Shown: piece after piece, positions 1 through 64,000 of the stretch
Position numbering within the stretch: the first letter of the stretch is position 1
Layout: each line of letters starts with the position of its first letter
NCBI RefSeq assembly: GCF_001685415.1
Contig: NZ_CP014989.1
Coordinates: forward strand, 1,426,001-1,490,000
Direction of reading: 5' to 3'
Length of the DNA: 64,000 nt
Source of the DNA: Serinicoccus hydrothermalis
GTDB taxonomy: Bacteria; Actinomycetota; Actinomycetes; Actinomycetales; Dermatophilaceae
Notes under the pieces: generated by a model
What the model was told of the DNA's origin: nothing
Databases searched by the model: none
Seen by the model: only the letters and a program-made list of their open reading frames with translations
Translations under genes and position numbers: made by a program

Positions 1-724
<724 letters not shown>

Positions 725-731
725 CCCGCTC

Positions 732-783
732 GAATTCGACCTCTGGTTTGCGCGCCATGGCGCACAAACCAGAGGTCGAATTC
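732..783. terminator. Long inverted repeat at leuA/VOC convergent junction
   Basis: Two perfect 19-base arms (left 732-750, beginning GAATTCGACCTC; right 765-783) enclose a 14-base centre that is itself almost entirely self-complementary (GCGCCATGGCGC), so the 52 bases fold with a single internal mismatch. It lies between leuA (+) and the VOC gene (-), so it probably acts as a two-way terminator. The arms are noticeably less GC-rich than the flanks and no T-run follows. Confidence 0.8.
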
Positions 784-811
784 CGGTGGTGGCGCCGGAT
801 CGCCCCGCCGC

Positions 812-881
812 GTCCGTCCAGCCTTGTCCGTCCAGCCGGGTCCGTCCAGCCGTGTCAGCTCAGCCGGGTCAGCTCAGCCGC
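812..881. repeat. 14-bp tandem repeat, five copies
   Basis: Five consecutive 14-base units: three of the form GTCCGTCCAGCCNN followed by two of the form GTCAGCTCAGCCGN. A sixth partial unit runs into the stop codon of the VOC gene. The array is in the 3' spacer of two convergent genes. It looks like a minisatellite that arose by duplication; no function is evident. Confidence 0.8.
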
Positions 882-882
882 G

Positions 883-1341
883 TCAGCCCCGGCCGTCGCC
901 GAGGACGGTCCGGCCGTCCTCGGTGACCGTCCAGAAGGGGTTGTGCGCGATCTCCCAGACGTGCCCGTCCGGGTCGGTGAAGACGCCCGAGTAGCCGCCC
1001 CAAAAGCGGGTGCTGGGGGCGCGCAGCACCTCGGCGCCCGCCGCCTCGGCGTCCTTCATCTGGTCGTCGACGTCCGCGGTCGTGGGCAGGTTGACCCCGA
1101 GCACCTTGCCTCCCCAGGCGTCGCCGCTCCCGGGGGTGTCGTCGGTGTCGGAGTCGATGTCGATCCCCGAGTCGACGGCGAGCGCGGCCCGCTCCCAGAG
1201 GGCGACGACCATGCCGCCGGCCTGGAAGAAGGCGATGTGCTCGGGCGAGGGCCCGGGCGTCCAGCCCAGGGCCTGGTAGAACGATCGGGCACGCTCGAGG
1301 TCGCTCACACCCAGGGTCACGAGGGACAGACGCTGATCCAT
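883..1341 (-). CDS. VOC-family (glyoxalase/bleomycin-resistance fold) protein
   Basis: A 152-residue cytosolic protein of the vicinal-oxygen-chelate superfamily. It shows the expected two beta-alpha-beta-beta-beta halves: an N-terminal LVTLGVSDLERARSFYQALG and a C-terminal FTDPDGHVWEIAHNPFW, the latter being the usual second-half signature ending in a potential metal-ligand Glu. Members include glyoxalases, dioxygenases and resistance proteins; the sequence does not say which. The gene ends inside the tandem repeat and is convergent with leuA. Its substrate is unknown. Confidence 0.85.
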   Translation of the reverse strand: MDQRLSLVTLGVSDLERARSFYQALGWTPGPSPEHIAFFQAGGMVVALWERAALAVDSGIDIDSDTDDTPGSGDAWGGKVLGVNLPTTADVDDQMKDAEAAGAEVLRAPSTRFWGGYSGVFTDPDGHVWEIAHNPFWTVTEDGRTVLGDGRG

Positions 1342-1350
1342 ACGGTCAAC

Positions 1351-1632
1351 CTAGCAAGCAGGTCGGCCCGACCCTCCTCCGGCAACCGCGCTCTCCAGGT
1401 CGACCGTGAGGCGACGGACGCACTGCTGGTAGTCCTCCCCGGTCAGGTGGCTGAGCAGCCCGACGTCGACGTCGGCCAGCAGCATCGCGCCGCCGGCGAG
1501 GGCCTTCGCGTCGGTCTCCCGGAGCAGCAGGGCGAGATCCTCCTCGGCCTCCTGCCCGCGGCGGCGTGCCGCCAGCAGTCCCGCCACCTGCTGCGCGTCG
1601 TGGACCAGGGGAAGGAGGTCGCGCTCGGTCAT
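1351..1632 (-). CDS. Small hypothetical protein translationally coupled to the sod remnant
   Basis: A 93-residue protein beginning [18 protein letters not shown]. Its ATG overlaps the stop of the superoxide dismutase remnant (ATGA on the minus strand), so it was probably translated by coupling to sod. It is rich in Leu, Ala and charged residues and looks helical and soluble; no domain is recognised. If sod is inactive, this gene may survive only as the downstream part of a damaged operon. Stop is 9 bases from the VOC start. Confidence 0.6.
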
Positions 1633-2076
1633 GGCGTGATGAGGCCCGCCGTGCTCGTGCGCGCCGCGTCGAACCTGCGCTGCACGTCGGCCCAGTCCAC
1701 GACGTTCCACCAGGCCTGCACGTAGTCCGCCTTGACGTTGCGGTACTGCAGGTAGAAGGCGTGCTCCCACATGTCGAGCATGAGCAGCGGGACCATGCCC
1801 ATCGCCAGGTTGCCCTGCTGGTCGTAGAGCTGGACCAGGACCAACCGCTGGCCGAGGCTGTCCCACGCCAGGATGGACCACCCCGAGCCCTGGATGGACG
1901 TCGCCGTCGCGGTGAACTGCCCGCGGAAGGCGTCGAAGGAGCCGAAGGCGTCGTCGATGGCGGCGGCGATCTCGCCCTCGGGCTTGTCGCCGCCGTCCGG
2001 CGAGAGGTTCTGCCAGAAGACCGAGTGGTTGACGTGCCCGCCGAGGTCGAAGGCGAGGTTCTTGGCGAGCAGGCCG
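1629..2076 (-). pseudogene. sodA: Superoxide dismutase (Fe/Mn type), 5'-truncated
   Basis: The last ~145 codons of an Fe/Mn superoxide dismutase are intact: [19 protein letters not shown] (second metal-ligand His), [12 protein letters not shown], and [15 protein letters not shown] with the Asp and His ligands. The family is about 205 residues. The first ~65, which contain the HHxxHH helix with the first metal-ligand His and the active-site Tyr, are missing. Upstream of the homologous part the frame reads into non-SOD sequence, with no credible start codon, and the fur start is only about 50 bases away. As it stands it cannot give a normal enzyme. A local deletion or an assembly misjoin would explain it. 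Confidence 0.75.
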
Positions 2077-2121
2077 AATGACTCGCATCTGGCGACCGGA
2101 GGCGTCGGGCACACTGGGGGT

Positions 2122-2559
2122 ATGCGCGAGGAGGAGCTGGTGGACCGGGCCCGCACCATGGTGCGCGGCGGCGGCGGCCGCCTCACCCGGCCGCGCGAGC
2201 AGATCCTGCGCACCCTGGCCCGGCTCGGCGGTCACCCGACGGCCGGTCAGATCCATGCGGCGCTGGGCGAGGAGGACGCACCGCACCTCTCGACGACGTA
2301 CCGGACCCTGGAGAGCCTGTGCGCCGTCGGCGTGCTGAGCCACGTCCACGTCGACCACGGCGAGCCCACCTTCCACTTCTCGGCGGCGGTGTCCGGTCGC
2401 CCGCACGTCCATGCGGCGTGCTCCGGCTGCGGCAGCGTCGTCGACCTGCCGACCGAGGTCGTGGCGCCGGTCGCGGACTACCTGCGCGACAACGGCTACG
2501 AGCCGCACCTCGGGCATACCGCGCTGTCGGTCACCTGCCCGGAGTGCGCGCGGGACTAG
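2122..2559 (+). CDS. Fur-family metalloregulator
   Basis: A 145-residue Fur-type repressor. The N-terminal winged helix carries [20 protein letters not shown] and the recognition helix [16 protein letters not shown]. The C-terminal dimer domain has the metal-site segment [15 protein letters not shown] and a terminal CPEC, i.e. both Cys-x2-Cys pairs of a structural zinc site. Whether it senses Fe, Zn or peroxide cannot be read from the sequence. It sits divergently against the truncated sod gene; its stop overlaps that of nnr in the tetranucleotide CTAG. Start is the ATG after a GGGGG run. Confidence 0.9.
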
Positions 2560-4049
2560 CCGGTCAGCAGCGCGGCGACGGCGGGCCCGACCGCACGGGC
2601 GACCGAGAGGGCGCGGACCGGGCCACCGGGGTTGGCCCGGTGCGCCGCGAAGCCGTGCACGAGAGCGGCGAGCGCCCCGGCGTCCCGCGGCTCCACCCCC
2701 GCCGCCATGAGGGCCCCGCACAGCCCGGCGAGGACGTCGCCCGAGCCCGCGGTCGCCAGCCAGTGCGGTCCGTCCGCCTGGGTGCGCACCGGCACCCGGG
2801 GGTCGGGGTCGGCGATGACGGTCACGGCTCCCTTGAGCAGCACGACGGCACCGGTCGAGCGCGCGGCGCGCCGGGCGTGCCGGACCGGGTCGGCCTCGAC
2901 GTCCTCGCGCGAGACCTCCTCCTCGCGCAGCTCGCTGAGCAGGCTGGCGAGCTCGCCGGCGTGCGGGGTCAGCAGCGTCGGCGCCTCGCAGCGCAGGTGC
3001 CCGGTGCGCTGCCAGTGGCCGAGCAGCTGCAGCGCGCCGGCGTCGACCACGAGCGGGACCTCGCTGGCCAGCGCCTGGCGGAACCACTGGATCTGCCGCC
3101 GGTCGGAGGTCTCCCCGTCGGTGACCGGCACGCCCGAGCCCATGACCATCGCCTGGATCCGGCCACGGCCGGGGACCACCTCGGGGCAGGCGGCCAGGAC
3201 GAGGCCCTCCGGACGCTCCGGCCCGAGGTAGCGCACCATCCCCACCCCGGCCTCGAGCGCCGAGGTCGTGCAGAGCACCGCGGCCCCGGGGAACTCCTCG
3301 CTGCCGGCGATGACGCCGAGCACCCCGCGCCGGTACTTGTCGTCGCCCGCCGCGGGGACCGGCCACAGGCCCGCGACGTCTGCGTGCTCCACCCGCTCGA
3401 CCACCGGCGCGACCCCCACCTCGAGCCCGATGTCGACCAGCGTCACCTCGCCGACCACCGGCGCTGTCGCCGGCAGCAGGTGGACCGGCTTGCGCACCCC
3501 GAAGGTCACCGTCTCGTCGGCGACCACGCAGTGCTCCGGGGCGGCGACCCCGTCGGGGTCGGCGCCGCTGGGCAGGTCGACGGCGATGACGTATGCCGTC
3601 CCCGGCACCGTCTCGGCGGCGGCCCGCATCATGCCGCTCAGCCCCGGACGCCCCCCGATGCCGAGCATGCCGTCGACGACGACCTCCGCAGCGTCGATCA
3701 GATCGCGCACCGCCGCCGGCAGCTCCTCGCCGTCGGGGTCCGTCCCGTGGACGGTCACCCCGGCCGAGCGCGCCGCCTCCTCGCCGCCGGCGTGCAGCTG
3801 CGGCGCGAGCGCCACGACCTCCACGTCGTGCTCCCCGGCGAGCACCGCGCCCGCGTGCAGGGCGTCCCCGCCGTTGCTGCCCGGCCCGGCCAGGACCACG
3901 ACGCGACGGACCTGCCGCTGCCGCGCGCGCTCCGCCACCACGTCGGCGAGCCCCCGCGAGGCGCGGCGCATCAGCTCGCCGTCGGGCGTCTCCTCCAGCA
4001 GCCGGGCCTCGGCCTCGCGGACGTCGGACACGGCATACGCCTGGAGCAT
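2556..4049 (-). CDS. nnr: Bifunctional NAD(P)H-hydrate epimerase / ADP-dependent dehydratase
   Basis: A 497-residue repair enzyme that restores damaged NADH/NADPH hydrates. The N-terminal YjeF_N epimerase domain (about 1-210) has GPGSNGGDALHAG; the C-terminal ribokinase-like dehydratase domain (about 220-497) has LLTPHAGELASLL and the nucleotide-site signature ATAGSGDVLAG. It is the last gene of glmS-acpS-nnr; only one base separates it from the acpS stop, so it is co-transcribed and probably coupled. The acpS-nnr pairing is widespread in actinobacteria. Confidence 0.93.
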   Translation of the reverse strand: MLQAYAVSDVREAEARLLEETPDGELMRRASRGLADVVAERARQRQVRRVVVLAGPGSNGGDALHAGAVLAGEHDVEVVALAPQLHAGGEEAARSAGVTVHGTDPDGEELPAAVRDLIDAAEVVVDGMLGIGGRPGLSGMMRAAAETVPGTAYVIAVDLPSGADPDGVAAPEHCVVADETVTFGVRKPVHLLPATAPVVGEVTLVDIGLEVGVAPVVERVEHADVAGLWPVPAAGDDKYRRGVLGVIAGSEEFPGAAVLCTTSALEAGVGMVRYLGPERPEGLVLAACPEVVPGRGRIQAMVMGSGVPVTDGETSDRRQIQWFRQALASEVPLVVDAGALQLLGHWQRTGHLRCEAPTLLTPHAGELASLLSELREEEVSREDVEADPVRHARRAARSTGAVVLLKGAVTVIADPDPRVPVRTQADGPHWLATAGSGDVLAGLCGALMAAGVEPRDAGALAALVHGFAAHRANPGGPVRALSVARAVGPAVAALLTG

Positions 4050-4050
4050 G

Positions 4051-4428
4051 TCAGCCTCCTGTGGGGGTCGGGACGGGGTCGGCCTCGGCGATGACCACGG
4101 CCGAGGCGACGCCGGCGTCGTGCGAGAGGGAGACGTGCAGCCGGGCGACCCCCAGCTGGTCCGCGCGGGCCCGGACCGTCCCCTGCATGCGCAGGTGCGG
4201 CCGGCCGGCCTCGTCGCGCTCGACCCAGGCATCGGTCCAGCGCAGCCCGACGGGGGCACCGAGGGCCTTGGCCAGCGCCTCCTTGGCGGCGAAGCGGGCC
4301 GCCATCGACTCCGGCCGCAGGCCCAGCTCCTCGGCCGTGAAGAGCCGCTCACCGAGGCGGGCGTTGGCCTCCATCCGGGCCGCGAAGCGCGCGATGTCCA
4401 CGACGTCGATCCCGACGCCGACGATCAC
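4051..4428 (-). CDS. acpS: Holo-[acyl-carrier-protein] synthase
   Basis: A 125-residue 4'-phosphopantetheinyl transferase of the AcpS type, which moves phosphopantetheine from CoA to the acyl carrier protein. The two family signatures are visible: MIVGVGIDVVDIARF at the N-terminus with the Mg-binding Asp, and AARFAAKEALAKALG with the second acidic ligand. Length is normal. It lies 36 bases after glmS and one base before nnr, in one operon. Confidence 0.95.
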   Translation of the reverse strand: MIVGVGIDVVDIARFAARMEANARLGERLFTAEELGLRPESMAARFAAKEALAKALGAPVGLRWTDAWVERDEAGRPHLRMQGTVRARADQLGVARLHVSLSHDAGVASAVVIAEADPVPTPTGG

Positions 4429-4464
4429 CGGTCACCGCCGGTCCGCACGCCCACGGCCCGCTGC

Positions 4465-6324
4465 CTACTCGACGGTGACCGACTTGGCCAGGTTGCGCGG
4501 CTGGTCGACGTCGAGCCCCTTGGCGGTCGACAGGTGCAGGGCGAAGACCTGCAGCGGGACGACCGTGAGCAGCGGGGCCAGCAGCGGCGAGGTCCGGGGC
4601 ACCCGGATCACCTCGTCGGCGAAGGGCACGACGTCCTCGTCGCCCTCCTCGGCGATGACCAGGGTGCGGGCGCCACGCGCCCGGATCTCCTGGATGTTGG
4701 AGACGACCTTGCCGTGCAGCCCGTGCTCGCTGTCCGGCGAGGGGACGACGACGAAGACCGGCTGGCCGGGCTCGATGAGGGCGATCGGCCCGTGCTTGAG
4801 CTCGCCGGCGGCGAAGCCCTCGGCGTGGATGTAGGCGAGCTCCTTGAGCTTGAGCGCGCCCTCCATGGCGATGGGGTAGCCGACGTGGCGGCCGAGGAAG
4901 AGCACCGAGCGGGAGTCGGCCATGAAGTAGGCGATCTCCTCGACCCGGTCCATGGTGCCCAGCAGCTGCTCGATCTTGTCCGGTATGCCCTGCAGCTCGG
5001 CCATGATCTCGGCGGCGCTGCGGCCGTAGGACTCGCCCCGCAGCGAGGTGAGGAAGAGCCCGAGCACGTAGGAGGCGGTGATCTGCGCCAGGAAGGCCTT
5101 CGTCGAGGCGACGGCGATCTCCGGCCCGGCGTGGGTGTAGAGGACGGCGTCGGACTCCCGCGGGATCGTCGACCCGTGGGTGTTGCAGATCGAGACCGTC
5201 TTGGCGCCCAGCTCCTTGGCGTGACGCACCGCCATGAGGGTGTCCATGGTCTCCCCGGACTGCGAGATGGAGACCACGAGCGTGCGGCCGTCGATGACCG
5301 GGTCGCGGTAGCGGAACTCGTGGGCGAGCTCGACCTCGACCGGCAGGCGCGTCCACCGCTCGATGGCGTACTTCGCGACCATGCCGGCGTAGGACGCCGT
5401 GCCGCAGGCCACGATGACGATCTTGTCCACCGCCCGCAGCTCCTCGACGGGGATGTGCAGCTCGTCCAGGACGAGGTTGCCCTCGGCGTCGGTCCGCCCG
5501 AGGAGGGTGTCGGCGACGGCGTGCGGCTGCTCGTGGATCTCCTTCTCCATGAAGGTGTCGTAGCCGCCCTTCTCCGCGGCGGCGGCGTCCCAGGTGACCT
5601 CGTAGGCCTTGCCCTCGCTGGGCGAGCCGTCGAAGTTGATCACCGAGCAGGAGTCCGGGGTGATGGTGACGATCTGGTCCTGGCCCAGCTCCAGCGCCTG
5701 CCGGGTATGCCCGATGAAGGCCGCGACGTCCGAGCCCAGGTAGTTCTCGCCCTCCCCGAGCCCGACGACCAGCGGGCTGTTGCGGCGGGCCCCGACGACG
5801 ACGTCCGGCTGGTCGGCGTGGACCGCGAGCAGGGTGAAGGCACCCTCCAGCGTGCCGACGACCTCGCGCATCGCCTCGGTGAGGTCCCCGGAGCCGGCGA
5901 AGGCGCGCTCGAGCAGGTGGGCCACGACCTCGGTGTCGGTCTCGGAGCTGAACTCGACCCCGTCGGCCAGCAGCGACTGCTTGAGCGCGTGGAAGTTCTC
6001 GATGATGCCGTTGTGGACGAGCGCGAGCTTGCCGCCGGAGCCACCCCGGTGCGGATGGGCGTTGGCGTCGGTCGGACCGCCGTGGGTGGCCCACCGGGTG
6101 TGCCCGATCGCGGTGGCCGTCTCCGGGAGCGGGGCCTCGCTCAGGGCCTGGCTGAGGTTGGTCAGCTTGCCGGCCCGCTTGCGGGTCCCGACCCCGCCCT
6201 GCTCGACCACGGCCACCCCGGCCGAGTCGTAGCCGCGGTACTCCAGCCGTCCCAGCCCCTCCATGACGACGTCGAGGGCCTTCTCGCTGGTCCGAGGACC
6301 GACATATCCGACGATTCCGCACAT
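4465..6324 (-). CDS. glmS: Glutamine-fructose-6-phosphate aminotransferase (isomerizing)
   Basis: A 619-residue enzyme that makes glucosamine-6-phosphate for peptidoglycan. It starts MCGIVGYVG, which exposes the catalytic Cys as residue 1 after Met removal; this fixes the start over longer in-frame choices upstream. The glutaminase domain (1-230) includes HNGIIENF; two SIS sugar-isomerase domains follow ([36 protein letters not shown]), and the protein ends in KSVTVE as expected. No glmS-ribozyme-like sequence was seen upstream. First gene of glmS-acpS-nnr, divergent from coaA. Confidence 0.97.
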
Positions 6325-6422
6325 GGGCGCAAGCCTACGTGGCCCGCACCCCGGGGACGGCATCCGCCGCGGGTCGGCAGGTCCGGCGCACCGCGGCCGG
6401 GTTCGTTGGCACAATGCGGGCC

Positions 6423-7379
6423 ATGGGTTCCCAGGGCAGCTCCGGCATACCGTCCCCCTATGTCGAGCTGGACCGCGACGACTGGGCGCGGCTGCGCGAG
6501 GAGCACCCGATGCAGCTGGACGCCGCCGACGTCGAGCGGCTGCGCGGCCTCGGGGAGCGGCTCGACCTCGCCGAGGTGGAGCAGGTCTACCTGCCCATCA
6601 GCCGCCTGCTGTCCTTCTACGAGCACGCGACCGGCCGCCTGCACCAGGTGACGAGCGACTTCCTGGACGAGGGGCACGAGCGGACCCCCTTCGTCATCGG
6701 CGTCGCGGGCTCGGTGGCCGTGGGCAAGTCGACGACGGCCCGCATCCTGCAGGAGCTCATCTCGCGTTGGGAGTCCTCGCCGCAGGTGGACCTCGTCACC
6801 ACCGACGGCTTCCTCTTCCCCAACGAGGTCCTGGCCCGGCGCAACCTCATGCCGCGCAAGGGCTTCCCGGAGTCCTACGATCGGCGGGCCCTGCTGCGCT
6901 TCGTCAGTGAGGTCAAGGCCGGCAAGGCGGAGGTCCGGGCACCGGTCTACAGCCACCTCGTCTACGACATCGTGCCGGACGAGGAGATCGTCGTGCGCCG
7001 GCCGGACGTGCTCATCGTCGAGGGTCTCAACGTCCTGCAGCCGCCGCGCGGGCACGAGGGCGGCCGCGCCGGGCTCGCGGTCAGCGACTTCTTCGACTTC
7101 TCGGTCTACGTCGACGCGCACGTCGGCGACATCAAGCGGTGGTACGTCGACCGCTTCCTGGAGCTGCGGCGGACGGCCTTCGCCGACCCGGACTCGCACT
7201 TCCACCGGTATGCCTCGCTCACCGACGACGCCGCCGTGGACATCGCGGAGAACATCTGGGACACCATCAACGCCCCCAACCTCGTCGACAACATCCTCCC
7301 GACCCGCAGCCGGGCCACTCTCGTGCTGCTCAAGGGTGCCGACCACAGCGTCGACCGCGTCCGCCTGCGCCGCCTCTGA
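6423..7379 (+). CDS. coaA: Pantothenate kinase (type I)
   Basis: About 318 residues; phosphorylates pantothenate, the first step of CoA synthesis. The Walker A loop [15 protein letters not shown] is typical of type I CoaA, followed by [13 protein letters not shown] and [19 protein letters not shown]. The start used is the ATG in GCCATGGGTTCC; another in-frame ATG nine bases upstream cannot be excluded, since neither has a strong Shine-Dalgarno sequence. A possible -10 hexamer CACAAT overlaps the upstream ATG. Divergent from glmS and 7 bases before the MFS gene. Confidence 0.94.
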
Positions 7380-7386
7380 GCCTGTC

Positions 7387-8619
7387 ATGGCCCTCCCCAG
7401 GAGCTTCCGGCCCTTCTGGGTGGCCAGCACCCTCGGTTGGGTCGCGCTGTCGACGACCACCCTCGGCATCGACGTCCTGGTCATCTCCTCGCTGGGGGCG
7501 GACGAGGTCGAGGTGGGCGTGGTGCGGGCCGCCCAGTTCCTGCCCTACCTGCTCGTCGGCCTGCTCGCCGGTGCCCTGGTGGACCGGTGGCGCCGCCGCC
7601 CGACGCTCGTCGTCACCCACCTCGGGCGAGGACTGGTCCTGCTGCTCCTCGCCGCCCTGTGGTGGGTGGACGCCCTCACGGTCGGAGGTGTCGTCGCCCT
7701 CCTCCTCGTCGGCGGGACCTTCGCGGTCTTCGCCGCGGCCGCCGAGCAGTCGATCCTGCCGGACCTGGTCCCGCGGTCCTCGCTGGTCGACGCGAACGCC
7801 CGGCTCGGCCAGTCGGCGACGGTCGCCCAGACGGCGGGGCCGCCCGTCGGAGGAGCACTGGTCGCCGCGGCCGGCGTGTCGTCCGCGCTGGTCCTGGGAG
7901 CGGTGGCGAGGGTCGTCGCGGCGCTGCTCCTCAGCCGTCTCCCGGTCCACGAGGCACCGGTCGCGCCGGCCGCGCGCCGCGCGATCGGTGGCGAGATCGT
8001 CTCGGGTCTGCGGTTCATCTACGGGCACCGGACGCTGGCCCCCCTCGCGGTCTCGACGCACGTCTGGTTCCTGGCCAACAGCCTCGCCCTGACCGTCCTC
8101 GGTCTCTTCGTCCTGCGTGACCTCGACCTCTCGGCGGCGGGCTACGGGCTGGTGCTGGCCGCGGCCGGTGTCGGTGGCTTCGTCGGTGCGCTGCTCGCCC
8201 CCGCGGTCGGCCGCCTCCGCGGCGAGGGCGACGTCATGATCGCGTCGCGGTTGCTGTGCGCCCTCGCCTGGGCGGCCGTCGCCCTCACCCCGGACGTCGG
8301 GCCCGCCGCGACGGTCGCCGTGCTCTGCGCCACCCAGCTGCTCTACGGCTTCGCCCTGGGCGTCGAGGACCCCAACGAGATGGGCTACTGGCAGGCGCGG
8401 ACACCCCGGGCCCTGCTCGGGCGGGTCAACGCCTCGCGCCGCTCGGCGAACCGGTCCGTCGCGGTGGTCGGGGCGCTGGCGGGCGGGGTGCTGGCGTCGG
8501 TCCTGGACCTGCGTGTGGCGCTGGGCGTCGTCGCCCTCGTCTTCCTCGCGGCGACGCTCGTCCTGGCCCTCTCCCCCGTCCGTGGCGCCCGGGTCGGCGA
8601 CCCGGACCCGGGCCTCTGA
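7387..8619 (+). CDS. MFS transporter, EntS/MFS_3-like
   Basis: A 410-residue integral membrane protein with about twelve hydrophobic segments. The first loop carries the major-facilitator signature GLLAGALVDRWRRRP, and a second-half equivalent is seen near ALLAPAVGRLRGEGDV. The overall layout, including LVPRSSLVDANARL, matches the MFS_3 group to which the enterobactin exporter EntS and macrolide exporters belong. The substrate is unknown. It follows coaA by 7 bases, suggesting co-transcription without a functional link. Confidence 0.88.
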   Translation: MALPRSFRPFWVASTLGWVALSTTTLGIDVLVISSLGADEVEVGVVRAAQFLPYLLVGLLAGALVDRWRRRPTLVVTHLGRGLVLLLLAALWWVDALTVGGVVALLLVGGTFAVFAAAAEQSILPDLVPRSSLVDANARLGQSATVAQTAGPPVGGALVAAAGVSSALVLGAVARVVAALLLSRLPVHEAPVAPAARRAIGGEIVSGLRFIYGHRTLAPLAVSTHVWFLANSLALTVLGLFVLRDLDLSAAGYGLVLAAAGVGGFVGALLAPAVGRLRGEGDVMIASRLLCALAWAAVALTPDVGPAATVAVLCATQLLYGFALGVEDPNEMGYWQARTPRALLGRVNASRRSANRSVAVVGALAGGVLASVLDLRVALGVVALVFLAATLVLALSPVRGARVGDPDPGL

Positions 8620-8727
8620 CGTCCCACCCCGCGACGGCTCCGAGGTATGCCGTCGGCGGGCGGGCCGCTCGACGAGCGGGCGAGGCCCCGCCCCGCTAGG
8701 GTCCGAGCACCCCGAGAGAGGACCCTC

Positions 8728-9801
8728 ATGCTCCGTGCACCCCGCCGCGCCCTGTCCGCCCTGGTCGTCCTCGTGCTGCTGGGCGCGACCCCGGCCCTCG
8801 CCGCCGAGGAGGCCCCCGAGGCGGCCGTCGAGGTCGACCGGGTCTCCGGCCACGACCGTTATGCGACCGCGGCGCGCGTCGCCGAGCAGTTCGACCAGGT
8901 CTCCGACACCGTCTTCCTGGCCAACGGGGAGGACTGGGCGCAGGGTGCCGACGCCGTCGCGGCGGGCGCCGCCGCCGGGAGCGGCGTCTTCCCCGACCTG
9001 GTCGAGGGAGATCCCGGCGAGCCGTCCCCGGTGCTCCTCACCCGGGCGACGGGGCTTCCCGCCGCCACCCGGGCCGCCCTGGAGGAGCGCGCACCGTCCC
9101 AGGCGGTGGTCCTGGGAGGGCCGGGGGTGATCCTGCCGGCGGTCGACCAGGAGCTGCTGGAGATGGGCATCACCCCGGTGCGGGCCTTCGGGCGCAGCCG
9201 CTACGGCACGGCGGCGGTGCTGTCGACGGCCTTCGGGCCCGGTGTCGAGCAGGTTTACGTCGCCTCCGGCGAGGCGACCTTCGAGGATCCGCCCTACCCG
9301 CCGATGATGCCCGACGCGCTCGCCGCCTCCGCGCGGGCCGGCGCCGAGGACGCCCCGGTCCTGCTCACCCGCCGCGACACGCTGCCGCCGGAGACCCGCG
9401 CAGCTCTCGAGGCCCTCGAGCCGGCCGCCATCACCATCGTGGGCGGCGAGAACGGCGTGTCCCTGCGGGTGGCCCTCGAGCTCGCCGAGATCGCCCCCAC
9501 GACGAGGGTCAAGGGCACCACCCGCTACGAGACGGCGGCCGCGCTCTTCGAGGGGTACGACCCCGGCGGCCGGACCTATGTGGCCTCGGGAGAGTTCTTC
9601 GCCGACTCCCTCGCGGTGTCCGCCCTCGCAGCCGCCGAGGGGTCCTCGCTGCTGCTCGTGAGGAAGCCGTTCCTGACGTCGGCCACCGAGCGGGCGCTGC
9701 TCTCGCTGGACCCGACCGCCGTGCGGGTGATCGGTGGCCCGGGCGTGATCCTGGAGGCCGTCCTCGACGACATCAGGCGGCTGCTCGACGGGGACAGGTG
9801 A
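8728..9801 (+). CDS. Secreted protein with cell-wall-binding repeats (CWB2)
   Basis: A 357-residue exported protein. A signal peptide (MLRAPRRALSALVVLVLLG... ending ALA) is followed by three CW_binding_2 modules, each opening with the family motif: VSGHDRYATAARVAEQF, AFGRSRYGTAAVLSTAF and VKGTTRYETAAALFEGY. Three such modules form the trimeric wall-anchoring unit known from clostridial surface proteins; no catalytic domain is attached here. The start is supported by a GAGAGAGG ribosome site eight bases upstream. It probably coats or anchors at the wall; its partner is unknown. Confidence 0.88.
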   Translation: MLRAPRRALSALVVLVLLGATPALAAEEAPEAAVEVDRVSGHDRYATAARVAEQFDQVSDTVFLANGEDWAQGADAVAAGAAAGSGVFPDLVEGDPGEPSPVLLTRATGLPAATRAALEERAPSQAVVLGGPGVILPAVDQELLEMGITPVRAFGRSRYGTAAVLSTAFGPGVEQVYVASGEATFEDPPYPPMMPDALAASARAGAEDAPVLLTRRDTLPPETRAALEALEPAAITIVGGENGVSLRVALELAEIAPTTRVKGTTRYETAAALFEGYDPGGRTYVASGEFFADSLAVSALAAAEGSSLLLVRKPFLTSATERALLSLDPTAVRVIGGPGVILEAVLDDIRRLLDGDR

Positions 9802-9825
9802 GGCTGTCCGCAGGTATGCCGGGCT

Positions 9826-10647
9826 TCAGTCCATCCGGGCATACCGGGCGCGGGCGAAGCTGTAGAGGCCGTAGAGCCCCAGCCCGACCGCCACGACGAG
9901 CAGCAGGACGGTGCCGAAGGGCTGGCCCGCGAGGGTCTTGAGGGCGCCGTCCATGCCCTGCGCCTCGTCCGGGTCGGCCTGCCAGGCCGCGAGACCGAAG
10001 AGGCCCCCGACGACGACCAGCGCCACCCCCTTGGCGGCATAGCCGACCATGCCGGCGAGGGTGATCCCGGTGCCGAGGGTCCCACCGCCGGTGGCGGAGA
10101 GGTCCTCGAGGAACTTCTTCGTGAGCCCCTTGTAGACGTGGTAGACGCCGACCGCGACGACGCCGATGCCCACCGCGCCGACGAGAAGGCGGCCTCCCGG
10201 CACCTCCATGAGCCGCTGGGTCAGGTCGGTGCTCGACTCCTCGCCCCCGGTGCTGCCGCCGCCGGTCGCGAAGCGGACCGAGATCACGCCGAGCGCGGCA
10301 TACAGGATCCCCTTGCCGGCCGCCTTGACCCGGTCACCGGCCTCGCCACCGCCGAAGACCCCGTCGAGCAGCTGGAAGACGGCGAGCGCGAGGAAACCCA
10401 CCACGCAGGCCCACAGCAGGACCGGGCCGCCGGGCGCCTCGCGGACGGTCGCGATGGCGCCGCTGGTGTCCGCCTCACCGCCGCCGCCGAGCGCGACGCG
10501 ACCGGCGATCCAGCCCAGCACCAGGTGGATGAGGCCGCTCGCGGCGAAGCCGACGCGGGCGAGCGTCTCCAGCCACGGCTTGTCGGCCAGACGTCGTGCC
10601 CGGCGCGCACCCGCGTCCACCATGTCCTCGCTCACGCCGGAGAGCAT
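9826..10647 (-). CDS. DUF1206 membrane protein
   Basis: A 273-residue membrane protein with six hydrophobic segments arranged as three related pairs, e.g. VGFAASGLIHLVLGWIAG, AGKGILYAALGVISVRFA and VGYAAKGVALVVVGGLFG, the internal triplication typical of DUF1206. Function of the family is unknown. The chosen ATG lies only seven bases after the terminator hairpin of the upstream lytic-enzyme gene; an ATG eight codons inside (position 10623) is an alternative. Convergent with the CWB2 gene. Confidence 0.85.
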   Translation of the reverse strand: MLSGVSEDMVDAGARRARRLADKPWLETLARVGFAASGLIHLVLGWIAGRVALGGGGEADTSGAIATVREAPGGPVLLWACVVGFLALAVFQLLDGVFGGGEAGDRVKAAGKGILYAALGVISVRFATGGGSTGGEESSTDLTQRLMEVPGGRLLVGAVGIGVVAVGVYHVYKGLTKKFLEDLSATGGGTLGTGITLAGMVGYAAKGVALVVVGGLFGLAAWQADPDEAQGMDGALKTLAGQPFGTVLLLVVAVGLGLYGLYSFARARYARMD

Positions 10648-10653
10648 GACAAA

Positions 10654-10678
10654 CCCCCGGTCGCGGCGCGACCGGGGG
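10654..10678 (-). terminator. Intrinsic terminator after the transglycosylase-like gene
   Basis: Perfect 11-base arms (CCCCCGGTCGC and its complement) around a 3-base loop; read on the minus strand the stem is followed by TTTGT. It lies 29 bases downstream of the transglycosylase-like gene and just upstream of the DUF1206 start. Confidence 0.85.
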
Positions 10679-10706
10679 CGGCGTCAGGTATGCCGGGAGG
10701 TGCGGC

Positions 10707-11663
10707 TCAGTACCAGTTCACGGCCTGGGAGTGGGCCCACGCGGCGCACGGCGAGCCGTAGCGGCCGGAGATGTAGCCCAGGCCCCACTCGATCTGGGTG
10801 GCCGGGTTGGTCTGCCAGTCGGCGCCGGCCGAGGCCATCTTGCTGCCGGGCAGCGACTGCGGGATGCCGTAGGCGCCCGAGCTGGCGTTCATCGCCGTGT
10901 GGTTCCAGCCCGACTCCTTCTGCCACAGCGAGTCCAGGCAGCTCCACTGGTCCATCCCCCAGCCGTAGCTGCCGAGCATGGACTGGGCGATCCCGCGGGC
11001 GTCACCGCTGTAGACCGGGGCGGGCTCCGGCTCGGGCTGCGGCTGCGCGGCGGGCTCCGGCTCGGGCTGGGCGGCGGCCCGCTGCTGGTCGCGGGAGGCG
11101 GCCTGCTCCTGCTCGGCGGCGCGCTCCGCGGCGGCGGCCTCGGCCGCCTCGGCCTCGCGAGCGGCCTGCTCGGCGGCCTCCGCCTGACGGGCGGCCTCGG
11201 CGGCCTCGGCCTCACGGGCGGCCTTCTCGGCGGCCTCGCGGGCGGCCTTCTCGGCCTCGGCCCGGCGCTCCTCGGCGTTGGCCTTCTTCACGGCGTCGGC
11301 GGCGTCGCGGACCGTGGACAGGCTCTCGTCGCGGATGCCGGTCGAGACACCGAGGGCGGAGGCCTGGTCCTCGCGCACCTCGCGCATCTGCGCGAACATG
11401 CCGGTGGACTCCTCCGCGGCCGCGTCGCTGAGCGCGGCGACCGCGTCGGCGGCGACGGTCGGGGAGAACTGGCCGACCGAGGCGCGCAGGGCCTCGTTGG
11501 AGGCGTCCGCCTGGGACGTGCCGCCTCCGGCGGTGGCGGCGTAGGTCGCCAGGCCCAGCGAGCCGGCCGCGATGGAGGCAGTCACCGCGATCGCGGCAGG
11601 GCTCATCCGGCGGCCGCGGGTGTGGCGGGCCTTCTGGTCATCGGTCATGGGGGCAGGGCTCAT
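10707..11663 (-). CDS. Secreted lytic transglycosylase-like protein
   Basis: A 318-residue exported protein. An N-terminal hydrophobic segment (about 20-42, AAIAVTASIAAGSLGLATYA) precedes a long Ala/Glu/Arg-rich coiled coil (about 120-190), a Pro/Gln linker, and a C-terminal lysozyme-fold domain (about 240-318) with LWQKESGWN, whose Glu is the likely catalyst, and GAYGIPQSLPGSKM. This build is common in actinobacterial wall hydrolases related to Rpf proteins. ATG 11663 is preceded by GAGGAAG at a good distance; an ATG five codons later is possible. Confidence 0.88.
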   Translation of the reverse strand: MSPAPMTDDQKARHTRGRRMSPAAIAVTASIAAGSLGLATYAATAGGGTSQADASNEALRASVGQFSPTVAADAVAALSDAAAEESTGMFAQMREVREDQASALGVSTGIRDESLSTVRDAADAVKKANAEERRAEAEKAAREAAEKAAREAEAAEAARQAEAAEQAAREAEAAEAAAAERAAEQEQAASRDQQRAAAQPEPEPAAQPQPEPEPAPVYSGDARGIAQSMLGSYGWGMDQWSCLDSLWQKESGWNHTAMNASSGAYGIPQSLPGSKMASAGADWQTNPATQIEWGLGYISGRYGSPCAAWAHSQAVNWY

Positions 11664-11758
11664 CGGCAGGTCTTCCTCACTCGGATGGCTCGCCGCAGGT
11701 GCTCAAGGATGCCGGGCCCTCGTCGGGACATTCGCAGGGGACGTTCGGGCCGCGCGGC

Positions 11759-11779
11759 GTTACCAAAATGTGATGTAAC
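11759..11779. promoter_or_regulatory. Inverted repeat GTTAC-N11-GTAAC upstream of the transglycosylase-like gene
   Basis: An AT-rich 21-base element with inverted GTTAC/GTAAC ends, about 100 bases upstream of the minus-strand transglycosylase start. Actinobacterial wall-hydrolase genes are often controlled through GTAAC-containing MtrA sites, but those are direct repeats and this one is inverted, so the link is only a suggestion. Confidence 0.35.
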
Positions 11780-11840
11780 CCCACCACCGTGCCGGGCAGG
11801 ACGGGTCCGCGTCAAACCCTACGGGGCAGACGTGGCGAAG

Positions 11841-11867
11841 GTCACACCGACGTGGGACGCGTGTGAC
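11841..11867 (-). terminator. Hairpin downstream of phoH
   Basis: Arms GTCACAC and GTGTGAC separated by 13 bases, 30 bases past the phoH stop. It could be a weak terminator or a protein-binding palindrome; there is no T-run. Confidence 0.4.
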
Positions 11868-11896
11868 TCCTGGGACCTTACCGCAGGTCACTCTCG

Positions 11897-13270
11897 TCAC
11901 AGCAGCGCGTCTGTCCCCTCCAGCATCTCGGTCACCAGGGCAGCGATCGGGCTGCGCTCGCTCCGGTGCAGCGTCACGTGCGCGAAGAGCGGGTGACCCT
12001 TGAGCGCCTCGATCACCGCGGCGACGCCGTCGTGGCGCCCGACGCGCAGGTTGTCCCGCTGCGCCACGTCGTGCGTGAGCACCACTCGGGAGCTCTGCCC
12101 GATGCGGGACAGCACCGTGAGCAGCACGTTGCGCTCCAGGCTCTGCGCCTCGTCCACGATGACGAAGGCGTCGTGCAGCGAGCGACCGCGGATGTGCGTG
12201 AGGGGCAGCACCTCGAGCATGTCCCGGTCCAGGATCTCCTCGACGACCTCCTTGGACACCACGGCGCCCAGGGTGTCGAAGACGGCCTGCGCCCACGGCC
12301 CCATCTTGTCGTTCTCGCTGCCCGGCAGGTAGCCCAGCTCCTGGCCGCCCACGGCATACAGCGGGCGAAAGACGATGACCTTGCGGTGCTGCCGGCGCTC
12401 CATCACCGCCTCCAGGCCGGCGCACAGGGCCAGCGCGCTCTTGCCCGTCCCGGCGCGCCCGCCGAGGCTGATGATGCCGACGTCCGGGTCCAGCAGCAGG
12501 TCCAGGGCGATGCGCTGCTCCGCCGAGCGGCCGTGCAGGCCGAAGGCGTCCCGGTCGCCGCGCACCAGCCGCACGGTGCGGTCCGGGGCGACCCGCCCCA
12601 GCGCGCTCCCCGAGGCGCCGAGGATGGTCAGCCCGGTGTGGGTGCGCAGCTCGGCCGCCCCCGGGTGCTCCAACCGGCCGGTGTCGTAGAGCTGGCGCAT
12701 CTGCTCGTCGTCGACCTCGATCTCGGCCATGCCGGTCCAGCCGCTGTCGGGGGCCAGCTCGGCGCGGTACTCCTGCGCGTCCAGACCGACCGCCGAGGCC
12801 TTGACCCGCATCGGCAGGTCCTTGCTCACCACCGTGACGTCGTGACCCTCCGCGGCCAGGTTGGCCGCCACCGCGAGGATCCTGGTGTCGTTGTCGCCGA
12901 GCCGGAAGCCCGCCGGCAGCGCGGCGGGGTCGGTGTGGTTGAGCTCGACCCGCAGGTCGCCGCCCGCCTCCCCCACCGGCACGGGCTCGCTGAGGGTGCC
13001 GTGCTTCACCCGCAGGTCGTCCAGCATCCGCAGCGCCTGCCGGGCGAAGTAGCCCAGCTCGGGGTGGTGCCGCTTGCCCTCCAGCTCGGTGATGACGACG
13101 ACCGGGAGGACCACCTCGTGCTCGGCGAAGCGCAGCAGCGCACGGGGGTCGGACAGCAGCACCGAGGTGTCCAGCACGTAGGTCTTGCGGCCGGTCTCCG
13201 GCAGCGCGTCGAAGGGGGTGACGTCCTCGTCCAGCAGGTCGGTGGTCGACAGGGGGCGGTTCATGCTCAT
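11897..13270 (-). CDS. PhoH-family PIN-ATPase (PhoH2 type)
   Basis: A 457-residue protein fusing an N-terminal PIN nuclease domain (about 25-165; [17 protein letters not shown] and [12 protein letters not shown] with the acidic site) to a C-terminal PhoH ATPase (about 230-457; Walker [16 protein letters not shown], Walker [13 protein letters not shown]). Relatives act as RNA helicase/RNases. No vapB-like antitoxin gene is next to it. The ATG used has GGGAG eight bases upstream; a second ATG lies two codons later. Confidence 0.92.
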
Positions 13271-13488
13271 GCTGACTCCCAGGGGGACGCGCACCGGTGG
13301 GCTGCGCGTCGCAGGCGGTGGGTGGTCCGGGACCGGGTCACGCCACGACGTGGACCGGTACCGGCCCTCCGCCAGAGCCAGAGCTCCATGTGGTGGGCCT
13401 CCCGAGAGGCGGGACGGGGCTGCCCCGCGTCTGCCTCGACGGTATGCCGGGGGCCGGGTCCCGCAGCGGCGGCGGGGCGGCGTGTCGC

Positions 13489-14253
13489 TCAGCTGCCGAA
13501 GCGGCGCTCCCGCTCGGCGTAGGCGCGCAGGGCGCGCAGGAAGTCCACCTTGCGGAAGTCCGGCCAGAAGGCCTCGCAGAAGTAGAACTCGCTGTGCGCG
13601 CTCTGCCAGAGCAGGAAGCCCCCGAGCCGCTGCTCGCCCGAGGTGCGGATGACGAGGTCGGGGTCGGGCAGGCCCCGGGTGTAGAGGTGCTCGGCGATGT
13701 CCTCCACGGTCACGGTGCTCGCCACCTCCTCCAGGGTGGCGCCCGAGGCGGCGGCGCCGCGCAGCAGCGAGCGCACGGCGTCGGCGATCTCGCGCCGCCC
13801 GCCGTAGCCGATCGCCACGTTGACGACCATGGCGTCGACCTCGTCGGTGAGGGCGGCGGCCTCGGTGAGCCGGGCGGCGGTGGCCTCGGGGAGCAGGTCC
13901 AGCGCACCGACGACCCGGACCCGCCACCGCCCGGTAGCGGCGAGCTGCTGCACCACCCCCTCGATGATCTCCAGCAGCGGCTCCAGCTCGCCGGCGGACC
14001 GGTTGAGGTTGTCGGTCGACAGCAGCCAGAGGGTCACGACCTCGACCCGCGCCTCCTCGCACCAGCCGAGGAAGGGGGCGATGTTGTCCGCACCCGCGCG
14101 GTGGCCGTCCGCGGTCTGGGCCCCCCGCCGGCGGGCCCAGCGGCGGTTGCCGTCGAGCATGACCCCGATGTGCCGCGGGAGCCGCTCGGTGGGCAGGTGC
14201 CGGCGCAACGATGAGTTGTAGGCCCGGTAGACCAGATCCCTCGGCGTCGGCAT
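13489..14253 (-). CDS. Short-chain (Z)-isoprenyl diphosphate synthase
   Basis: A 254-residue cis-prenyltransferase. Motifs are in order: [15 protein letters not shown] with the catalytic Asp, [12 protein letters not shown], and [20 protein letters not shown] followed by [18 protein letters not shown]. It corresponds in position and type to M. tuberculosis Rv1086, which makes Z,E-farnesyl diphosphate, a step towards decaprenyl phosphate, the lipid carrier for wall polymers. Product chain length cannot be proven here. Divergent from the hemolysin III gene. Confidence 0.9.
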
Positions 14254-14331
14254 GGCCTCAACCTACCGGCCGCCCCTGCGTGGGGGCTGCGACCCCGGCC
14301 GGGCCCGCCGAGGACGGGTCCGCAGCCTACC

Positions 14332-14358
14332 TACGGTTTCGTAACCTACGGTTGCGTA
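14332..14358. promoter_or_regulatory. Twin operator-like palindromes upstream of the hemolysin III gene
   Basis: Two adjacent copies of TACGGTTnCGTA (332-343 TACGGTTTCGTA; 347-358 TACGGTTGCGTA) spaced 15 bp centre to centre, 15 bases before the ATG of the hemolysin III gene and within the region divergent from the prenyl synthase. The shape and spacing suggest two sites for a dimeric TetR-type repressor; none is encoded nearby. Confidence 0.55.
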
Positions 14359-14373
14359 GGTTAGCCTGCAGGT

Positions 14374-15078
14374 ATGCCTGGCAGCACCGGAACGAGCGAC
14401 GCGACCACCTCCCTGGGCTCCCTCGTCGACCACGTGAAGCCGCACCTGAGGGGCTGGCTCCACCTCGGGATGGTGCCGGTGGCGGTGGCCTGCGGGGCCG
14501 TCCTCGTCGCCCTCGCGCAGACCCGCGCGGCCGCCCTCGCCTCCCTGGTCTTCGCCATCACCGCGGTCCTGCTCTTCGGCACCTCGGCGCTCTACCACCG
14601 CGGCCGGTGGAGCCCCCGGGTCGCCCGGGTGCTCAAGCGCTGGGACCACGCCAACATCTTCCTCATCATCGCCGGCACCTACACCCCCTTCGCGGTCCTG
14701 CTGCTGCCGCCCGGGCAGACCCGTCTGCTGCTGTGGGTGGTGTGGTCCGGGGCCCTCGCCGGGGTGCTCTTCCGGGTCTTCTGGGTGGGGGCACCGCGGT
14801 GGCTCTACACCGGCGTCTACATCGCCCTGGGCTGGGTCGCGGTCTTCTTCCTCGTGCCCATGTGGCGCAGCGGCGGCCCGGTGATCGTGGGGCTCATCGG
14901 CCTCGGGGGCCTGTGCTACACCCTGGGCGCAGTCGTCTACGGGCTCCGTCGCCCCGACCCGTCGCCCCGCTGGTTCGGCTTCCACGAGGTCTTCCACGCC
15001 TTCACCGTCGCGGCCTTCGCCTCGCACTGGCTGGCGGCCTACCTCGCCCTCTCGCTGGACACGGTCCCCGCCGCCTGA
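14374..15078 (+). CDS. Hemolysin III family (PAQR-like) membrane protein
   Basis: A 234-residue protein with seven hydrophobic segments. Family residues are visible: ALYHRGRWSPRVARVLKRWDHANIFLIIAGTYTPF (here a single stretch carrying the conserved His and Asp), and near the end FHEVFHAFTVAAFASHW with the metal-site His pair. Bacterial PAQR-like proteins may be membrane hydrolases; the name hemolysin is historical. It matches Rv1085c in gene order. Preceded by a double palindrome that overlaps the expected promoter. Confidence 0.9.
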   Translation: MPGSTGTSDATTSLGSLVDHVKPHLRGWLHLGMVPVAVACGAVLVALAQTRAAALASLVFAITAVLLFGTSALYHRGRWSPRVARVLKRWDHANIFLIIAGTYTPFAVLLLPPGQTRLLLWVVWSGALAGVLFRVFWVGAPRWLYTGVYIALGWVAVFFLVPMWRSGGPVIVGLIGLGGLCYTLGAVVYGLRRPDPSPRWFGFHEVFHAFTVAAFASHWLAAYLALSLDTVPAA

Positions 15079-15084
15079 GGCCGT

Positions 15085-15306
15085 TCAGGCCAACGGGTCG
15101 TCCTCGTCCTTCACCGTCGGGTCCTGCGACGTCGCCGAGGCGTCCTCCGACCTGCGCTCCTCGCGCAGCCGGGCCTCCTCCGCCAGCCGCATGCGCCGCA
15201 GCCGGCGCGTGAGGTCGCGCCCGAGGAACCACACGGCCAGGGCGAGCCCGAAGAGGACCAGGAAACCTCCCAGCCCCGCGGTGATCTCCACGCCGGTCGA
15301 GTTCAC
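15085..15306 (-). CDS. Small single-pass membrane protein downstream of mca
   Basis: A 73-residue protein: one hydrophobic helix (about 8-29, ITAGLGGFLVLFGLALAVWF) followed by an Arg-rich segment LTRRLRRMRLAEEARLREER and an acidic tail. It starts with GTG overlapping the mca stop (GTGA), hence translational coupling. It occupies the place of M. tuberculosis Rv1083. Function unknown. Convergent with the hemolysin III gene, 6 bases apart. Confidence 0.8.
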   Translation of the reverse strand: MNSTGVEITAGLGGFLVLFGLALAVWFLGRDLTRRLRRMRLAEEARLREERRSEDASATSQDPTVKDEDDPLA

Positions 15307-16364
15307 TCCTCGTGCCCCTCGTCCCGCCGCACGTCGTCGGTCCCGTCGCCGTCGGCGTCGTCACCCTCCTGCGCACCCTCCGGGGGTGCGTCCTCCAGCG
15401 GGGGCAGCGGCGCCTCCCCGACGTAGGCGAGCACCAGGGCTCCCTCCTCGTCCCGCTCGGGGACCTGCCGGCAGCGGTCCTCCAGGCTCCCGTCGAGCTC
15501 GCGGACCCCGGCGAAGAGGTCCTCCTCGGGCAGCGTGACGGGCACGAGGGACCGGGCCAGCTCCCAGTCCTCGGTCGGCCAGACGCGCTGCTGGATCTCC
15601 AGCGGGACGCGGAACCACGCCCCGTCCGGGTCGACCTGGGTCGCGTGCGCCCGCAGCGCGTCGTCGCGCACGGTGAAGTGGTCCCCGCAGGGCACCCGCG
15701 TCGTCATCACCCGGCGCGGGCGCCGGTGCAGGTGCTTGCGCCAGTCGGCGAAGGGCGGCTCGTGCCCGGCGGCCTCCATGGCCTCGTCGAGACGGATCAT
15801 GCGCTGCGGGTCCCAGCCGCTGTAGTAGACCTTGAGCGGCTGCCAGGGCTCACCGGCGTGGGGGTATGCCTCCGGGTCGCCCGCGGCCTCGAAGGCCGCC
15901 ATCGTCACGGTGTGCGTCATGACGTGGTCCGGGTGGGGGTAGCCGCCGTTCTCGTCGTAGGTCGTGAGCACGTGCGGGCGGAACTCGCGGATCACCCGCA
16001 CCAGCGCCTCGGTCGTCACGTCCAGGGGCTCCAGCGCGAAGCACCCCTCAGGGAGGGGCGGGAGCGGGTCGCCCTCGGGCAGCCCGCTGTCGACGAAGCC
16101 CAACCAGGTGTGGCTGATCCCGAGGATCTGCGCGGCGCGGGCCATCTCGTCCCGCCGCACCTGGGCGATGTCCCGCACGATGTGCGGGTCGTCCTTGAGC
16201 TTCTCGTTGAGCACGTCCCCGCGCTCGCCGCCGGTGCACGACACGACCCGCACGTCGACCCCGTGGTCGACGTAGTGGGCGGTCGTGGCGGCGCCCTTGC
16301 TCGACTCGTCGTCGGGGTGGGCGTGCACCGCCAGGAGGCGCAGTCCGCGACCCGAGGTGGCCAT
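15303..16364 (-). CDS. mca: Mycothiol S-conjugate amidase
   Basis: A 353-residue zinc amidase of the LmbE/PIG-L fold that cuts mycothiol-toxin conjugates into glucosaminyl-inositol and an exportable mercapturate. The zinc motif AVHAHPDDESSKGAAT lies at the N-terminus and the distal His in GGYPHPDHVMTHT. Length and the DENGGYPHPDH segment fit Mca rather than MshB. Start: of two ATGs, the second has GGAAGGA at six bases and gives MATSGRGLRLLAV. Its presence implies a mycothiol-producing actinobacterium. Confidence 0.93.
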   Translation of the reverse strand: MATSGRGLRLLAVHAHPDDESSKGAATTAHYVDHGVDVRVVSCTGGERGDVLNEKLKDDPHIVRDIAQVRRDEMARAAQILGISHTWLGFVDSGLPEGDPLPPLPEGCFALEPLDVTTEALVRVIREFRPHVLTTYDENGGYPHPDHVMTHTVTMAAFEAAGDPEAYPHAGEPWQPLKVYYSGWDPQRMIRLDEAMEAAGHEPPFADWRKHLHRRPRRVMTTRVPCGDHFTVRDDALRAHATQVDPDGAWFRVPLEIQQRVWPTEDWELARSLVPVTLPEEDLFAGVRELDGSLEDRCRQVPERDEEGALVLAYVGEAPLPPLEDAPPEGAQEGDDADGDGTDDVRRDEGHEE

Positions 16365-16491
16365 CGGCATTCCTTCCGCGTCGGATCCGGCGCGGGTCGG
16401 CGTCACGGCCGACCGGACCGTGCCGGACAATGATGGTGGTGCCGCTCCGGGCACCGCACCATCCTCTCACCCCGTCGGAAGGCAGCCGCAC

Positions 16492-16953
16492 ATGACCGCC
16501 CGCAGCGCCGATCCCGCCGATCCCGGCCCCGGGCAGGAGGAGCCGGACTGGGACGAGGTGGAGGAGCAGGCCGAGGCCGAGGAGCGCCGGCGGCACGGCG
16601 ACCGCCGGTGGTGGGTCGTCGGCGTGGTCGCCGTCCTCGTCATGAGCGTCTTGGCCGTGGTCTGGGGACTGTCGGCCACCGTGGGGCGGGTGCACTGGGT
16701 CGACACCGGCTTCGAGGTCGTCTCCGACAGCCAGGTGGACGTCCGCTTCGACCTGCGCCGGGACCCCTCACGCGAGGCGGTCTGCCGGCTCGAGGCCCAG
16801 TCCGAGTCGCACGTCGTCGTCGGCCGGACCGAGGTGCGGGTCCCGCCCTCGGACTCCTCGCCGAGCCGGCACGTGGAGAGCCTCACCACCGCCTCGCCGG
16901 CCGTCACCGGCTACGTCGAGGAGTGCTGGTACGCCGACGGGGCGCCCCGCTGA
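16492..16953 (+). CDS. DUF4307 membrane protein
   Basis: A 153-residue protein: an acidic N-terminal tail, one transmembrane helix (about 44-65, WWVVGVVAVLVMSVLAVVWG), and an exterior beta-rich domain with two Cys residues. It matches DUF4307 (Rv1081c) in architecture and position between mca and greA. Function unknown. GGAAGG precedes the ATG. Its last codons form part of the terminator hairpin shared with greA. Confidence 0.85.
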   Translation: MTARSADPADPGPGQEEPDWDEVEEQAEAEERRRHGDRRWWVVGVVAVLVMSVLAVVWGLSATVGRVHWVDTGFEVVSDSQVDVRFDLRRDPSREAVCRLEAQSESHVVVGRTEVRVPPSDSSPSRHVESLTTASPAVTGYVEECWYADGAPR

Positions 16954-16968
16954 CGGCGGGACGCCCCG
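16938..16968. terminator. Bidirectional terminator between DUF4307 gene and greA
   Basis: Arms of 13 bases with one mismatch (CGGGGCGCCCCGC / GCGGGACGCCCCG) around a 5-base loop that contains the stop codon of the DUF4307 gene; the greA stop is 20 bases away on the other strand. Confidence 0.75.
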
Positions 16969-16987
16969 TGGTGGGTGGCGCGAGGGC

Positions 16988-17479
16988 TCACGGCTGGTAG
17001 GGCGCGGCCTCCACGATCTTGACCTCCACGGTGTTGCCGTTCGGCGCCTCGTAGCTGACCGTCTCCCCGCTCCGGGCGCCCAGCAGGGCGGCACCGAGGG
17101 GCGACTGCTCGCTGTAGACGTCGAGGTCGCTGTCGTCGTCGATGATCTCGCGGGAGCCGAGCAGGAAGGTCTCGGTGTCGCCGAACATCTCCACCGTCAC
17201 GACGGTGCCCGGCTGGACGACGTCCTTCTCGGTGGGGGCGGAGCCCACGACCGCGCTCTGGAGCAGGTGCTCGAGCTGGCGGATGCGGGCCTCCATCTTG
17301 CCCTGCTCCTCCTTGGCGGCGTGGTAGCCGCCGTTCTCCTTGAGGTCGCCCTCCTCGCGGGCCGCCTCGATGCGCTTGCTGATCTCCGAGCGCCCCTCCT
17401 CCTTGAGCTGGGTCAGCTCGGCCTGGAGGCGGTCGTAGGCCTCCTGGGTCAGGTAACTGGCTGCTGCGGTCTCGGTCAC
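16988..17479 (-). CDS. greA: Transcription elongation factor GreA
   Basis: A 163-residue factor that rescues backtracked RNA polymerase by stimulating transcript cleavage. The N-terminal coiled coil (LTQEAYDRLQAELTQLKEEG) carries the tip EEGDLKENGGYHAAKEEQ with the catalytic acidic pair; a C-terminal FKBP-like domain ends in EQSPLGAALLGARSGETVSY. Length is typical. A GAGAAG site precedes the ATG. Its leader contains a terminator-like hairpin (see separate entry). Confidence 0.96.
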   Translation of the reverse strand: MTETAAASYLTQEAYDRLQAELTQLKEEGRSEISKRIEAAREEGDLKENGGYHAAKEEQGKMEARIRQLEHLLQSAVVGSAPTEKDVVQPGTVVTVEMFGDTETFLLGSREIIDDDSDLDVYSEQSPLGAALLGARSGETVSYEAPNGNTVEVKIVEAAPYQP

Positions 17480-17571
17480 TGCTTCTCCTCGGTAGGCGTT
17501 CGCGTGGCCTGCGGCGTGGTGCCGCGGCCGGCGATCGTGCGCCGGGGGCCGCCCTCAGGCGGCTCTGCCCC

Positions 17572-17628
17572 AAACACAAGGTCCGGGCCAACGACTGGGC
17601 CCGGACCGTGGATCTGCCCACCATTCTA
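17572..17628 (-). promoter_or_regulatory. greA promoter and attenuator-like leader hairpin
   Basis: On the minus strand a -10-like TAGAAT (17628-17623) is followed about 16 bases later by a perfect 10-base stem GGTCCGGGCC (17607-17598) / (17589-17580) with an 8-base loop, then TTGTGTTT. This would terminate a ~45-nt RNA about 90 bases before the greA start. The arrangement resembles the E. coli greA leader that yields the small RNA GraL. Confidence 0.55.
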
Positions 17629-17713
17629 GCCGCACCGGGTCCCCGAGTCGACCTCGCCGCCGTGGTGTCGGTACGCCCGGCTGCACCCCAGGTTCGGGTG
17701 TGACACTGGGGAC

Positions 17714-18385
17714 ATGCGACACGACTCCACCCTTCCCGGCCGGCCCACCCCCCTGCCCGACATCCCCGAGCGCCACGTGGTGCTCGGCACCTCGATGCAC
17801 GAGCCCTGGCCCGAGGGCACCGAGGTGATGACGGTCGCGATGGGGTGCTTCTGGGGCGCCGAGCGCATCTTCTGGCAGCTGCCCGGCGTGGTGACGACCG
17901 CGGTCGGCTACCAGGGCGGGAGCACCCCTAACCCCACCTACCGCGAGGTCTGCACCGGGCGTACCGGGCATACCGAGTCGGTGCTGGTCGCCTACGACCG
18001 CCGCCGGACCGACCCGGAGACGCTGCTCAAGGCGTTCTGGGAGAACCACGACCCGACGACGGCGAACCGCCAGGGCAACGACATCGGCACGCAGTACCGC
18101 TCGGCGATCTACTGGACGACGCCGGAGCAGGAGCGCGCCGCCCGCGCGACGGCGGACGCCTTCGGCGCGGTGCTGCGGGACGCCGGGCACGGCCCGATCA
18201 CCACCGAGCTGCTGCCCGCCTCCGAGGCCGGGCCGTTCTACTACGCCGAGGACGTGCACCAGCAGTACCTCCACAAGAACCCCGGCGGCTACTGCAACCA
18301 CGGCCCCAACGGCTACACCTGCCCGGTCGGCCTGGTCCCGCAGGACCAGCTCCCGGCGCAGACCAGCATCGCCCCTCCCGAGTGA
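17714..18385 (+). CDS. msrA: Peptide-methionine (S)-S-oxide reductase
   Basis: A 223-residue MsrA. The catalytic motif [18 protein letters not shown] is at about residue 43, followed by [20 protein letters not shown] and [19 protein letters not shown]. It reduces the S epimer of methionine sulfoxide in proteins. The C-terminal region has Cys residues ([16 protein letters not shown]) placed like resolving cysteines. Divergent from greA; 90 bases before the CDP-alcohol transferase gene. Confidence 0.95.
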
Positions 18386-18475
18386 TCGGGCGCCGACCGC
18401 GCAGCAGGCTCCGCGGGTCGTTCACCCCTTAGACTCCTGCTGGTCGGATCCGTGACCCGTGACGAGAGGTGGTCC

Positions 18476-19333
18476 ATGGCTGACCCGTCGGCTGCCAGTC
18501 CACCCGACGCCCGGCCGCCCCGGCCCTCGCTGGCCCAGGTGCGTGCCGTGGCCCAGCCGCCCGAGGTCCTGGCGCGCGGCAACGCCGAGCACTGGACCGG
18601 GGACCTCTACCTCCGACGCCTCTCCCCGCACCTCACCCGGGCCCTCATCCCCACGCCGGTGACCGCCAACGGGGTGACCTGGCTGATGATGGTGGCCGGC
18701 TGGGCCGCCGCGGGCGCGCTGCTCGTCCCCGGGCTGTGGGGCGCGGTGCTGGGGGCTCTGCTGGCGCAGCTCCAGATGCTGCTCGACTGCTCCGACGGCG
18801 AGATCGCCCGGTGGAAGGGCCTCTCCGGCGCGGTGGGGGTCTTCCTCGACAAGGTCGGTCACTACACCGTCGAGGCGGCGATCGCGCTCGCGCTCGGGGT
18901 GCGAGCGGCCGGGGTGGTCGGCGGACGGGAGAGCGACCCTGCCACGGCCTGGCGGTATGCCTTCCTCGGGGCGCTCCTGGCCGCCGGGATCCTGCTCAAC
19001 AAGTCCCTCAACGAGATGGTGCACGCCTCGCGTGCGGCGGCGGGCCTGGGCCGGCTGCCGGACACCGCGCAGGCCCGCGCCGTCCCGGCGGGCAGCGTGC
19101 TCGGGGTGCTGCGCCGCGCGGCGCGGCTCGTGCCCTTCCACCGGATGTTCCACTCGATCGAGATGACCCTGCTCACGCTCGCGGTCGCCGTCGTCGGCGC
19201 GCTGGCCGGCGCCGACCTCGCGGCGGCCCGCTGGCAGGTGCTCGTCATGGCCGCGGTGATCCTGCCGGTCACCGCGGGCCACCTCGCCGCCATCCTCGCC
19301 TCGTCGCGGCTGCGCGGGGAGGCGGCGCGATGA
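18476..19333 (+). CDS. CDP-alcohol phosphatidyltransferase family membrane protein
   Basis: A 285-residue membrane enzyme with about six hydrophobic segments. Residues 104-129 carry the family site: D104-x2-D107-G108-x2-A111-R112-x8-G121-x3-D125, but the final position of the canonical D-x3-D is His129. This enzyme class joins a CDP-activated alcohol to a second alcohol; in this setting it may load a lipid or polyol primer. Start: ATG with GAGAGG seven bases upstream; a TAGACT -10 lies in the spacer. Its stop overlaps the GT2 start (ATGA). Confidence 0.85.
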   Translation: MADPSAASPPDARPPRPSLAQVRAVAQPPEVLARGNAEHWTGDLYLRRLSPHLTRALIPTPVTANGVTWLMMVAGWAAAGALLVPGLWGAVLGALLAQLQMLLDCSDGEIARWKGLSGAVGVFLDKVGHYTVEAAIALALGVRAAGVVGGRESDPATAWRYAFLGALLAAGILLNKSLNEMVHASRAAAGLGRLPDTAQARAVPAGSVLGVLRRAARLVPFHRMFHSIEMTLLTLAVAVVGALAGADLAAARWQVLVMAAVILPVTAGHLAAILASSRLRGEAAR

Positions 19334-20235
19334 CGACGGGTCTGCCGGCCACCAGGCCCAGCTTCGGCGTCGTCGTGCTCACCCAGGGGCGCCGGCCCGA
19401 GGAGCTGGCCCGCGGCCTGGAGTCGCTGCAGCGTCAGCAAGGGGTCGACCTGGACGTCGTGGTGGTCGGCAACGCCTGGAACCCCACCGGGCTGCCGGAG
19501 GAGGTCAAGACCCTCGCGCTGCCGACCAACATCGGGATCCCCGCCGGGCGCAACGCCGGGGTGCCGCACGTCGACGGGGAGTTCCTCTTCTTCCTCGACG
19601 ACGACGCCTGGCTGCTCGAGGACGACGTGCTCCTGCGGACGGCGCAGTACCTGCGCCAGCACCCCGACGTCGGCCTGGTGCAGCCGCTCATCGAGGACCC
19701 CGAGGTCGGGGACGACGCGCACCCGGGCCGGTGGATCCCCCGGCTCGGCGCGCGGCAGCGGCATACCGAGGCCGACGTCTTCAGCGTCGTGGAGATGACC
19801 GTCGCCATGCGGCGCGAGGCCTTCGAGGCGACCGGTGGGTGGCCGGGCATCTTCTTCTACGCGCACGAGGGCATCGAGCTGGCGTGGCGGGTGTGGGCGG
19901 CCGGGTTCCGGGTCCGCTACGTCCCGTCCCTGCGCACCGGCCACCCGGTGGTCGACCCCCGACGGCACTCGGACTACTTCTTCAAGAACGCCCGCAACCG
20001 GGTCTGGCTGGCGCGCCGCAACCTGCCCCGCCCGCTCGCGCTGGCCTACGTCGGCAGCTGGACCGGCATCCAGGTCGTGCGCTGGTCGGTGCACCGCGAG
20101 GGGCTCGGGTCCTGGTGCTCGGGCTGGGTCCACGGATGGCGCAGCGACCCCTTCGAGCCCGGCGAGGACCGCTCCCGGCTGCGCTGGCGGGACGTCGCGC
20201 GGATGGCCCGCCACGGGCGCTTCCTCGTCATCTAG
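19330..20235 (+). CDS. GT2-family glycosyltransferase
   Basis: A 301-residue GT-A fold glycosyltransferase without membrane helices. FGVVVLTQGRRPEEL opens the nucleotide fold; NIGIPAGRNAGVPHV and FLFFLDDDAWLLEDD give the metal-binding DDD; YAHEGIELAWRVW holds the acceptor-side acidic residue. It overlaps the CDP-alcohol transferase gene by four bases and is surely co-expressed. It probably adds a sugar to the wall polymer or its linkage unit. Its stop overlaps that of the convergent pyruvyltransferase-like gene within CTAG. Confidence 0.88.
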   Translation: MTTGLPATRPSFGVVVLTQGRRPEELARGLESLQRQQGVDLDVVVVGNAWNPTGLPEEVKTLALPTNIGIPAGRNAGVPHVDGEFLFFLDDDAWLLEDDVLLRTAQYLRQHPDVGLVQPLIEDPEVGDDAHPGRWIPRLGARQRHTEADVFSVVEMTVAMRREAFEATGGWPGIFFYAHEGIELAWRVWAAGFRVRYVPSLRTGHPVVDPRRHSDYFFKNARNRVWLARRNLPRPLALAYVGSWTGIQVVRWSVHREGLGSWCSGWVHGWRSDPFEPGEDRSRLRWRDVARMARHGRFLVI

Positions 20236-22664
20236 CCCCGCTGCTGCGCCCGCCACTCGTCGCGGCCGGGTGTCGTCAGCCGGGACCACGGGCGTGCGCC
20301 GACCCGGTAGGTGAGCAGCTGCGCGTCCGGCTGCGGCGTCTGCAGGTGGGGCATGGTCGCCCACGACTCCGGCAGCAGGGTCCACCGGTCGCCGAGCACG
20401 ATGTTGAGCGCCTCCCGGAAGGTCGCGCCGTAGCGCAGCATGAGCGGGACGACCTCCTCCGCACCGGCGGCCCGCAGCAGCGCCGGGTCGGCGACGAGGA
20501 CGACCGGGTCGAAGGGGGCGCCGAGCACGTCGATCCGGCGGCTCCCCGCGACGAGCAGGTCGAGCGCGCCCGCCGCGTCGTCACCCTGCCGTGAGCTCAG
20601 CGAGCGCACGAGACCGACGGCCAGCCGCCGGGAGCCGCGTGGTTCGCGGGGCGCGGCGACCGGCCGGCCGTCCAGGTCGTGCTCCAGCAGCGGCCGCAGG
20701 TCGTCCGGCAGCAGCACCCCGGCCGGGAGCACGAGGACCCGGCCCGGCCCACCCACGCCGAGCACCGCGTGCGCGAGCAGCAGCTCGCGTACGGCCGCGC
20801 CGTCCGGGCGCGGTTCGAGCCGGTCCAGCGGCACGGTCTGCCGGTTGACCAGGGTGACCGGGAGACCCACGTCCGGCAGGTCGCCCAGGCGGAGGGTCTC
20901 CTCGCCGCTCACCACGACGGCGGTCCCCGGGGGGACGCGCCCCGCGAGCGCGCCGAGCAGCCCCGGCAGGTGCGGCGCCTCGCCCGGCCCCAGGTCCACG
21001 ACCACCACGTGCTGCGCCCCCTCGGCCTGCGGCGGCACCGGGGCGGTGGCGGGCAGGTCGGCCTCACGGGCGTCGAGCACCCGCTCGGCCCGCGCCACGT
21101 CGGCGGCGCAGACCTCGCGCCACCGGGCATACACCCGGTCCTCGTCCTCCCCGGCGAGGACCAGCCGCAGCACGGCGTCCAGCTTGTCGAGGATCCCGTG
21201 CCGGATCGCCTCGAAGGCGTCGTCGTCGATGTCGATGAGCCCGCCGAAGCGGACGTCGGAGCGGTTCTTCGGGACGAACTCCACCTCGCAGCCGACCGAG
21301 CGGGACGGCAGGTTGGCGTGCAGCCGGGAGGTCCGCACCGCGCGGTAGCGGGTCGCGTAGTCCTGCACCCAGTCGCGCGCCAGCCGCAGGTTGTCCGCGA
21401 AGGAGAGGCTGCGCAGCCCGGTGATCGACTGCTCCACCACCTCGGCGTCCGCCGGTCCTCCGGGGAAGTCGATGTAGGCCGTCTCGGTGCGCGCGGCGGG
21501 GTCCCCGGGCGGGACCACCGTGTCCACGGTGGTCGTCATGCACCCGGAGAAGAAGGCCGGCACGTCCAGCGCACGCAGGAGGGCCACGGTCTGCCAGTCC
21601 CGGCAGCCCACCGGGCCGTAGCGGCGCAGGTAGGCCACGGCCTCGGGGGTCAGCATGTCCGGCTTGTTGACGTGGAAGGAGATGAAGATCGGCCGGACCG
21701 CGTCCGCGAAGGGGAAGAGGTAGTCCTGCGCGGTCACCGGGTGGAGGTACCACCCGAAGGTGGGCACCCAGGTGGGGTTCGGCAGCTCCTGCAGCGGCAT
21801 GCCGTCGCGCTGCACCTCGACGAGCTGGACCGTGGCCGTGGGCGAGTCCGGCAGCCGGCGCTCCTCCCGGACGCCGTCGGCGAGGTCGGTCACCAGCCCG
21901 ACGAGGTCGGGGTCGGTGCCCACGTAGGTGAGGTTGCGGTGCCGGACGAGGTGCCCGATCGAGGCGAGCGTCTGGATCCAGTCGCCCACGTTGCGCGAGC
22001 CCGGGCCGGGGGCGAGGTAGTTCATCACCCCGATGCGGGCGTCGGCCTCGAGCGCGGGGACGGGCTGCCGGTAGTCACCGCCGGGCATCCACCGGACCAG
22101 CTCGGCGAGCTCGTGCCGCCGGCTGGCCGCCACGCGCGTGGCGCGCCCGGAGGTGGCGGCGGCGCAGACCTCCCGCACCGCGTCCCAGTCCTGCGCCTGG
22201 AAGGCGGCCCGCGCCACGAGCAGCAGCTGGGTCCCCGTCCACCCCAGGTGCAGGTCCTGGGCCAGGACCTCGCGCAGCACGCGGGCCGCCTGCTCCGGCG
22301 CGTGCTGGTATGCCGGGACGAACCAGTCGTCGGCAGCGAGCGCCACGAGCGCGGGCCGGGTGACCTCGGCCAGGTCGCGCCACGCGAGGGGCGAGGTGGA
22401 CGTGCTGCGACGGCACAGGCCGAGCACCAGGTCGCCGAGCTGACGGGTCGCCGGGTCCTGGCGCAGGGCATACCCGGTCGACACCGCCTCGCCGGCCTTG
22501 CCGGTGCGGATGAGCTCGCGCACCGTGAGGACGACCGACGCGCTCTGCTGCTCGTCCTCCCGCTGCGGGGCGACCTCCTCGGTCCGGGGACCCCGGACCC
22601 GCCTGGCGGCCAGCCGTCCGCGGATCCTCCGCACCGTGCTCGCGGCAGCGCTACGCAGACTCAT
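20232..22664 (-). CDS. Large protein with polysaccharide pyruvyltransferase-like domain
   Basis: An 810-residue soluble protein. The middle (about 215-490) resembles the PF04230 pyruvyltransferase fold: GSRNVGDWIQTLASIGHL near its start and PVGCRDWQTVALLRALDVPA, where relatives read the acceptor. The N-terminal 200 residues are helical and unassigned. The C-terminal third (about 545-800: HVVVVDLGPGE, LLLAHAVLGVGGPGRVLVLP) looks like a GT8-type nucleotide-sugar fold. It may add pyruvate ketals to a wall glycan and also transfer a sugar. It follows the first TarM-like gene with a 14-base overlap. Confidence 0.7.
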   Translation of the reverse strand: MSLRSAAASTVRRIRGRLAARRVRGPRTEEVAPQREDEQQSASVVLTVRELIRTGKAGEAVSTGYALRQDPATRQLGDLVLGLCRRSTSTSPLAWRDLAEVTRPALVALAADDWFVPAYQHAPEQAARVLREVLAQDLHLGWTGTQLLLVARAAFQAQDWDAVREVCAAATSGRATRVAASRRHELAELVRWMPGGDYRQPVPALEADARIGVMNYLAPGPGSRNVGDWIQTLASIGHLVRHRNLTYVGTDPDLVGLVTDLADGVREERRLPDSPTATVQLVEVQRDGMPLQELPNPTWVPTFGWYLHPVTAQDYLFPFADAVRPIFISFHVNKPDMLTPEAVAYLRRYGPVGCRDWQTVALLRALDVPAFFSGCMTTTVDTVVPPGDPAARTETAYIDFPGGPADAEVVEQSITGLRSLSFADNLRLARDWVQDYATRYRAVRTSRLHANLPSRSVGCEVEFVPKNRSDVRFGGLIDIDDDAFEAIRHGILDKLDAVLRLVLAGEDEDRVYARWREVCAADVARAERVLDAREADLPATAPVPPQAEGAQHVVVVDLGPGEAPHLPGLLGALAGRVPPGTAVVVSGEETLRLGDLPDVGLPVTLVNRQTVPLDRLEPRPDGAAVRELLLAHAVLGVGGPGRVLVLPAGVLLPDDLRPLLEHDLDGRPVAAPREPRGSRRLAVGLVRSLSSRQGDDAAGALDLLVAGSRRIDVLGAPFDPVVLVADPALLRAAGAEEVVPLMLRYGATFREALNIVLGDRWTLLPESWATMPHLQTPQPDAQLLTYRVGARPWSRLTTPGRDEWRAQQRG

Positions 22665-24387
22665 CAGAGGTCTTCTCCTCGGTCGGGGACGGTCCGTCGG
22701 ACATCTCGTGGAACAGGTCGAACCAGCGCGCCACGAAGGCCTCCTGCCCGAAGCGCTGCCGCACGACGGCGCAGCCTTCGCGCAGCCGCGCCGCGAGCTG
22801 GTCGTCCTGGAGCACCCGCAGAGTAGCGGCGGCGAGGGCCTTGACGTCGCCGGGGGGCACGACGAAGCCGTTGACGCCCTCCTCGATCATGTCCGAGGGG
22901 CCGTAGCGGATGTCGTAGGCCACCGCCGGGCAGCCCTGCGTCATGGCCTCCACCAGCACCATGGGCGCCCCCTCGTACCTGCTGGTCAGCAGGCAGAGCG
23001 AGGCGCGGGCGAAGACGGCGTCGGGATCGGTGGTGAAGCCCTTGAGCTGCACCGAGTCCTGGAGCCCCAGCCGGGTGACGAGCGCGGCGAGCCCGGCGCG
23101 GTTCGGGCCCTCGCCGTAGATCTCCAGCCGCGCCCCGGGGCGCTCCTTCAGCACGCGGGCGAAGGCCTTGATCCCGTGGGAGGTCCGCTTGACGTCGGCG
23201 AGCCGGCCCACCATGACCACCAGGTCCGGGTCCCGCTCGACCGCGGGGTGCTGCCCGGACTCGGGGCCCGCGTGGGGGATGACGCGGAACTGCGGGTTCT
23301 CCCCGAGGGCCGCCTCGACCTCGGCACGCTGCCGCTCGGTGAGGAAGACGACCGGCGAGCGCCGGCCGAGCTCGGTGAGCACCGGGCGGAAGTTCGGCCG
23401 GACGGCCCCGAGGTCGTCACCCGGTGCGGCCAGGTGCGAGCTGTGCACGACGTAGCAGGTGGCGACGCCGGGCCGGTCGTAGCCGGCCATCTCCCGGTCC
23501 AGCGCCCGCGCCTCCACGACGACCACGGCGCGGCGACCCCCGATCACGGCGTCCAGCGCCCGGTGCACCACCTCGTCGAAGCCGGCGTGCGAGCTGCTCG
23601 GCTCCCCCTGCTCGTCGAAGACGGTCGTGCCCAGCTCGGTCGGCCGACCCTTGGCCACGCGGGGGCGCTCGAAGACCCGGGCGAACATCGGCCGCCCGTC
23701 GCGCCGCAGCGCCACGTGCTGCTGCCGGCCGCCGGGGACGTCGTCGCCGAAGATCGTGCGCACCAGCCGGCCGTCCGGGGCGAACTCGTCGCGGCGCAGG
23801 CGCTCGCCGACCGGGCCCAGGGTGTCCTCGTGCTGCAACCGGCCCCCGCTGTAGCGCCGGCGGGCGACGAGCCGGCCCTCCTCGTAGCGGCAGCGGTCGT
23901 CGCGGCCTCCCCCGACCGTGCTCCAGCCCCGGTCCCCCAGGTCCTCGGGCGCCTCCAGCGCGCGCGGGTCCGGGGGTCCCTCGAGCGTCGGGTCCGGGAA
24001 GGCGTCGGTGACGCTCACGACGCGCACCCCCGGCAGCAGGTGGCCCCGCCGCTCCATGTTCGCCACCGCCCGGGACAGCTGCGGGGAGTGGTTGCGGACC
24101 AGGATCACCGACTCGATGCCGCCGGCCTCCGCGAGGCTGCGGCAGCGGGCGAGGATCGAGGCCGTCCGGCCGCCGTAGTCCACCGGCACGCCCTCCACGA
24201 CGACGACGTGCAGGACGTCCGGAGGGGGCACGAGCTCGGGGACCGGGTCGTGCCGGACGGGGACCACCTCGTCCGGCTCCGGCTCGGTGGTGGGCGCGGA
24301 GGGGGTCTTCCCCTGCGCACGGCGGGCCAAGGTCGAGCCGACGACCCGCCTCGCGCGGCGCGCGATCCGCGACAGCCTGTCTACCAT
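22651..24387 (-). CDS. TarM-like GT4 glycosyltransferase, copy 1
   Basis: A 578-residue retaining glycosyltransferase. The N-terminal half has VVVVEGVPVDYGGRTASILARC and then a beta-rich insert with tyrosine/arginine-rich strands (CRYEEGRLVARRRYSGG), like the DUF1975 region of the wall teichoic acid alpha-GlcNAc transferase TarM. The GT-B C-terminal half has VVMVGRLADVKRTSHGIKAF, EIYGEGPNRAGL and the donor site SRYEGAPMVLVEAMTQGCPAVAYD. The likely role is decoration of the polyol-phosphate wall polymer. It shares its upstream region with the divergent acyltransferase gene. Confidence 0.82.
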   Translation of the reverse strand: MVDRLSRIARRARRVVGSTLARRAQGKTPSAPTTEPEPDEVVPVRHDPVPELVPPPDVLHVVVVEGVPVDYGGRTASILARCRSLAEAGGIESVILVRNHSPQLSRAVANMERRGHLLPGVRVVSVTDAFPDPTLEGPPDPRALEAPEDLGDRGWSTVGGGRDDRCRYEEGRLVARRRYSGGRLQHEDTLGPVGERLRRDEFAPDGRLVRTIFGDDVPGGRQQHVALRRDGRPMFARVFERPRVAKGRPTELGTTVFDEQGEPSSSHAGFDEVVHRALDAVIGGRRAVVVVEARALDREMAGYDRPGVATCYVVHSSHLAAPGDDLGAVRPNFRPVLTELGRRSPVVFLTERQRAEVEAALGENPQFRVIPHAGPESGQHPAVERDPDLVVMVGRLADVKRTSHGIKAFARVLKERPGARLEIYGEGPNRAGLAALVTRLGLQDSVQLKGFTTDPDAVFARASLCLLTSRYEGAPMVLVEAMTQGCPAVAYDIRYGPSDMIEEGVNGFVVPPGDVKALAAATLRVLQDDQLAARLREGCAVVRQRFGQEAFVARWFDLFHEMSDGPSPTEEKTSDESA

Positions 24388-24437
24388 GGCGCACGATCTT
24401 GCCATTCCGCCTGCCCTTCTCCTCCGAGGACGTACCG

Positions 24438-25514
24438 GTGCCCGCCGCGCAGCTCCCCCACTCCCCGTCGCGACCACGCCTGGCCGCGCTCGACGGCCTG
24501 CGTCTCGTGGCGGCCGTCGCCGTCCTCGCCTACCACTACACCTCGATCGACCAGGAGTTCTGGGGCAACGCCGCCGGCGAGGAGTTCCCCACCCCCAGCA
24601 TCTTCACCCGCTACGGGTACCTGGGTGTGGAGCTCTTCTTCGTCATCTCCGGCTTCGTCATCCTCATGACCGCCTACGGCCGCGGGCTGCCCGGCTTCGT
24701 CGCCTCACGCCTCTCCCGCCTCTACCCCGCCTACTGGGCCGCGGTCGTGCTCACCGTCCTGCTCCAGGCCTTCTGGGACGGGGGCCGGCAGGTGGAGCCG
24801 GTGGAGGCGCTGGTCAACCTCACCATGATGCAGGAGGCTTGGGACATCACCAGCGTCCAGGGCGCCTTCTGGACCCTGTGGGTCGAGCTGAAGTTCTACC
24901 TGCTCATCGGCGTGCTCCTGGCCCTCGGCGGCATCACCCGTCGACGGGCCATCGCCCTCGCGATGCTGTGGCCGGTCCTCGCCGAGCTGGCGCGGGCGAC
25001 GGACGCCGACCTCCTCGCCTCCCTGCTCATCCCGAGCTGGGCGCCCTACTTCGCGGGCGGGATGCTGCTCTACCTCCTGCACCGGGAGGGGCCGGACCTG
25101 CTCGTCGGGCTCGGGCTTGGCCTCAACGTGGTCCTGTGCATCCGCCAGGCCACGATCTTCGCGGAGGAGCGGGCCCTCGTGCACAGCGAGGTCGCGATCT
25201 CCACGCCCGTCGTCACGGTGCTCGTACTCGTGATGTTCGCCGCGGTGTATGCCTGCTCCTCCGGGCCGCTCGCACGGCTCGAGTGGCGGTGGCTCACCCT
25301 CGCCGGTGCGCTCACCTACCCGCTCTACCTCGTGCACGGACAGTTCGGCTTCTTCGTCATCGAGAGCCTCAGCGGCACCATGAGCAGCTACCTGGTGCTG
25401 GTCCTGGCGGCGGCCGTGTCGTTCCTGCTCGCCTGGCTCATCCACCGGTTCGTGGAGCGGCCCGTGCACGAGCCGTTGCGCCGTCGCCTCCGCGACGCCC
25501 TCGAGCGGGACTGA
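24438..25514 (+). CDS. Acyltransferase 3 family membrane protein
   Basis: A 358-residue protein with about ten hydrophobic segments. The N-terminus has LAALDGLRLVAAVAVLAYHY with the catalytic His, then LGVELFFVISGFVILM and SRLYPAYW, all hallmarks of the OafA/acyltransferase-3 group that O-acetylates or acylates surface glycans. The start chosen is GTG 24438, with GAGGA seven bases upstream; an upstream in-frame TTG (24399) would add 13 residues but has no ribosome site. Convergent with the second TarM-like gene. Confidence 0.88.
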   Translation: MPAAQLPHSPSRPRLAALDGLRLVAAVAVLAYHYTSIDQEFWGNAAGEEFPTPSIFTRYGYLGVELFFVISGFVILMTAYGRGLPGFVASRLSRLYPAYWAAVVLTVLLQAFWDGGRQVEPVEALVNLTMMQEAWDITSVQGAFWTLWVELKFYLLIGVLLALGGITRRRAIALAMLWPVLAELARATDADLLASLLIPSWAPYFAGGMLLYLLHREGPDLLVGLGLGLNVVLCIRQATIFAEERALVHSEVAISTPVVTVLVLVMFAAVYACSSGPLARLEWRWLTLAGALTYPLYLVHGQFGFFVIESLSGTMSSYLVLVLAAAVSFLLAWLIHRFVERPVHEPLRRRLRDALERD

Positions 25515-25534
25515 GACACCCCCGCCCCGCGGGG

Positions 25535-27226
25535 TCAGCCGCGGCCGGTCGGCAGGTCGGCCGCCAGGGTCCGGAAGAGCTCGAACCAGCGGGCGGCGAA
25601 GGCCTCCTGCCCGAAGCGCTCGTCGACCCCCTCGCACCCGGCACGCAGCGACCGCGCCAGCGCCGGGTCGTCGAGCACCTGCACGGTGCGCCGGGCCAGG
25701 TCCTCGATGTCGCCCTCGGGCACGAGGAAGCCGTTGACGCCGTCGTCGACGATGTCGGCCGGCCCGTAGCGGATGTCGTAGCTGACGATCGGGCACTCCT
25801 GGCGCAACGCCTCGACGAAGACCATGGGGGCACCCTCGAACCGGCTGGACTGCAGGCACAGGGTCGCCCGGCGGTACTGCCGGCCCGGCTCCGTGGTGAA
25901 GCCCTCGAGCGTGACCGACCCCCCGATCCCGAGGTCGTCGATGAGCTGCTGCAGCTCGCCGCGCCGCATCCCCTCGCCGTAGATCTCGAGGCGGGCGTCG
26001 GGGCACGTCTCCAGCACCGTGGCGAAGGCCCGGATGCCGTGGTCGGTCCGCTTCTGCGGTGCCAGGCGGCCCATCATGATGACCAGGCCGGGCTCCCGCT
26101 CGACCTCGGTGTGCGAGGTCGTCGCCGGCGCGGCGTGCGGGATCACCCAGAACGAGTCCCGCCGCCCCAGCAGGGCCTCGGCGTCGGCGCGCTGGCTGTC
26201 GGTGAGGAAGACCATGGCGGCGCCGGTGTCGAGCCGCCGGAACAGCCGGCGGAAGGAGGGCCGGACGTCGTCCACCTCGCTGTCGGGGTGCGCCAGGTGG
26301 GAGTTGTGGGCGACGTAGCAGGTGCGGACGTGGTCACGGCGGTAGGTCAGGGCGTCCGGGTCCGCCTGCCGGGCCTCGACGACCAGGATGGTGGGGCGGC
26401 TCTGCGTCAGGGCGTCCAGGGCGCGGTGCACCACCGGCGCCAGCGAGCCCGGTTGCGTCGACTCGACCTCGCCCTGCTCGTCGAAGAAGGTCACCGACCG
26501 CTCGCGGGGCCGCTCCCCGTGGCCCGTCGGCGAGGAGTGGGTCAGGGCATACATGGGCCGCCCGTTGCGCCGGTAGTAGACGTGCTCCCGCGGGTGGTGC
26601 GACCCGACGTCCCAGGTGAGCGAGCGCCGGTGGCGACCCTCGGGGTCGTACTCCTCGCGGCCCACCCGGGCACCGTCGGCGTCGAACGTGTCCTCCAGCT
26701 CGAGGGCGCCGCCGCGGTAGCGGCGTCGCACGCTGCCCTCGGTGGTGTCTCGCACCCACCACCTGCCCTTCCTGCCCCAGCCCGCGGCCTCGAGCTCGGT
26801 CTCGGCCTCCGGCGTCGCCGCCGGCGCGACCGCCTCGGTCGCGTCCGGGTAGGCGTCCATGAGCCAGCGGACCTCGACCCCCTCGCTCAGCTGTCCACGT
26901 CGGCGCATCCCCTCCACGGCGCGAGGCAGGGTGTGGGCGTGGTTGCGCACCAGGACGACCGAGCGGATCCCGCCCTGCTCGTAGAGGGTGCGGCACTTGG
27001 CCAGGATCGACGCGGTGCGCCCGCCGAACTCCATGGGTATGCCCTCGACGAGCACCACGTGCAGGACGTCCGGCGGCGGCGCCAGCTCCGGGACCGGGTC
27101 GCGGCGTGGGGCCGGGGACCGCAGCTTCCCGACGACCCGCTGGTCCGCCCGGGACACCTGCTGGCGCCCCAGCCGCCGCAGCCGGTCGGCCACCCGGCGC
27201 GGCGTGGATCTCAGTCTTCCTGCCAT
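25535..27226 (-). CDS. TarM-like GT4 glycosyltransferase, copy 2
   Basis: A 563-residue paralogue of the enzyme at 22651-24387. Shared landmarks: VVLVEGIPMEFGGRTASILAKC, the beta insert EEYDPEGRHRRSLTWD, MMGRLAPQKRTDHGIRAF, EIYGEGMRRGELQQ and SRFEGAPMVFVEALRQECPIV. Two related decorating enzymes in one locus suggest two sugars or two linkages on the same polymer. ATG 27226 is used; an ATG two codons upstream is equally possible and neither has a clear ribosome site. It diverges from the fusion gene with a 45-base spacer. Confidence 0.82.
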   Translation of the reverse strand: MAGRLRSTPRRVADRLRRLGRQQVSRADQRVVGKLRSPAPRRDPVPELAPPPDVLHVVLVEGIPMEFGGRTASILAKCRTLYEQGGIRSVVLVRNHAHTLPRAVEGMRRRGQLSEGVEVRWLMDAYPDATEAVAPAATPEAETELEAAGWGRKGRWWVRDTTEGSVRRRYRGGALELEDTFDADGARVGREEYDPEGRHRRSLTWDVGSHHPREHVYYRRNGRPMYALTHSSPTGHGERPRERSVTFFDEQGEVESTQPGSLAPVVHRALDALTQSRPTILVVEARQADPDALTYRRDHVRTCYVAHNSHLAHPDSEVDDVRPSFRRLFRRLDTGAAMVFLTDSQRADAEALLGRRDSFWVIPHAAPATTSHTEVEREPGLVIMMGRLAPQKRTDHGIRAFATVLETCPDARLEIYGEGMRRGELQQLIDDLGIGGSVTLEGFTTEPGRQYRRATLCLQSSRFEGAPMVFVEALRQECPIVSYDIRYGPADIVDDGVNGFLVPEGDIEDLARRTVQVLDDPALARSLRAGCEGVDERFGQEAFAARWFELFRTLAADLPTGRG

Positions 27227-27271
27227 CACCATGCATACTCGCATGAGTCCATCACGAGGAGGAACCGCCCA

Positions 27272-28606
27272 GTGCGTGTCATCACCTACGGCACCTACGA
27301 CCTGTTCCACGAGGGCCACCGCCGGCTCCTGGAGCGCGCCAAGGCGCTCGGGGACTACCTCATCGTGGGGGTGACGACGGAGAACTACGACGACGCCCGC
27401 GGCAAGCTCAACGTGCAGCAGAGCCTCATGACCCGGATCAAGAACGTCGAGGACAGCGGCCTGGCGGACAAGATCGTCATCGAGGAGTACGAGGGCCAGA
27501 AGGTCCAGGACATCCAGAAGCACCAGGTCGACGTCTTCGCGATCGGCTCGGACTGGCTGGGACGCTTCGACTACCTCAAGGACTACTGCGACGTCGTCTA
27601 CCTCGAGCGGACCAAGGGGGTCTCCAGCACCCAGCTGCGCAACGAGGCGGGGGTCATCAAGCTGGGCGTCGTGGGGGCCGGGCGGATCGCGCACCGCTTC
27701 GTCCAGGAGGCCCGTTTCGTCAGCGGCATCAGCGTCGAGGCCGTGCACAACCGCACGCACAGCACCGCCGAGGCCTTCGCCGCCGAGCACGAGCTGAGCC
27801 GCGCGGTGGAGGACTACGACGAGCTGCTCGCCTCGGTGGACGCGGTCTACGTCGCCACCCCGCACGACACGCACGCCGACTTCGCGCGGCGGGCGATGGA
27901 CGCCGGGGTGCACGTCCTGTGCGAGAAGCCGATGACGCTCACCCGGGCCGAGACCGAGGAGCTCTTCGCCCTGGCCCAAGAGCGCGGGGTCGTCCTCATG
28001 GAGGCGATCAAGACCGCCTTCGCACCAGGCTTCCAGCGCATGGTGGCGCTGGCGCGCAGCGGGGCGATCGGCCAGGTCCGCTCGGTCGACGCGACCTTCA
28101 CCAAGCTGGTCGACGAGGGCCGCGAGCTCCAGCCGCCCGCCGGTGGCAGCATCTCCGAGCTGGCCAGCTACCCCCTCGTCGCCGTGGTCAAGCTGCTCGG
28201 CACCGAGGTCGTCGACGTCCGGACCACCTCGCTGCAGCCGGAGGAGTCCCCGGTCGAGGTCTACTCCAAGATCGACGTCACCTTCACCCACGGCGAGGCC
28301 ACCTCCCGCACCGGGCTCGGGGTCAAGGCCGAGGGCGACCTCGTGGTCGCGGGCAGCGGCGGCTACCTCTACGTCCCGGCGCCGTGGTGGAAGACGGAGT
28401 ACTTCGAGGCGCGCTTCGAGGACAGCCGGGACAACAAGAAGTACTACTACAAGTTCGACGGCGACGGGCTGCGCTACGAGCTGGCCGAGTTCGCCTGGCT
28501 GATCCGCAACGAGACCTTCGAGTCCTACAAGCTGCGTGCGGCGGAGTCGGTCGCGATCGCGGACGTCATCGAGCGCGCGCGCACCGACGCCCGGGTGCTC
28601 ACCTGA
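27272..28606 (+). CDS. Fused cytidylyltransferase / Gfo-Idh-MocA oxidoreductase
   Basis: A 444-residue two-domain protein. Residues 1-125 are a TagD-like nucleotidyltransferase: ITYGTYDLFHEGHRRLL with the HxGH-type site and GVSSTQLR, as in glycerol-3-phosphate cytidylyltransferase. From residue 128 a Rossmann oxidoreductase begins (IKLGVVGAGRIAHRF), with CEKPMTLTRAE typical of Gfo/Idh/MocA enzymes. It could both reduce or oxidise a polyol precursor and activate it with CTP. GTG start with GAGGAGGA nine bases upstream; stop overlaps the next gene (TGATG). Confidence 0.88.
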   Translation: MRVITYGTYDLFHEGHRRLLERAKALGDYLIVGVTTENYDDARGKLNVQQSLMTRIKNVEDSGLADKIVIEEYEGQKVQDIQKHQVDVFAIGSDWLGRFDYLKDYCDVVYLERTKGVSSTQLRNEAGVIKLGVVGAGRIAHRFVQEARFVSGISVEAVHNRTHSTAEAFAAEHELSRAVEDYDELLASVDAVYVATPHDTHADFARRAMDAGVHVLCEKPMTLTRAETEELFALAQERGVVLMEAIKTAFAPGFQRMVALARSGAIGQVRSVDATFTKLVDEGRELQPPAGGSISELASYPLVAVVKLLGTEVVDVRTTSLQPEESPVEVYSKIDVTFTHGEATSRTGLGVKAEGDLVVAGSGGYLYVPAPWWKTEYFEARFEDSRDNKKYYYKFDGDGLRYELAEFAWLIRNETFESYKLRAAESVAIADVIERARTDARVLT

Positions 28607-31305
28607 TGACGGTGCCCCCGGTCCGGCCCGAGCAGGAGCAGCCCGCGCCCACCCCGCTCGCGCGGGCCCGGAGCGCGGCCTCCCGGGCGAGGGCGGAGAC
28701 CGAGCGGCGCGCGCGGCGTCTGCTGCGCCGGCAGCTGACCCGGGCGCGCTCCTCGGACAGCGAGCTGCTGCAGCGTGCCTACGTCCTGGGCCGGCAGGGC
28801 GCCCGCCGCGCCATCAACTCCGTCACCCACCGCCAGGTGGGCTGGGTCGCGACGCTGTGGGGCGCGCGCTGGCTGGAGGGCACCACCTACGAGATCCGCG
28901 GCTGGGCCTACGAGCGCGGCTACGGGCATACCTCTCCGCCGCGGATCGAGGTGGTCCTGGCCCGGCCGGGCGGCCGGGTGCCCGTGGAGGCGGAGGTGAC
29001 CCCCGTGGTGGAGATGGAGGTCAACGCCCACGCGACCAAGGGCGAGTTCGACTACGCGAACACCGCCTTCGTCGCCCGGGTCGACCTCGCCCCGGTGCTC
29101 GCGGACGACGACCCCCGCCCGTGGGAGGTGCTCCTGCGGGTGACCGGGGCGGACGGCCGTGCCGCGACGGGCACCCTGAAGTACCGCCACCGCGACAGCT
29201 CGGCCCGGATGCTGGGGGCCCGCACCTTCTCGGGCGGCGTCCAGCTGGTGCCGCGGTGGGTCCGCCGCCACGGTCTGTTCTTCGACCGGGTGGTGCCTGC
29301 CACGCTCGCCCGCGACGTCGCCGTCGAGGGACGTCACGTGCGCGCCGAGGTGGAGCTGCGCGGCATCACCGCGCAACGGGTCGAGCTCATCTCCCGGTAT
29401 GCCCGGCGCCCGGTGGAGGTCCAGGACGGGGGGCAGCGCGACGGCGTGCTCCGGGTCGTCGCCGAGATCCCCGAGACCTGGGTCGTCCTGCCGGAGGAGA
29501 CCGACCTGCTCGCCCCGGAGACCGAGGAGGTGGCGCTCGACACGCAGGACGCGACCCCGGAGACCGCCGCGGAGGAGGCCGGCTCGGAGCAGTCCGACGA
29601 CGGCGCACCCGTGGCGCAGGACGACGCGCGCGAGGGCCAGCGCCGGGTGGCGCAGACCTACCAGCTCGTCGTCGTCGACCAGGACGGGACCGAGCACGTC
29701 GTCGCCACCGCGCTGGACCAGTCCGGGCCGGTGCAGGCCCCGGGCTCGGGGCTGCTGGCGTATGCCGGCTCCGGCGGGGCGCTCTACGTCGCCGACCCGC
29801 TGTCCCACCTCGTCGTCACCGGCACAGAGGTCGAGCCCGGGGAGGCGCCGCGGCTGCGGCTGCGCGGCACCTGGGGCGGCGAGCTGGAGCACCTGGAGCT
29901 CGCCTTCGCCGGTCGGCGGCAGGTGGTGCCGGCCTCGGCGGACCTGCGCCCGGACGGCACCTGGACCGCCGAGGTGGACCTGCTGCAGCCGCTGTGGGGC
30001 GGGCCGGCCCGGCTGCCGCGCACCGGCAGCTACACGCTGCGCGGCCGCGACGCCGCGGGCGGGTCGGTGCGGGTCATGGCGGCACCGGAGCTGGTCGCGC
30101 GCACCCCGGAGAAGCTGCCGGTCGAGCAGGCCCGGCTGCGGTGGGAGATCGGCAAGGGACGCTCGCTGCGCCTGCGGGTCGGGCTGACCCGCGCGCCGGA
30201 CGAGCTGGGCTCGTTCCACCAGCGGCGCATGGACGCGGCCTACCTCGCCGGCCCGCACGAGCCGCAGCGCTCGGTCTACCTCGAGTCGTTCTACGGCCGG
30301 CTGGCCACGTGCAACCCGCACGCCCTCGACGCGGTCATCGCCCGCGAGCACCCGGACTGGGTGCGCTACTGGGGGGTGACCGACCTCTCCGTCCCCGTGC
30401 CCGAGGGCGCCGTGTCGGTGGTCGAGGGCACGCAGGCGTGGTTCGACGCCCGGGCGCGCTCCCGCTTCGTCATCGCCAACGACTGGCTGCGCCGCCGGTT
30501 CACCCCGCAGCCCTTCCAGACCGTCCTGCAGACCTGGCACGGGTCGATGTTCAAGCGCATCGGGCTGGACCGTCCGAACGTCGGGGCCTCGACCCGGGAG
30601 GCGCTGGCGCTCGAGCGGGACAAGTGGGACGTCCTGCTGAGCCAGAACCACCACAGCACCGAGATCTTCCGCAGCGCCTACGCGTGGGAGGGCGTCTTCT
30701 ACGAGGAGGGTTATCCCCGCAACGACGCCCTGGTCGAGGGCTCGGGGGAGCAGGTCCGCGAGCGCCTCGGGATCCGCCCGGACCAGAAGGCCGTGCTCTA
30801 CGCCCCCACCTGGCGCGACAACGCCGCGGGGATGGTCGTCTTCCTCGACCTGGAGCGGCTCACCGCCGACCTCGGTGACGACTACGTCGTCCTGCTGCGC
30901 GGCCACTCCCGCACCGTCGGGCACGGGCGCAGCGTGGACCTGCCGGGCGTGGTCGACGTCACGACCTACCCGAGCATCACCGAGCTGTTCCTCGCCGCGG
31001 ACGCGATGATCACCGACTACTCCTCGGTGATGTTCGACTACTCCGTCACCCGCCGGCCGATGATCTTCTACGTGCCGGACCTCGACGAGTACCGCGACGA
31101 CGTCCGCGGGGTCTACTTCGACCTCGGCGAGGAGGCTCCCGGGCCCGTCGTCGCCACCCAGGACGAGGTGGTCGCGGCGATCCGCGAGATGGACGACACG
31201 CAGCGGTATGCCGAGCGCTACGCCCGGTGGGTCGAGCGGTTCAACCACCTCGACGACGGCCACAGCGCCGAGCGGGTGGTCCGCCGCCTCTTCGACGGGG
31301 CCTGA
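28606..31305 (+). CDS. CDP-glycerol glycerophosphotransferase-like (TagF/TagB family)
   Basis: An 899-residue protein. The C-terminal 400 residues are a GT-B type polyol-phosphate transferase: TVLQTWHGSMFKRIGLDRP, LLSQNHHSTEIFRSAYAW, EGYPRNDAL, VLYAPTWRDN, LLRGHSRTVG and ADAMITDYSSVMFDYSV, all family hallmarks including both catalytic His regions. The N-terminal 500 residues contain an Arg-rich helix and Ig-like beta domains plus an acidic linker, and may bind membrane or polymer. It would polymerise the CDP-polyol supplied by the gene it overlaps. Confidence 0.9.
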   Translation: MTVPPVRPEQEQPAPTPLARARSAASRARAETERRARRLLRRQLTRARSSDSELLQRAYVLGRQGARRAINSVTHRQVGWVATLWGARWLEGTTYEIRGWAYERGYGHTSPPRIEVVLARPGGRVPVEAEVTPVVEMEVNAHATKGEFDYANTAFVARVDLAPVLADDDPRPWEVLLRVTGADGRAATGTLKYRHRDSSARMLGARTFSGGVQLVPRWVRRHGLFFDRVVPATLARDVAVEGRHVRAEVELRGITAQRVELISRYARRPVEVQDGGQRDGVLRVVAEIPETWVVLPEETDLLAPETEEVALDTQDATPETAAEEAGSEQSDDGAPVAQDDAREGQRRVAQTYQLVVVDQDGTEHVVATALDQSGPVQAPGSGLLAYAGSGGALYVADPLSHLVVTGTEVEPGEAPRLRLRGTWGGELEHLELAFAGRRQVVPASADLRPDGTWTAEVDLLQPLWGGPARLPRTGSYTLRGRDAAGGSVRVMAAPELVARTPEKLPVEQARLRWEIGKGRSLRLRVGLTRAPDELGSFHQRRMDAAYLAGPHEPQRSVYLESFYGRLATCNPHALDAVIAREHPDWVRYWGVTDLSVPVPEGAVSVVEGTQAWFDARARSRFVIANDWLRRRFTPQPFQTVLQTWHGSMFKRIGLDRPNVGASTREALALERDKWDVLLSQNHHSTEIFRSAYAWEGVFYEEGYPRNDALVEGSGEQVRERLGIRPDQKAVLYAPTWRDNAAGMVVFLDLERLTADLGDDYVVLLRGHSRTVGHGRSVDLPGVVDVTTYPSITELFLAADAMITDYSSVMFDYSVTRRPMIFYVPDLDEYRDDVRGVYFDLGEEAPGPVVATQDEVVAAIREMDDTQRYAERYARWVERFNHLDDGHSAERVVRRLFDGA

Positions 31306-31309
31306 GCCC

Positions 31310-31335
31310 GAGCTCCCCGCTCGGAGGCGGGGCTC
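31310..31335. terminator. Terminator hairpin at the end of the wall-polymer operon
   Basis: Arms GAGCTCCCCGC and GCGGGGCTC pair with a two-base bulge just after the TagF-like stop and overlap the stop of the minus-strand small gene; likely bidirectional. Confidence 0.65.
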
Positions 31336-31639
31336 AGAAGAGGGCGGCGACCAGGCCGACGACCGAGCGGCGACGGCCGGTCGGGAGCACCACCGGCTCC
31401 TGGGCGCGGGTGGGCCGGGGTGCCGCCACGGCACGCCGCGAGAGCTCGTCGACGGCTCGTGCGACGGCGCCCTGGTCCGCGCTCTGCGGCAGCACCGACT
31501 CCGTCGGCCGGGCCTCGGGAGCGGGCCTGCCCGGCTCGACGAGCAGCAGGCACGGGACCGCCCGCTGCGCGCACCAGTCCCGGTCCTGCTGCTGGGCGGG
31601 CCAGCGGACGACCCGCACGGGGGTCCAGCCTGACGCCAT
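31334..31639 (-). CDS. Small protein resembling the N-terminus of a winged-helix regulator
   Basis: A 101-residue protein with GAGGAGA five bases before its ATG. VRVVRWPAQQ followed by RAVPCLLLVEPG resembles, from memory of actinobacterial families, the N-terminal part of winged-helix regulators of about 180-200 residues. Here the DNA-binding half is absent: the chain ends after VVLPTGRRRSVVGLVAALF. It may be a genuine short protein or the remains of a truncated regulator. The reverse gene end coincides with the terminator of the wall operon. Confidence 0.55.
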   Translation of the reverse strand: MASGWTPVRVVRWPAQQQDRDWCAQRAVPCLLLVEPGRPAPEARPTESVLPQSADQGAVARAVDELSRRAVAAPRPTRAQEPVVLPTGRRRSVVGLVAALF

Positions 31640-31831
31640 GTCGGTCTCCTCACCTCGGCTCGACGACACGGCCAGTCTGCCCTGCCCGACAGCCCTCGGA
31701 GAGCCGGATCGGGCCGCCCCGGCGAGGGTTCACGAGGCGTTCACGCAGCGGTCGCCCCGGGGTCGGCCGCAGGTCGCAGGAGGGCCGCGACCGGCACCCG
31801 GTCGCGGCCCTCCTGAGCGGACGAGGCGGGG

Positions 31832-32713
31832 TCAGCCGTCGCTGCCCGGCTGGCCGCCGAGCTCGCTCATCTCCATGACCTGGTCCTCCGCGGGAGCCTG
31901 GATCTCCTGCGGCTCGCCCCAGTTGTCCGTCGTCATCTCCATGGACACGCCCTCGAGGTCGAAGGTCAGCTGGCGCATGAGGTTGTCGTCGTCGAGCCAG
32001 ACCTCGTAGACGACGGTGTCCGGCATACCCGGCGCGGCCGTGGTGGCGGCCTCCCCGCCGGCGGCCGCGGCCGCCTCCGGGTCGAGCGTCACCTGGTAGT
32101 GCCGCATCTCGGTGCCGTCGACGTCCTCCTCGCCGACGAGGACCACGCTCTGGGCGCCCTGCTCCCACGCCTCCCACTGGGTGGAGACGTCGAGGTCCTC
32201 CATCGCGCCGGCCTGGCCGAGCAGGTCCTCCCCGCCCCGGACGTACATGCCCTCCGGCGTGACGCCGGGCATGGCGAGGTAGACCTCGCCACCGGTGGTG
32301 ATCATCTCCATGTCGCCGACCTGGGGCATGGTCATGGTGATCTGCATGAGCGGCTGCTCGCCGGACAGGTCGACAGCCCCCTCGGCGTCCATGGCCTGGC
32401 CCGAGGCGTCCATGCTCATGGTGAGGGTGTAGCTGGACAGCGTCTCCTCGCCGGGCTCCTGCATCATGGCGAGGAAGTCCTCGACCGGGATCTCCTCGCC
32501 GTCGGCGGCGGCCGCCTCGCTCGTGTCGTCGGCCCCGGCGGCGTCCTCCTCGCTCGTCTCGGGGGCGCTGCTCTCCTGCGCGTCCTCGGTGCTGGAGGCC
32601 TCGCCGGACCCGCCCTCGGGGTCGGTGCTCTCCCCGCCGCCGCAGGCGGCCAGCCCCAGGCTCAGGACTCCGGCGCTGACGATCGCGCCCAGCCGCTTCC
32701 GCGTGCTGCTCAT
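31832..32713 (-). CDS. LppX/LprG-like lipoprotein
   Basis: A 293-residue exported lipoprotein. The signal peptide ends in the lipobox SLGLAACGGG (Cys at about 24), followed by a 50-residue acidic Ser/Glu/Ala linker and a beta-rich domain (LSSYTLTMSMDASGQ ... TTGGEVYLAMPGVTPEGMYVRG ... YEVWLDDDNLMRQLTFDLEG). This strand pattern matches actinobacterial LppX/LprG-type lipid-binding lipoproteins. A GAGCGAGA stretch precedes the ATG. Cargo and partner unknown. Confidence 0.8.
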   Translation of the reverse strand: MSSTRKRLGAIVSAGVLSLGLAACGGGESTDPEGGSGEASSTEDAQESSAPETSEEDAAGADDTSEAAAADGEEIPVEDFLAMMQEPGEETLSSYTLTMSMDASGQAMDAEGAVDLSGEQPLMQITMTMPQVGDMEMITTGGEVYLAMPGVTPEGMYVRGGEDLLGQAGAMEDLDVSTQWEAWEQGAQSVVLVGEEDVDGTEMRHYQVTLDPEAAAAAGGEAATTAAPGMPDTVVYEVWLDDDNLMRQLTFDLEGVSMEMTTDNWGEPQEIQAPAEDQVMEMSELGGQPGSDG

Positions 32714-32872
32714 GTCGGTCTCGCTCTCCCTGCTACCCCCGCTCCGCGGAGGGGTGGTGGATGGTGGTTCCATCGTGGCACAGCGGGGACTTCGGTTCTT
32801 CCCCGGCGGCGGTGCTGTGGTCGAATGGGGACTCTGTCCGTCTTCCCTTCGCCAGAACGCAGGAACCACCAC

Positions 32873-33895
32873 GTGACCGGCAACGCCACCTTCCGGCACA
32901 GCGACACCGCCGTGCTGTCCGTCACCGCCGTCGACGCGCCGATCGTCAAGACCTCGGCCGAGTTCGACGAGGTCATCGGAGACTCCTACGGCCGCAACGG
33001 CCTGCGCCCCGGGATGCTGGCCAAGCTGGCCGGGATCTCCGAGCGCCGGTGGTGGCACGAGGACCAGAGCTTCGTCGACGGCGCGGTCCAGGCCGCCCAG
33101 GAGGCGCTGGCCCAGGCGGGGGTCGACGCCGATCGGGTGGGTCTGCTCATCAACACCTCGGTGAGCCGCGAGCACCTCGAGCCCTCGATCGCGGTCTCGG
33201 TGCACCACGCGCTGGGCCTGCCCTCGGCCTGCCTGAACTTCGACCTCACCAACGCCTGCCTCGGCTTCGTCAACGGTATGCAGCTGGCGGCGACGATGAT
33301 CGACGGCGGACAGATCGACTACGCCCTCGTGGTGTGCGGCGAGGGCTCCCGGGTCCCGCAGGAGCGGACGCTGGAGCGGCTGTCCGGCCCGGACGCGACC
33401 GCGCAGGACATCGTCAGCCAGTTCGCGACCCTCACCCTGGGTTCGGGGGCGGCCGCCATGCTGCTCGGTCGCGCCAGCGAGCACCCGGAGGGGCACCGGG
33501 TCGTCGGCGGGGTCACCCGAGCCGCCACCGAGCACCACGAGCTGTGCGTCGGCGACTTCACCGAGATGCGGACCGACGCCCAGGGTCTCCTGGTCGCGGG
33601 GATGGGGCTGGCCGGCGCGCTGTGGCGCGACGCCGCGCAGGAGTTCGACTGGCAGGAGATGGACCGCTACATCGTCCACCAGGTCTCGCAGGTGCATACC
33701 ACCAAGACGGCCGAGGCCCTCGGCATCGACCTGGAGCGGATCCCGCTCACCTTCCCCACCTACGGCAACGTCGGACCCGCCGCGGTCGCGATCACGCTGG
33801 CCAAGGAGGCCGACAGCCTGGAGCGCGGGGACCGGGTGCTCATGATGGGCATCGGGTCCGGGCTCAATATGACCTGCGTCGAGATCGACTGGTGA
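32873..33895 (+). CDS. oleA: OleA: thiolase-fold acyl-CoA condensing enzyme for olefin synthesis
   Basis: A 340-residue ketosynthase-III-like enzyme. The nucleophile region is FDLTNACLGFVNGMQ; later HQVSQVHTTK and FPTYGNVGPAAVAITL supply the His and Asn of the thiolase site. OleA joins two long acyl-CoAs head to head to a beta-keto acid. Annotation as OleA rather than FabH rests on the neighbours oleBC and oleD, the same order as in Micrococcus luteus. GTG start with AGGAA nine bases upstream. Confidence 0.9.
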   Translation: MTGNATFRHSDTAVLSVTAVDAPIVKTSAEFDEVIGDSYGRNGLRPGMLAKLAGISERRWWHEDQSFVDGAVQAAQEALAQAGVDADRVGLLINTSVSREHLEPSIAVSVHHALGLPSACLNFDLTNACLGFVNGMQLAATMIDGGQIDYALVVCGEGSRVPQERTLERLSGPDATAQDIVSQFATLTLGSGAAAMLLGRASEHPEGHRVVGGVTRAATEHHELCVGDFTEMRTDAQGLLVAGMGLAGALWRDAAQEFDWQEMDRYIVHQVSQVHTTKTAEALGIDLERIPLTFPTYGNVGPAAVAITLAKEADSLERGDRVLMMGIGSGLNMTCVEIDW

Positions 33896-33917
33896 CCCGA
33901 GCCGAGCGACGCTGAGC

Positions 33918-36641
33918 GTGGACCTCCCGCAGCCCTCCCCCCGCCACCGGATCCAGGACCCCGCGCGCCGCGCCGCGCACGACCGGGTCGGACTGCCGTC
34001 GGCACCGCTGCCCGGGCTGGACCCCGACTGGTCCCGCGTGGTGGTCGCGGCGGACGCCGAGGGCCGGACCCGGCGCTGGCACGTGCTCGACAACGGGCCC
34101 GCGCTGGAGGCCGCCGGAGCCGAGATCGAGGGCACCGTGCTCGCCGTCCACGGCAACCCGACCTGGTCCTACCTGTGGCGCCGGGTGCTCGCGCAGGCAC
34201 CGCTGGGGTGGCGCGTCGTCGCCGTCGACCAGCTGGGGATGGGCTGGTCCGAGCGGCCCGGCACCCCGCGCACGCTGCCGCAGCGGGTCGCCGACCTCGG
34301 TGGGCTCACCGACGCGCTCGGCCTCACCCGTCCCGTGGTGACCCTGGCCCACGACTGGGGCGGGCCGATCAGCCTGGGGTGGGCGCTGGCGCACCGCGAC
34401 GAGCTGGCGGGGGTGGTGCTGACCAACACCGCCGTGCACCAGCCGGTCGAGCACGCGGCACCCGCGGTCATCCGGCTCGCCCGTGCGCCCGCGCTGCTCG
34501 CGCAGGTGTGCCGCACGACACCGGCCTTCGTCCGGGCGACCACGGCCCTGTCGCGCCCGGCCCTCCCCCGCGACGTGCGGGACGCCTTCGCCGCGCCCTA
34601 CGCGAGCGCCGCGCGCCGGGACGCCGTCGCCGACTTCGTCCGCGACATCCCCTTCGAGCCCGACCACCCCAGCCGCGCCACCCTCGACGAGATCGCCGCC
34701 GGCACCGCGACGCTCGACGTCCCGGCGCTGCTCGTGTGGGGCCCGCGCGACCCGGTCTTCTCCCAGCGCTACCTGGAGGACCTCGTGCGCCGGCTGCCGC
34801 ACGCCGACGTGCAGGTCTACCCCGGCGCCTCCCACCTCGTCCTCGAGGACCGGCCCGAGGGGGTGGGGGTCGTCTGGGACTGGGTGCGGCGGACCGTCGG
34901 CGGAGAGGGTGAGCCCAGGGGGGCCGAGGCCGGCCCGCGGACCACGGCTGCCGCACAGGTGCCGGTCCGGGTCGACACCGGCCGGCCGGACGAGGTCGCG
35001 ATCGTCGAGCTCGGCGGGGCCGCTCGCAGCGTGACCTTCGGCGAGCTGGACGCCCGGGTGGACGCCGTCGCGCGCGGCCTGGCGGGCAGAGGGGTGCGCA
35101 CCGGCGACCGGGTCGCCGTCCTCGTGCCCCCCGGCGTCGACCTCACCACCGTCGTGTATGCCGTGTGGCGGCTCGGCGCGGTCGTGGTCGTGGCCGACGC
35201 GGGGCTGGGGCTGGCCCGGCTCGGCGCCGCGTTGGCCGGGGCGGGGCCGGCGCACGTCGTCGGCATCGGGCGCGCGCTGGCCCTGGCGGCGGTGACCCGG
35301 GTGCCCGGGTCGCGGATCCGCACCGACGGCGGCGGCCTGGACGCGCTGGCGGACGAGGGCGCCCGGCTGGACGACCCGCTGCCCGAGGACCTCGACGACG
35401 GCGCCGACGGTGCGATCCTCTTCACCTCCGGCGCCACCGGACCGCCGAAGGGGGTCGTCTACACCCGTCGCGGCCTCGGCGCCCAGGTCGCCCTGCTGCG
35501 CGACACCTTCGGCTTCGGGCCGGGCGAGCGCTTCGTCGCCGCCTTCGCCCCCTTCGCGCTCTACGGTCCCGCGCTGGGGCTGCCCAGCGCCGTGCCGGAC
35601 ATGGACGTCACGGCCCCGCACACGCTCACGGCGACCGGGCTGGCCGACGCCGTGGCCGCGGTGGACGCCACCATGGTCTTCGCCGCGCCGGCCGCGCTGC
35701 GCAACGTCGTCGCGACCGCGGGGGCGTTGGACGCCGAGCAGCGTGCGGTGCTGGGCCGGGTGCGCCTCGTGCTCTCCGCAGGGGCGCCGGTGCCGCCGGA
35801 GCTGCTCCGCGAGGTCCGGCAGGTGCTGCCGGCGGCGCAGACGCAGACCCCCTACGGCATGACCGAGGCGCTGCCGGTGGCGACCCACGACCCCACGACG
35901 CTGTCCCCGGAGGACCTGGCGGGCGGCTCCGGCGTCTGCGTCGGGCGACCGGTGCCGGGGGTGGAGGTCGCCATCGCCGCGCTCGGTCCGGACGGCATAC
36001 CCGCGGAGGACCTCGCGACCGGCGACGGGACCGGTGCGGACGTCGTCGGGGAGATCGTCGTGCGGGGCCCGCACGTCAAGGACCGCTACGACCGCCGCTG
36101 GGCGGCCCAGGAGCACAGCGACCGGCCCGCGGGGTGGCACCGCACCGGGGACGTCGGTCACCTGGACGGCTCCGGCCGGCTCTGGGTCGAGGGGCGGCTG
36201 GCCCACGTCGTCACCACGGCCGAAGGCCCGGTGACGCCCTACCCGGTCGAGGACCGGGTGCGCGACCTCCCGGGCGTGGCCGATGTGGCCGTCGTCGGGG
36301 TCGGCCCGGCGGGGGCGCAGCTCGTCGTCCTCGTCCTGGTGCGCGGCGAGCGCGGCGGCCCGGTCGCGCGGGCCACGGGTGCTGCCCACGGCTCCGGGGC
36401 CCTGGCGCCGCCCGAGCTGGCGGCCCGGGCGCGGGCCGCCGCGGGGGTGCCGGTGGCCGCCGTGCTGGTCCGCGACTGGCTCCCGGTCGACGTGCGGCAC
36501 GCCAGCAAGGTGGACCGGAGCGTCCTCGCCGGGTGGGCCGACGGCGTGCTCCACGGCCGCCCGCTGCGCGACCGCCTGCGCTCGGCCGTCGGTATGCCCG
36601 GACAGGCCCCGCGCCGCGCGCCGCACCGCAGGAGCCGCTGA
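33918..36641 (+). CDS. oleBC: OleBC fusion: beta-lactone decarboxylase + beta-lactone synthetase
   Basis: A 907-residue fusion. The N-terminal ~320 residues are an alpha/beta hydrolase (OleB): HGNPTWSYLWRRVL oxyanion region, nucleophile Asp in LAHDWGGPISLG, and the catalytic His in PGASHLVLED. The rest is an adenylate-forming enzyme (OleC) with ILFTSGATGPPKGVVYTRRG and TQTPYGMTEALP. OleC closes the beta-hydroxy acid to a beta-lactone and OleB removes CO2 to give the alkene. Fused OleBC is the known actinobacterial form. GTG start 22 bases after oleA; stop overlaps oleD. Confidence 0.92.
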   Translation: MDLPQPSPRHRIQDPARRAAHDRVGLPSAPLPGLDPDWSRVVVAADAEGRTRRWHVLDNGPALEAAGAEIEGTVLAVHGNPTWSYLWRRVLAQAPLGWRVVAVDQLGMGWSERPGTPRTLPQRVADLGGLTDALGLTRPVVTLAHDWGGPISLGWALAHRDELAGVVLTNTAVHQPVEHAAPAVIRLARAPALLAQVCRTTPAFVRATTALSRPALPRDVRDAFAAPYASAARRDAVADFVRDIPFEPDHPSRATLDEIAAGTATLDVPALLVWGPRDPVFSQRYLEDLVRRLPHADVQVYPGASHLVLEDRPEGVGVVWDWVRRTVGGEGEPRGAEAGPRTTAAAQVPVRVDTGRPDEVAIVELGGAARSVTFGELDARVDAVARGLAGRGVRTGDRVAVLVPPGVDLTTVVYAVWRLGAVVVVADAGLGLARLGAALAGAGPAHVVGIGRALALAAVTRVPGSRIRTDGGGLDALADEGARLDDPLPEDLDDGADGAILFTSGATGPPKGVVYTRRGLGAQVALLRDTFGFGPGERFVAAFAPFALYGPALGLPSAVPDMDVTAPHTLTATGLADAVAAVDATMVFAAPAALRNVVATAGALDAEQRAVLGRVRLVLSAGAPVPPELLREVRQVLPAAQTQTPYGMTEALPVATHDPTTLSPEDLAGGSGVCVGRPVPGVEVAIAALGPDGIPAEDLATGDGTGADVVGEIVVRGPHVKDRYDRRWAAQEHSDRPAGWHRTGDVGHLDGSGRLWVEGRLAHVVTTAEGPVTPYPVEDRVRDLPGVADVAVVGVGPAGAQLVVLVLVRGERGGPVARATGAAHGSGALAPPELAARARAAAGVPVAAVLVRDWLPVDVRHASKVDRSVLAGWADGVLHGRPLRDRLRSAVGMPGQAPRRAPHRRSR

Positions 36642-37633
36642 TGGTCGGGGCGGAGGAGCGCATGAGCGGACGGGTGCTCGTCACCGGCGCCAGCGGCATG
36701 CTCGGCGGCGCGGTGGCCGACCTGCTCGCGACGCGCGGGTGGGACGTCACCGTCATGCAGCGTCGCACCGCCGGCGGCCGGCACCGGGAGGTGCTCGGCG
36801 ACGTCCGGGACGCCGAGGCCGTCGCCCGCGCGGTGGACGGGCAGGACGCCGTCGTGCACCTCGCCGCCAAGGTCGACGTCGTCGGCCCGTGGCGCGACTT
36901 CGTCGACATCAACGTGCGCGGCACGCGCCGGGTCATCGAGGCCCTGCGCGCCCAGGGTGGCGGCCGGCTGGTGCAGGTCAGCTCGCCGTCGGTCGCGCAC
37001 ACCGGCAGCTCGCTGGCCGGGGCGGGCGCCGGGCCCGCGAGCCCCATGCACGCCCGGGGTCACTACGCCCGGACCAAGGCGGCCGCCGAGCTCTTCGCGC
37101 TGGCGGCCGACACCCCCGACCTGCCCGTGACCGCCCTCCGGCCGCACCTCGTGTGGGGCCCGGGCGACACCCAGCTCGTCGGGCGTATCGCGCAGCGCGC
37201 CCGGCAGGGGCGGCTGGCGCTGGTCGGACCGGGCACCACGCTGGTGGACACGACCTACGTCGACAACGCCGCCGCCGCGATCGTCGCGGCCCTGGAGCGG
37301 AGCGAGGTCGCCCACGGGCAGGCCCTCGTCGTGACCAACGGCGAGCCACGCCCCATCGGTGAGCTCATCGGCGACATCTGCCGGGCGGTCGGTGCCCCCG
37401 CCCCCCGGCTGCACCTGCCGACACCGCTCGCCTGGGGGCTCGGTGCCGCCGTCGAGGGGGTGACGGCGCTCTCGGCACGGGTCCCCGGCATACCGACCGT
37501 CACGCAGCCGCCCCTGACCCGCTTCCTCGCCGAGCAGCTGTCGACGGCGCACTGGTTCGACCAGCGGCGTACCCGCGAGGTCCTCGACTGGCGCCCGGCG
37601 GTGAGCCTCGACGAGGGCCTCGACCGTCTCTGA
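36641..37633 (+). CDS. oleD: OleD: NADPH-dependent 2-alkyl-3-ketoacid reductase
   Basis: A 330-residue extended short-chain dehydrogenase. VLVTGASGMLGGAVADLLA binds the cofactor, VQVSSPSVAH and HYARTKAAAE give the Ser and Tyr-x3-Lys of the active site. It reduces the OleA beta-keto acid before OleC acts. The ATG used overlaps the oleBC stop (TGATG); an ATG seven codons downstream, with GGAGGAG close by, is an equally credible start. Last gene of the ole operon. Confidence 0.9.
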   Translation: MVGAEERMSGRVLVTGASGMLGGAVADLLATRGWDVTVMQRRTAGGRHREVLGDVRDAEAVARAVDGQDAVVHLAAKVDVVGPWRDFVDINVRGTRRVIEALRAQGGGRLVQVSSPSVAHTGSSLAGAGAGPASPMHARGHYARTKAAAELFALAADTPDLPVTALRPHLVWGPGDTQLVGRIAQRARQGRLALVGPGTTLVDTTYVDNAAAAIVAALERSEVAHGQALVVTNGEPRPIGELIGDICRAVGAPAPRLHLPTPLAWGLGAAVEGVTALSARVPGIPTVTQPPLTRFLAEQLSTAHWFDQRRTREVLDWRPAVSLDEGLDRL

Positions 37634-37796
37634 ACTGCGCGCGACTGCAGTGGTCATGTCGCGTCATCAGCAGTTCTCGCGGCACGACCGGTGCACTCGC
37701 GCAGCTTCAGGAACGGCACGGCCCAGACCTCGAACCGGCGGCGCTGCAGGCTCACCTAGACTCACGGCATACCGCTCGCGTCAAGGAGGACCACCC

Positions 37797-39020
37797 ATGC
37801 CCGAGGCCGTCATCGTCGCTGCCGCCCGTACCCCCATCGGCCGCGCGTTCAAGGGGTCGCTGACCACCGCGCGCCCGGACGATCTCGCCGCCGGCGTCAT
37901 CCGCGCGGCGCTGGACCAGGTCCCCGCCCTGGACCCGACGACGGTCGAGGACCTCTACCTCGGGTGCGCCGAGCCGTGGGGCGAGCACGGCTTCAACATG
38001 GCGCGCGTGGTGAGCGTGCTGCTGGGCCTGGACTCGGTGCCCGGCTCCACGGTCAACCGCTTCTGCGCCAGCTCGGTGCAGACCACGCGGCAGGCGCTGC
38101 ACGCGATCAGGGCGGGTGAGGGCGATGTCTTCATCAGCGCCGGCGTCGAGTGCGTGTCGCGGTATGCCGACTTCTCCGGCGCCGGCGGCGGCAAGGAGTC
38201 CTGGCGCAACCCGCTCTTCGCCGACGCGGTGGCCCGGACGGAGGCGATGGCCGCGAGCAACGAGACCTGGACCGACCCGCGGGAGCAGGGCGGGCTGCCC
38301 GACGTCTACATCGCCATGGGGCAGACCGCGGAGAACGTCGCCACCTCGCTGGGCATCTCCCGCGAGCGCCAGGACGAGTGGGGCGTCCGCAGCCAGAACC
38401 GCGCCGAGAAGGCGATCACGGACGGCATCTTCGCCCGGGAGATCGCCCCGGTGACGCTCGCCGACGGCACCGTCGTCAGCACCGACGACGGCCCGCGGCC
38501 GGGCGTGACCCTGGAGAAGGTCAGCCAGCTGCAGCCGGTCTTCCGCGAGGACGGCACGGTCACCGCGGGGAACTGCTGCCCGCTCAACGACGGCGCCGCG
38601 GCCCTGGTCGTCATGAGCGACACCCGGGCGAGGGAGCTCGGGTTGACGCCGCTGGCGCGCATCGTGTCCACCGGCGTCTCCGCGCTCTCCCCCGAGATCA
38701 TGGGCCTGGGCCCGATCGAGGCGAGCAAGCAGGCCCTGGCCCGCGCCGGGATGAGCATCGGCGACATGGACCTCTACGAGATCAACGAGGCCTTCGCCGT
38801 GCAGGTCCTCGGCTCCGCCGACGCGCTCGGCATGGACGAGGACAAGCTCAACGTCCACGGCGGCGCGATCGCCCTGGGCCACCCCTTTGGCTGCACCGGC
38901 GCCCGCATCTCCACCACGCTCATCAACGCGCTCCAGACCCACGACGGCCAGTTCGGCCTCGAGACGATGTGCGTCGGCGGCGGCCAGGGCATGGCGATGG
39001 TCCTCGAGCGCCTCTCCTGA
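37797..39020 (+). CDS. Acetyl-CoA acyltransferase (thiolase)
   Basis: A 407-residue degradative-type thiolase. NRFCASSVQTTRQALHAI carries the nucleophilic Cys, YEINEAFAVQVLG the Asn, and GGAIALGHPFGCTGARI plus MCVGGGQGMAMVLE the His and second Cys. It could cleave 3-ketoacyl-CoA in beta-oxidation, or work in the synthetic direction. AAGGAGG is well placed before the ATG. No beta-oxidation partners are adjacent; it is separated from oleD by a 164-base spacer, so probably a single unit with its own promoter. A tandem repeat follows the stop directly. Confidence 0.93.
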   Translation: MPEAVIVAAARTPIGRAFKGSLTTARPDDLAAGVIRAALDQVPALDPTTVEDLYLGCAEPWGEHGFNMARVVSVLLGLDSVPGSTVNRFCASSVQTTRQALHAIRAGEGDVFISAGVECVSRYADFSGAGGGKESWRNPLFADAVARTEAMAASNETWTDPREQGGLPDVYIAMGQTAENVATSLGISRERQDEWGVRSQNRAEKAITDGIFAREIAPVTLADGTVVSTDDGPRPGVTLEKVSQLQPVFREDGTVTAGNCCPLNDGAAALVVMSDTRARELGLTPLARIVSTGVSALSPEIMGLGPIEASKQALARAGMSIGDMDLYEINEAFAVQVLGSADALGMDEDKLNVHGGAIALGHPFGCTGARISTTLINALQTHDGQFGLETMCVGGGQGMAMVLERLS

Positions 39021-39150
39021 CCGGCCGCACGGTCTGCGTCGACCGGCCGCACGGTCTGCGTCGACCGGCCGCACGGTCTGCGTCGACCGGCCGCACGGTC
39101 TGCGTCGACCGGCCGCACGGCTTGCGCCGACCGGCCGCACGGCTTGTATG
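39021..39150. repeat. 22-bp tandem repeat, six copies
   Basis: Six consecutive 22-base units starting at 39021, 39043, 39065, 39087, 39109 and 39131; each opens CCGGCCGCACGG. The first four are identical, the fifth differs at two or three positions, and the sixth is incomplete. Each unit can form a small CGGTC/GACCG stem. The array begins one base after the thiolase stop and ends 65 bases before the DUF808 gene. It has no spacers, so it is a minisatellite rather than a CRISPR array. Confidence 0.95.
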
Positions 39151-39215
39151 CGGCATACCTCCCGGGCGGCAGGTAGCCTGACGCAGTCCGTTCCGCCCAC
39201 CCAGTGAGGTGACCC

Positions 39216-40196
39216 ATGGCCGGTGGTCTGGCTGCCCTGCTCGACGACATCGCCGCGATCGCCCGCGTCGCCGCCGCGTCGGTCGACGACGTCAGCGCCG
39301 CCGCCGGGCGCGCCGGGGCGAAGGCCGCCGGGGTCATCGTCGACGACGCCGCGGTGACACCGCGCTACGTCACCGGCGTCGACCCCAGCCGCGAGCTGCC
39401 GATGATCAGGACGATCGCCATCGGCTCGGTGCGCAACAAGCTGCTCTTCATCGTGCCGGCGGCCCTCCTGCTCAGCGTGTTCATCCCGTGGCTGCTGACC
39501 CCGATCCTCATGCTGGGCGGCCTCTACCTGTCCTACGAGGGGGCGCACAAGGTCCTCGAGTGGTTCGGCGTGGGGCACGACTCCGCGCACGACGAGCCGG
39601 CGGTGGAGCAGGGGCCGGAGGCGGAGAAGAAGGTGACCTCGGGCGCGATCCGCACCGACTTCATCCTGTCCGCCGAGATCATGGTCATCGCGCTCAACGA
39701 GGTCTCCGAAGAGCCGCTGGTCACCCGGGCGGTCGTCCTCGTCGTCGTGGCGCTGGCCATCACCGCGCTGATCTACGGCGCGGTCGCGCTCATCGTCAAG
39801 ATGGACGACATCGGGCTGAGCCTGTCCCAGCGTGACTCCGAGGGCGTGCAGAAGTTCGGCCGCGGGCTGGTCAAGGCCATGCCCGTCGTGCTGAAGACGC
39901 TGTCCATCGTCGGGGTGATCGCCATGCTCTGGGTCGGCGGGCACATCCTGCTCGTCGGCATCGACGACCTGGGCTTCCACCCGATCTACGACTTCGTGCA
40001 CCACGCCGAGGAGGTCGTCGCCGGGCTGGTCCCCGCGATCGCCGGGGCGCTGAGCTGGCTCACCAACACCTTCTTCTCGGCGGTCCTCGGCCTCGTCGTC
40101 GGCCTGGTCGTCGTCGGCGTCGTGTCGGTCCTGCCCTTCGGCAAGGGGCACGCGAGCAAGAGCGAGTCCGAGCAGAGCGACGCCGGCGCGCACTGA
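39216..40196 (+). CDS. DUF808 family membrane protein
   Basis: A 326-residue inner-membrane protein of the YedI/DUF808 family. The opening MAGGLAALLDDIAAIARVAAASVDDV is the family hallmark, followed by AAGVIVDDAAVTPRYV and about five hydrophobic segments; GAIRTDFILSAEIMVIAL is also typical. Function is unknown. GAGG is seven bases before the ATG. The last 20 residues are polar. The 22-bp repeat array lies in its upstream region and could affect its expression. Confidence 0.9.
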   Translation: MAGGLAALLDDIAAIARVAAASVDDVSAAAGRAGAKAAGVIVDDAAVTPRYVTGVDPSRELPMIRTIAIGSVRNKLLFIVPAALLLSVFIPWLLTPILMLGGLYLSYEGAHKVLEWFGVGHDSAHDEPAVEQGPEAEKKVTSGAIRTDFILSAEIMVIALNEVSEEPLVTRAVVLVVVALAITALIYGAVALIVKMDDIGLSLSQRDSEGVQKFGRGLVKAMPVVLKTLSIVGVIAMLWVGGHILLVGIDDLGFHPIYDFVHHAEEVVAGLVPAIAGALSWLTNTFFSAVLGLVVGLVVVGVVSVLPFGKGHASKSESEQSDAGAH

Positions 40197-40231
40197 GCAG
40201 CCCTGACGCGGCCCAGGAGAGGGCCGCAGGC

Positions 40232-40504
40232 TCAGGGCAGGGACCGCCGCAGCGCGGTGACCCGCCCGAGCAGGTCCTCCTCAGCCAGCCCCGCCTCCCG
40301 CCGGTCGAAGAACATGACCCGCAGCTGGTCCATGACGACCCCCGGCCCGTGGTCGGGGACGACCTGGCGACCCAGCCCGGTCGCGTCGGCGGTCTCGTCC
40401 GCGATGTCCTGCACCAGCTCCCGCACCGCGGGGTATGCCGCGAGCGCCCGCTCCAGCGGCAGCTGCTCCCAGCGGCGGACCACCCGCTCGACCTCGGTGT
40501 CCAC
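40232..40504 (-). CDS. Small hypothetical protein downstream of the BI-1-like gene
   Basis: About 90 residues (DTEVERVVRRWEQLPLERAL ... LRVMFFDRREAGLAEEDLLG), helical and acidic, not recognised. A GTG start at 40504 is preferred because the DNA just upstream is a perfect terminator hairpin; an in-frame ATG at 40546 would place that hairpin inside the coding region. Same strand as the BI-1-like gene but separated from it by the hairpin, so expression may depend on read-through. Confidence 0.55.
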   Translation of the reverse strand: MDTEVERVVRRWEQLPLERALAAYPAVRELVQDIADETADATGLGRQVVPDHGPGVVMDQLRVMFFDRREAGLAEEDLLGRVTALRRSLP

Positions 40505-40510
40505 AGCAGA

Positions 40511-40543
40511 CGGCCCGCCGGCAGCAGAGCTGCCGGCGGGCCG
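40511..40543 (-). terminator. Terminator after the BI-1-like gene
   Basis: Perfect 14-base arms (CGGCCCGCCGGCAG and complement) with a 5-base loop, 30 bases past the stop of the BI-1-like gene. No T-run, as is common in this genome. Confidence 0.75.
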
Positions 40544-40572
40544 CATACCTGTCACGGGGTGACCAGGGTCGA

Positions 40573-41457
40573 TCAGTCGCTGCTCTGCAGGATCGCGAAG
40601 AGCCGCAGGAACTCGATGTAGAGCCACACCAGGCTGGCGACCAGGCCGTGGCCCAGGAGCCAGGAGTACTTCTCCGGGGCGCCACCGCTCACCGCGCGGT
40701 CCACCGAGTCGAAGTCGACGGCGAGGGAGTAGGAGGCCAGCCCCACGCCGAGCAGCGAGACGAGGATGCCGAGCGGGCCGCTGTAGATGCCCCAGCCCTC
40801 ACCGAAGCCCATGAACGAGGCGGCGAGGTTGACGAGCAGGAAGACGAGGTAGCCCATGGCGAACATCCCGAAGATGCGCCGGCTCTTGCTCGTCACCTTG
40901 ATGAAGCCGGCCTTCCAGCCGATGAACATGCCGGCGAAGGTCGCGACCGTCGCGATGACGGCGGTCGTCACCACGCCCTCGTACATGTCGATGAAGGTCA
41001 CGCTGACCGCGCCGATGAACAACCCCTGGAGCACGGCGTGCACGAGGATGAGCCCGACGTTGACCTTCTTGCTGAAGCCGATGGCGAAGCTCAGCGCGAG
41101 CGAGCCGAACATGCCCAGCAGCCAGATCGGGGTGGTGACGTCGGGCTGCGCGCCGACGAACATCCAGGTCGCCGCGGCGACCACGACGACGATGCCGAAG
41201 AGCATGAGGCTCTTGACGATGACGTCGTCGAGGGTGAGGCGACCGGTCTGCGCCGGGCCGGCCGGCGTCTGGTCGTACATGTCCTGCAGCTGCTGGTCGG
41301 ACATGGTCTCGCTGGGGCCGGGCTGGTACTGCGGGATTGGCGACCCGCCCTGCGCCTGCGCGTAGTTCTGCTGGCTGCCGGAGGGCTGGCCGAAACCGGC
41401 ATACCCGCCCTGGGCGGCCTCCTTGTCGATGCGGTTGAAGACCGGGTTGACGGCCAT
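40573..41457 (-). CDS. Bax inhibitor-1 / YccA family membrane protein
   Basis: A 294-residue protein. The N-terminal ~85 residues are Gly/Gln/Pro-rich and cytosolic, as in actinobacterial members; seven hydrophobic segments follow, starting VKSLMLFGIVVVVAAATWMFV and including FSKKVNVGLILVHAVLQGLFIG. The C-terminal residues DFDSVDRAVSGGAPEKYSW hold the paired Asp that forms the pH-sensitive gate in the bacterial homologue BsYetJ. Likely a calcium-leak or stress-related channel. GGAGG precedes the ATG. Confidence 0.9.
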   Translation of the reverse strand: MAVNPVFNRIDKEAAQGGYAGFGQPSGSQQNYAQAQGGSPIPQYQPGPSETMSDQQLQDMYDQTPAGPAQTGRLTLDDVIVKSLMLFGIVVVVAAATWMFVGAQPDVTTPIWLLGMFGSLALSFAIGFSKKVNVGLILVHAVLQGLFIGAVSVTFIDMYEGVVTTAVIATVATFAGMFIGWKAGFIKVTSKSRRIFGMFAMGYLVFLLVNLAASFMGFGEGWGIYSGPLGILVSLLGVGLASYSLAVDFDSVDRAVSGGAPEKYSWLLGHGLVASLVWLYIEFLRLFAILQSSD

Positions 41458-41626
41458 GGAACCTCCCAGTGGTGCGGCACCGCGGTCGAGCGACCGCGAT
41501 GTCAGGTGTCACCAGCATAAACGTGCAGGCCGACAGAAGGATTCCGGTCGTCGTGAGGCCTGCGTCACGATCTGGCCCCTGTCACCGCCGGGGGCTATCC
41601 TGGCGTCCCCCGTCCCGAGGAGAGGT

Positions 41627-44116
41627 ATGCCGCGCCGCCCCGGCACCCGTGCGCTCACCGGCACCCTGACCCTGGCCCTGACCGCCGGCCTCGTTGGTGT
41701 GCCCGCGACCTCGGGCGCCGCCCCCTCCCCCGACGTCACCGCCACTCCCCTCGCAGCCCACCCCGGCGACGGTGGGGCCTACCCCCGGCAGGAGCCCCTG
41801 CCCGAGCCGCCGGTCGACGAGGACGACGCCGCGATCAAGCTCGGGCTCACGGCATACCACGACGTCTCGCGGCGGCTCAACGCCGCGATGGAGGGCTCGG
41901 ACCGGGTCTCCGCCGAGGTCATCGGGACGACCGCCGGCGACCGCGACCTCGTGCTCGTCACGCTCACCGCGCCGGAGAGCCGGGGCCAGGCACGGCAGCA
42001 GCAGCGGCTGCGCGACCTCATCACCGAGGACCCGGCCCGGGCCGCGCGGGACCGGCAGGTGCAGCGGCGCTACAAGCTCCCGGTCTTCGTCAACGCCAAC
42101 ATCCACGGCAACGAGTTCGAGGGCACCGACGCGGCCCTGCGGCTCGTGGAGGACTACGCGACCAGCGAGGACCCCGAGGTGGAAGAGCTCCTCGAGCGCT
42201 CGCGCATCCACCTCGTCGTGACGATGAACCCCGACGGCCGGCACGACAACACCCGCCGCAACAGCGCCGGCTTCGACCTCAACCGCGACTTCGTCACCGC
42301 CACCCAGCCGGAGACGGTCGCGGTCCGCGACGCGCTCGTCGCGACCCAGCCGGCGCTCATGCTCGACCTGCACGGCTACGTCAACGGGACCCTGGTGGAG
42401 CCGACGACGCCGCCGCACGGGGAGAACTACGAGTACGACCTCTTCATCAAGCACGCCTACCCCAACGGCCTCGCGATGGAGGAGGCCATCAACGGCCTCG
42501 GCTACGACGAGAGCGACGGGGTCGAGCCGGTGCAGGTACCGCTGCGCGACTGGGACGAGGGCTGGGACGACTGGCCGCCGATCTTCACCCCGCAGTACGC
42601 CGCGCTCCACGGCGCCGTCGCGCACACCGTCGAGATCCCGCTGCGCGTCAACAACTCCTCCTACGACCTCCCGGTGGAGGAGCTGCGCCGTCGCTCGGCG
42701 ATCAACACCGACATCGCGCACGCCGCGGTCACCGCGACGCTCCGGTATGCCGCGTCCCACCGCGAGGACCTCCTCGCCGACCAGATCGAGATCTTCCGCC
42801 GCGGCGAGGCCGGTGAGCCCCAGACCCCGGTCGAGGAGGGGCTCTTCGGCGGCGTCATCGGGCCCGAGGACGTCTACACCACGACCTACCCGCGCGCCTA
42901 CGTCATCCCGGTCGGGGACCAGCAGCGCTCCGCGCCGGCGACCGCCCGGCTCGTGGAGCACCTCGTCGCCAACGACGTCGAGGTGACCCGGCTGACCCGC
43001 CGCGCCACGCTGTCCGGCCGCACCTACCCGGCCGGGAGCTTCGTCGTCGACATGCACCAGGCCAAGCGGGGCATGGCCAACACCCTGCTCGGCCGCGGCA
43101 CCGACATCTCCGACCGGGTGGACGCGATGTACGACATCTCCGGCTGGAGCCACGCGCTGCTCTGGGGTGCCGACGTCGTCACCGTGCCCGAGGACGACCC
43201 GCTGCGGATCCGGGGCCGGGTCGTCGACGAGGCCGACCTCGACACCTCGCTCCCCCGCAGCCGCACCGGGTGGACGCTGCCGATGGCCGACCCCGCCGAC
43301 GTGCAGGCCGTGAGCCTGCTGCTGGAGCAGGGCATACCGCTGGAGCTGCTCGACGACGGCCGGGTGCTCGTGCCGCGGGGCTATCCCTGGGCGGCGGGCA
43401 ACGTGGTCCGGCGGTTCGGCGTCGAGCTCGACCCCGCTCCGCGGCGCGCGTCCGGGGAGCCGCTGGAGACCACGGCCCGCCTGGTCGGCGTGGCCGGGAG
43501 CGCCGAGGAGCGCTGGGCCTTCGGCGAGATGGGCCTCGTGGCGCGCGAGGTGAGCGTCGACGCGCTCAACGACGGCATGGACCTGTCCGACCTCGACGCG
43601 CTCTACGTCTCGGCCGGGCTGGCCTGGGACGACCTGGACGACGACGCCCGCGCCGAGCTGCAGGACTTCGTGGCCGACGGGGGCGGTCTCGTCGGCCGCG
43701 GGGTCGCCGGCACCAGCTTGGCCACCGAGCTCGGCGTCATCGAGGCGACGCCCGTCCGCGGCCGCGGCGACGCCAACGGCGTGGTGCGGGTGGACAACGC
43801 CGAGGGCAGCCCCGTCAGCTCGGGGGCCACACCGGACACCTTCGTCTACTCCCCGGTCTGGTTCACCGACCTCGGGGAGGACGTCCGGGTGGACCAGCGC
43901 CTCGCCGAGCACCCGCTGGTGAGCGGCCACTGGCGCGCCACGCCCGCCGGGGAGGGCGGCCCGGACGCCGGCGCGGGACAGCCCCTCGTCGTCAGCGCCG
44001 AGGGCGAGGGCTCGCGCGCGGTGCTCTTCGGCAGCGAACCGCTCTTCCGGGCCCACCCCAAGGGCCAGTACGCCCTCGTGGCGCGCGCCTTACTCTGGAC
44101 CGGCGCCGACGACTGA
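41627..44116 (+). CDS. Secreted M14-family zinc carboxypeptidase
   Basis: An 829-residue exported protein. After a signal peptide (to about residue 30) comes the M14 peptidase domain (about 70-380): NANIHGNEFEGTDAAL supplies His and Glu zinc ligands, LMLDLHGYVNG the second His, and HTVEIPLR the catalytic Glu. The C-terminal half includes a class-I amidotransferase-like fold (LDALYVSAGLAWDDL; FGSEPLFRAHPKGQ), often paired with this peptidase group. GAGGAGAGG precedes the ATG. The seventh codon from the end is TTA, very rare here, and a tRNA with the matching UAA anticodon follows 50 bases later. Confidence 0.9.
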   Translation: MPRRPGTRALTGTLTLALTAGLVGVPATSGAAPSPDVTATPLAAHPGDGGAYPRQEPLPEPPVDEDDAAIKLGLTAYHDVSRRLNAAMEGSDRVSAEVIGTTAGDRDLVLVTLTAPESRGQARQQQRLRDLITEDPARAARDRQVQRRYKLPVFVNANIHGNEFEGTDAALRLVEDYATSEDPEVEELLERSRIHLVVTMNPDGRHDNTRRNSAGFDLNRDFVTATQPETVAVRDALVATQPALMLDLHGYVNGTLVEPTTPPHGENYEYDLFIKHAYPNGLAMEEAINGLGYDESDGVEPVQVPLRDWDEGWDDWPPIFTPQYAALHGAVAHTVEIPLRVNNSSYDLPVEELRRRSAINTDIAHAAVTATLRYAASHREDLLADQIEIFRRGEAGEPQTPVEEGLFGGVIGPEDVYTTTYPRAYVIPVGDQQRSAPATARLVEHLVANDVEVTRLTRRATLSGRTYPAGSFVVDMHQAKRGMANTLLGRGTDISDRVDAMYDISGWSHALLWGADVVTVPEDDPLRIRGRVVDEADLDTSLPRSRTGWTLPMADPADVQAVSLLLEQGIPLELLDDGRVLVPRGYPWAAGNVVRRFGVELDPAPRRASGEPLETTARLVGVAGSAEERWAFGEMGLVAREVSVDALNDGMDLSDLDALYVSAGLAWDDLDDDARAELQDFVADGGGLVGRGVAGTSLATELGVIEATPVRGRGDANGVVRVDNAEGSPVSSGATPDTFVYSPVWFTDLGEDVRVDQRLAEHPLVSGHWRATPAGEGGPDAGAGQPLVVSAEGEGSRAVLFGSEPLFRAHPKGQYALVARALLWTGADD

Positions 44117-44142
44117 GCGGCCCGGACCGGCCGCACCAGCCC

Positions 44143-44216
44143 GCCCCCGTAGCCCAATCGGCAGAGGCAGCCCACTTAAAATGGGCGCAGTGCGGGTTCG
44201 AGTCCCGCCGGGGGCA
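44143..44216 (+). tRNA. tRNA with anticodon UAA (Leu by codon) and short variable loop
   Basis: A complete class-I cloverleaf: acceptor GCCCCCG/CGGGGGC, D-arm with the GG pair, anticodon stem GCCCA/TGGGC with loop CTTAAAA (anticodon TAA at 44177-44179), five-base variable loop GCAGT, T-arm GCGGG/CCCGC with loop TTCGAGT, discriminator A; CCA is not encoded. The anticodon reads UUA (Leu). Bacterial tRNA-Leu is normally class II with a long variable arm, so the amino-acid identity is not certain. It follows the M14 peptidase gene and precedes the uracil-DNA glycosylase gene. Confidence 0.88.
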
Positions 44217-44282
44217 CTCATCGCAGCAGGCCGTGCCGACGGCATACAGTCCTGCGGGCGCCGGCGCGTCACACTGGGGGGT

Positions 44283-45110
44283 ATGCGCGTGCACACCGAC
44301 CCGCACCCCGTCACCGGGGAGCCCTTCCACTCCCCGGCGCCGCCCGGGACGGGCTGGCCGCAGGACCCCGCGCCGGCGGGCACCCGCACCGCCCGCTCGG
44401 AGGCCGGGGTCCGGCGGCTGGCCGCCGGGGCCCGCGACCTGGCGACGCTCGACGCCCGGGTGAGCGTGTGCGCGGCCTGCCCACGGCTGGTGCGCTGGCG
44501 CGAGGATGTCGCCCGCACCCGGCGGGCCGCCTACGCGGACCAGCCCTACTGGGGACGGCCCGCCGCCGGGTTCGGCGACCCGCACCCGCAGATCCTGATC
44601 GTGGGCCTCGCCCCCGCCGCGCACGGCGCCAACCGGACCGGCCGGATCTTCACCGGCGACCGGTCCGGCGACTGGATCTACGCGGCGCTCCACCGGGCGG
44701 GCTACGCGAGCCAGGCCTCCTCGACGCACGCCGGCGACGGCCTCACACTGCACACCGTCCGGATCACCGCCGCCGTGCACTGCGCCCCGCCGGACAACGC
44801 GCCGACGCCGGCCGAGCGGCATACCTGCGGGATGTGGCTGCAGCGCGAGCTCACCCTGGCCGAGCCGACCCTGCGCTCGGTCCTCGCCCTGGGAGGCATC
44901 GGGTGGGACGCCTTCCTCGCCGCGGCCCGCGACCTCGGCTGGCAGGTGCCGCGCCCCAAGCCGCGCTTCGGCCACGGCGCGCAGGCGCTGCTGACGACCG
45001 GCGCGGGCCGCCAGGTGCGGCTGCTGGGCAGCTACCACGTCAGCCAGCAGAACACCTTCACCGGCCGCCTCACCGAGCCCATGCTCGACGAGGTGATCGC
45101 GCGCCTCTAG
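44283..45110 (+). CDS. Type-5 uracil-DNA glycosylase
   Basis: A 275-residue 4Fe-4S glycosylase that removes uracil and other deaminated bases from DNA. VCAACPRLVRWRE holds the first cluster cysteines, GLAPAAHGANRTGRIFTGDRSGDW is the family-5 motif A, AAVHCAPPDNAPTPAERHTC gives the remaining cluster ligands, and GSYHVSQQNTFTGRLT the motif-B His. The ATG lies in a GGGGTATG context directly after the tRNA. Followed by a 450-base spacer. Confidence 0.92.
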   Translation: MRVHTDPHPVTGEPFHSPAPPGTGWPQDPAPAGTRTARSEAGVRRLAAGARDLATLDARVSVCAACPRLVRWREDVARTRRAAYADQPYWGRPAAGFGDPHPQILIVGLAPAAHGANRTGRIFTGDRSGDWIYAALHRAGYASQASSTHAGDGLTLHTVRITAAVHCAPPDNAPTPAERHTCGMWLQRELTLAEPTLRSVLALGGIGWDAFLAAARDLGWQVPRPKPRFGHGAQALLTTGAGRQVRLLGSYHVSQQNTFTGRLTEPMLDEVIARL

Positions 45111-45558
45111 CGGCACGGATCCGCGGGCACATGGATGAGGGGCCCTCAGCAGTATGAGTGCCGAGGACCCCTCGGACGAGCCGCCACGAGGACGGACGTC
45201 CTGAGTCAGGACCGGACGTCACCGAGGTGAGCGACCAGGTCCGACAGATGACCGGGGAGGTGTGACGTTCCCGGTCGACCCGAGCACCGAAGGCGGTCCC
45301 GCCGGCCCCGTCACCGGGCCGGACGTGGTGGCGAGGCCACCAGATCCCCGGGGCGAGGCCCCGAGGTGGACCGCTCCTGCGAGCGGATCCCGCTGCCCTC
45401 GCGGGCGGCGTAGGTAGATGTCTACGCCCTCGCCGGGGGCCGCGCAAGGGGTCGGACGAAGTCCGTCGGCGTGTCCCGCACGGTCGGCGTGTCCTCCCCA
45501 GGACGCGGGGGTTTGTGCACAGCTTGTCCCCCGGGTCGTCCACACCGGCTGTGGACGA
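45111..45558. other. Hairpin-rich non-coding spacer (possible structured RNA)
   Basis: No convincing gene lies in this 448-base gap. It is packed with perfect stems: GAGGGGCCCTC/GAGGACCCCTC (45137-45173, one mismatch), GTCCTGA-G-TCAGGAC (45199-45213), GGTGGCGAGGCCACC (45327-45341), CGGGGCGAGGCCCCG (45349-45363), CCGCTC/GAGCGG (45371-45386), CCCGC/GCGGG (45389-45405), GGCGTAG/CTACGCC (45407-45428), CGGAC/GTCCG (45453-45465) and GTCCACA/TGTGGAC (45537-45555). Two neighbours share the loop CGAGG. The strand is unknown; the first and last stems may be terminators of the flanking convergent genes. Confidence 0.55.
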
Positions 45559-46518
45559 TCAGGCCTGGGAGAGGGCGATCCCGTCGAGGATGTCGGTCTC
45601 GGAGGCACGCACCGTCGTCAGCCCGGAGTCGTGCGCCACCCGCTGGACCACGGTGCGCCACACGAGGGCGCCGGCGCCGATGACGTCGACCCGCCCCTCG
45701 TGCATGAAGGGCAGCTCGCGCCGCCGCGAGCGCGGGCTCAGGAGCAGGTCGGTGCAGGCGTCGACCACCCGCTCGACCGGAAGCTCGGCGCCGTGGATCT
45801 CCTCGCGCCGGTATGCCGGGAGGTCCAACGCGTGCGCCGTCACCGTCGTCACCGAGCCGGCCAGCCCGACCAGGGTGCCGACACCGGTGAGGTCGACCGT
45901 GGCGGCGACGTCGTCGACGGCCCGGACGATGTCGGACAGCGCCCCCCACACCTGGTCCTCGCTCGGCGGGTCGTCCGCGAGGTGCCGCTCGGTCATCCGG
46001 ACGCAGCCGATGTCCACCGAGCGCGCGGCGGCGACGCCGGTGCCCGCGTCGTCACCGAGCACGAACTCGGTGGACCCGCCACCGATGTCGACGACGAGGT
46101 AGGGCCCCGGGGCGCCCTCCTCGCGCAGCGGGCCGGTGGCACCGGCGAAGGAGAGCGCCGCCTCCTCGTCCCCGCTCACCACCTCGGGGGTGACGTCGAA
46201 GCCGGCGAAGGCCTGCTGGACACCGGCGACGAAGTCCCCGGCGTTCGAGGCGTCGCGGGAGGCGGACGTCGCGACGAAGCGGACCCGCTCGCAGCCCGCC
46301 TCGCGGCACTGGGCGGCATACCCCTCGGCGGCGGCGAGGGTGCGCTGCATCGCGGCGTCGCTGATCCTGCCGGTGGCGTCGATGCCCTGGCCGAGCCGGA
46401 CGATCTGCATCTCCCGGGCGACCTCGCGCAGCACCGGCCCGTCGGGGCCCGTCTCGAGGTCGGCGACGAGCAACCGGATCGAGTTGGTGCCGCAGTCGAC
46501 GGCACCCACGCGCGTCAT
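45559..46518 (-). CDS. ppx: Exopolyphosphatase / guanosine pentaphosphatase family
   Basis: A 319-residue ASKHA-fold phosphatase. VGAVDCGTNSIRLLVAD is the phosphate-1 loop and VVDIGGGSTEFVLGDD the phosphate-2 loop; the segment VATSASRDASN is also characteristic. It hydrolyses inorganic polyphosphate or pppGpp. At about 320 residues it is the short Ppx form usual in actinobacteria (Ppx1/2 of mycobacteria). The ATG overlaps the DUF501 stop (ATGA), part of the conserved eno-ftsB-DUF501-ppx run. Confidence 0.92.
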   Translation of the reverse strand: MTRVGAVDCGTNSIRLLVADLETGPDGPVLREVAREMQIVRLGQGIDATGRISDAAMQRTLAAAEGYAAQCREAGCERVRFVATSASRDASNAGDFVAGVQQAFAGFDVTPEVVSGDEEAALSFAGATGPLREEGAPGPYLVVDIGGGSTEFVLGDDAGTGVAAARSVDIGCVRMTERHLADDPPSEDQVWGALSDIVRAVDDVAATVDLTGVGTLVGLAGSVTTVTAHALDLPAYRREEIHGAELPVERVVDACTDLLLSPRSRRRELPFMHEGRVDVIGAGALVWRTVVQRVAHDSGLTTVRASETDILDGIALSQA

Positions 46519-47168
46519 GCGGCGGACCCGTCCTCGCGCCCGCGGGGCGCGGCGTCCTCGGCCTCGCCACCACCCTCGGCCCGGCCCTCCTCGGGCTCGG
46601 GCAGCGGGTGGTGCTTGGGGCAGCTGTCGCACCGCTCGTCCTCGGTGGCGGAGACGCCGGTGCAGCAGCCACCCTCCCACCAGGTCGGCAGCGCGGCGAT
46701 GGCCTCGTCGCCCAGCGGGTTCACCCCGGGCCCGGCCGCGAGGCTGTGCGCCACGAGCACGTGCAGGCACTTGACCCGGTTGGGCATACCGCCGGCGCTG
46801 ATGCCCGCGATCTCGGGCACGTGGGCCAGCTCCTCGCGGCGACGCAGGTAGTCGTCGTGCGCCTGGGCATACTCCCAGCGCAGGCTCTGGTCCTCCGCCA
46901 GCCGCCGCGACATGTCCTTCATCAGGCCCTCGCTCTCGAGGGTCGAGATGGCTCCGGTGAGCCGGGGGCAGGTGGCGTAGAAGCTGGTCGGAAAGGGGGT
47001 GCCGTCCGGCAGCCGGGGCTCGGTGCGGATGACGGTCGGGCAGCCGCAGGGGCACCGGTGCACGATGGCCACGACCCCGCGGGGTTCACGTCCGAGCTGG
47101 CGCCGGATGACCTCGAGATCCTCCTCGGAGGGGGTCTCGTCCAGCGTGGTGCGGTCGAGTTCGCTCAT
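46515..47168 (-). CDS. DUF501 domain protein
   Basis: A 217-residue cytosolic protein, conserved next to eno, ftsB and ppx in actinobacteria. It carries several Cys-rich segments, VHRCPCGCPTVIRTEPRL, CPRLTGAI, KCLHVLVAH and GGCCTGVSATEDERCDSCP, which suggest a bound metal. The family function is unknown. Its 3' end overlaps ppx by four bases and it starts 24 bases after ftsB, so all three are one transcript. Confidence 0.9.
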   Translation of the reverse strand: MSELDRTTLDETPSEEDLEVIRRQLGREPRGVVAIVHRCPCGCPTVIRTEPRLPDGTPFPTSFYATCPRLTGAISTLESEGLMKDMSRRLAEDQSLRWEYAQAHDDYLRRREELAHVPEIAGISAGGMPNRVKCLHVLVAHSLAAGPGVNPLGDEAIAALPTWWEGGCCTGVSATEDERCDSCPKHHPLPEPEEGRAEGGGEAEDAAPRGREDGSAA

Positions 47169-47192
47169 GTCCTTCTCTGGCGGAGCCGCTGC

Positions 47193-47732
47193 TCACGGCT
47201 CCGTGGTTTCGGGGAGCCCCTCGTTCGCGATCTTCACGGATTCCCACACCTGGCCGTACCACGGGCTGTCGGCAATCACGTCGTCGCTCACCGGGGCCAT
47301 TCCTGGCAGCGTCTCAGTGTAGTCGCTCCCGGTGTCGTCGATGACCGTGAAGGCGGTCTCGCCCTCCTTGACGAAACGCAGCCGCTCACGGGCCTGCTGC
47401 TCGACGTAGTCGTCGTCCTCCCAGCGCTCCAGCTCGGTCTCCAGGCCGGCGATCTCGTCCTGCTCGTCCGCGATCTCCTGCTTGAGGGCGCTGATGTCCG
47501 CGCGCTGGCGCAGGAAGCCGGACAGCGCCGGGGCCACGACGAGGGCCATGACGACGAGGAGCACCCCGAGGGTGATGAGCCGGCGCACGTGCACCGGCGC
47601 CTGCCGCCCGGAGGGCAGGCTCGCCGCCCGCGAGCGGCCACCGGGGCGCGAGGAGGTGCGCCGGGCCGGGGCCGTGGGCCTGCTGCCGGCGCGCGAGGTG
47701 CGCCGGTCGCGCGGACCGCGGGCCGTGCTCAT
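47193..47732 (-). CDS. ftsB: FtsB/DivIC-type cell-division protein
   Basis: A 179-residue bitopic protein: a basic, disordered N-terminus (about 1-48), one membrane helix (about 50-72, LITLGVLLVVMALVVAPALS), then a coiled coil (ISALKQEIADEQDEIAGLETELERWEDDDYVEQQARERL) in which the closing segment YVEQQARERLRFVKEGE is the septum-initiator signature. It acts in the FtsQLB divisome subcomplex. It lies downstream of eno, as in most actinobacteria, but separated here by a large hairpin region. Confidence 0.92.
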   Translation of the reverse strand: MSTARGPRDRRTSRAGSRPTAPARRTSSRPGGRSRAASLPSGRQAPVHVRRLITLGVLLVVMALVVAPALSGFLRQRADISALKQEIADEQDEIAGLETELERWEDDDYVEQQARERLRFVKEGETAFTVIDDTGSDYTETLPGMAPVSDDVIADSPWYGQVWESVKIANEGLPETTEP

Positions 47733-47856
47733 GGGTGCTCCTCGGGCGTGCGGGTGGGAGGGGTGTGACGGATGTGGCCAGGGTATGCCGGGGGCCACCC
47801 CGCGCGGCGGACGCCGCGCCGGGTGGGGTCCGGAACACCGCCGCGCCACCTCGCTC

Positions 47857-47918
47857 GCCCCGCGCTTCGTGCCTCTCCCCCCGCGTGCAGACGGGGGAAC
47901 CGGGAGGAAGCGCGGGGC
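47857..47918 (-). terminator. Compound terminator hairpin downstream of enolase
   Basis: Perfect 12-base outer arms (GCCCCGCGCTTC 47857-47868 and complement 47907-47918) enclose a second CCCCCC/GGGGG stem, 46 bases past the eno stop. A second GC hairpin (about 47794-47826) follows towards ftsB, so transcription of eno is probably largely cut off here. Confidence 0.7.
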
Positions 47919-47963
47919 GGGCCGGTATGCGCGGGGCTCAGAGGTCCGGTGCGAGCCGCAGGC

Positions 47964-50850
<2,887 letters not shown>

Positions 50851-50892
50851 CGCACGGTGCGGCGGGCCACCGGCCCGTGGCATGCTCGGCGC

Positions 50893-51339
50893 ATGAGCAG
50901 GAGCACCCTGAGCACCGCCCTCCTGGACCCGGCGACCCGCCCCCGCGTGGTCGACGCGCTCCTCGTCCTGGCCGACGCCGAGATCTCCACGAAGAAGGGC
51001 ATCTCCGGCACGATGCTCAAGACGGCCTTCGCGGGGGCGAAGAAGGCCAGCGAGAGCAACGTCCGCAAGGGCATCGACCGGATCCTGCCCGGGATGGCCC
51101 GCTCGCTGGACCCACACTACGACGCGAAGGGCGACGTCGCCTTCGGCACCTACCTCTCCGATCCGGCGCGCTCGGGCCAGGTCGCCGACGAGCTGCTCGC
51201 GGTCGCCGACTCCGCCGCCACCCGGGTCGAGGGCAACCCGCTGGGCAAGGTGTACTCCTCCTTCCGCGGCAAGGCCAAGGAGCACGTCGTCGCGGCGCTC
51301 CCCCGCCTCGGCGCGACGCTGGAGACCTTCGTCCACTGA
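50893..51339 (+). CDS. DUF6918-like small protein
   Basis: A 148-residue soluble helical protein starting MSRSTLSTALLDPATRPRVVDAL, with AEISTKKGISGTMLKTAFAG and AVADSAATRVEGNPLGKVYSSFRGKAKEHV. It corresponds to a conserved actinobacterial family of unknown function, to my recognition DUF6918; the family name is less certain than the coding call. It is a lone plus-strand gene inside the minus-strand mfd-mazG run, divergent from the SurA-like gene, and ends before a long inverted repeat. Confidence 0.75.
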   Translation: MSRSTLSTALLDPATRPRVVDALLVLADAEISTKKGISGTMLKTAFAGAKKASESNVRKGIDRILPGMARSLDPHYDAKGDVAFGTYLSDPARSGQVADELLAVADSAATRVEGNPLGKVYSSFRGKAKEHVVAALPRLGATLETFVH

Positions 51340-51430
51340 GCGCATACCCCGGGGCTTCGGCTGCCCGGGACCCGCTGCCCCATCCCGGCGCTCCCCGTCC
51401 CGGCACCCCCTGACTCGGGGCCCCCGCCGG

Positions 51431-51500
51431 ACCTGAACACGCTTATTCAGGCGGAGCGCAGGTTATTTCCTACGCTCCGCCTGAATAAGCGTGCTCAGGT
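51431..51500. terminator. Long inverted repeat between the DUF6918-like gene and mfd
   Basis: Two 28-base arms (51431-51458 starting ACCTGAACACGC; 51473-51500) differ by one base and enclose a 14-base AT-rich loop. Both arms include CTTATTCAGG, strikingly AT-rich for this genome. Lies at a convergent junction like the repeats at 732-783 and 60975-61046. Confidence 0.85.
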
Positions 51501-51576
51501 ACGGGTGTGACTGGGGTGGCGTGCACAGGTATGCCTGGGGCTGGGCTTCCGTGCACAGGTTCCGCGAGTTGAGGGC

Positions 51577-54500
51577 TCAGCCGGCGCCGACCGGCGCGAA
51601 GTCGTCGAGCAGGACGGCGTGGATGAGCTGGGAGGCCCAGTCGAGGATCTCCTGGTCCCGCAGCGGCTTGCCGCCGACCGGGGCGGTCTTCGGCGCGGGG
51701 ACGAGGATCTGGCGCAGGGCGGGCTTGATGATCGTGCCCTTGTAGACCCGGGTGAGGCGCAGCTGCTGGCTCTCCCTCAGGTTCTCCACCGGCGCGAAGC
51801 GCACCACCTTGCCCTGGAGCGCGATGTCGCTGATGCCCGCGGCGCGCGCCACGGTCCGCAGCCGCGCCACCTCGAGCAGCGTGGCCACGGGCGGCGGCGG
51901 CGTGCCGTAGCGGTCCACCAGCTCCTCCCGGATCTGCTCCAGCTCGGCCTCTTCGGCGACCTGCGCCAGCTTGCGGTATGCCTCGAGCCGCAGCCGCTCC
52001 CCCGGCACGTAGTCGTGCGGCAGGTGGGCGTCGACGGGCAGCTCGATCTTGACCTCCGGCGGCGCCTCCTTGCCCTCGCCCTTGAAGGCCGCGACGGCCT
52101 CGCCGACCAGCCGGACGTAGAGGTCGAAGCCCACCCCCTCGATGTGCCCGGACTGCTCGCCGCCGAGCAGGTTGCCGGCGCCACGGATCTCCAGGTCCTT
52201 CATCGCGACCGCCATGCCGGCACCGAGGTCGGTGTGGGCGGCGATGGTCTGCAGCCGGTCGACCGCGGTCTCGGTGAGCGGCTTCTCCGGGGGGTAGAGG
52301 AAGTAGGCGTAGGCGCGCTCCCGCCCACGGCCCACCCGGCCCCGCAGCTGGTGCAGCTGGGAGAGGCCGAAGGCGTCGGCCCGGTCCACGATGAGCGTGT
52401 TGGCGTTGGAGATGTCCAGCCCGGTCTCGACGATCGTCGTGCACACGAGCACGTCGAAGCGCCGCTCCCAGAAGTCGACGACGACCTGCTCCAGCCGGTG
52501 CTCGCCCATCTGGCCGTGCGCGGTCTCGATCCGGGCCTCGGGCACCAGGTCGCGCAGGCGGGAGGCGACCTTCTCGATCGAGCTGACCTTGTTGTGCACG
52601 AAGAAGACCTGGCCCTCGCGCAGCAGCTCGCGGCGGATGGCCGCGGCGATCTGCTTCTCGTCGTAGCTGCCGACGAAGGTCAGCACCGGGTGCCGCTCCT
52701 CCGGCGGCGTGGCCAGGGTCGACATCTCCCGGATGCCGGTGATCGCCATCTCCAGGGTGCGGGGGATGGGCGTGGCCGACATCGCCAGCACGTCGACGTT
52801 GGTCCGCAGCGCCTTGAGCTGCTCCTTGTGCTCGACGCCGAAGCGCTGCTCCTCGTCGATGATGACCAGCCCGAGGTCCTTGAAGCGCACCGTCGAGCCG
52901 AGCAGCCGGTGGGTGCCGATGACGAGGTCGACCGACCCGTCCGCGATCCCCGCGATGACCTCGCGCGCCTCCTTGTCCGACTGGAAGCGGGACAGCGCCC
53001 TGACCACGACGGGGAACTGGGCATACCGCTCGGCGAAGGTCTGCAGGTGCTGCTGCACGAGCAGCGTGGTCGGCACGAGGACCGCGACCTGCTTGCCGTC
53101 CTGGATCGCCTTGAAGGCCGCGCGCACCGCGATCTCGGTCTTGCCGTAGCCCACGTCACCGCTGATGAGGCGGTCCATGGGCACGGTCTTCTCCATGTCC
53201 TCCTTGACCTCGTCGATCGAGACCAGCTGGTCCGGGGTCTCGGCGTAGGCGAAGGCGTCCTCGAGCTCGCGCTGCCAGGGGCTGTCCGGGCCGAAGGCGT
53301 GCCCCTGCGTCGCCTGCCGCGCCGAGTAGAGGCGGATCAGCTCGGCGGCGATCTGCCTGACGTGCCGGCGCGCCCGCGACTTGGTCTTCTGCCAGTCCGC
53401 GCCCCCGAGCCGGTGCAGCGTGGGGGCCTCGCCGCCGACGTACTTCGTCAGCTGGTCCAGCTGGTCGGTCGGGAGGAAGAGCCGGTCACCGGGCTGGCCC
53501 CGCTTGGAGGCGGCGTACTCCAGCACGACGTACTCCCGGGTCGCGCCCTGCACCTGCCGCTGCGCCATCTCGACGAAACGCCCGACGCCGTGCTGCTCGT
53601 GCACGACGAAGTCGCCCGGGCGCAGCTGCAGCGGGTCCACCTGCTGGCGGCGGCGCGAGGGCATGCGCCGCATGTCCTTGGTGCTGCCGCCGGCACCCTG
53701 GTTGCCGGTGAGGTCGGTCTCGCCGAGCAGCACGAGCCCGTCGTCGTCCAGCACGAAGCCCCGCCCGACGCGGCCGGTCGTCACGAGCACCCGCTGCGGG
53801 TCGACCGTCTCCGGCAGCCCGTCGGCCCCGTCGTGGACGCGGTTCGGCACCTCCCGCTCGGCGAGCACCTCGCCGACGCGACGCGCCAGCCCGGCCCCGT
53901 CGAGCGCGAGCACGACCGGTCGCCCCTGCTCCAGCCAGCCGCGCAGGTCGGCGGTCAGCGCGTCGACGTCGCTGCGGTATGCCGCCGCCGGGGTCGAGGG
54001 CACGCTCACCACGGGCACCCGGTCCGTCCCCTCGTCCTCGTCCTCGGCGGCCGCCTCGTCGCCCTCGACGAACTCCTCCAGGGACTCGTCCGCGGCGAAG
54101 GCGGACACGCTCCACCACGGCACCCCGGCGTCGAGGGCGTGCCGGCGCATGTCGGCCAACGACCAGGACGAGGCCGTGCCGAGCAGCTGCTGCAGGTCGA
54201 TGGGGACGGCGGCCCCGCCGCCCGCGGCGGCGGCCCACCCGGCCTGCATGAACTCCTCGCTGGTGCGCACCAGGTCGTGCGCCCGGGTCCGCACCCGCTC
54301 GGGGTCGAGCACGACGACCCGCGCGGCCTCGGGCAGCACGTCGACCAGGGTCTCCATGCCGTCCACGAGGGCCGGCGCCAGCGACTCCATGCCCTCGACG
54401 GCGATGCCCTCGGCGATCTTGGCGAGCAGGTCGCCCGCACCGGGGAGGGTGTCCACCAGCTCGGCGGCCCGCGCACGCACGGCGTCGGTGAGCAGCACCT

Positions 54501-55224
54501 CGCGGCACGGCGGGGCATACAGCCCGTGCCCGGCGATCTCCAGGCTGCGCTGGTCGGCGACCTTGAACCAGCGCACCTCCTCCACGGTGTCGCCCCAGAA
54601 CTCGACGCGCACCGGGTGCTCCTCGGTGGGCGGGAAGACGTCGAGGATGCCGCCGCGCACCGCGAACTCGCCGCGGCGCTCGACCATGTCGACCCGGGTG
54701 TATGCCGCGGCCGCCAGCGCCTCGACCACCTCGGTCGGCGGGCGCTCGTCGCCGGCGGCGAGCCGGACCGGCACGAGGTCGCCGAGCCCCTGGACGAGGG
54801 GCTGCAGCAGGGCGCGCACGCTGGCGACGACGACCTGCACCGGCCCGGCGAGCGGGTCCTCGCCGGTGCGGTCCGGGTGGGCGAGCCGGCGCAGCGTGGC
54901 CAGGCGGTGCCCGACGGTGTAGGAGCGCGGGCTGAGCCGCTCGTGGGGCAGGGTCTCCCAGCTCGGGAAGCCGGCGACCACGTCCGGCCCCTGCGGGAGC
55001 AGCTCGCCGAGCATGCCCACGAGGTCGTCCGCCTCCCGCCCGGTCGCCGTCACCGCCAGGACCGGGCCCGAGCCCTCGGCGGAGGCCAGCAGGGCCACCA
55101 AGCTCGGGTGCAGCCCGGGGGCGGCGGAGACCTCCAGGGCGGGCATACCGGCCGCGGCGGACTCCAGCACGGAGGAGACCTGCGCCTGGGGGCGCAGGGC
55201 GGCGAGCAGCGGGGCGAGCGACAT
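51577..55224 (-). CDS. mfd: Transcription-repair coupling factor
   Basis: A 1215-residue DNA translocase that removes RNA polymerase stalled at lesions and recruits UvrA. The UvrB-like N-terminal part (LALLASAEGSGPVLAVTATGREADDL...) is followed by the RNA-polymerase-interaction domain (RPGDFVVHEQHGVGRFVEMA), then helicase motifs I (ISGDVGYGKTEIAVRAAFKA), II (LVIIDEEQRFGVEHKEQLK), III (MSATPIPRT) and VI (LHQLRGRVGRGRERAY). Size is normal. Its promoter lies between it and the divergent TPM gene. Confidence 0.97.
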   Translation of the reverse strand: MSLAPLLAALRPQAQVSSVLESAAAGMPALEVSAAPGLHPSLVALLASAEGSGPVLAVTATGREADDLVGMLGELLPQGPDVVAGFPSWETLPHERLSPRSYTVGHRLATLRRLAHPDRTGEDPLAGPVQVVVASVRALLQPLVQGLGDLVPVRLAAGDERPPTEVVEALAAAAYTRVDMVERRGEFAVRGGILDVFPPTEEHPVRVEFWGDTVEEVRWFKVADQRSLEIAGHGLYAPPCREVLLTDAVRARAAELVDTLPGAGDLLAKIAEGIAVEGMESLAPALVDGMETLVDVLPEAARVVVLDPERVRTRAHDLVRTSEEFMQAGWAAAAGGGAAVPIDLQQLLGTASSWSLADMRRHALDAGVPWWSVSAFAADESLEEFVEGDEAAAEDEDEGTDRVPVVSVPSTPAAAYRSDVDALTADLRGWLEQGRPVVLALDGAGLARRVGEVLAEREVPNRVHDGADGLPETVDPQRVLVTTGRVGRGFVLDDDGLVLLGETDLTGNQGAGGSTKDMRRMPSRRRQQVDPLQLRPGDFVVHEQHGVGRFVEMAQRQVQGATREYVVLEYAASKRGQPGDRLFLPTDQLDQLTKYVGGEAPTLHRLGGADWQKTKSRARRHVRQIAAELIRLYSARQATQGHAFGPDSPWQRELEDAFAYAETPDQLVSIDEVKEDMEKTVPMDRLISGDVGYGKTEIAVRAAFKAIQDGKQVAVLVPTTLLVQQHLQTFAERYAQFPVVVRALSRFQSDKEAREVIAGIADGSVDLVIGTHRLLGSTVRFKDLGLVIIDEEQRFGVEHKEQLKALRTNVDVLAMSATPIPRTLEMAITGIREMSTLATPPEERHPVLTFVGSYDEKQIAAAIRRELLREGQVFFVHNKVSSIEKVASRLRDLVPEARIETAHGQMGEHRLEQVVVDFWERRFDVLVCTTIVETGLDISNANTLIVDRADAFGLSQLHQLRGRVGRGRERAYAYFLYPPEKPLTETAVDRLQTIAAHTDLGAGMAVAMKDLEIRGAGNLLGGEQSGHIEGVGFDLYVRLVGEAVAAFKGEGKEAPPEVKIELPVDAHLPHDYVPGERLRLEAYRKLAQVAEEAELEQIREELVDRYGTPPPPVATLLEVARLRTVARAAGISDIALQGKVVRFAPVENLRESQQLRLTRVYKGTIIKPALRQILVPAPKTAPVGGKPLRDQEILDWASQLIHAVLLDDFAPVGAG

Positions 55225-55370
55225 GGGGGCAGACCTCGGGTGACGGGGGTGAGAGGGGGTCTGCTCCCAGTCTAGGTCGGCCCGCCGACAGACCTGGCCC
55301 CGCGCTGCGCGGACCGGCGGGCGCCGGACCCGGGGTGGCGCGGAGCCGGGCGGTCGGGCAGGATCGCGAC

Positions 55371-57452
55371 GTGAGTCAGTCGACACATCGCGCGGGGGCG
55401 GTGCGCCGCGGACCCTTCCGCCACGCCCTGACCGCCGCTGCCGCAGCAGCCGTCCTGACCGCCGTGGCCCTGCCGGCCACGGCGGAGGAGCCCTCCTACC
55501 TCGAGGACACGATCTACGACCCTGCGGACGCGCTCACCGACGCCGAGGAGCAGGCCGCCCTCGAGCAGATCGAGGAGCTGCGCGACGAGACCGGGCTGCA
55601 GCTCTTCGTCGCCTACGTCGACACTTTCACCGACACCTCGGGGGCGAGCATCGGCGGGGAGGAGTGGGCCCGGCTCACCTCCGACGAGTCCGGCATGGGG
55701 GCGGGCGACCTGCTCCTGGCGGTGGCCGTCGACCAGCGCGCCTACGGAGTCGGCGACGCCGGTCAGAGCCTCACCGACGCCCAGCTGCAGACGGTGCAGC
55801 TCGACGACATCGAGCCGCGCCTGGCCGAGGACGACTGGGCCGGTGCCGTCCAGGGCGCGACGGAGGGCTTCGCCCGGGAGTATGCCGCTGGCCCCTCCTC
55901 GGGCGGGGTGAGCGTGCCGGACGGGGAGGACGTCCACGCCCGGTCCGAGGGCGGCCTCGGTGGCGCCTTCCCCCTGCTGCTCCTCGCGCCCTTCGTCATC
56001 GGTGGCGTCGGGATGATCGCCGGGCGCCGCAAGCGCAGGCCCGACCCGGGCGCGGAGGTGCCGCCGCAGGCCCAGGGGGCGAGCCTGCCCGAGCTGCAGC
56101 GGGAGGCCTCCGAGGCCCTCGTCGCGATGGACAACGCCGTCCGCTCGGCCTGGGAGGAGCTCGACTTCGCGCAGGCGCAGTTCGGGACCCAGCAGACCCA
56201 GGCCTTCACGCAGGCGCTCTCCCGGGCCCGGGCCGCCGCCCAGGAGGCGTTCTCGCTGCGCCAGCAGCTGGACGACGACGACGAGGAGGCGGAGAGCGTG
56301 CAGCGGGCCATGCTGGGCCGCATCCTGGAGCTGACCGGACGGTCCCGGCAGGAGCTGGACGCGCAGACCGAGGAGTTCGCGCGGCTGCGCTCGCTCCAGG
56401 ACCGGGCGCCGCAGTTCCTCGCCGAGCTGGAGACCCGGGCCGCCGAGACCCGCGACCGGCTCCCGGCCGCCGAGCAGGAGCTGCGCGGTCTGCGCGCCCG
56501 GCACCCCGAGCGGGCGCTGGCCACGGTGCGGGCCAACCTCGAGCGGGCCACCAACCTGCTGGACTCCGCCGACGGCTTCGTCACCGCCGGCCGGCAGTCG
56601 GTGGAGCGGGACGACCGGGCCTCGGCCGTCGCGGCCGCCCGGGCCGCCGAGGAGTCGATCGGCCAGGCGGCCACGCTGCTGGACCAGATCGCCAGCGCCG
56701 ACGCGGACCTGCGCGGCGCGCAGGAGGAGATCGCCAAGGGCATCGCCTCGCTGTCCGCCGACCTGCAGGACGCCCGTCCGCACCAGGGCGAGCCCACGAT
56801 CGCCCAGGCCGTGGAGCGGGCCCGCGCGGCGATCGAGCAGGCGCAGGGCAGCACCGGCGGGGGTGACCCGCTGCGGGCGCTGGCCGACCTCGACGCCGCG
56901 GAGCACGCCCTCGACACGCTGCTCGAGCCGATGCGCGAGGCGCAACGTCACCAGGACAAGCTGCGCGGCGACTTCGAGGCACGCGTCAGCCGGGTCGGCG
57001 CCCGGCTGCAGAGCATCAACCAGACCGTGTCCACCGCCCGTGGTGCGGTGAGCAGCTCGGCGCGGACCCGGATCTCCGAGGCGCTGCGGCTCTACGACCA
57101 GGCGGTCGCCACCGCCTCGGAGGAGCCCACGGCCGCCATGGACCTGCTCACCCGCGCCGAGCAGCTCGGCGAGCGGGCCCTCACCGAGGCGCAGCGCGAC
57201 ACCGACCACTGGGGCAGCGGCTCCGGGGGCCTCGGCACCCCCTACTCGCGGGGCCGCTCCCGCGGCATCGACCCGTGGTCGGTGATCCTCGGGGGCATCC
57301 TCTCCGGTGCCGGCAGCTCGCACCGGCACAGCGGCGGATGGGGTGGAGGCGGCTTCGGCGGAGGCGGGGGCTTCGGCGGGGGTGGCGGCGGCTTCAGCGG
57401 TGGCGGCTTCGGCGGAGGAGGAGGGGGGAACTTCTCGGGCGGCCGCTTCTGA
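55371..57452 (+). CDS. TPM-domain membrane protein, long form with Gly-rich tail
   Basis: A 693-residue exported protein: signal peptide (to about 40, ending ATAEEPS), a TPM domain (about 45-190: DALTDAEEQAALEQIEELRDE, GLQLFVAYVDTF, GDLLLAVAVDQRAYGV), a membrane helix (about 208-225), a ~400-residue coiled-coil cytosolic region, and a tail of Gly/Phe repeats ending GGGGNFSGGRF. TPM proteins of this form sit beside pspA in actinobacteria and probably act in envelope stress or membrane-protein assembly. GTG start with AGGA seven bases upstream. Confidence 0.88.
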   Translation: MSQSTHRAGAVRRGPFRHALTAAAAAAVLTAVALPATAEEPSYLEDTIYDPADALTDAEEQAALEQIEELRDETGLQLFVAYVDTFTDTSGASIGGEEWARLTSDESGMGAGDLLLAVAVDQRAYGVGDAGQSLTDAQLQTVQLDDIEPRLAEDDWAGAVQGATEGFAREYAAGPSSGGVSVPDGEDVHARSEGGLGGAFPLLLLAPFVIGGVGMIAGRRKRRPDPGAEVPPQAQGASLPELQREASEALVAMDNAVRSAWEELDFAQAQFGTQQTQAFTQALSRARAAAQEAFSLRQQLDDDDEEAESVQRAMLGRILELTGRSRQELDAQTEEFARLRSLQDRAPQFLAELETRAAETRDRLPAAEQELRGLRARHPERALATVRANLERATNLLDSADGFVTAGRQSVERDDRASAVAAARAAEESIGQAATLLDQIASADADLRGAQEEIAKGIASLSADLQDARPHQGEPTIAQAVERARAAIEQAQGSTGGGDPLRALADLDAAEHALDTLLEPMREAQRHQDKLRGDFEARVSRVGARLQSINQTVSTARGAVSSSARTRISEALRLYDQAVATASEEPTAAMDLLTRAEQLGERALTEAQRDTDHWGSGSGGLGTPYSRGRSRGIDPWSVILGGILSGAGSSHRHSGGWGGGGFGGGGGFGGGGGGFSGGGFGGGGGGNFSGGRF

Positions 57453-57552
57453 GCGACCGGGCCCGGCGCAACCGGGGGTGGCGCCGGCACGTCATACCCT
57501 CGACACCTGACCAGCAGGACCCGCGACGTCGCGGGCGGAGAAAGGACACCAC

Positions 57553-58269
57553 ATGACCCAGAAGCAGACGATCATCGGCCGCGTCAGCCAGCTCGCGCGG
57601 GCCAACATCAACGCGCTGCTGGACCGCGCGGAGGACCCGGAGAAGATGCTGGACCAGCTGGTCCGGGACTACTCCAACTCCATCGCCGAGGCGGAGGAGG
57701 CGGTGGCGCAGACCATCGCCAACGTCCGCATGGCCGAGGCCGACCTGCAGACCGACCGCGACGCGGCCGCCGAGTGGGGGCGCAAGGCCGCCGCCGCCTC
57801 GGCCAAGGCCGAGGAGATGCGCGGCGCGGGCGACCCGGACGGCGCCTACAAGTTCGACAACCTCGCCCGGGTGGCGCTGGGCCGCCAGATCCAGCACGAG
57901 AACGACGTCCGCAGCGCCGAGCCGACGATCGCCCAGCAGAACGAGACCGTCGAGCAGCTCAAGGGCGGGCTGGTGACGATGAAGACCAAGCTCGAGGACC
58001 TCAAGGCTCGCCGCGGCACCCTCGTCGCCCGGGCCCGCTCGGTCGAGGCCCAGGAGAAGGTCCAGGACGCCATGTCCTCGATCGACGTCATGGACCCGAG
58101 CAGCGACCTGGCCCGCTGGGAGGACAACATCCGCAAGCAGGAGGCGATGGTCGCGGGGCGCGCGGAGGCGCAGTCGGCCAGCCTGGAGGACCAGTTCGCC
58201 GAGCTGGAGAGCAGCGACGGCGACGCCGAGATCGAGGCCCGGCTGCAGCAGCTCAAGAGCCAGGGCTGA
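57553..58269 (+). CDS. pspA: PspA/IM30-family phage-shock protein
   Basis: A 238-residue, wholly helical ESCRT-III-like protein that coats and protects stressed membranes. It opens IIGRVSQLARANINALLDRAEDPEKMLDQLVRDY, the standard PspA start (amphipathic helix plus helix 1), and then continues as a coiled coil with EARLQQLKSQG at the end. AAAGGA precedes the ATG. It is 100 bases after the first TPM gene and 50 bases before the second, with a 28-base G run between. Confidence 0.95.
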   Translation: MTQKQTIIGRVSQLARANINALLDRAEDPEKMLDQLVRDYSNSIAEAEEAVAQTIANVRMAEADLQTDRDAAAEWGRKAAAASAKAEEMRGAGDPDGAYKFDNLARVALGRQIQHENDVRSAEPTIAQQNETVEQLKGGLVTMKTKLEDLKARRGTLVARARSVEAQEKVQDAMSSIDVMDPSSDLARWEDNIRKQEAMVAGRAEAQSASLEDQFAELESSDGDAEIEARLQQLKSQG

Positions 58270-58286
58270 GCCGGGAGAGGCGACCC

Positions 58287-58314
58287 GGGGGGGGGGGGGG
58301 GGGGGGGGGGGGGG
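58287..58314. repeat. Homopolymer of 28 G upstream of the second TPM gene
   Basis: Twenty-eight consecutive G residues end five bases before the GTG start of the second TPM gene. Such a tract is very prone to slippage. The usual place for a ribosome-binding site is occupied by the tract itself, and G-rich RNA can pair with the CCUCC anti-Shine-Dalgarno using one G-U wobble. A change in length would also alter promoter spacing or mRNA folding. It could partly be a sequencing artefact. Confidence 0.85.
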
Positions 58315-58319
58315 ACGAG

Positions 58320-59972
58320 GTGCGACTCCGTGCCGCGCTGGTCGCTGCTGTCCTGGGCCTCGGGCTCGGGACGGCGGCGGCCATCGCCACACCACCGCTG
58401 GACGAGGTCGACGCCGTCGTCGACGAGTCTGGCGTGCTCAGCGAGGCGCAGACCACCGAGGTCGAGGCCGCGATCGACGCGCTCGCGGACGAGCACGACA
58501 TCGACCTGCACGTGGTCTTCGTGGACAGCTTCGACGGCTACGTCGGCCCGGAGTGGGCCGACCAGACCTTCGACCGGGCCGGTCTCGGCGAGGGTGACGT
58601 CCTGCTCGCCGTCGCCGTCGAGGACCGGCGCTACGGGTATGTCGAGGAGACCCCCATCCGGGCCGGTGAGGCCGAGCGGGTGGCCGTGGACCTCGTCGAG
58701 CCCGAGCTGCGGCAGGAGGACTGGGACGGGGCCGCGGTCGCCGCCGCGGAGGGCTTCGGCGAGGCGTTCCGTCCCTTCAACTGGTGGATCTTCGGCGGCA
58801 TCGGGGCCGCCGTCGCGGGCTTCTTCGCCGCCGTGGGTGGCGCGATCTTCGGGCCGAGGGTGCGGCGCGACCGGAGCGCCCGGCGCCGCCGCCGGGACGC
58901 GGTCTTCACCGAGCGTCCCGCGCTGGTCGAGCTCATGACCGGCGCGCGTGAGCTCGCGGACCGGTCCGAGCAGGAGCAGGAGTTCGTGACGGTCCAGCTG
59001 GGCGAGGCGGAGGCGGAGCGGCTGCGGATCGCCCGCACCGAGGGCCTGTCCGCCCTGGACAGCGGCGTGACGTCCCTCGCCGAGGTCCCCCAGGAGCAGC
59101 CGCGACGCCTTCCGAAGCACGAGACGCTGTGGGCCTGGGAGCGCTCGCTGGAGTCGGCGCGTCAGGACCTGGAGACGTCGCACACGGTGCTCTCCTCCGC
59201 CCTGGACCGGGTCGACGTGGCCCGCACCCTGCAGCGGGACACCTCCCGGTTGGACGACCTCGCCTCGACCGTGGCCGCCCAGCTCGACCGCGCCGCGACG
59301 ATAGAGCAGGGCCTGGCCACGCTGTCCGGGTCACCGTGGCTGCACCAGCACGTCGCCGGGCTCGTCGAGCATGCGCGCACCGCGCTCCGGGTGGCGGGCT
59401 CGGCCCACGAGCACGGTGTGGCGCTGCTCGCGCAGGGCACGCCGGGTGACGCGGCGCAGGAGCTGCTCAGCGGCGAGGGTGCGCGCGCGAAGGCCGACGG
59501 TCTGCTGGACCGCGCCGAGGACCCCGCTGCCGAGCTGGCCGCAGCGCTCGAGGAGATCGCCCCCGAGGAGAAGGCCCTGCGCGCGGCGCTCGCCGAGGCC
59601 GAGCAGCAGCAGCTCAAGCTCGACGACTACACCCGTCGGGCCAACCGGCTGGGTCTGCAGGAGCGGCTCGGTCGGGTCGACCCCGCCCGCATCGGCCAGG
59701 CCGTCACCGACGGCGCGGCCGCGCTCCGGGCCCACCCGGAGGACCCGCCCGCCCGTGCGGCGGGGCTCAGCGCCGCGTCGGCCGAGCTGAGGGCGGCGGT
59801 GGCCCCGGTGCTGTCGCTGGCCGTCATCATCGAGGCGGCCAGCGCCTCCTCCGGGAGCTCCTCGGGCAGCAGCTCACGGCGCTCCTACTCCAGCCGCTCC
59901 TCCGGCCGCTCGTCCTCACGGAGCTCCTCCTCACGCAGCTCGTCGCGCAGCCGGGGCGGGGGACGCTTCTGA
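58320..59972 (+). CDS. TPM-domain membrane protein, second copy with Ser/Arg tail
   Basis: A 550-residue paralogue of the gene at 55371. Signal peptide MRLRAALVAAVLGLGLGTAAA, TPM domain (about 25-150: EAAIDALADEHDIDLHVVFVD, GDVLLAVAVEDRRYGYVEE), a membrane segment (about 158-183, IFGGIGAAVAGFFAAVGGAIFG), coiled coil, and a C-terminal Ser/Arg-rich tail ending SRSRGGGRF instead of the Gly/Phe repeats of the first copy. The GTG start is fixed by the signal peptide; upstream lies only the G tract. A 14-codon reading frame overlaps its stop. Confidence 0.87.
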   Translation: MRLRAALVAAVLGLGLGTAAAIATPPLDEVDAVVDESGVLSEAQTTEVEAAIDALADEHDIDLHVVFVDSFDGYVGPEWADQTFDRAGLGEGDVLLAVAVEDRRYGYVEETPIRAGEAERVAVDLVEPELRQEDWDGAAVAAAEGFGEAFRPFNWWIFGGIGAAVAGFFAAVGGAIFGPRVRRDRSARRRRRDAVFTERPALVELMTGARELADRSEQEQEFVTVQLGEAEAERLRIARTEGLSALDSGVTSLAEVPQEQPRRLPKHETLWAWERSLESARQDLETSHTVLSSALDRVDVARTLQRDTSRLDDLASTVAAQLDRAATIEQGLATLSGSPWLHQHVAGLVEHARTALRVAGSAHEHGVALLAQGTPGDAAQELLSGEGARAKADGLLDRAEDPAAELAAALEEIAPEEKALRAALAEAEQQQLKLDDYTRRANRLGLQERLGRVDPARIGQAVTDGAAALRAHPEDPPARAAGLSAASAELRAAVAPVLSLAVIIEAASASSGSSSGSSSRRSYSSRSSGRSSSRSSSSRSSSRSRGGGRF

Positions 59973-60016
59973 TGCCTCGTCGCCGAGCACCGCACCTGGC
60001 CGGGCCGCGACCGTGA
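59972..60016 (+). CDS. 14-codon reading frame linking two TPM genes
   Basis: ATG at 59972 overlaps the stop of the second TPM gene (TGATG) and the short frame (MPRRRAPHLAGPRP) ends in TGA overlapping the GTG of the next gene (GTGA at 60013-60016). Ribosomes could therefore pass from one gene to the next by two re-initiation events. The peptide itself need not have a role. Confidence 0.4.
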   Translation: MPRRRAPHLAGPRP

Positions 60017-60954
60017 CCCGCCGCCGCGCGGGGAGGGTCGCCGCCGCGCTCCTCGCCGCCGGTCTGTGCGGTGCGGCGCTCGTCCCATCCTCCCCTCTCA
60101 CCGCGGTGGCGCAGGAGCCCTTCGACCTGCCCGGCGAGCTGGTCGATCAGGCCGAGGTGCTCGGCGACACCAGCGAGCTGGTCGCCGACCAGGACGCCTT
60201 CGCGGGGCGCACCGGCCTGCAGCTCTTCGTCGTGGTCGTCGACGACTTCGAGGGCAGCAGCGCCTCGGGCTGGCTGGAGCGGACCGCCGGCCTCTCCGGG
60301 CTGGGTGAGCAGGACCTCGCGGTGGCCGTCTCGGTCGACGACGCCGACGCGGCGGTCCGGGTCCCGGAGGGCAGCCGGCTGCGGCCCGGCGAGGTCGGCT
60401 CGGTGGTCGATCAGGTCGTCGCGCAGGCGCGCGCCCGCGACCCCCAGGGCGCCGTGGACACCGCGGTCACCGGCCTCACGGCGCTGGACCCCGTCGACCC
60501 GGCGCAGCGGGCGCGCGCGATCGCGGCGTGGACCGTGGGCATACTCCTGGCCCTGGCGGTGCTCCTGGCCGGCGCACTGTGGTGGCGTCGCCGTCGGGCA
60601 CGGGCTCGGCCCCTCGCCGACGCGGGCCGGCGCGCGGAGGAGCTCAGCGCGCAGCTGGGCGCGGACGTCGTCGCCCTGGACCAGGAGCTCGAGGACACCC
60701 GGCTGCGGGTCGAGCTCGCCGGCGCTGACGCCGATGCCGCCGCCACGGCGCAGGCGCGCAGCGAGCTCGCGGCGGGCGAGCTGGAGGCGCTCGACGTGCA
60801 CCGCGCCCGGGCCGACCTGTCGATCGGCCCGACCGACGACCCCACCTGGCGGCGACCGGTCACCGAGGTCGTCACCGAGCTGGAGCGGCTCCGCGGCCTC
60901 GCCGCCTCCGCCCGCGGGCACCTCGCCGACGCCCGGGACGCCCTCCCCCGGTGA
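60013..60954 (+). CDS. TPM-like membrane protein, short form
   Basis: A 313-residue exported protein: signal peptide (about 1-37), a divergent TPM domain (LPGELVDQAEVLGDTSELVADQDAFAGRTGLQLFVVVVDDF ... LAVAVSVDDADAAVRV), a membrane helix at about 178-196 (AWTVGILLALAVLLAGALWW) followed by an RRRRARAR stop-transfer, then a coiled coil. It lacks the low-complexity tail of the other two copies. It ends the pspA/TPM cluster just before a long inverted repeat. Function inferred from the neighbours only. Confidence 0.8.
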   Translation: MTRRRAGRVAAALLAAGLCGAALVPSSPLTAVAQEPFDLPGELVDQAEVLGDTSELVADQDAFAGRTGLQLFVVVVDDFEGSSASGWLERTAGLSGLGEQDLAVAVSVDDADAAVRVPEGSRLRPGEVGSVVDQVVAQARARDPQGAVDTAVTGLTALDPVDPAQRARAIAAWTVGILLALAVLLAGALWWRRRRARARPLADAGRRAEELSAQLGADVVALDQELEDTRLRVELAGADADAAATAQARSELAAGELEALDVHRARADLSIGPTDDPTWRRPVTEVVTELERLRGLAASARGHLADARDALPR

Positions 60955-60974
60955 CCTCCCGGCCCCCCCGGCCG

Positions 60975-61046
60975 GAGTGCGGTCACCTTCCTGCAACCTC
61001 CATCACGCTAGAGGGTGATGGAGGTTGCAGAAGGGTGACCGCACTC
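60975..61046. terminator. Long inverted repeat between the TPM cluster and pth
   Basis: Arms of 32 bases (60975-61006, starting GAGTGCGGTCACC; 61015-61046) pair except for about two positions and enclose an 8-base loop. It separates the plus-strand TPM cluster from minus-strand pth. Two tandem copies of the octamer GGTATGCC (61050 and 61061) follow directly. Confidence 0.85.
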
Positions 61047-61114
61047 TGGGGTATGCCCGGGGTATGCCCGGGGGCTGGCACCGCGCCAGGCGGACCGAAG
61101 GCCTGTCCGGTCGC

Positions 61115-61714
61115 TCAGCGGACGTGGAAGCGCTGCTGGGTCGCCTCGAGGCCGCGCTGGGCCAGGTGGACGACGGCGTCCTCCGCGTCGCCGATGAGCA
61201 GCTCGACCTCGGTCCGGTCCCGGGCGGGGAAGTCGGAGAGCACGTAGTCCGCCGGGTCCTGCCGACCGGGCGGGCGGCCGATTCCGAGGCGGACCCGCAG
61301 GTAGTCGCGGCTGCCGAGGGACTGGCTGATGGAGCGCAGACCGTTGTGCCCGCCCTCGCCACCACCGCGCTTGAGCCGCACCTGCCCCGGCTCGATGTCG
61401 AGCTCGTCGTGGACGACGATCACCTGCTCGACCGGCACCTTGTAGAACTTCGCCAGCCCGGAGACCGGCCCCCCGGAGACGTTCATGTAGGTCATCGGCC
61501 GGGCGAGCACGGCGCGGGGACCGGGCAGCCCACCGGGCAGGGTCCCGAGGCGCACCTCGGCCGCCCACGCCCGGCCCGCCTTGTGCTCACGCAGGGTGGC
61601 GCCCGCCGAGGCCGCCATCGCCTCGACCACCATCGCGCCGATGTTGTGCCGGTTGCCGGCATAGCGCGGCCCGGGGTTGCCCAGGCCGACCACGAGCCAC
61701 GGGTCCTCGCTCAT
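61115..61714 (-). CDS. pth: Peptidyl-tRNA hydrolase
   Basis: A 199-residue enzyme that frees tRNA from prematurely released peptidyl-tRNA. LVVGLGNPGPRYAGNRHNIGAMVVE carries the Asn and catalytic His; VLARPMTYMNVSGGPVSGL and DELDIEPGQVRLKRGGGEGGHNGLRSI are the other two signatures. ATG 61714 is normal. It ends the conserved glmU-prs-rplY-pth run. Confidence 0.97.
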   Translation of the reverse strand: MSEDPWLVVGLGNPGPRYAGNRHNIGAMVVEAMAASAGATLREHKAGRAWAAEVRLGTLPGGLPGPRAVLARPMTYMNVSGGPVSGLAKFYKVPVEQVIVVHDELDIEPGQVRLKRGGGEGGHNGLRSISQSLGSRDYLRVRLGIGRPPGRQDPADYVLSDFPARDRTEVELLIGDAEDAVVHLAQRGLEATQQRFHVR

Positions 61715-61806
61715 CGTTCCTCCTCACGCGGCGTGGCCGCGCCCGGGAGCACCCGGACGCGGCCACGTCACGATCACACTGCGAGCGGGCGTGAGCCCGC
61801 GGCGGA

Positions 61807-62523
61807 TCAGTCGTCCTTGTTCTCGGCGTCCTCGCCACCCTCGGCGTCGCCCTCGGACTCGCCGCCCTCGGACTCGCCGCCCTCGGCGTCCTCGCCCTCG
61901 GCGGCCTCGTCCTCGTCGGACTCCTCCTGCTCGATGCCGGCCTCGGCCTCGGCCTCGGCGAGCTCGGCCTCCAGGGCCTCCTCGGAGAGCTGCTGCGAGA
62001 CGTTGACGACCAGAGCCTCCGGGTCGGTGACCAGGGTGACGCCGGAGGGCAGCTCGACCTCGCCGGCGAGGATCTGGGTGCCGGCCTCCAGGCCCTCGAC
62101 GGACACGACGATCCACTCGGGGATGCTCGTGATCGGGGCCTCGACCTCGAGGGTGTTGTAATCGGTGGTGACGACGGTCTCCGCCGCGGCCTCGCCCTCG
62201 ACGTGGACACCGACCTCGACGGTGACCTTCTCGCCGGCGCGGACGACGACGAGGTCGACGTGCTCGATGAAGCGCTTGATCGGGTCGCGCTGCACGTCCT
62301 TGGCCAGGGCCATGTGCGACTCACCCTCGACGTCCAGGGTCAGGACGGCGTTGGTGTGGCGCAGCGCCAGCATCGCCTCGTGGCCCGGCAGGGAGAGGTG
62401 CATCGGCGGGGTGCCGTGGCCGTAGAGGACGGCGGGCACCTTGTCGGCGCGGCGGATGCGGCGGGCGGCGCCCTTGCCGAACTCGGTGCGCTTCTCGGCG
62501 GAGATCGTGAGCTGGTCAGCCAT
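61807..62523 (-). CDS. rplY: Large-subunit ribosomal protein bL25 (CTC form)
   Basis: A 238-residue bL25 of the long, two-domain (CTC/TL5) type: the 5S rRNA-binding N-terminal domain (LTISAEKRTEFGKGAARRIRRADKVPAVLYGHG) is followed by the TL5 C-terminal domain (VEVGVHVEGEAAAETVVTTD; DYNTLEVEAPITSIPEWI). The last ~50 residues are almost pure Glu/Asp/Gly/Ser, a low-complexity acidic tail. The gene is between prs and pth in the usual actinobacterial order. Confidence 0.95.
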   Translation of the reverse strand: MADQLTISAEKRTEFGKGAARRIRRADKVPAVLYGHGTPPMHLSLPGHEAMLALRHTNAVLTLDVEGESHMALAKDVQRDPIKRFIEHVDLVVVRAGEKVTVEVGVHVEGEAAAETVVTTDYNTLEVEAPITSIPEWIVVSVEGLEAGTQILAGEVELPSGVTLVTDPEALVVNVSQQLSEEALEAELAEAEAEAGIEQEESDEDEAAEGEDAEGGESEGGESEGDAEGGEDAENKDD

Positions 62524-62718
62524 GAGGGTGAGACCTTCTTTGCGGGTATGCGGTGTGCAGGGTCAGGCCTCGACGCGGGGCACCGCGCGGGGCGGCGTCA
62601 GCCGCGAGCTCTTCGTCGATGACGGACACCGTGCAGCGTCCCTCGCCGAGGCAACGCCGGCCAGTCTATCGCCCGCGCCCGTGGGGCACGAAATCCCGGT
62701 CCTCGCCGGACCTCGGGC

Positions 62719-63699
62719 TCAGGCGCGGCCCTCGAACATCGAGGTGACCGAGCCGTCCTCGAAGACCTCGCGGATCGCCCGGCTGATGAGCGGCGCGATC
62801 GAGAGCTGGGTGAGCTTGTCCATCGCCAGCGCCTCCTCCGAGAGCGGCAGCGTGTTGGTGACGACGACCTCGGTGGCCACGGAGTTCGTGAGCCGCTCGA
62901 CCGCGGGCTCGGAGAAGATCGCGTGGGTGGCGGCGATGACGACCTCGTTGGCGCCGTCCTTCATGAGCGCCTCCGCGGCCTGGCAGATCGTGCCGCCGGA
63001 GTCGATCATGTCGTCGACGAGGATGCAGGTGCGGCCCTCGACCTCGCCGACGACCCGGTTGGCCACCGACTCGTTGGGGCGGGTGACGTCGCGGGTCTTG
63101 TGGATGAAGGCCAGCGGCACCCCGCCGAGCTTGTTGCTCCACCACTCGGCGACCTTGATCCGCCCGGCGTCCGGGGAGACGACCGCGAGCTTGCGGTCGC
63201 CGTAATTCTCCTTGATGTGCTTGGACAGGATCGGCGTCGCCATGAGGTGGTCCACCGGCCCGTCGAAGAAGCCCTGGATCTGTGCGGTGTGCAGGTCGAC
63301 GGTGAGCAGACGGTCGGCGCCCGCGGTCTTGAACATGTCGGCGATGAGCCTCGCCGAGATCGGCTCCCGGCCCCGGTGCTTCTTGTCCTGACGGGCATAC
63401 CCGTAGAACGGGAGCACGACGGTGATCCGCTTGGCCGAGCCGCGCTTGAGCGCGTCGACCATGATGAGCTGCTCCATGATCCACTCGTTGACCGGCGCGG
63501 TGTGGCTCTGGATGACGAAGGCGTCGCAGCCGCGGACCGACTCGTCGAAGCGGACGTAGATCTCGCTGTTGGCGAAGGTGTGCGCCTGCATCGGGACCAG
63601 GTCGGTGCCCAGCTCTTCCGCCACCTCGTCGGCGAGCGCGGGGTGCGCCCGCCCGGAGAAGACCATGAGGTTCTTCTCGGTGGTCTTGTGGATGCCCAT
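62719..63699 (-). CDS. prs: Ribose-phosphate pyrophosphokinase
   Basis: A 326-residue class-I PRPP synthetase. FANSEIYVRFDESVRG binds ATP, FYGYARQDKKHRGREPISARL and VDLHTAQIQGFFD hold catalytic residues, and CILVDDMIDSGGTICQAAEAL is the PRPP loop. The product feeds purine, pyrimidine, His and Trp synthesis. The ATG overlaps the glmU stop (TGATG), with GGAGAG just upstream. A 195-base gap separates it from rplY. Confidence 0.97.
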   Translation of the reverse strand: MGIHKTTEKNLMVFSGRAHPALADEVAEELGTDLVPMQAHTFANSEIYVRFDESVRGCDAFVIQSHTAPVNEWIMEQLIMVDALKRGSAKRITVVLPFYGYARQDKKHRGREPISARLIADMFKTAGADRLLTVDLHTAQIQGFFDGPVDHLMATPILSKHIKENYGDRKLAVVSPDAGRIKVAEWWSNKLGGVPLAFIHKTRDVTRPNESVANRVVGEVEGRTCILVDDMIDSGGTICQAAEALMKDGANEVVIAATHAIFSEPAVERLTNSVATEVVVTNTLPLSEEALAMDKLTQLSIAPLISRAIREVFEDGSVTSMFEGRA

Positions 63700-64000
63700 C
63701 AGCTCTCCTGCGTGGTCGTGTCGTCCGGGACGTTCGCGCTCTCGGGTATGCCCTCGCCGCCGTCGTCGCCCGTGCTCGCCTCCTGCGCGGCCTGCGCCGC
63801 CTCGGCGGTCCTCGTGCCCGCGCGGCGGCGCGCGACCCACCCGTCGACGTTGCGCTGCCGGGCCCGGGCGACCCCGATCTGGCCGGGCTCGACCCGGCCC
63901 TCGATCGTGGAGCCGGCGGCGACGTAGGCACCGTCGGCGATCTCGACGGGCGCGACGAGCACCGAGTCCGAGCCGACGAAGCTGTGCCGTCCGACGGTCG
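63699..64000 (-). CDS. glmU: Bifunctional GlmU, C-terminal end (5' part outside window)
   Basis: The last ~100 residues of N-acetylglucosamine-1-phosphate uridyltransferase/glucosamine-1-phosphate acetyltransferase. HSFVGSDSVLVAPVEIADGAYVAAGSTI is from the left-handed beta-helix acetyltransferase domain, followed by VARARQRNVDGWV and a polar, acidic tail of about 40 residues. Together with glmS in this window it supplies UDP-GlcNAc for the wall. Only the end of the gene is visible. Confidence 0.93.
   Translation of the reverse strand, partial: TVGRHSFVGSDSVLVAPVEIADGAYVAAGSTIEGRVEPGQIGVARARQRNVDGWVARRRAGTRTAEAAQAAQEASTGDDGGEGIPESANVPDDTTTQES

Follow-up and report, generated by a model that had tools for sequence, protein, structure and literature searches.

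A 28-G homopolymer at the Shine-Dalgarno position of a TPM-family gene beside pspA in Serinicoccus hydrothermalis, probably a lineage-specific expansion by slippage

Introduction

It has been reported that one extra G in a poly-G stretch of the 5′UTR of espR in Mycobacterium tuberculosis raises translation, and that report describes variation in clinical isolates, an effect demonstrated by reporter and a proposed post-transcriptional action through leader folding; the homopolymer starts 144 bp upstream of the start codon, and a 5G stretch is predicted in the transcript (PMC11898584). Similarly, the pilus switch of Bifidobacterium breve depends on replication slippage in an actinobacterial G homopolymer, where an intragenic tract of G10–G11 changes the frame and was measured in culture and in mice (PMC9187656). 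The initial annotation of the locus treated here held that tracts of this kind have seldom been described from actinobacteria; this needs qualifying, since the B. breve and espR tracts have been published and the kind is therefore already known in the group. Meanwhile, PspA and TPM proteins are already known to be associated, with a proposed chaperone-like function in membrane complexes; neighbourhoods with PspA beside TPM_phosphatase genes are typified by ydjFGHL of B. subtilis, and the available part of that account mentions no homopolymer in them (PMC11237479).

The locus of Serinicoccus hydrothermalis described below shares features with each of these systems. As in espR, a poly-G tract lies in the 5′ leader and leaves the frame of the actinobacterial gene unchanged, but here the tract runs to 28 G, adjoins the Shine-Dalgarno (SD) site and is known from one assembly. 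Unlike the B. breve tract, it lies outside the frame, and no other genome compared has it. Like other PspA–TPM neighbourhoods, it joins pspA to TPM_phosphatase genes, here as three paralogues around pspA. Judged from the sequence, what appears to be new is the greater length of the tract and its place at the SD site itself.

The G28 Tract and Its Surroundings

The window, i.e., the whole 64 kb stretch of DNA that was analysed, covers positions 1,426,001–1,490,000 of a genome assembled as one contig of 3,597,394 bases. The features around the tract are as follows, in window coordinates.

55401..57452, + strand: TPM1 paralogue, TPM_phosphatase; start from the gene finder (the open reading frame list gives 55335)
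57553..58269, + strand: pspA, 238 aa, immediately 5′ of the tract; Pfam PspA_IM30
58287..58314, + strand: G28 homopolymer, putative expanded Shine-Dalgarno run; by run count, with G5 and G4 at this site in G021 and G010
58315..58319, + strand: ACGAG, the 5-nt spacer from tract to start codon, from the sequence
58320..59972, + strand: TPM2, intact, 550 aa; TPM_phosphatase at residues 33–147, signal-peptide-like N terminus by reading
60013..60954, + strand: TPM3 paralogue, Pfam TPM_phosphatase

As assembled, 58287–58314 on the plus strand consists of 28 consecutive G residues, followed by ACGAG and by GTG at 58320, and the pure G tract first described from the letters is thus present at the length given. 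Its reported extent of 58287..58320 has the right start; the end is too far downstream, since 58320 is the first base of the GTG. The description of the tract as lying 5 bases before the GTG, at the SD position and outside the reading frame, agrees with the assembly, as does its placement next to pspA among three TPM paralogues, with Pfam matches to PspA_IM30 and, three times, to TPM_phosphatase. Between the pspA stop, which ends at 58269, and the tract there are 17 nt, and the other G or C runs in the window do not exceed 7. Because the genome is in one contig, the tract is internal and has intact genes on both sides. Reading-frame switching was considered and rejected, as the tract is upstream of the GTG and no nearby in-frame start was seen upstream by reading.

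The TPM2 frame is open over 550 codons, and its product matches TPM_phosphatase (PF04536) with an E-value of 3e-19 and 69.7 bits against a cut-off of 22.1. Constraint on TPM2 is weaker than on TPM3, TPM1 or pspA: dN/dS against relative G021 is 0.45, 0.37, 0.31 and 0.08, respectively, and against relative G010 it is 0.55, 0.41, 0.28 and 0.14. The values of 0.45 and 0.55 still denote constraint, so the TPM2 product matters to some degree, and a tract that slightly lowers TPM2 could be tolerable. In G021, the TPM3 match (G021:C1:545895-546761) contains one in-frame TAG, and the gene finder calls an open gene of 312 codons in that region.

The Same Junction in Relatives

TPM2 as a query against named genomes found no relatives, and PspA was taken as the query in its place; the closest named pspA relatives belong to Serinicoccus and Ornithinimicrobium. 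In G021, where pspA is 96% and the TPM2 ortholog 65% identical, the junction reads ACGGGGGATGAC-GTG, a G5; in G010, with 94% and 54% identity, respectively, it reads CCGGGGACGTTCGCC-GTG, a G4. More distant versions of TPM2 stand downstream of pspA in G024, G002 and G025, and the junctions of these three contain no long G run. The comparison of tract length among relatives speaks against a tract kept at the orthologous locus. On a wider scale, 110 pspA junctions from two collections were compared (94 distinct, as 16 sequences occur twice; G008 is absent because its pspA match is split). A TPM2-like match lies downstream of pspA in 15 of them, and a G/C run of at least 7 occurs within 250 nt in 4, among which only the G28 junction stands before a TPM gene. 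Since the other pspA–TPM junctions have no long tract, this genome alone of those compared has the G28 tract, which would most simply have grown from a short SD-like G-run. Delivery by a mobile element was also considered and is not favoured: inspected by eye, the junction looks like its counterpart in G021, and the insertion sequence (IS) flank of other tracts in this genome, described below, is not seen next to it.

Mismatch Repair and Other Long Tracts of the Genome

The MutS_V profile matches none of the 31 genus genomes searched, against 11 of 14 control genomes, while the NucS_C profile matches all 31. With a NucS_C match and no MutS_V match, the genome is of the NucS type, without detectable MutS mismatch repair. 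It has been reported that NucS of M. smegmatis fails to repair indels of 1–2 bases (PMC11551767), and codon choice in M. tuberculosis is described as avoiding nucleotide repeats, which are unstable without mismatch repair (PMC2430213).

The G28 tract is far beyond chance. Markov extrapolation from the runs of the window gives an expectation of ~0.1 (order 5) to 10 (order 3) G/C runs of at least 10 per genome and of ~1.5e-10 or fewer runs of at least 28. Genome-wide, 7 runs of at least 10 were observed, 5 of which reach at least 14, with lengths of 17, 28, 17, 15 and 29. The question thus extends beyond TPM2 to a heavy tail of long G-runs. The seven tracts amount to five independent ones, and the relatives are short in 4 of the 4 comparable cases. 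Besides the G28 tract, those with a recorded position are as follows, in genome coordinates.

G000:C1:993798-993814, 1767212-1767228 and 2156230-2156244 (L032, L035, L037): IS copies with a C/G tract of 17, 17 and 15, respectively
G000:C1:3590941-3590969 (L042, L229): G29 within a gene judged exporter-like from reading alone
G000:C1:3408401-3408410 (L041): G10, 6 nt upstream of the GTG that opens an endonuclease/exonuclease-like gene, so assigned by reading

The three IS copies, which we take from reading to be IS21-like with an IstB-like gene alongside, are otherwise identical over 56 nt to the left and 1,491 nt to the right. A sister IS, 97% identical, in G394 (a different genus of the same family) carries G4 at the tract site. 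The 15/17/17 differences could be sequencing error; the three copies form a natural slippage reporter, a testable set for measuring slippage. From these lengths within one genome and from the absence of MutS_V across the genus, the slippage-proneness claimed for the G28 tract is graded as probable.

In the exporter-like gene, four relatives read GGNGGN in an open frame at the site of the G29, which in the assembly leaves the two halves of the gene in different frames; further upstream there is a stop codon where G021 has glutamine, and neither piece has a Pfam match. This gene is read as a decaying gene or pseudogene, judging by these differences. At the site of the G10, G021 has G6, and the endonuclease/exonuclease-like protein has no match in the seven other genus genomes searched. 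A G11 sits 16 nt before a GTG, near a membrane-protein-like gene.

Tract Positions across the Genus and the Order

Eleven of the 12 single-contig genomes of the genus carry at least one tract of at least 10, and G009 has none. These 12 genomes alone, with the three IS copies counted separately, supply the 38 tracts of the position statistics: 30 are intergenic, 4 are at an SD position, defined as within 16 nt before a start, and 4 are coding. The gene finder, a purpose-built one, was trained on the 64 kb window and scored L042 and probably L174 as intergenic, so the coding class is undercounted. Tract counts from draft genomes are lower bounds, and two of the 70 loci inspected had runs below 10. 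It can be seen that 34 of the 38 tracts were scored as lying outside intact genes, against 33% intergenic positions in the same loci; tracts persist mostly where no intact frame breaks. The SD window holds 4 of the 34 intergenic-scored tracts against ~0.5 expected (1.6%), with a one-sided p of 0.002 obtained post hoc. This excess hints that tract position is not random; 3 of these 4 tracts belong to the present genome. Runs of G4 or longer occur in the SD regions of 5 of 52 other window genes (TPM2 and one window-edge gene left out), against 8.2% of random 17-mers, and seeding from G-rich SD sites is unsupported by this comparison.

Across the order, 70 of the 297 genomes sampled contain tracts of G20 or longer, though some of these tracts are at contig ends and suspect. 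Forty tracts were chosen by hand among those listed, leaving out genomes with many tracts; 10 near contig ends and 6 clusters were dropped, and of the 24 that could be classified none is at an SD site.

Several other tracts were observed in the course of this survey. In L174 (G011:C1, ~1376750), a G13 apparently falls, by reading, in the first codons of an epimerase-like gene and is possibly frame-disrupting. L173 (G027:C1, ~1558450) is a G/C run of 70 by a gene end in a single-contig genome and, apart from one at a contig end, the longest among the tracts listed. L216 (G030), L217/L218 (G020) and L227 (G024) are islands in which several G and/or C homopolymers fall within ~250 bases, as are L271, L276, L280, L285 and L303; some are near contig ends, and they are either real low-complexity DNA or assembly artefacts.

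Predicted Effect of Tract Length

When the leader as a whole was paired with an assumed 16S tail sequence, the modelled energy was −11.0 kcal/mol with 8 G, −14.1 with 10 G and −14.7 for all lengths tested between 16 and 32 G. A score confined to the last 8 G stays at −10.8 from 8 G on, as its construction dictates, and the whole-leader values are the ones used here. The 3′ end of the tract is fixed 5 nt from the GTG, so the ribosome always meets G residues at the same spacing. Mean accessibility around the start is 0.47 at 24 G and only 0.51 at 32 G, with quadruplexes not counted. ViennaRNA predicts a quadruplex spanning the greater part of the tract at every length modelled of at least 16 G and none at 10 G or fewer; its stability rises with tract length, at energies that extrapolate the model. 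For length changes near 28 G, the effect predicted by these models is no more than weak and graded; at far shorter lengths a step is possible.

Control through promoter spacing, another of the effects first suggested, was rejected: with 17 nt before the tract and 5 nt after it the anatomy leaves no room, and a scan limited to sigma-70-type sites found no match around the tract.

Origin of the Tract and Alternative Explanations

The reading favoured here, with a probability of about 0.66, is that the G28 tract is a lineage-specific, slippage-driven, neutral and unstable expansion and not an evolved on/off switch. An ancestral short G-run (~G4–G6) would have served as the Shine-Dalgarno sequence of TPM2. 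Where MutS-type repair is not detectable, one-base loops in such a run would go largely uncorrected, and beyond roughly ten bases the run would grow and shrink freely unless selection stops it. The expansion would be tolerated, since the tract is outside the frame and its last G residues pair with the ribosome at the fixed 5-nt spacing. Its length is probably polymorphic within a culture. An mRNA G-quadruplex would mildly and roughly constantly damp the translation of TPM2, and perhaps of TPM3 if the two genes are co-transcribed, with no ON/OFF behaviour. The absence of the tract at the same junction in relatives and the parallel expansions in the same genome are observed; selective neutrality is presumed.

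The possibility that the tract is a sequencing or assembly artefact, in which a short run (G5–G10) was inflated or the length is wrong, is unlikely, though long homopolymers are difficult for sequencing platforms. Some draft-genome tracts at contig ends, such as G124 in G020 and G32 in G028, do have the look of artefacts, and the 10 of 40 fetched order-level tracts set aside above lie within ~145 bases of a contig end; in B. breve, moreover, the length of the main tract by deep sequencing differs from that in the reference genome, for which its authors consider slippage or a limit of the original sequencing possible (PMC9187656). Against this, the G28 tract is internal to a single contig between intact genes, three IS copies each have a tract of similar length, and tracts of at least 10 are found in nearly all single-contig genomes of the genus. 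Somewhat less probable still is an evolved contingency locus, as the initial annotation had suggested, in which changes of SD tract length by slippage would adjust TPM2 translation and make the handling of envelope stress heritably variable, in the manner of espR. The tract does lie at the ribosome site, this genome has two more tracts of 10–11 G at or near SD positions, and espR provides the precedent of a 5′UTR G that changes translation (PMC11898584); however, the TPM2-carrying relatives have no long tract, modelled pairing is flat from 16 to 32 G, promoter spacing is unfit, the long tracts of this genome also occur in IS copies and in a broken gene, and SD positions are missing from the 24 classifiable order-level tracts. 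On this evidence an evolved switch is not upheld.

In a broader version of that idea, the lineage is evolving a multi-locus translational rheostat in which G-runs in or near SD sites set ribosome access by unrepaired slippage and leave the frame untouched; the candidate loci may be the G28 before TPM2, the G10 of the endonuclease/exonuclease-like gene and the G11 near the membrane-protein-like gene. We regard this as very doubtful; if true, such a route could be easier for MutS-less high-GC actinobacteria than for others. Least probable, and a distant prospect, is a selected structural element, i.e., an mRNA G-quadruplex kept to repress TPM2 or to shield the message with no length switching. 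The predicted quadruplex, which covers most of the tract at 16 G and above and disappears at 10 G and below, fits such a role, but the homologous site is only G5 and G4 in the two closest carriers, and the same prediction is obtained for any long G-run, the IS copies included.

Biological Significance

If TPM2 were tuned by the tract, the locus would stand beside espR among actinobacterial genes whose translation is altered by a leader homopolymer. Under the favoured reading of a neutral slippage expansion, the locus is a warning that not every long tract in such genomes is a phase-variation switch. In one lineage, short G-runs have expanded at an SD site, at the end of a transposon and within a decaying gene, where the relatives compared have runs of at most 6. 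The genome thereby offers a clean case from nature of the way in which long G-homopolymers come about in high-GC bacteria with NucS and without detectable MutS.
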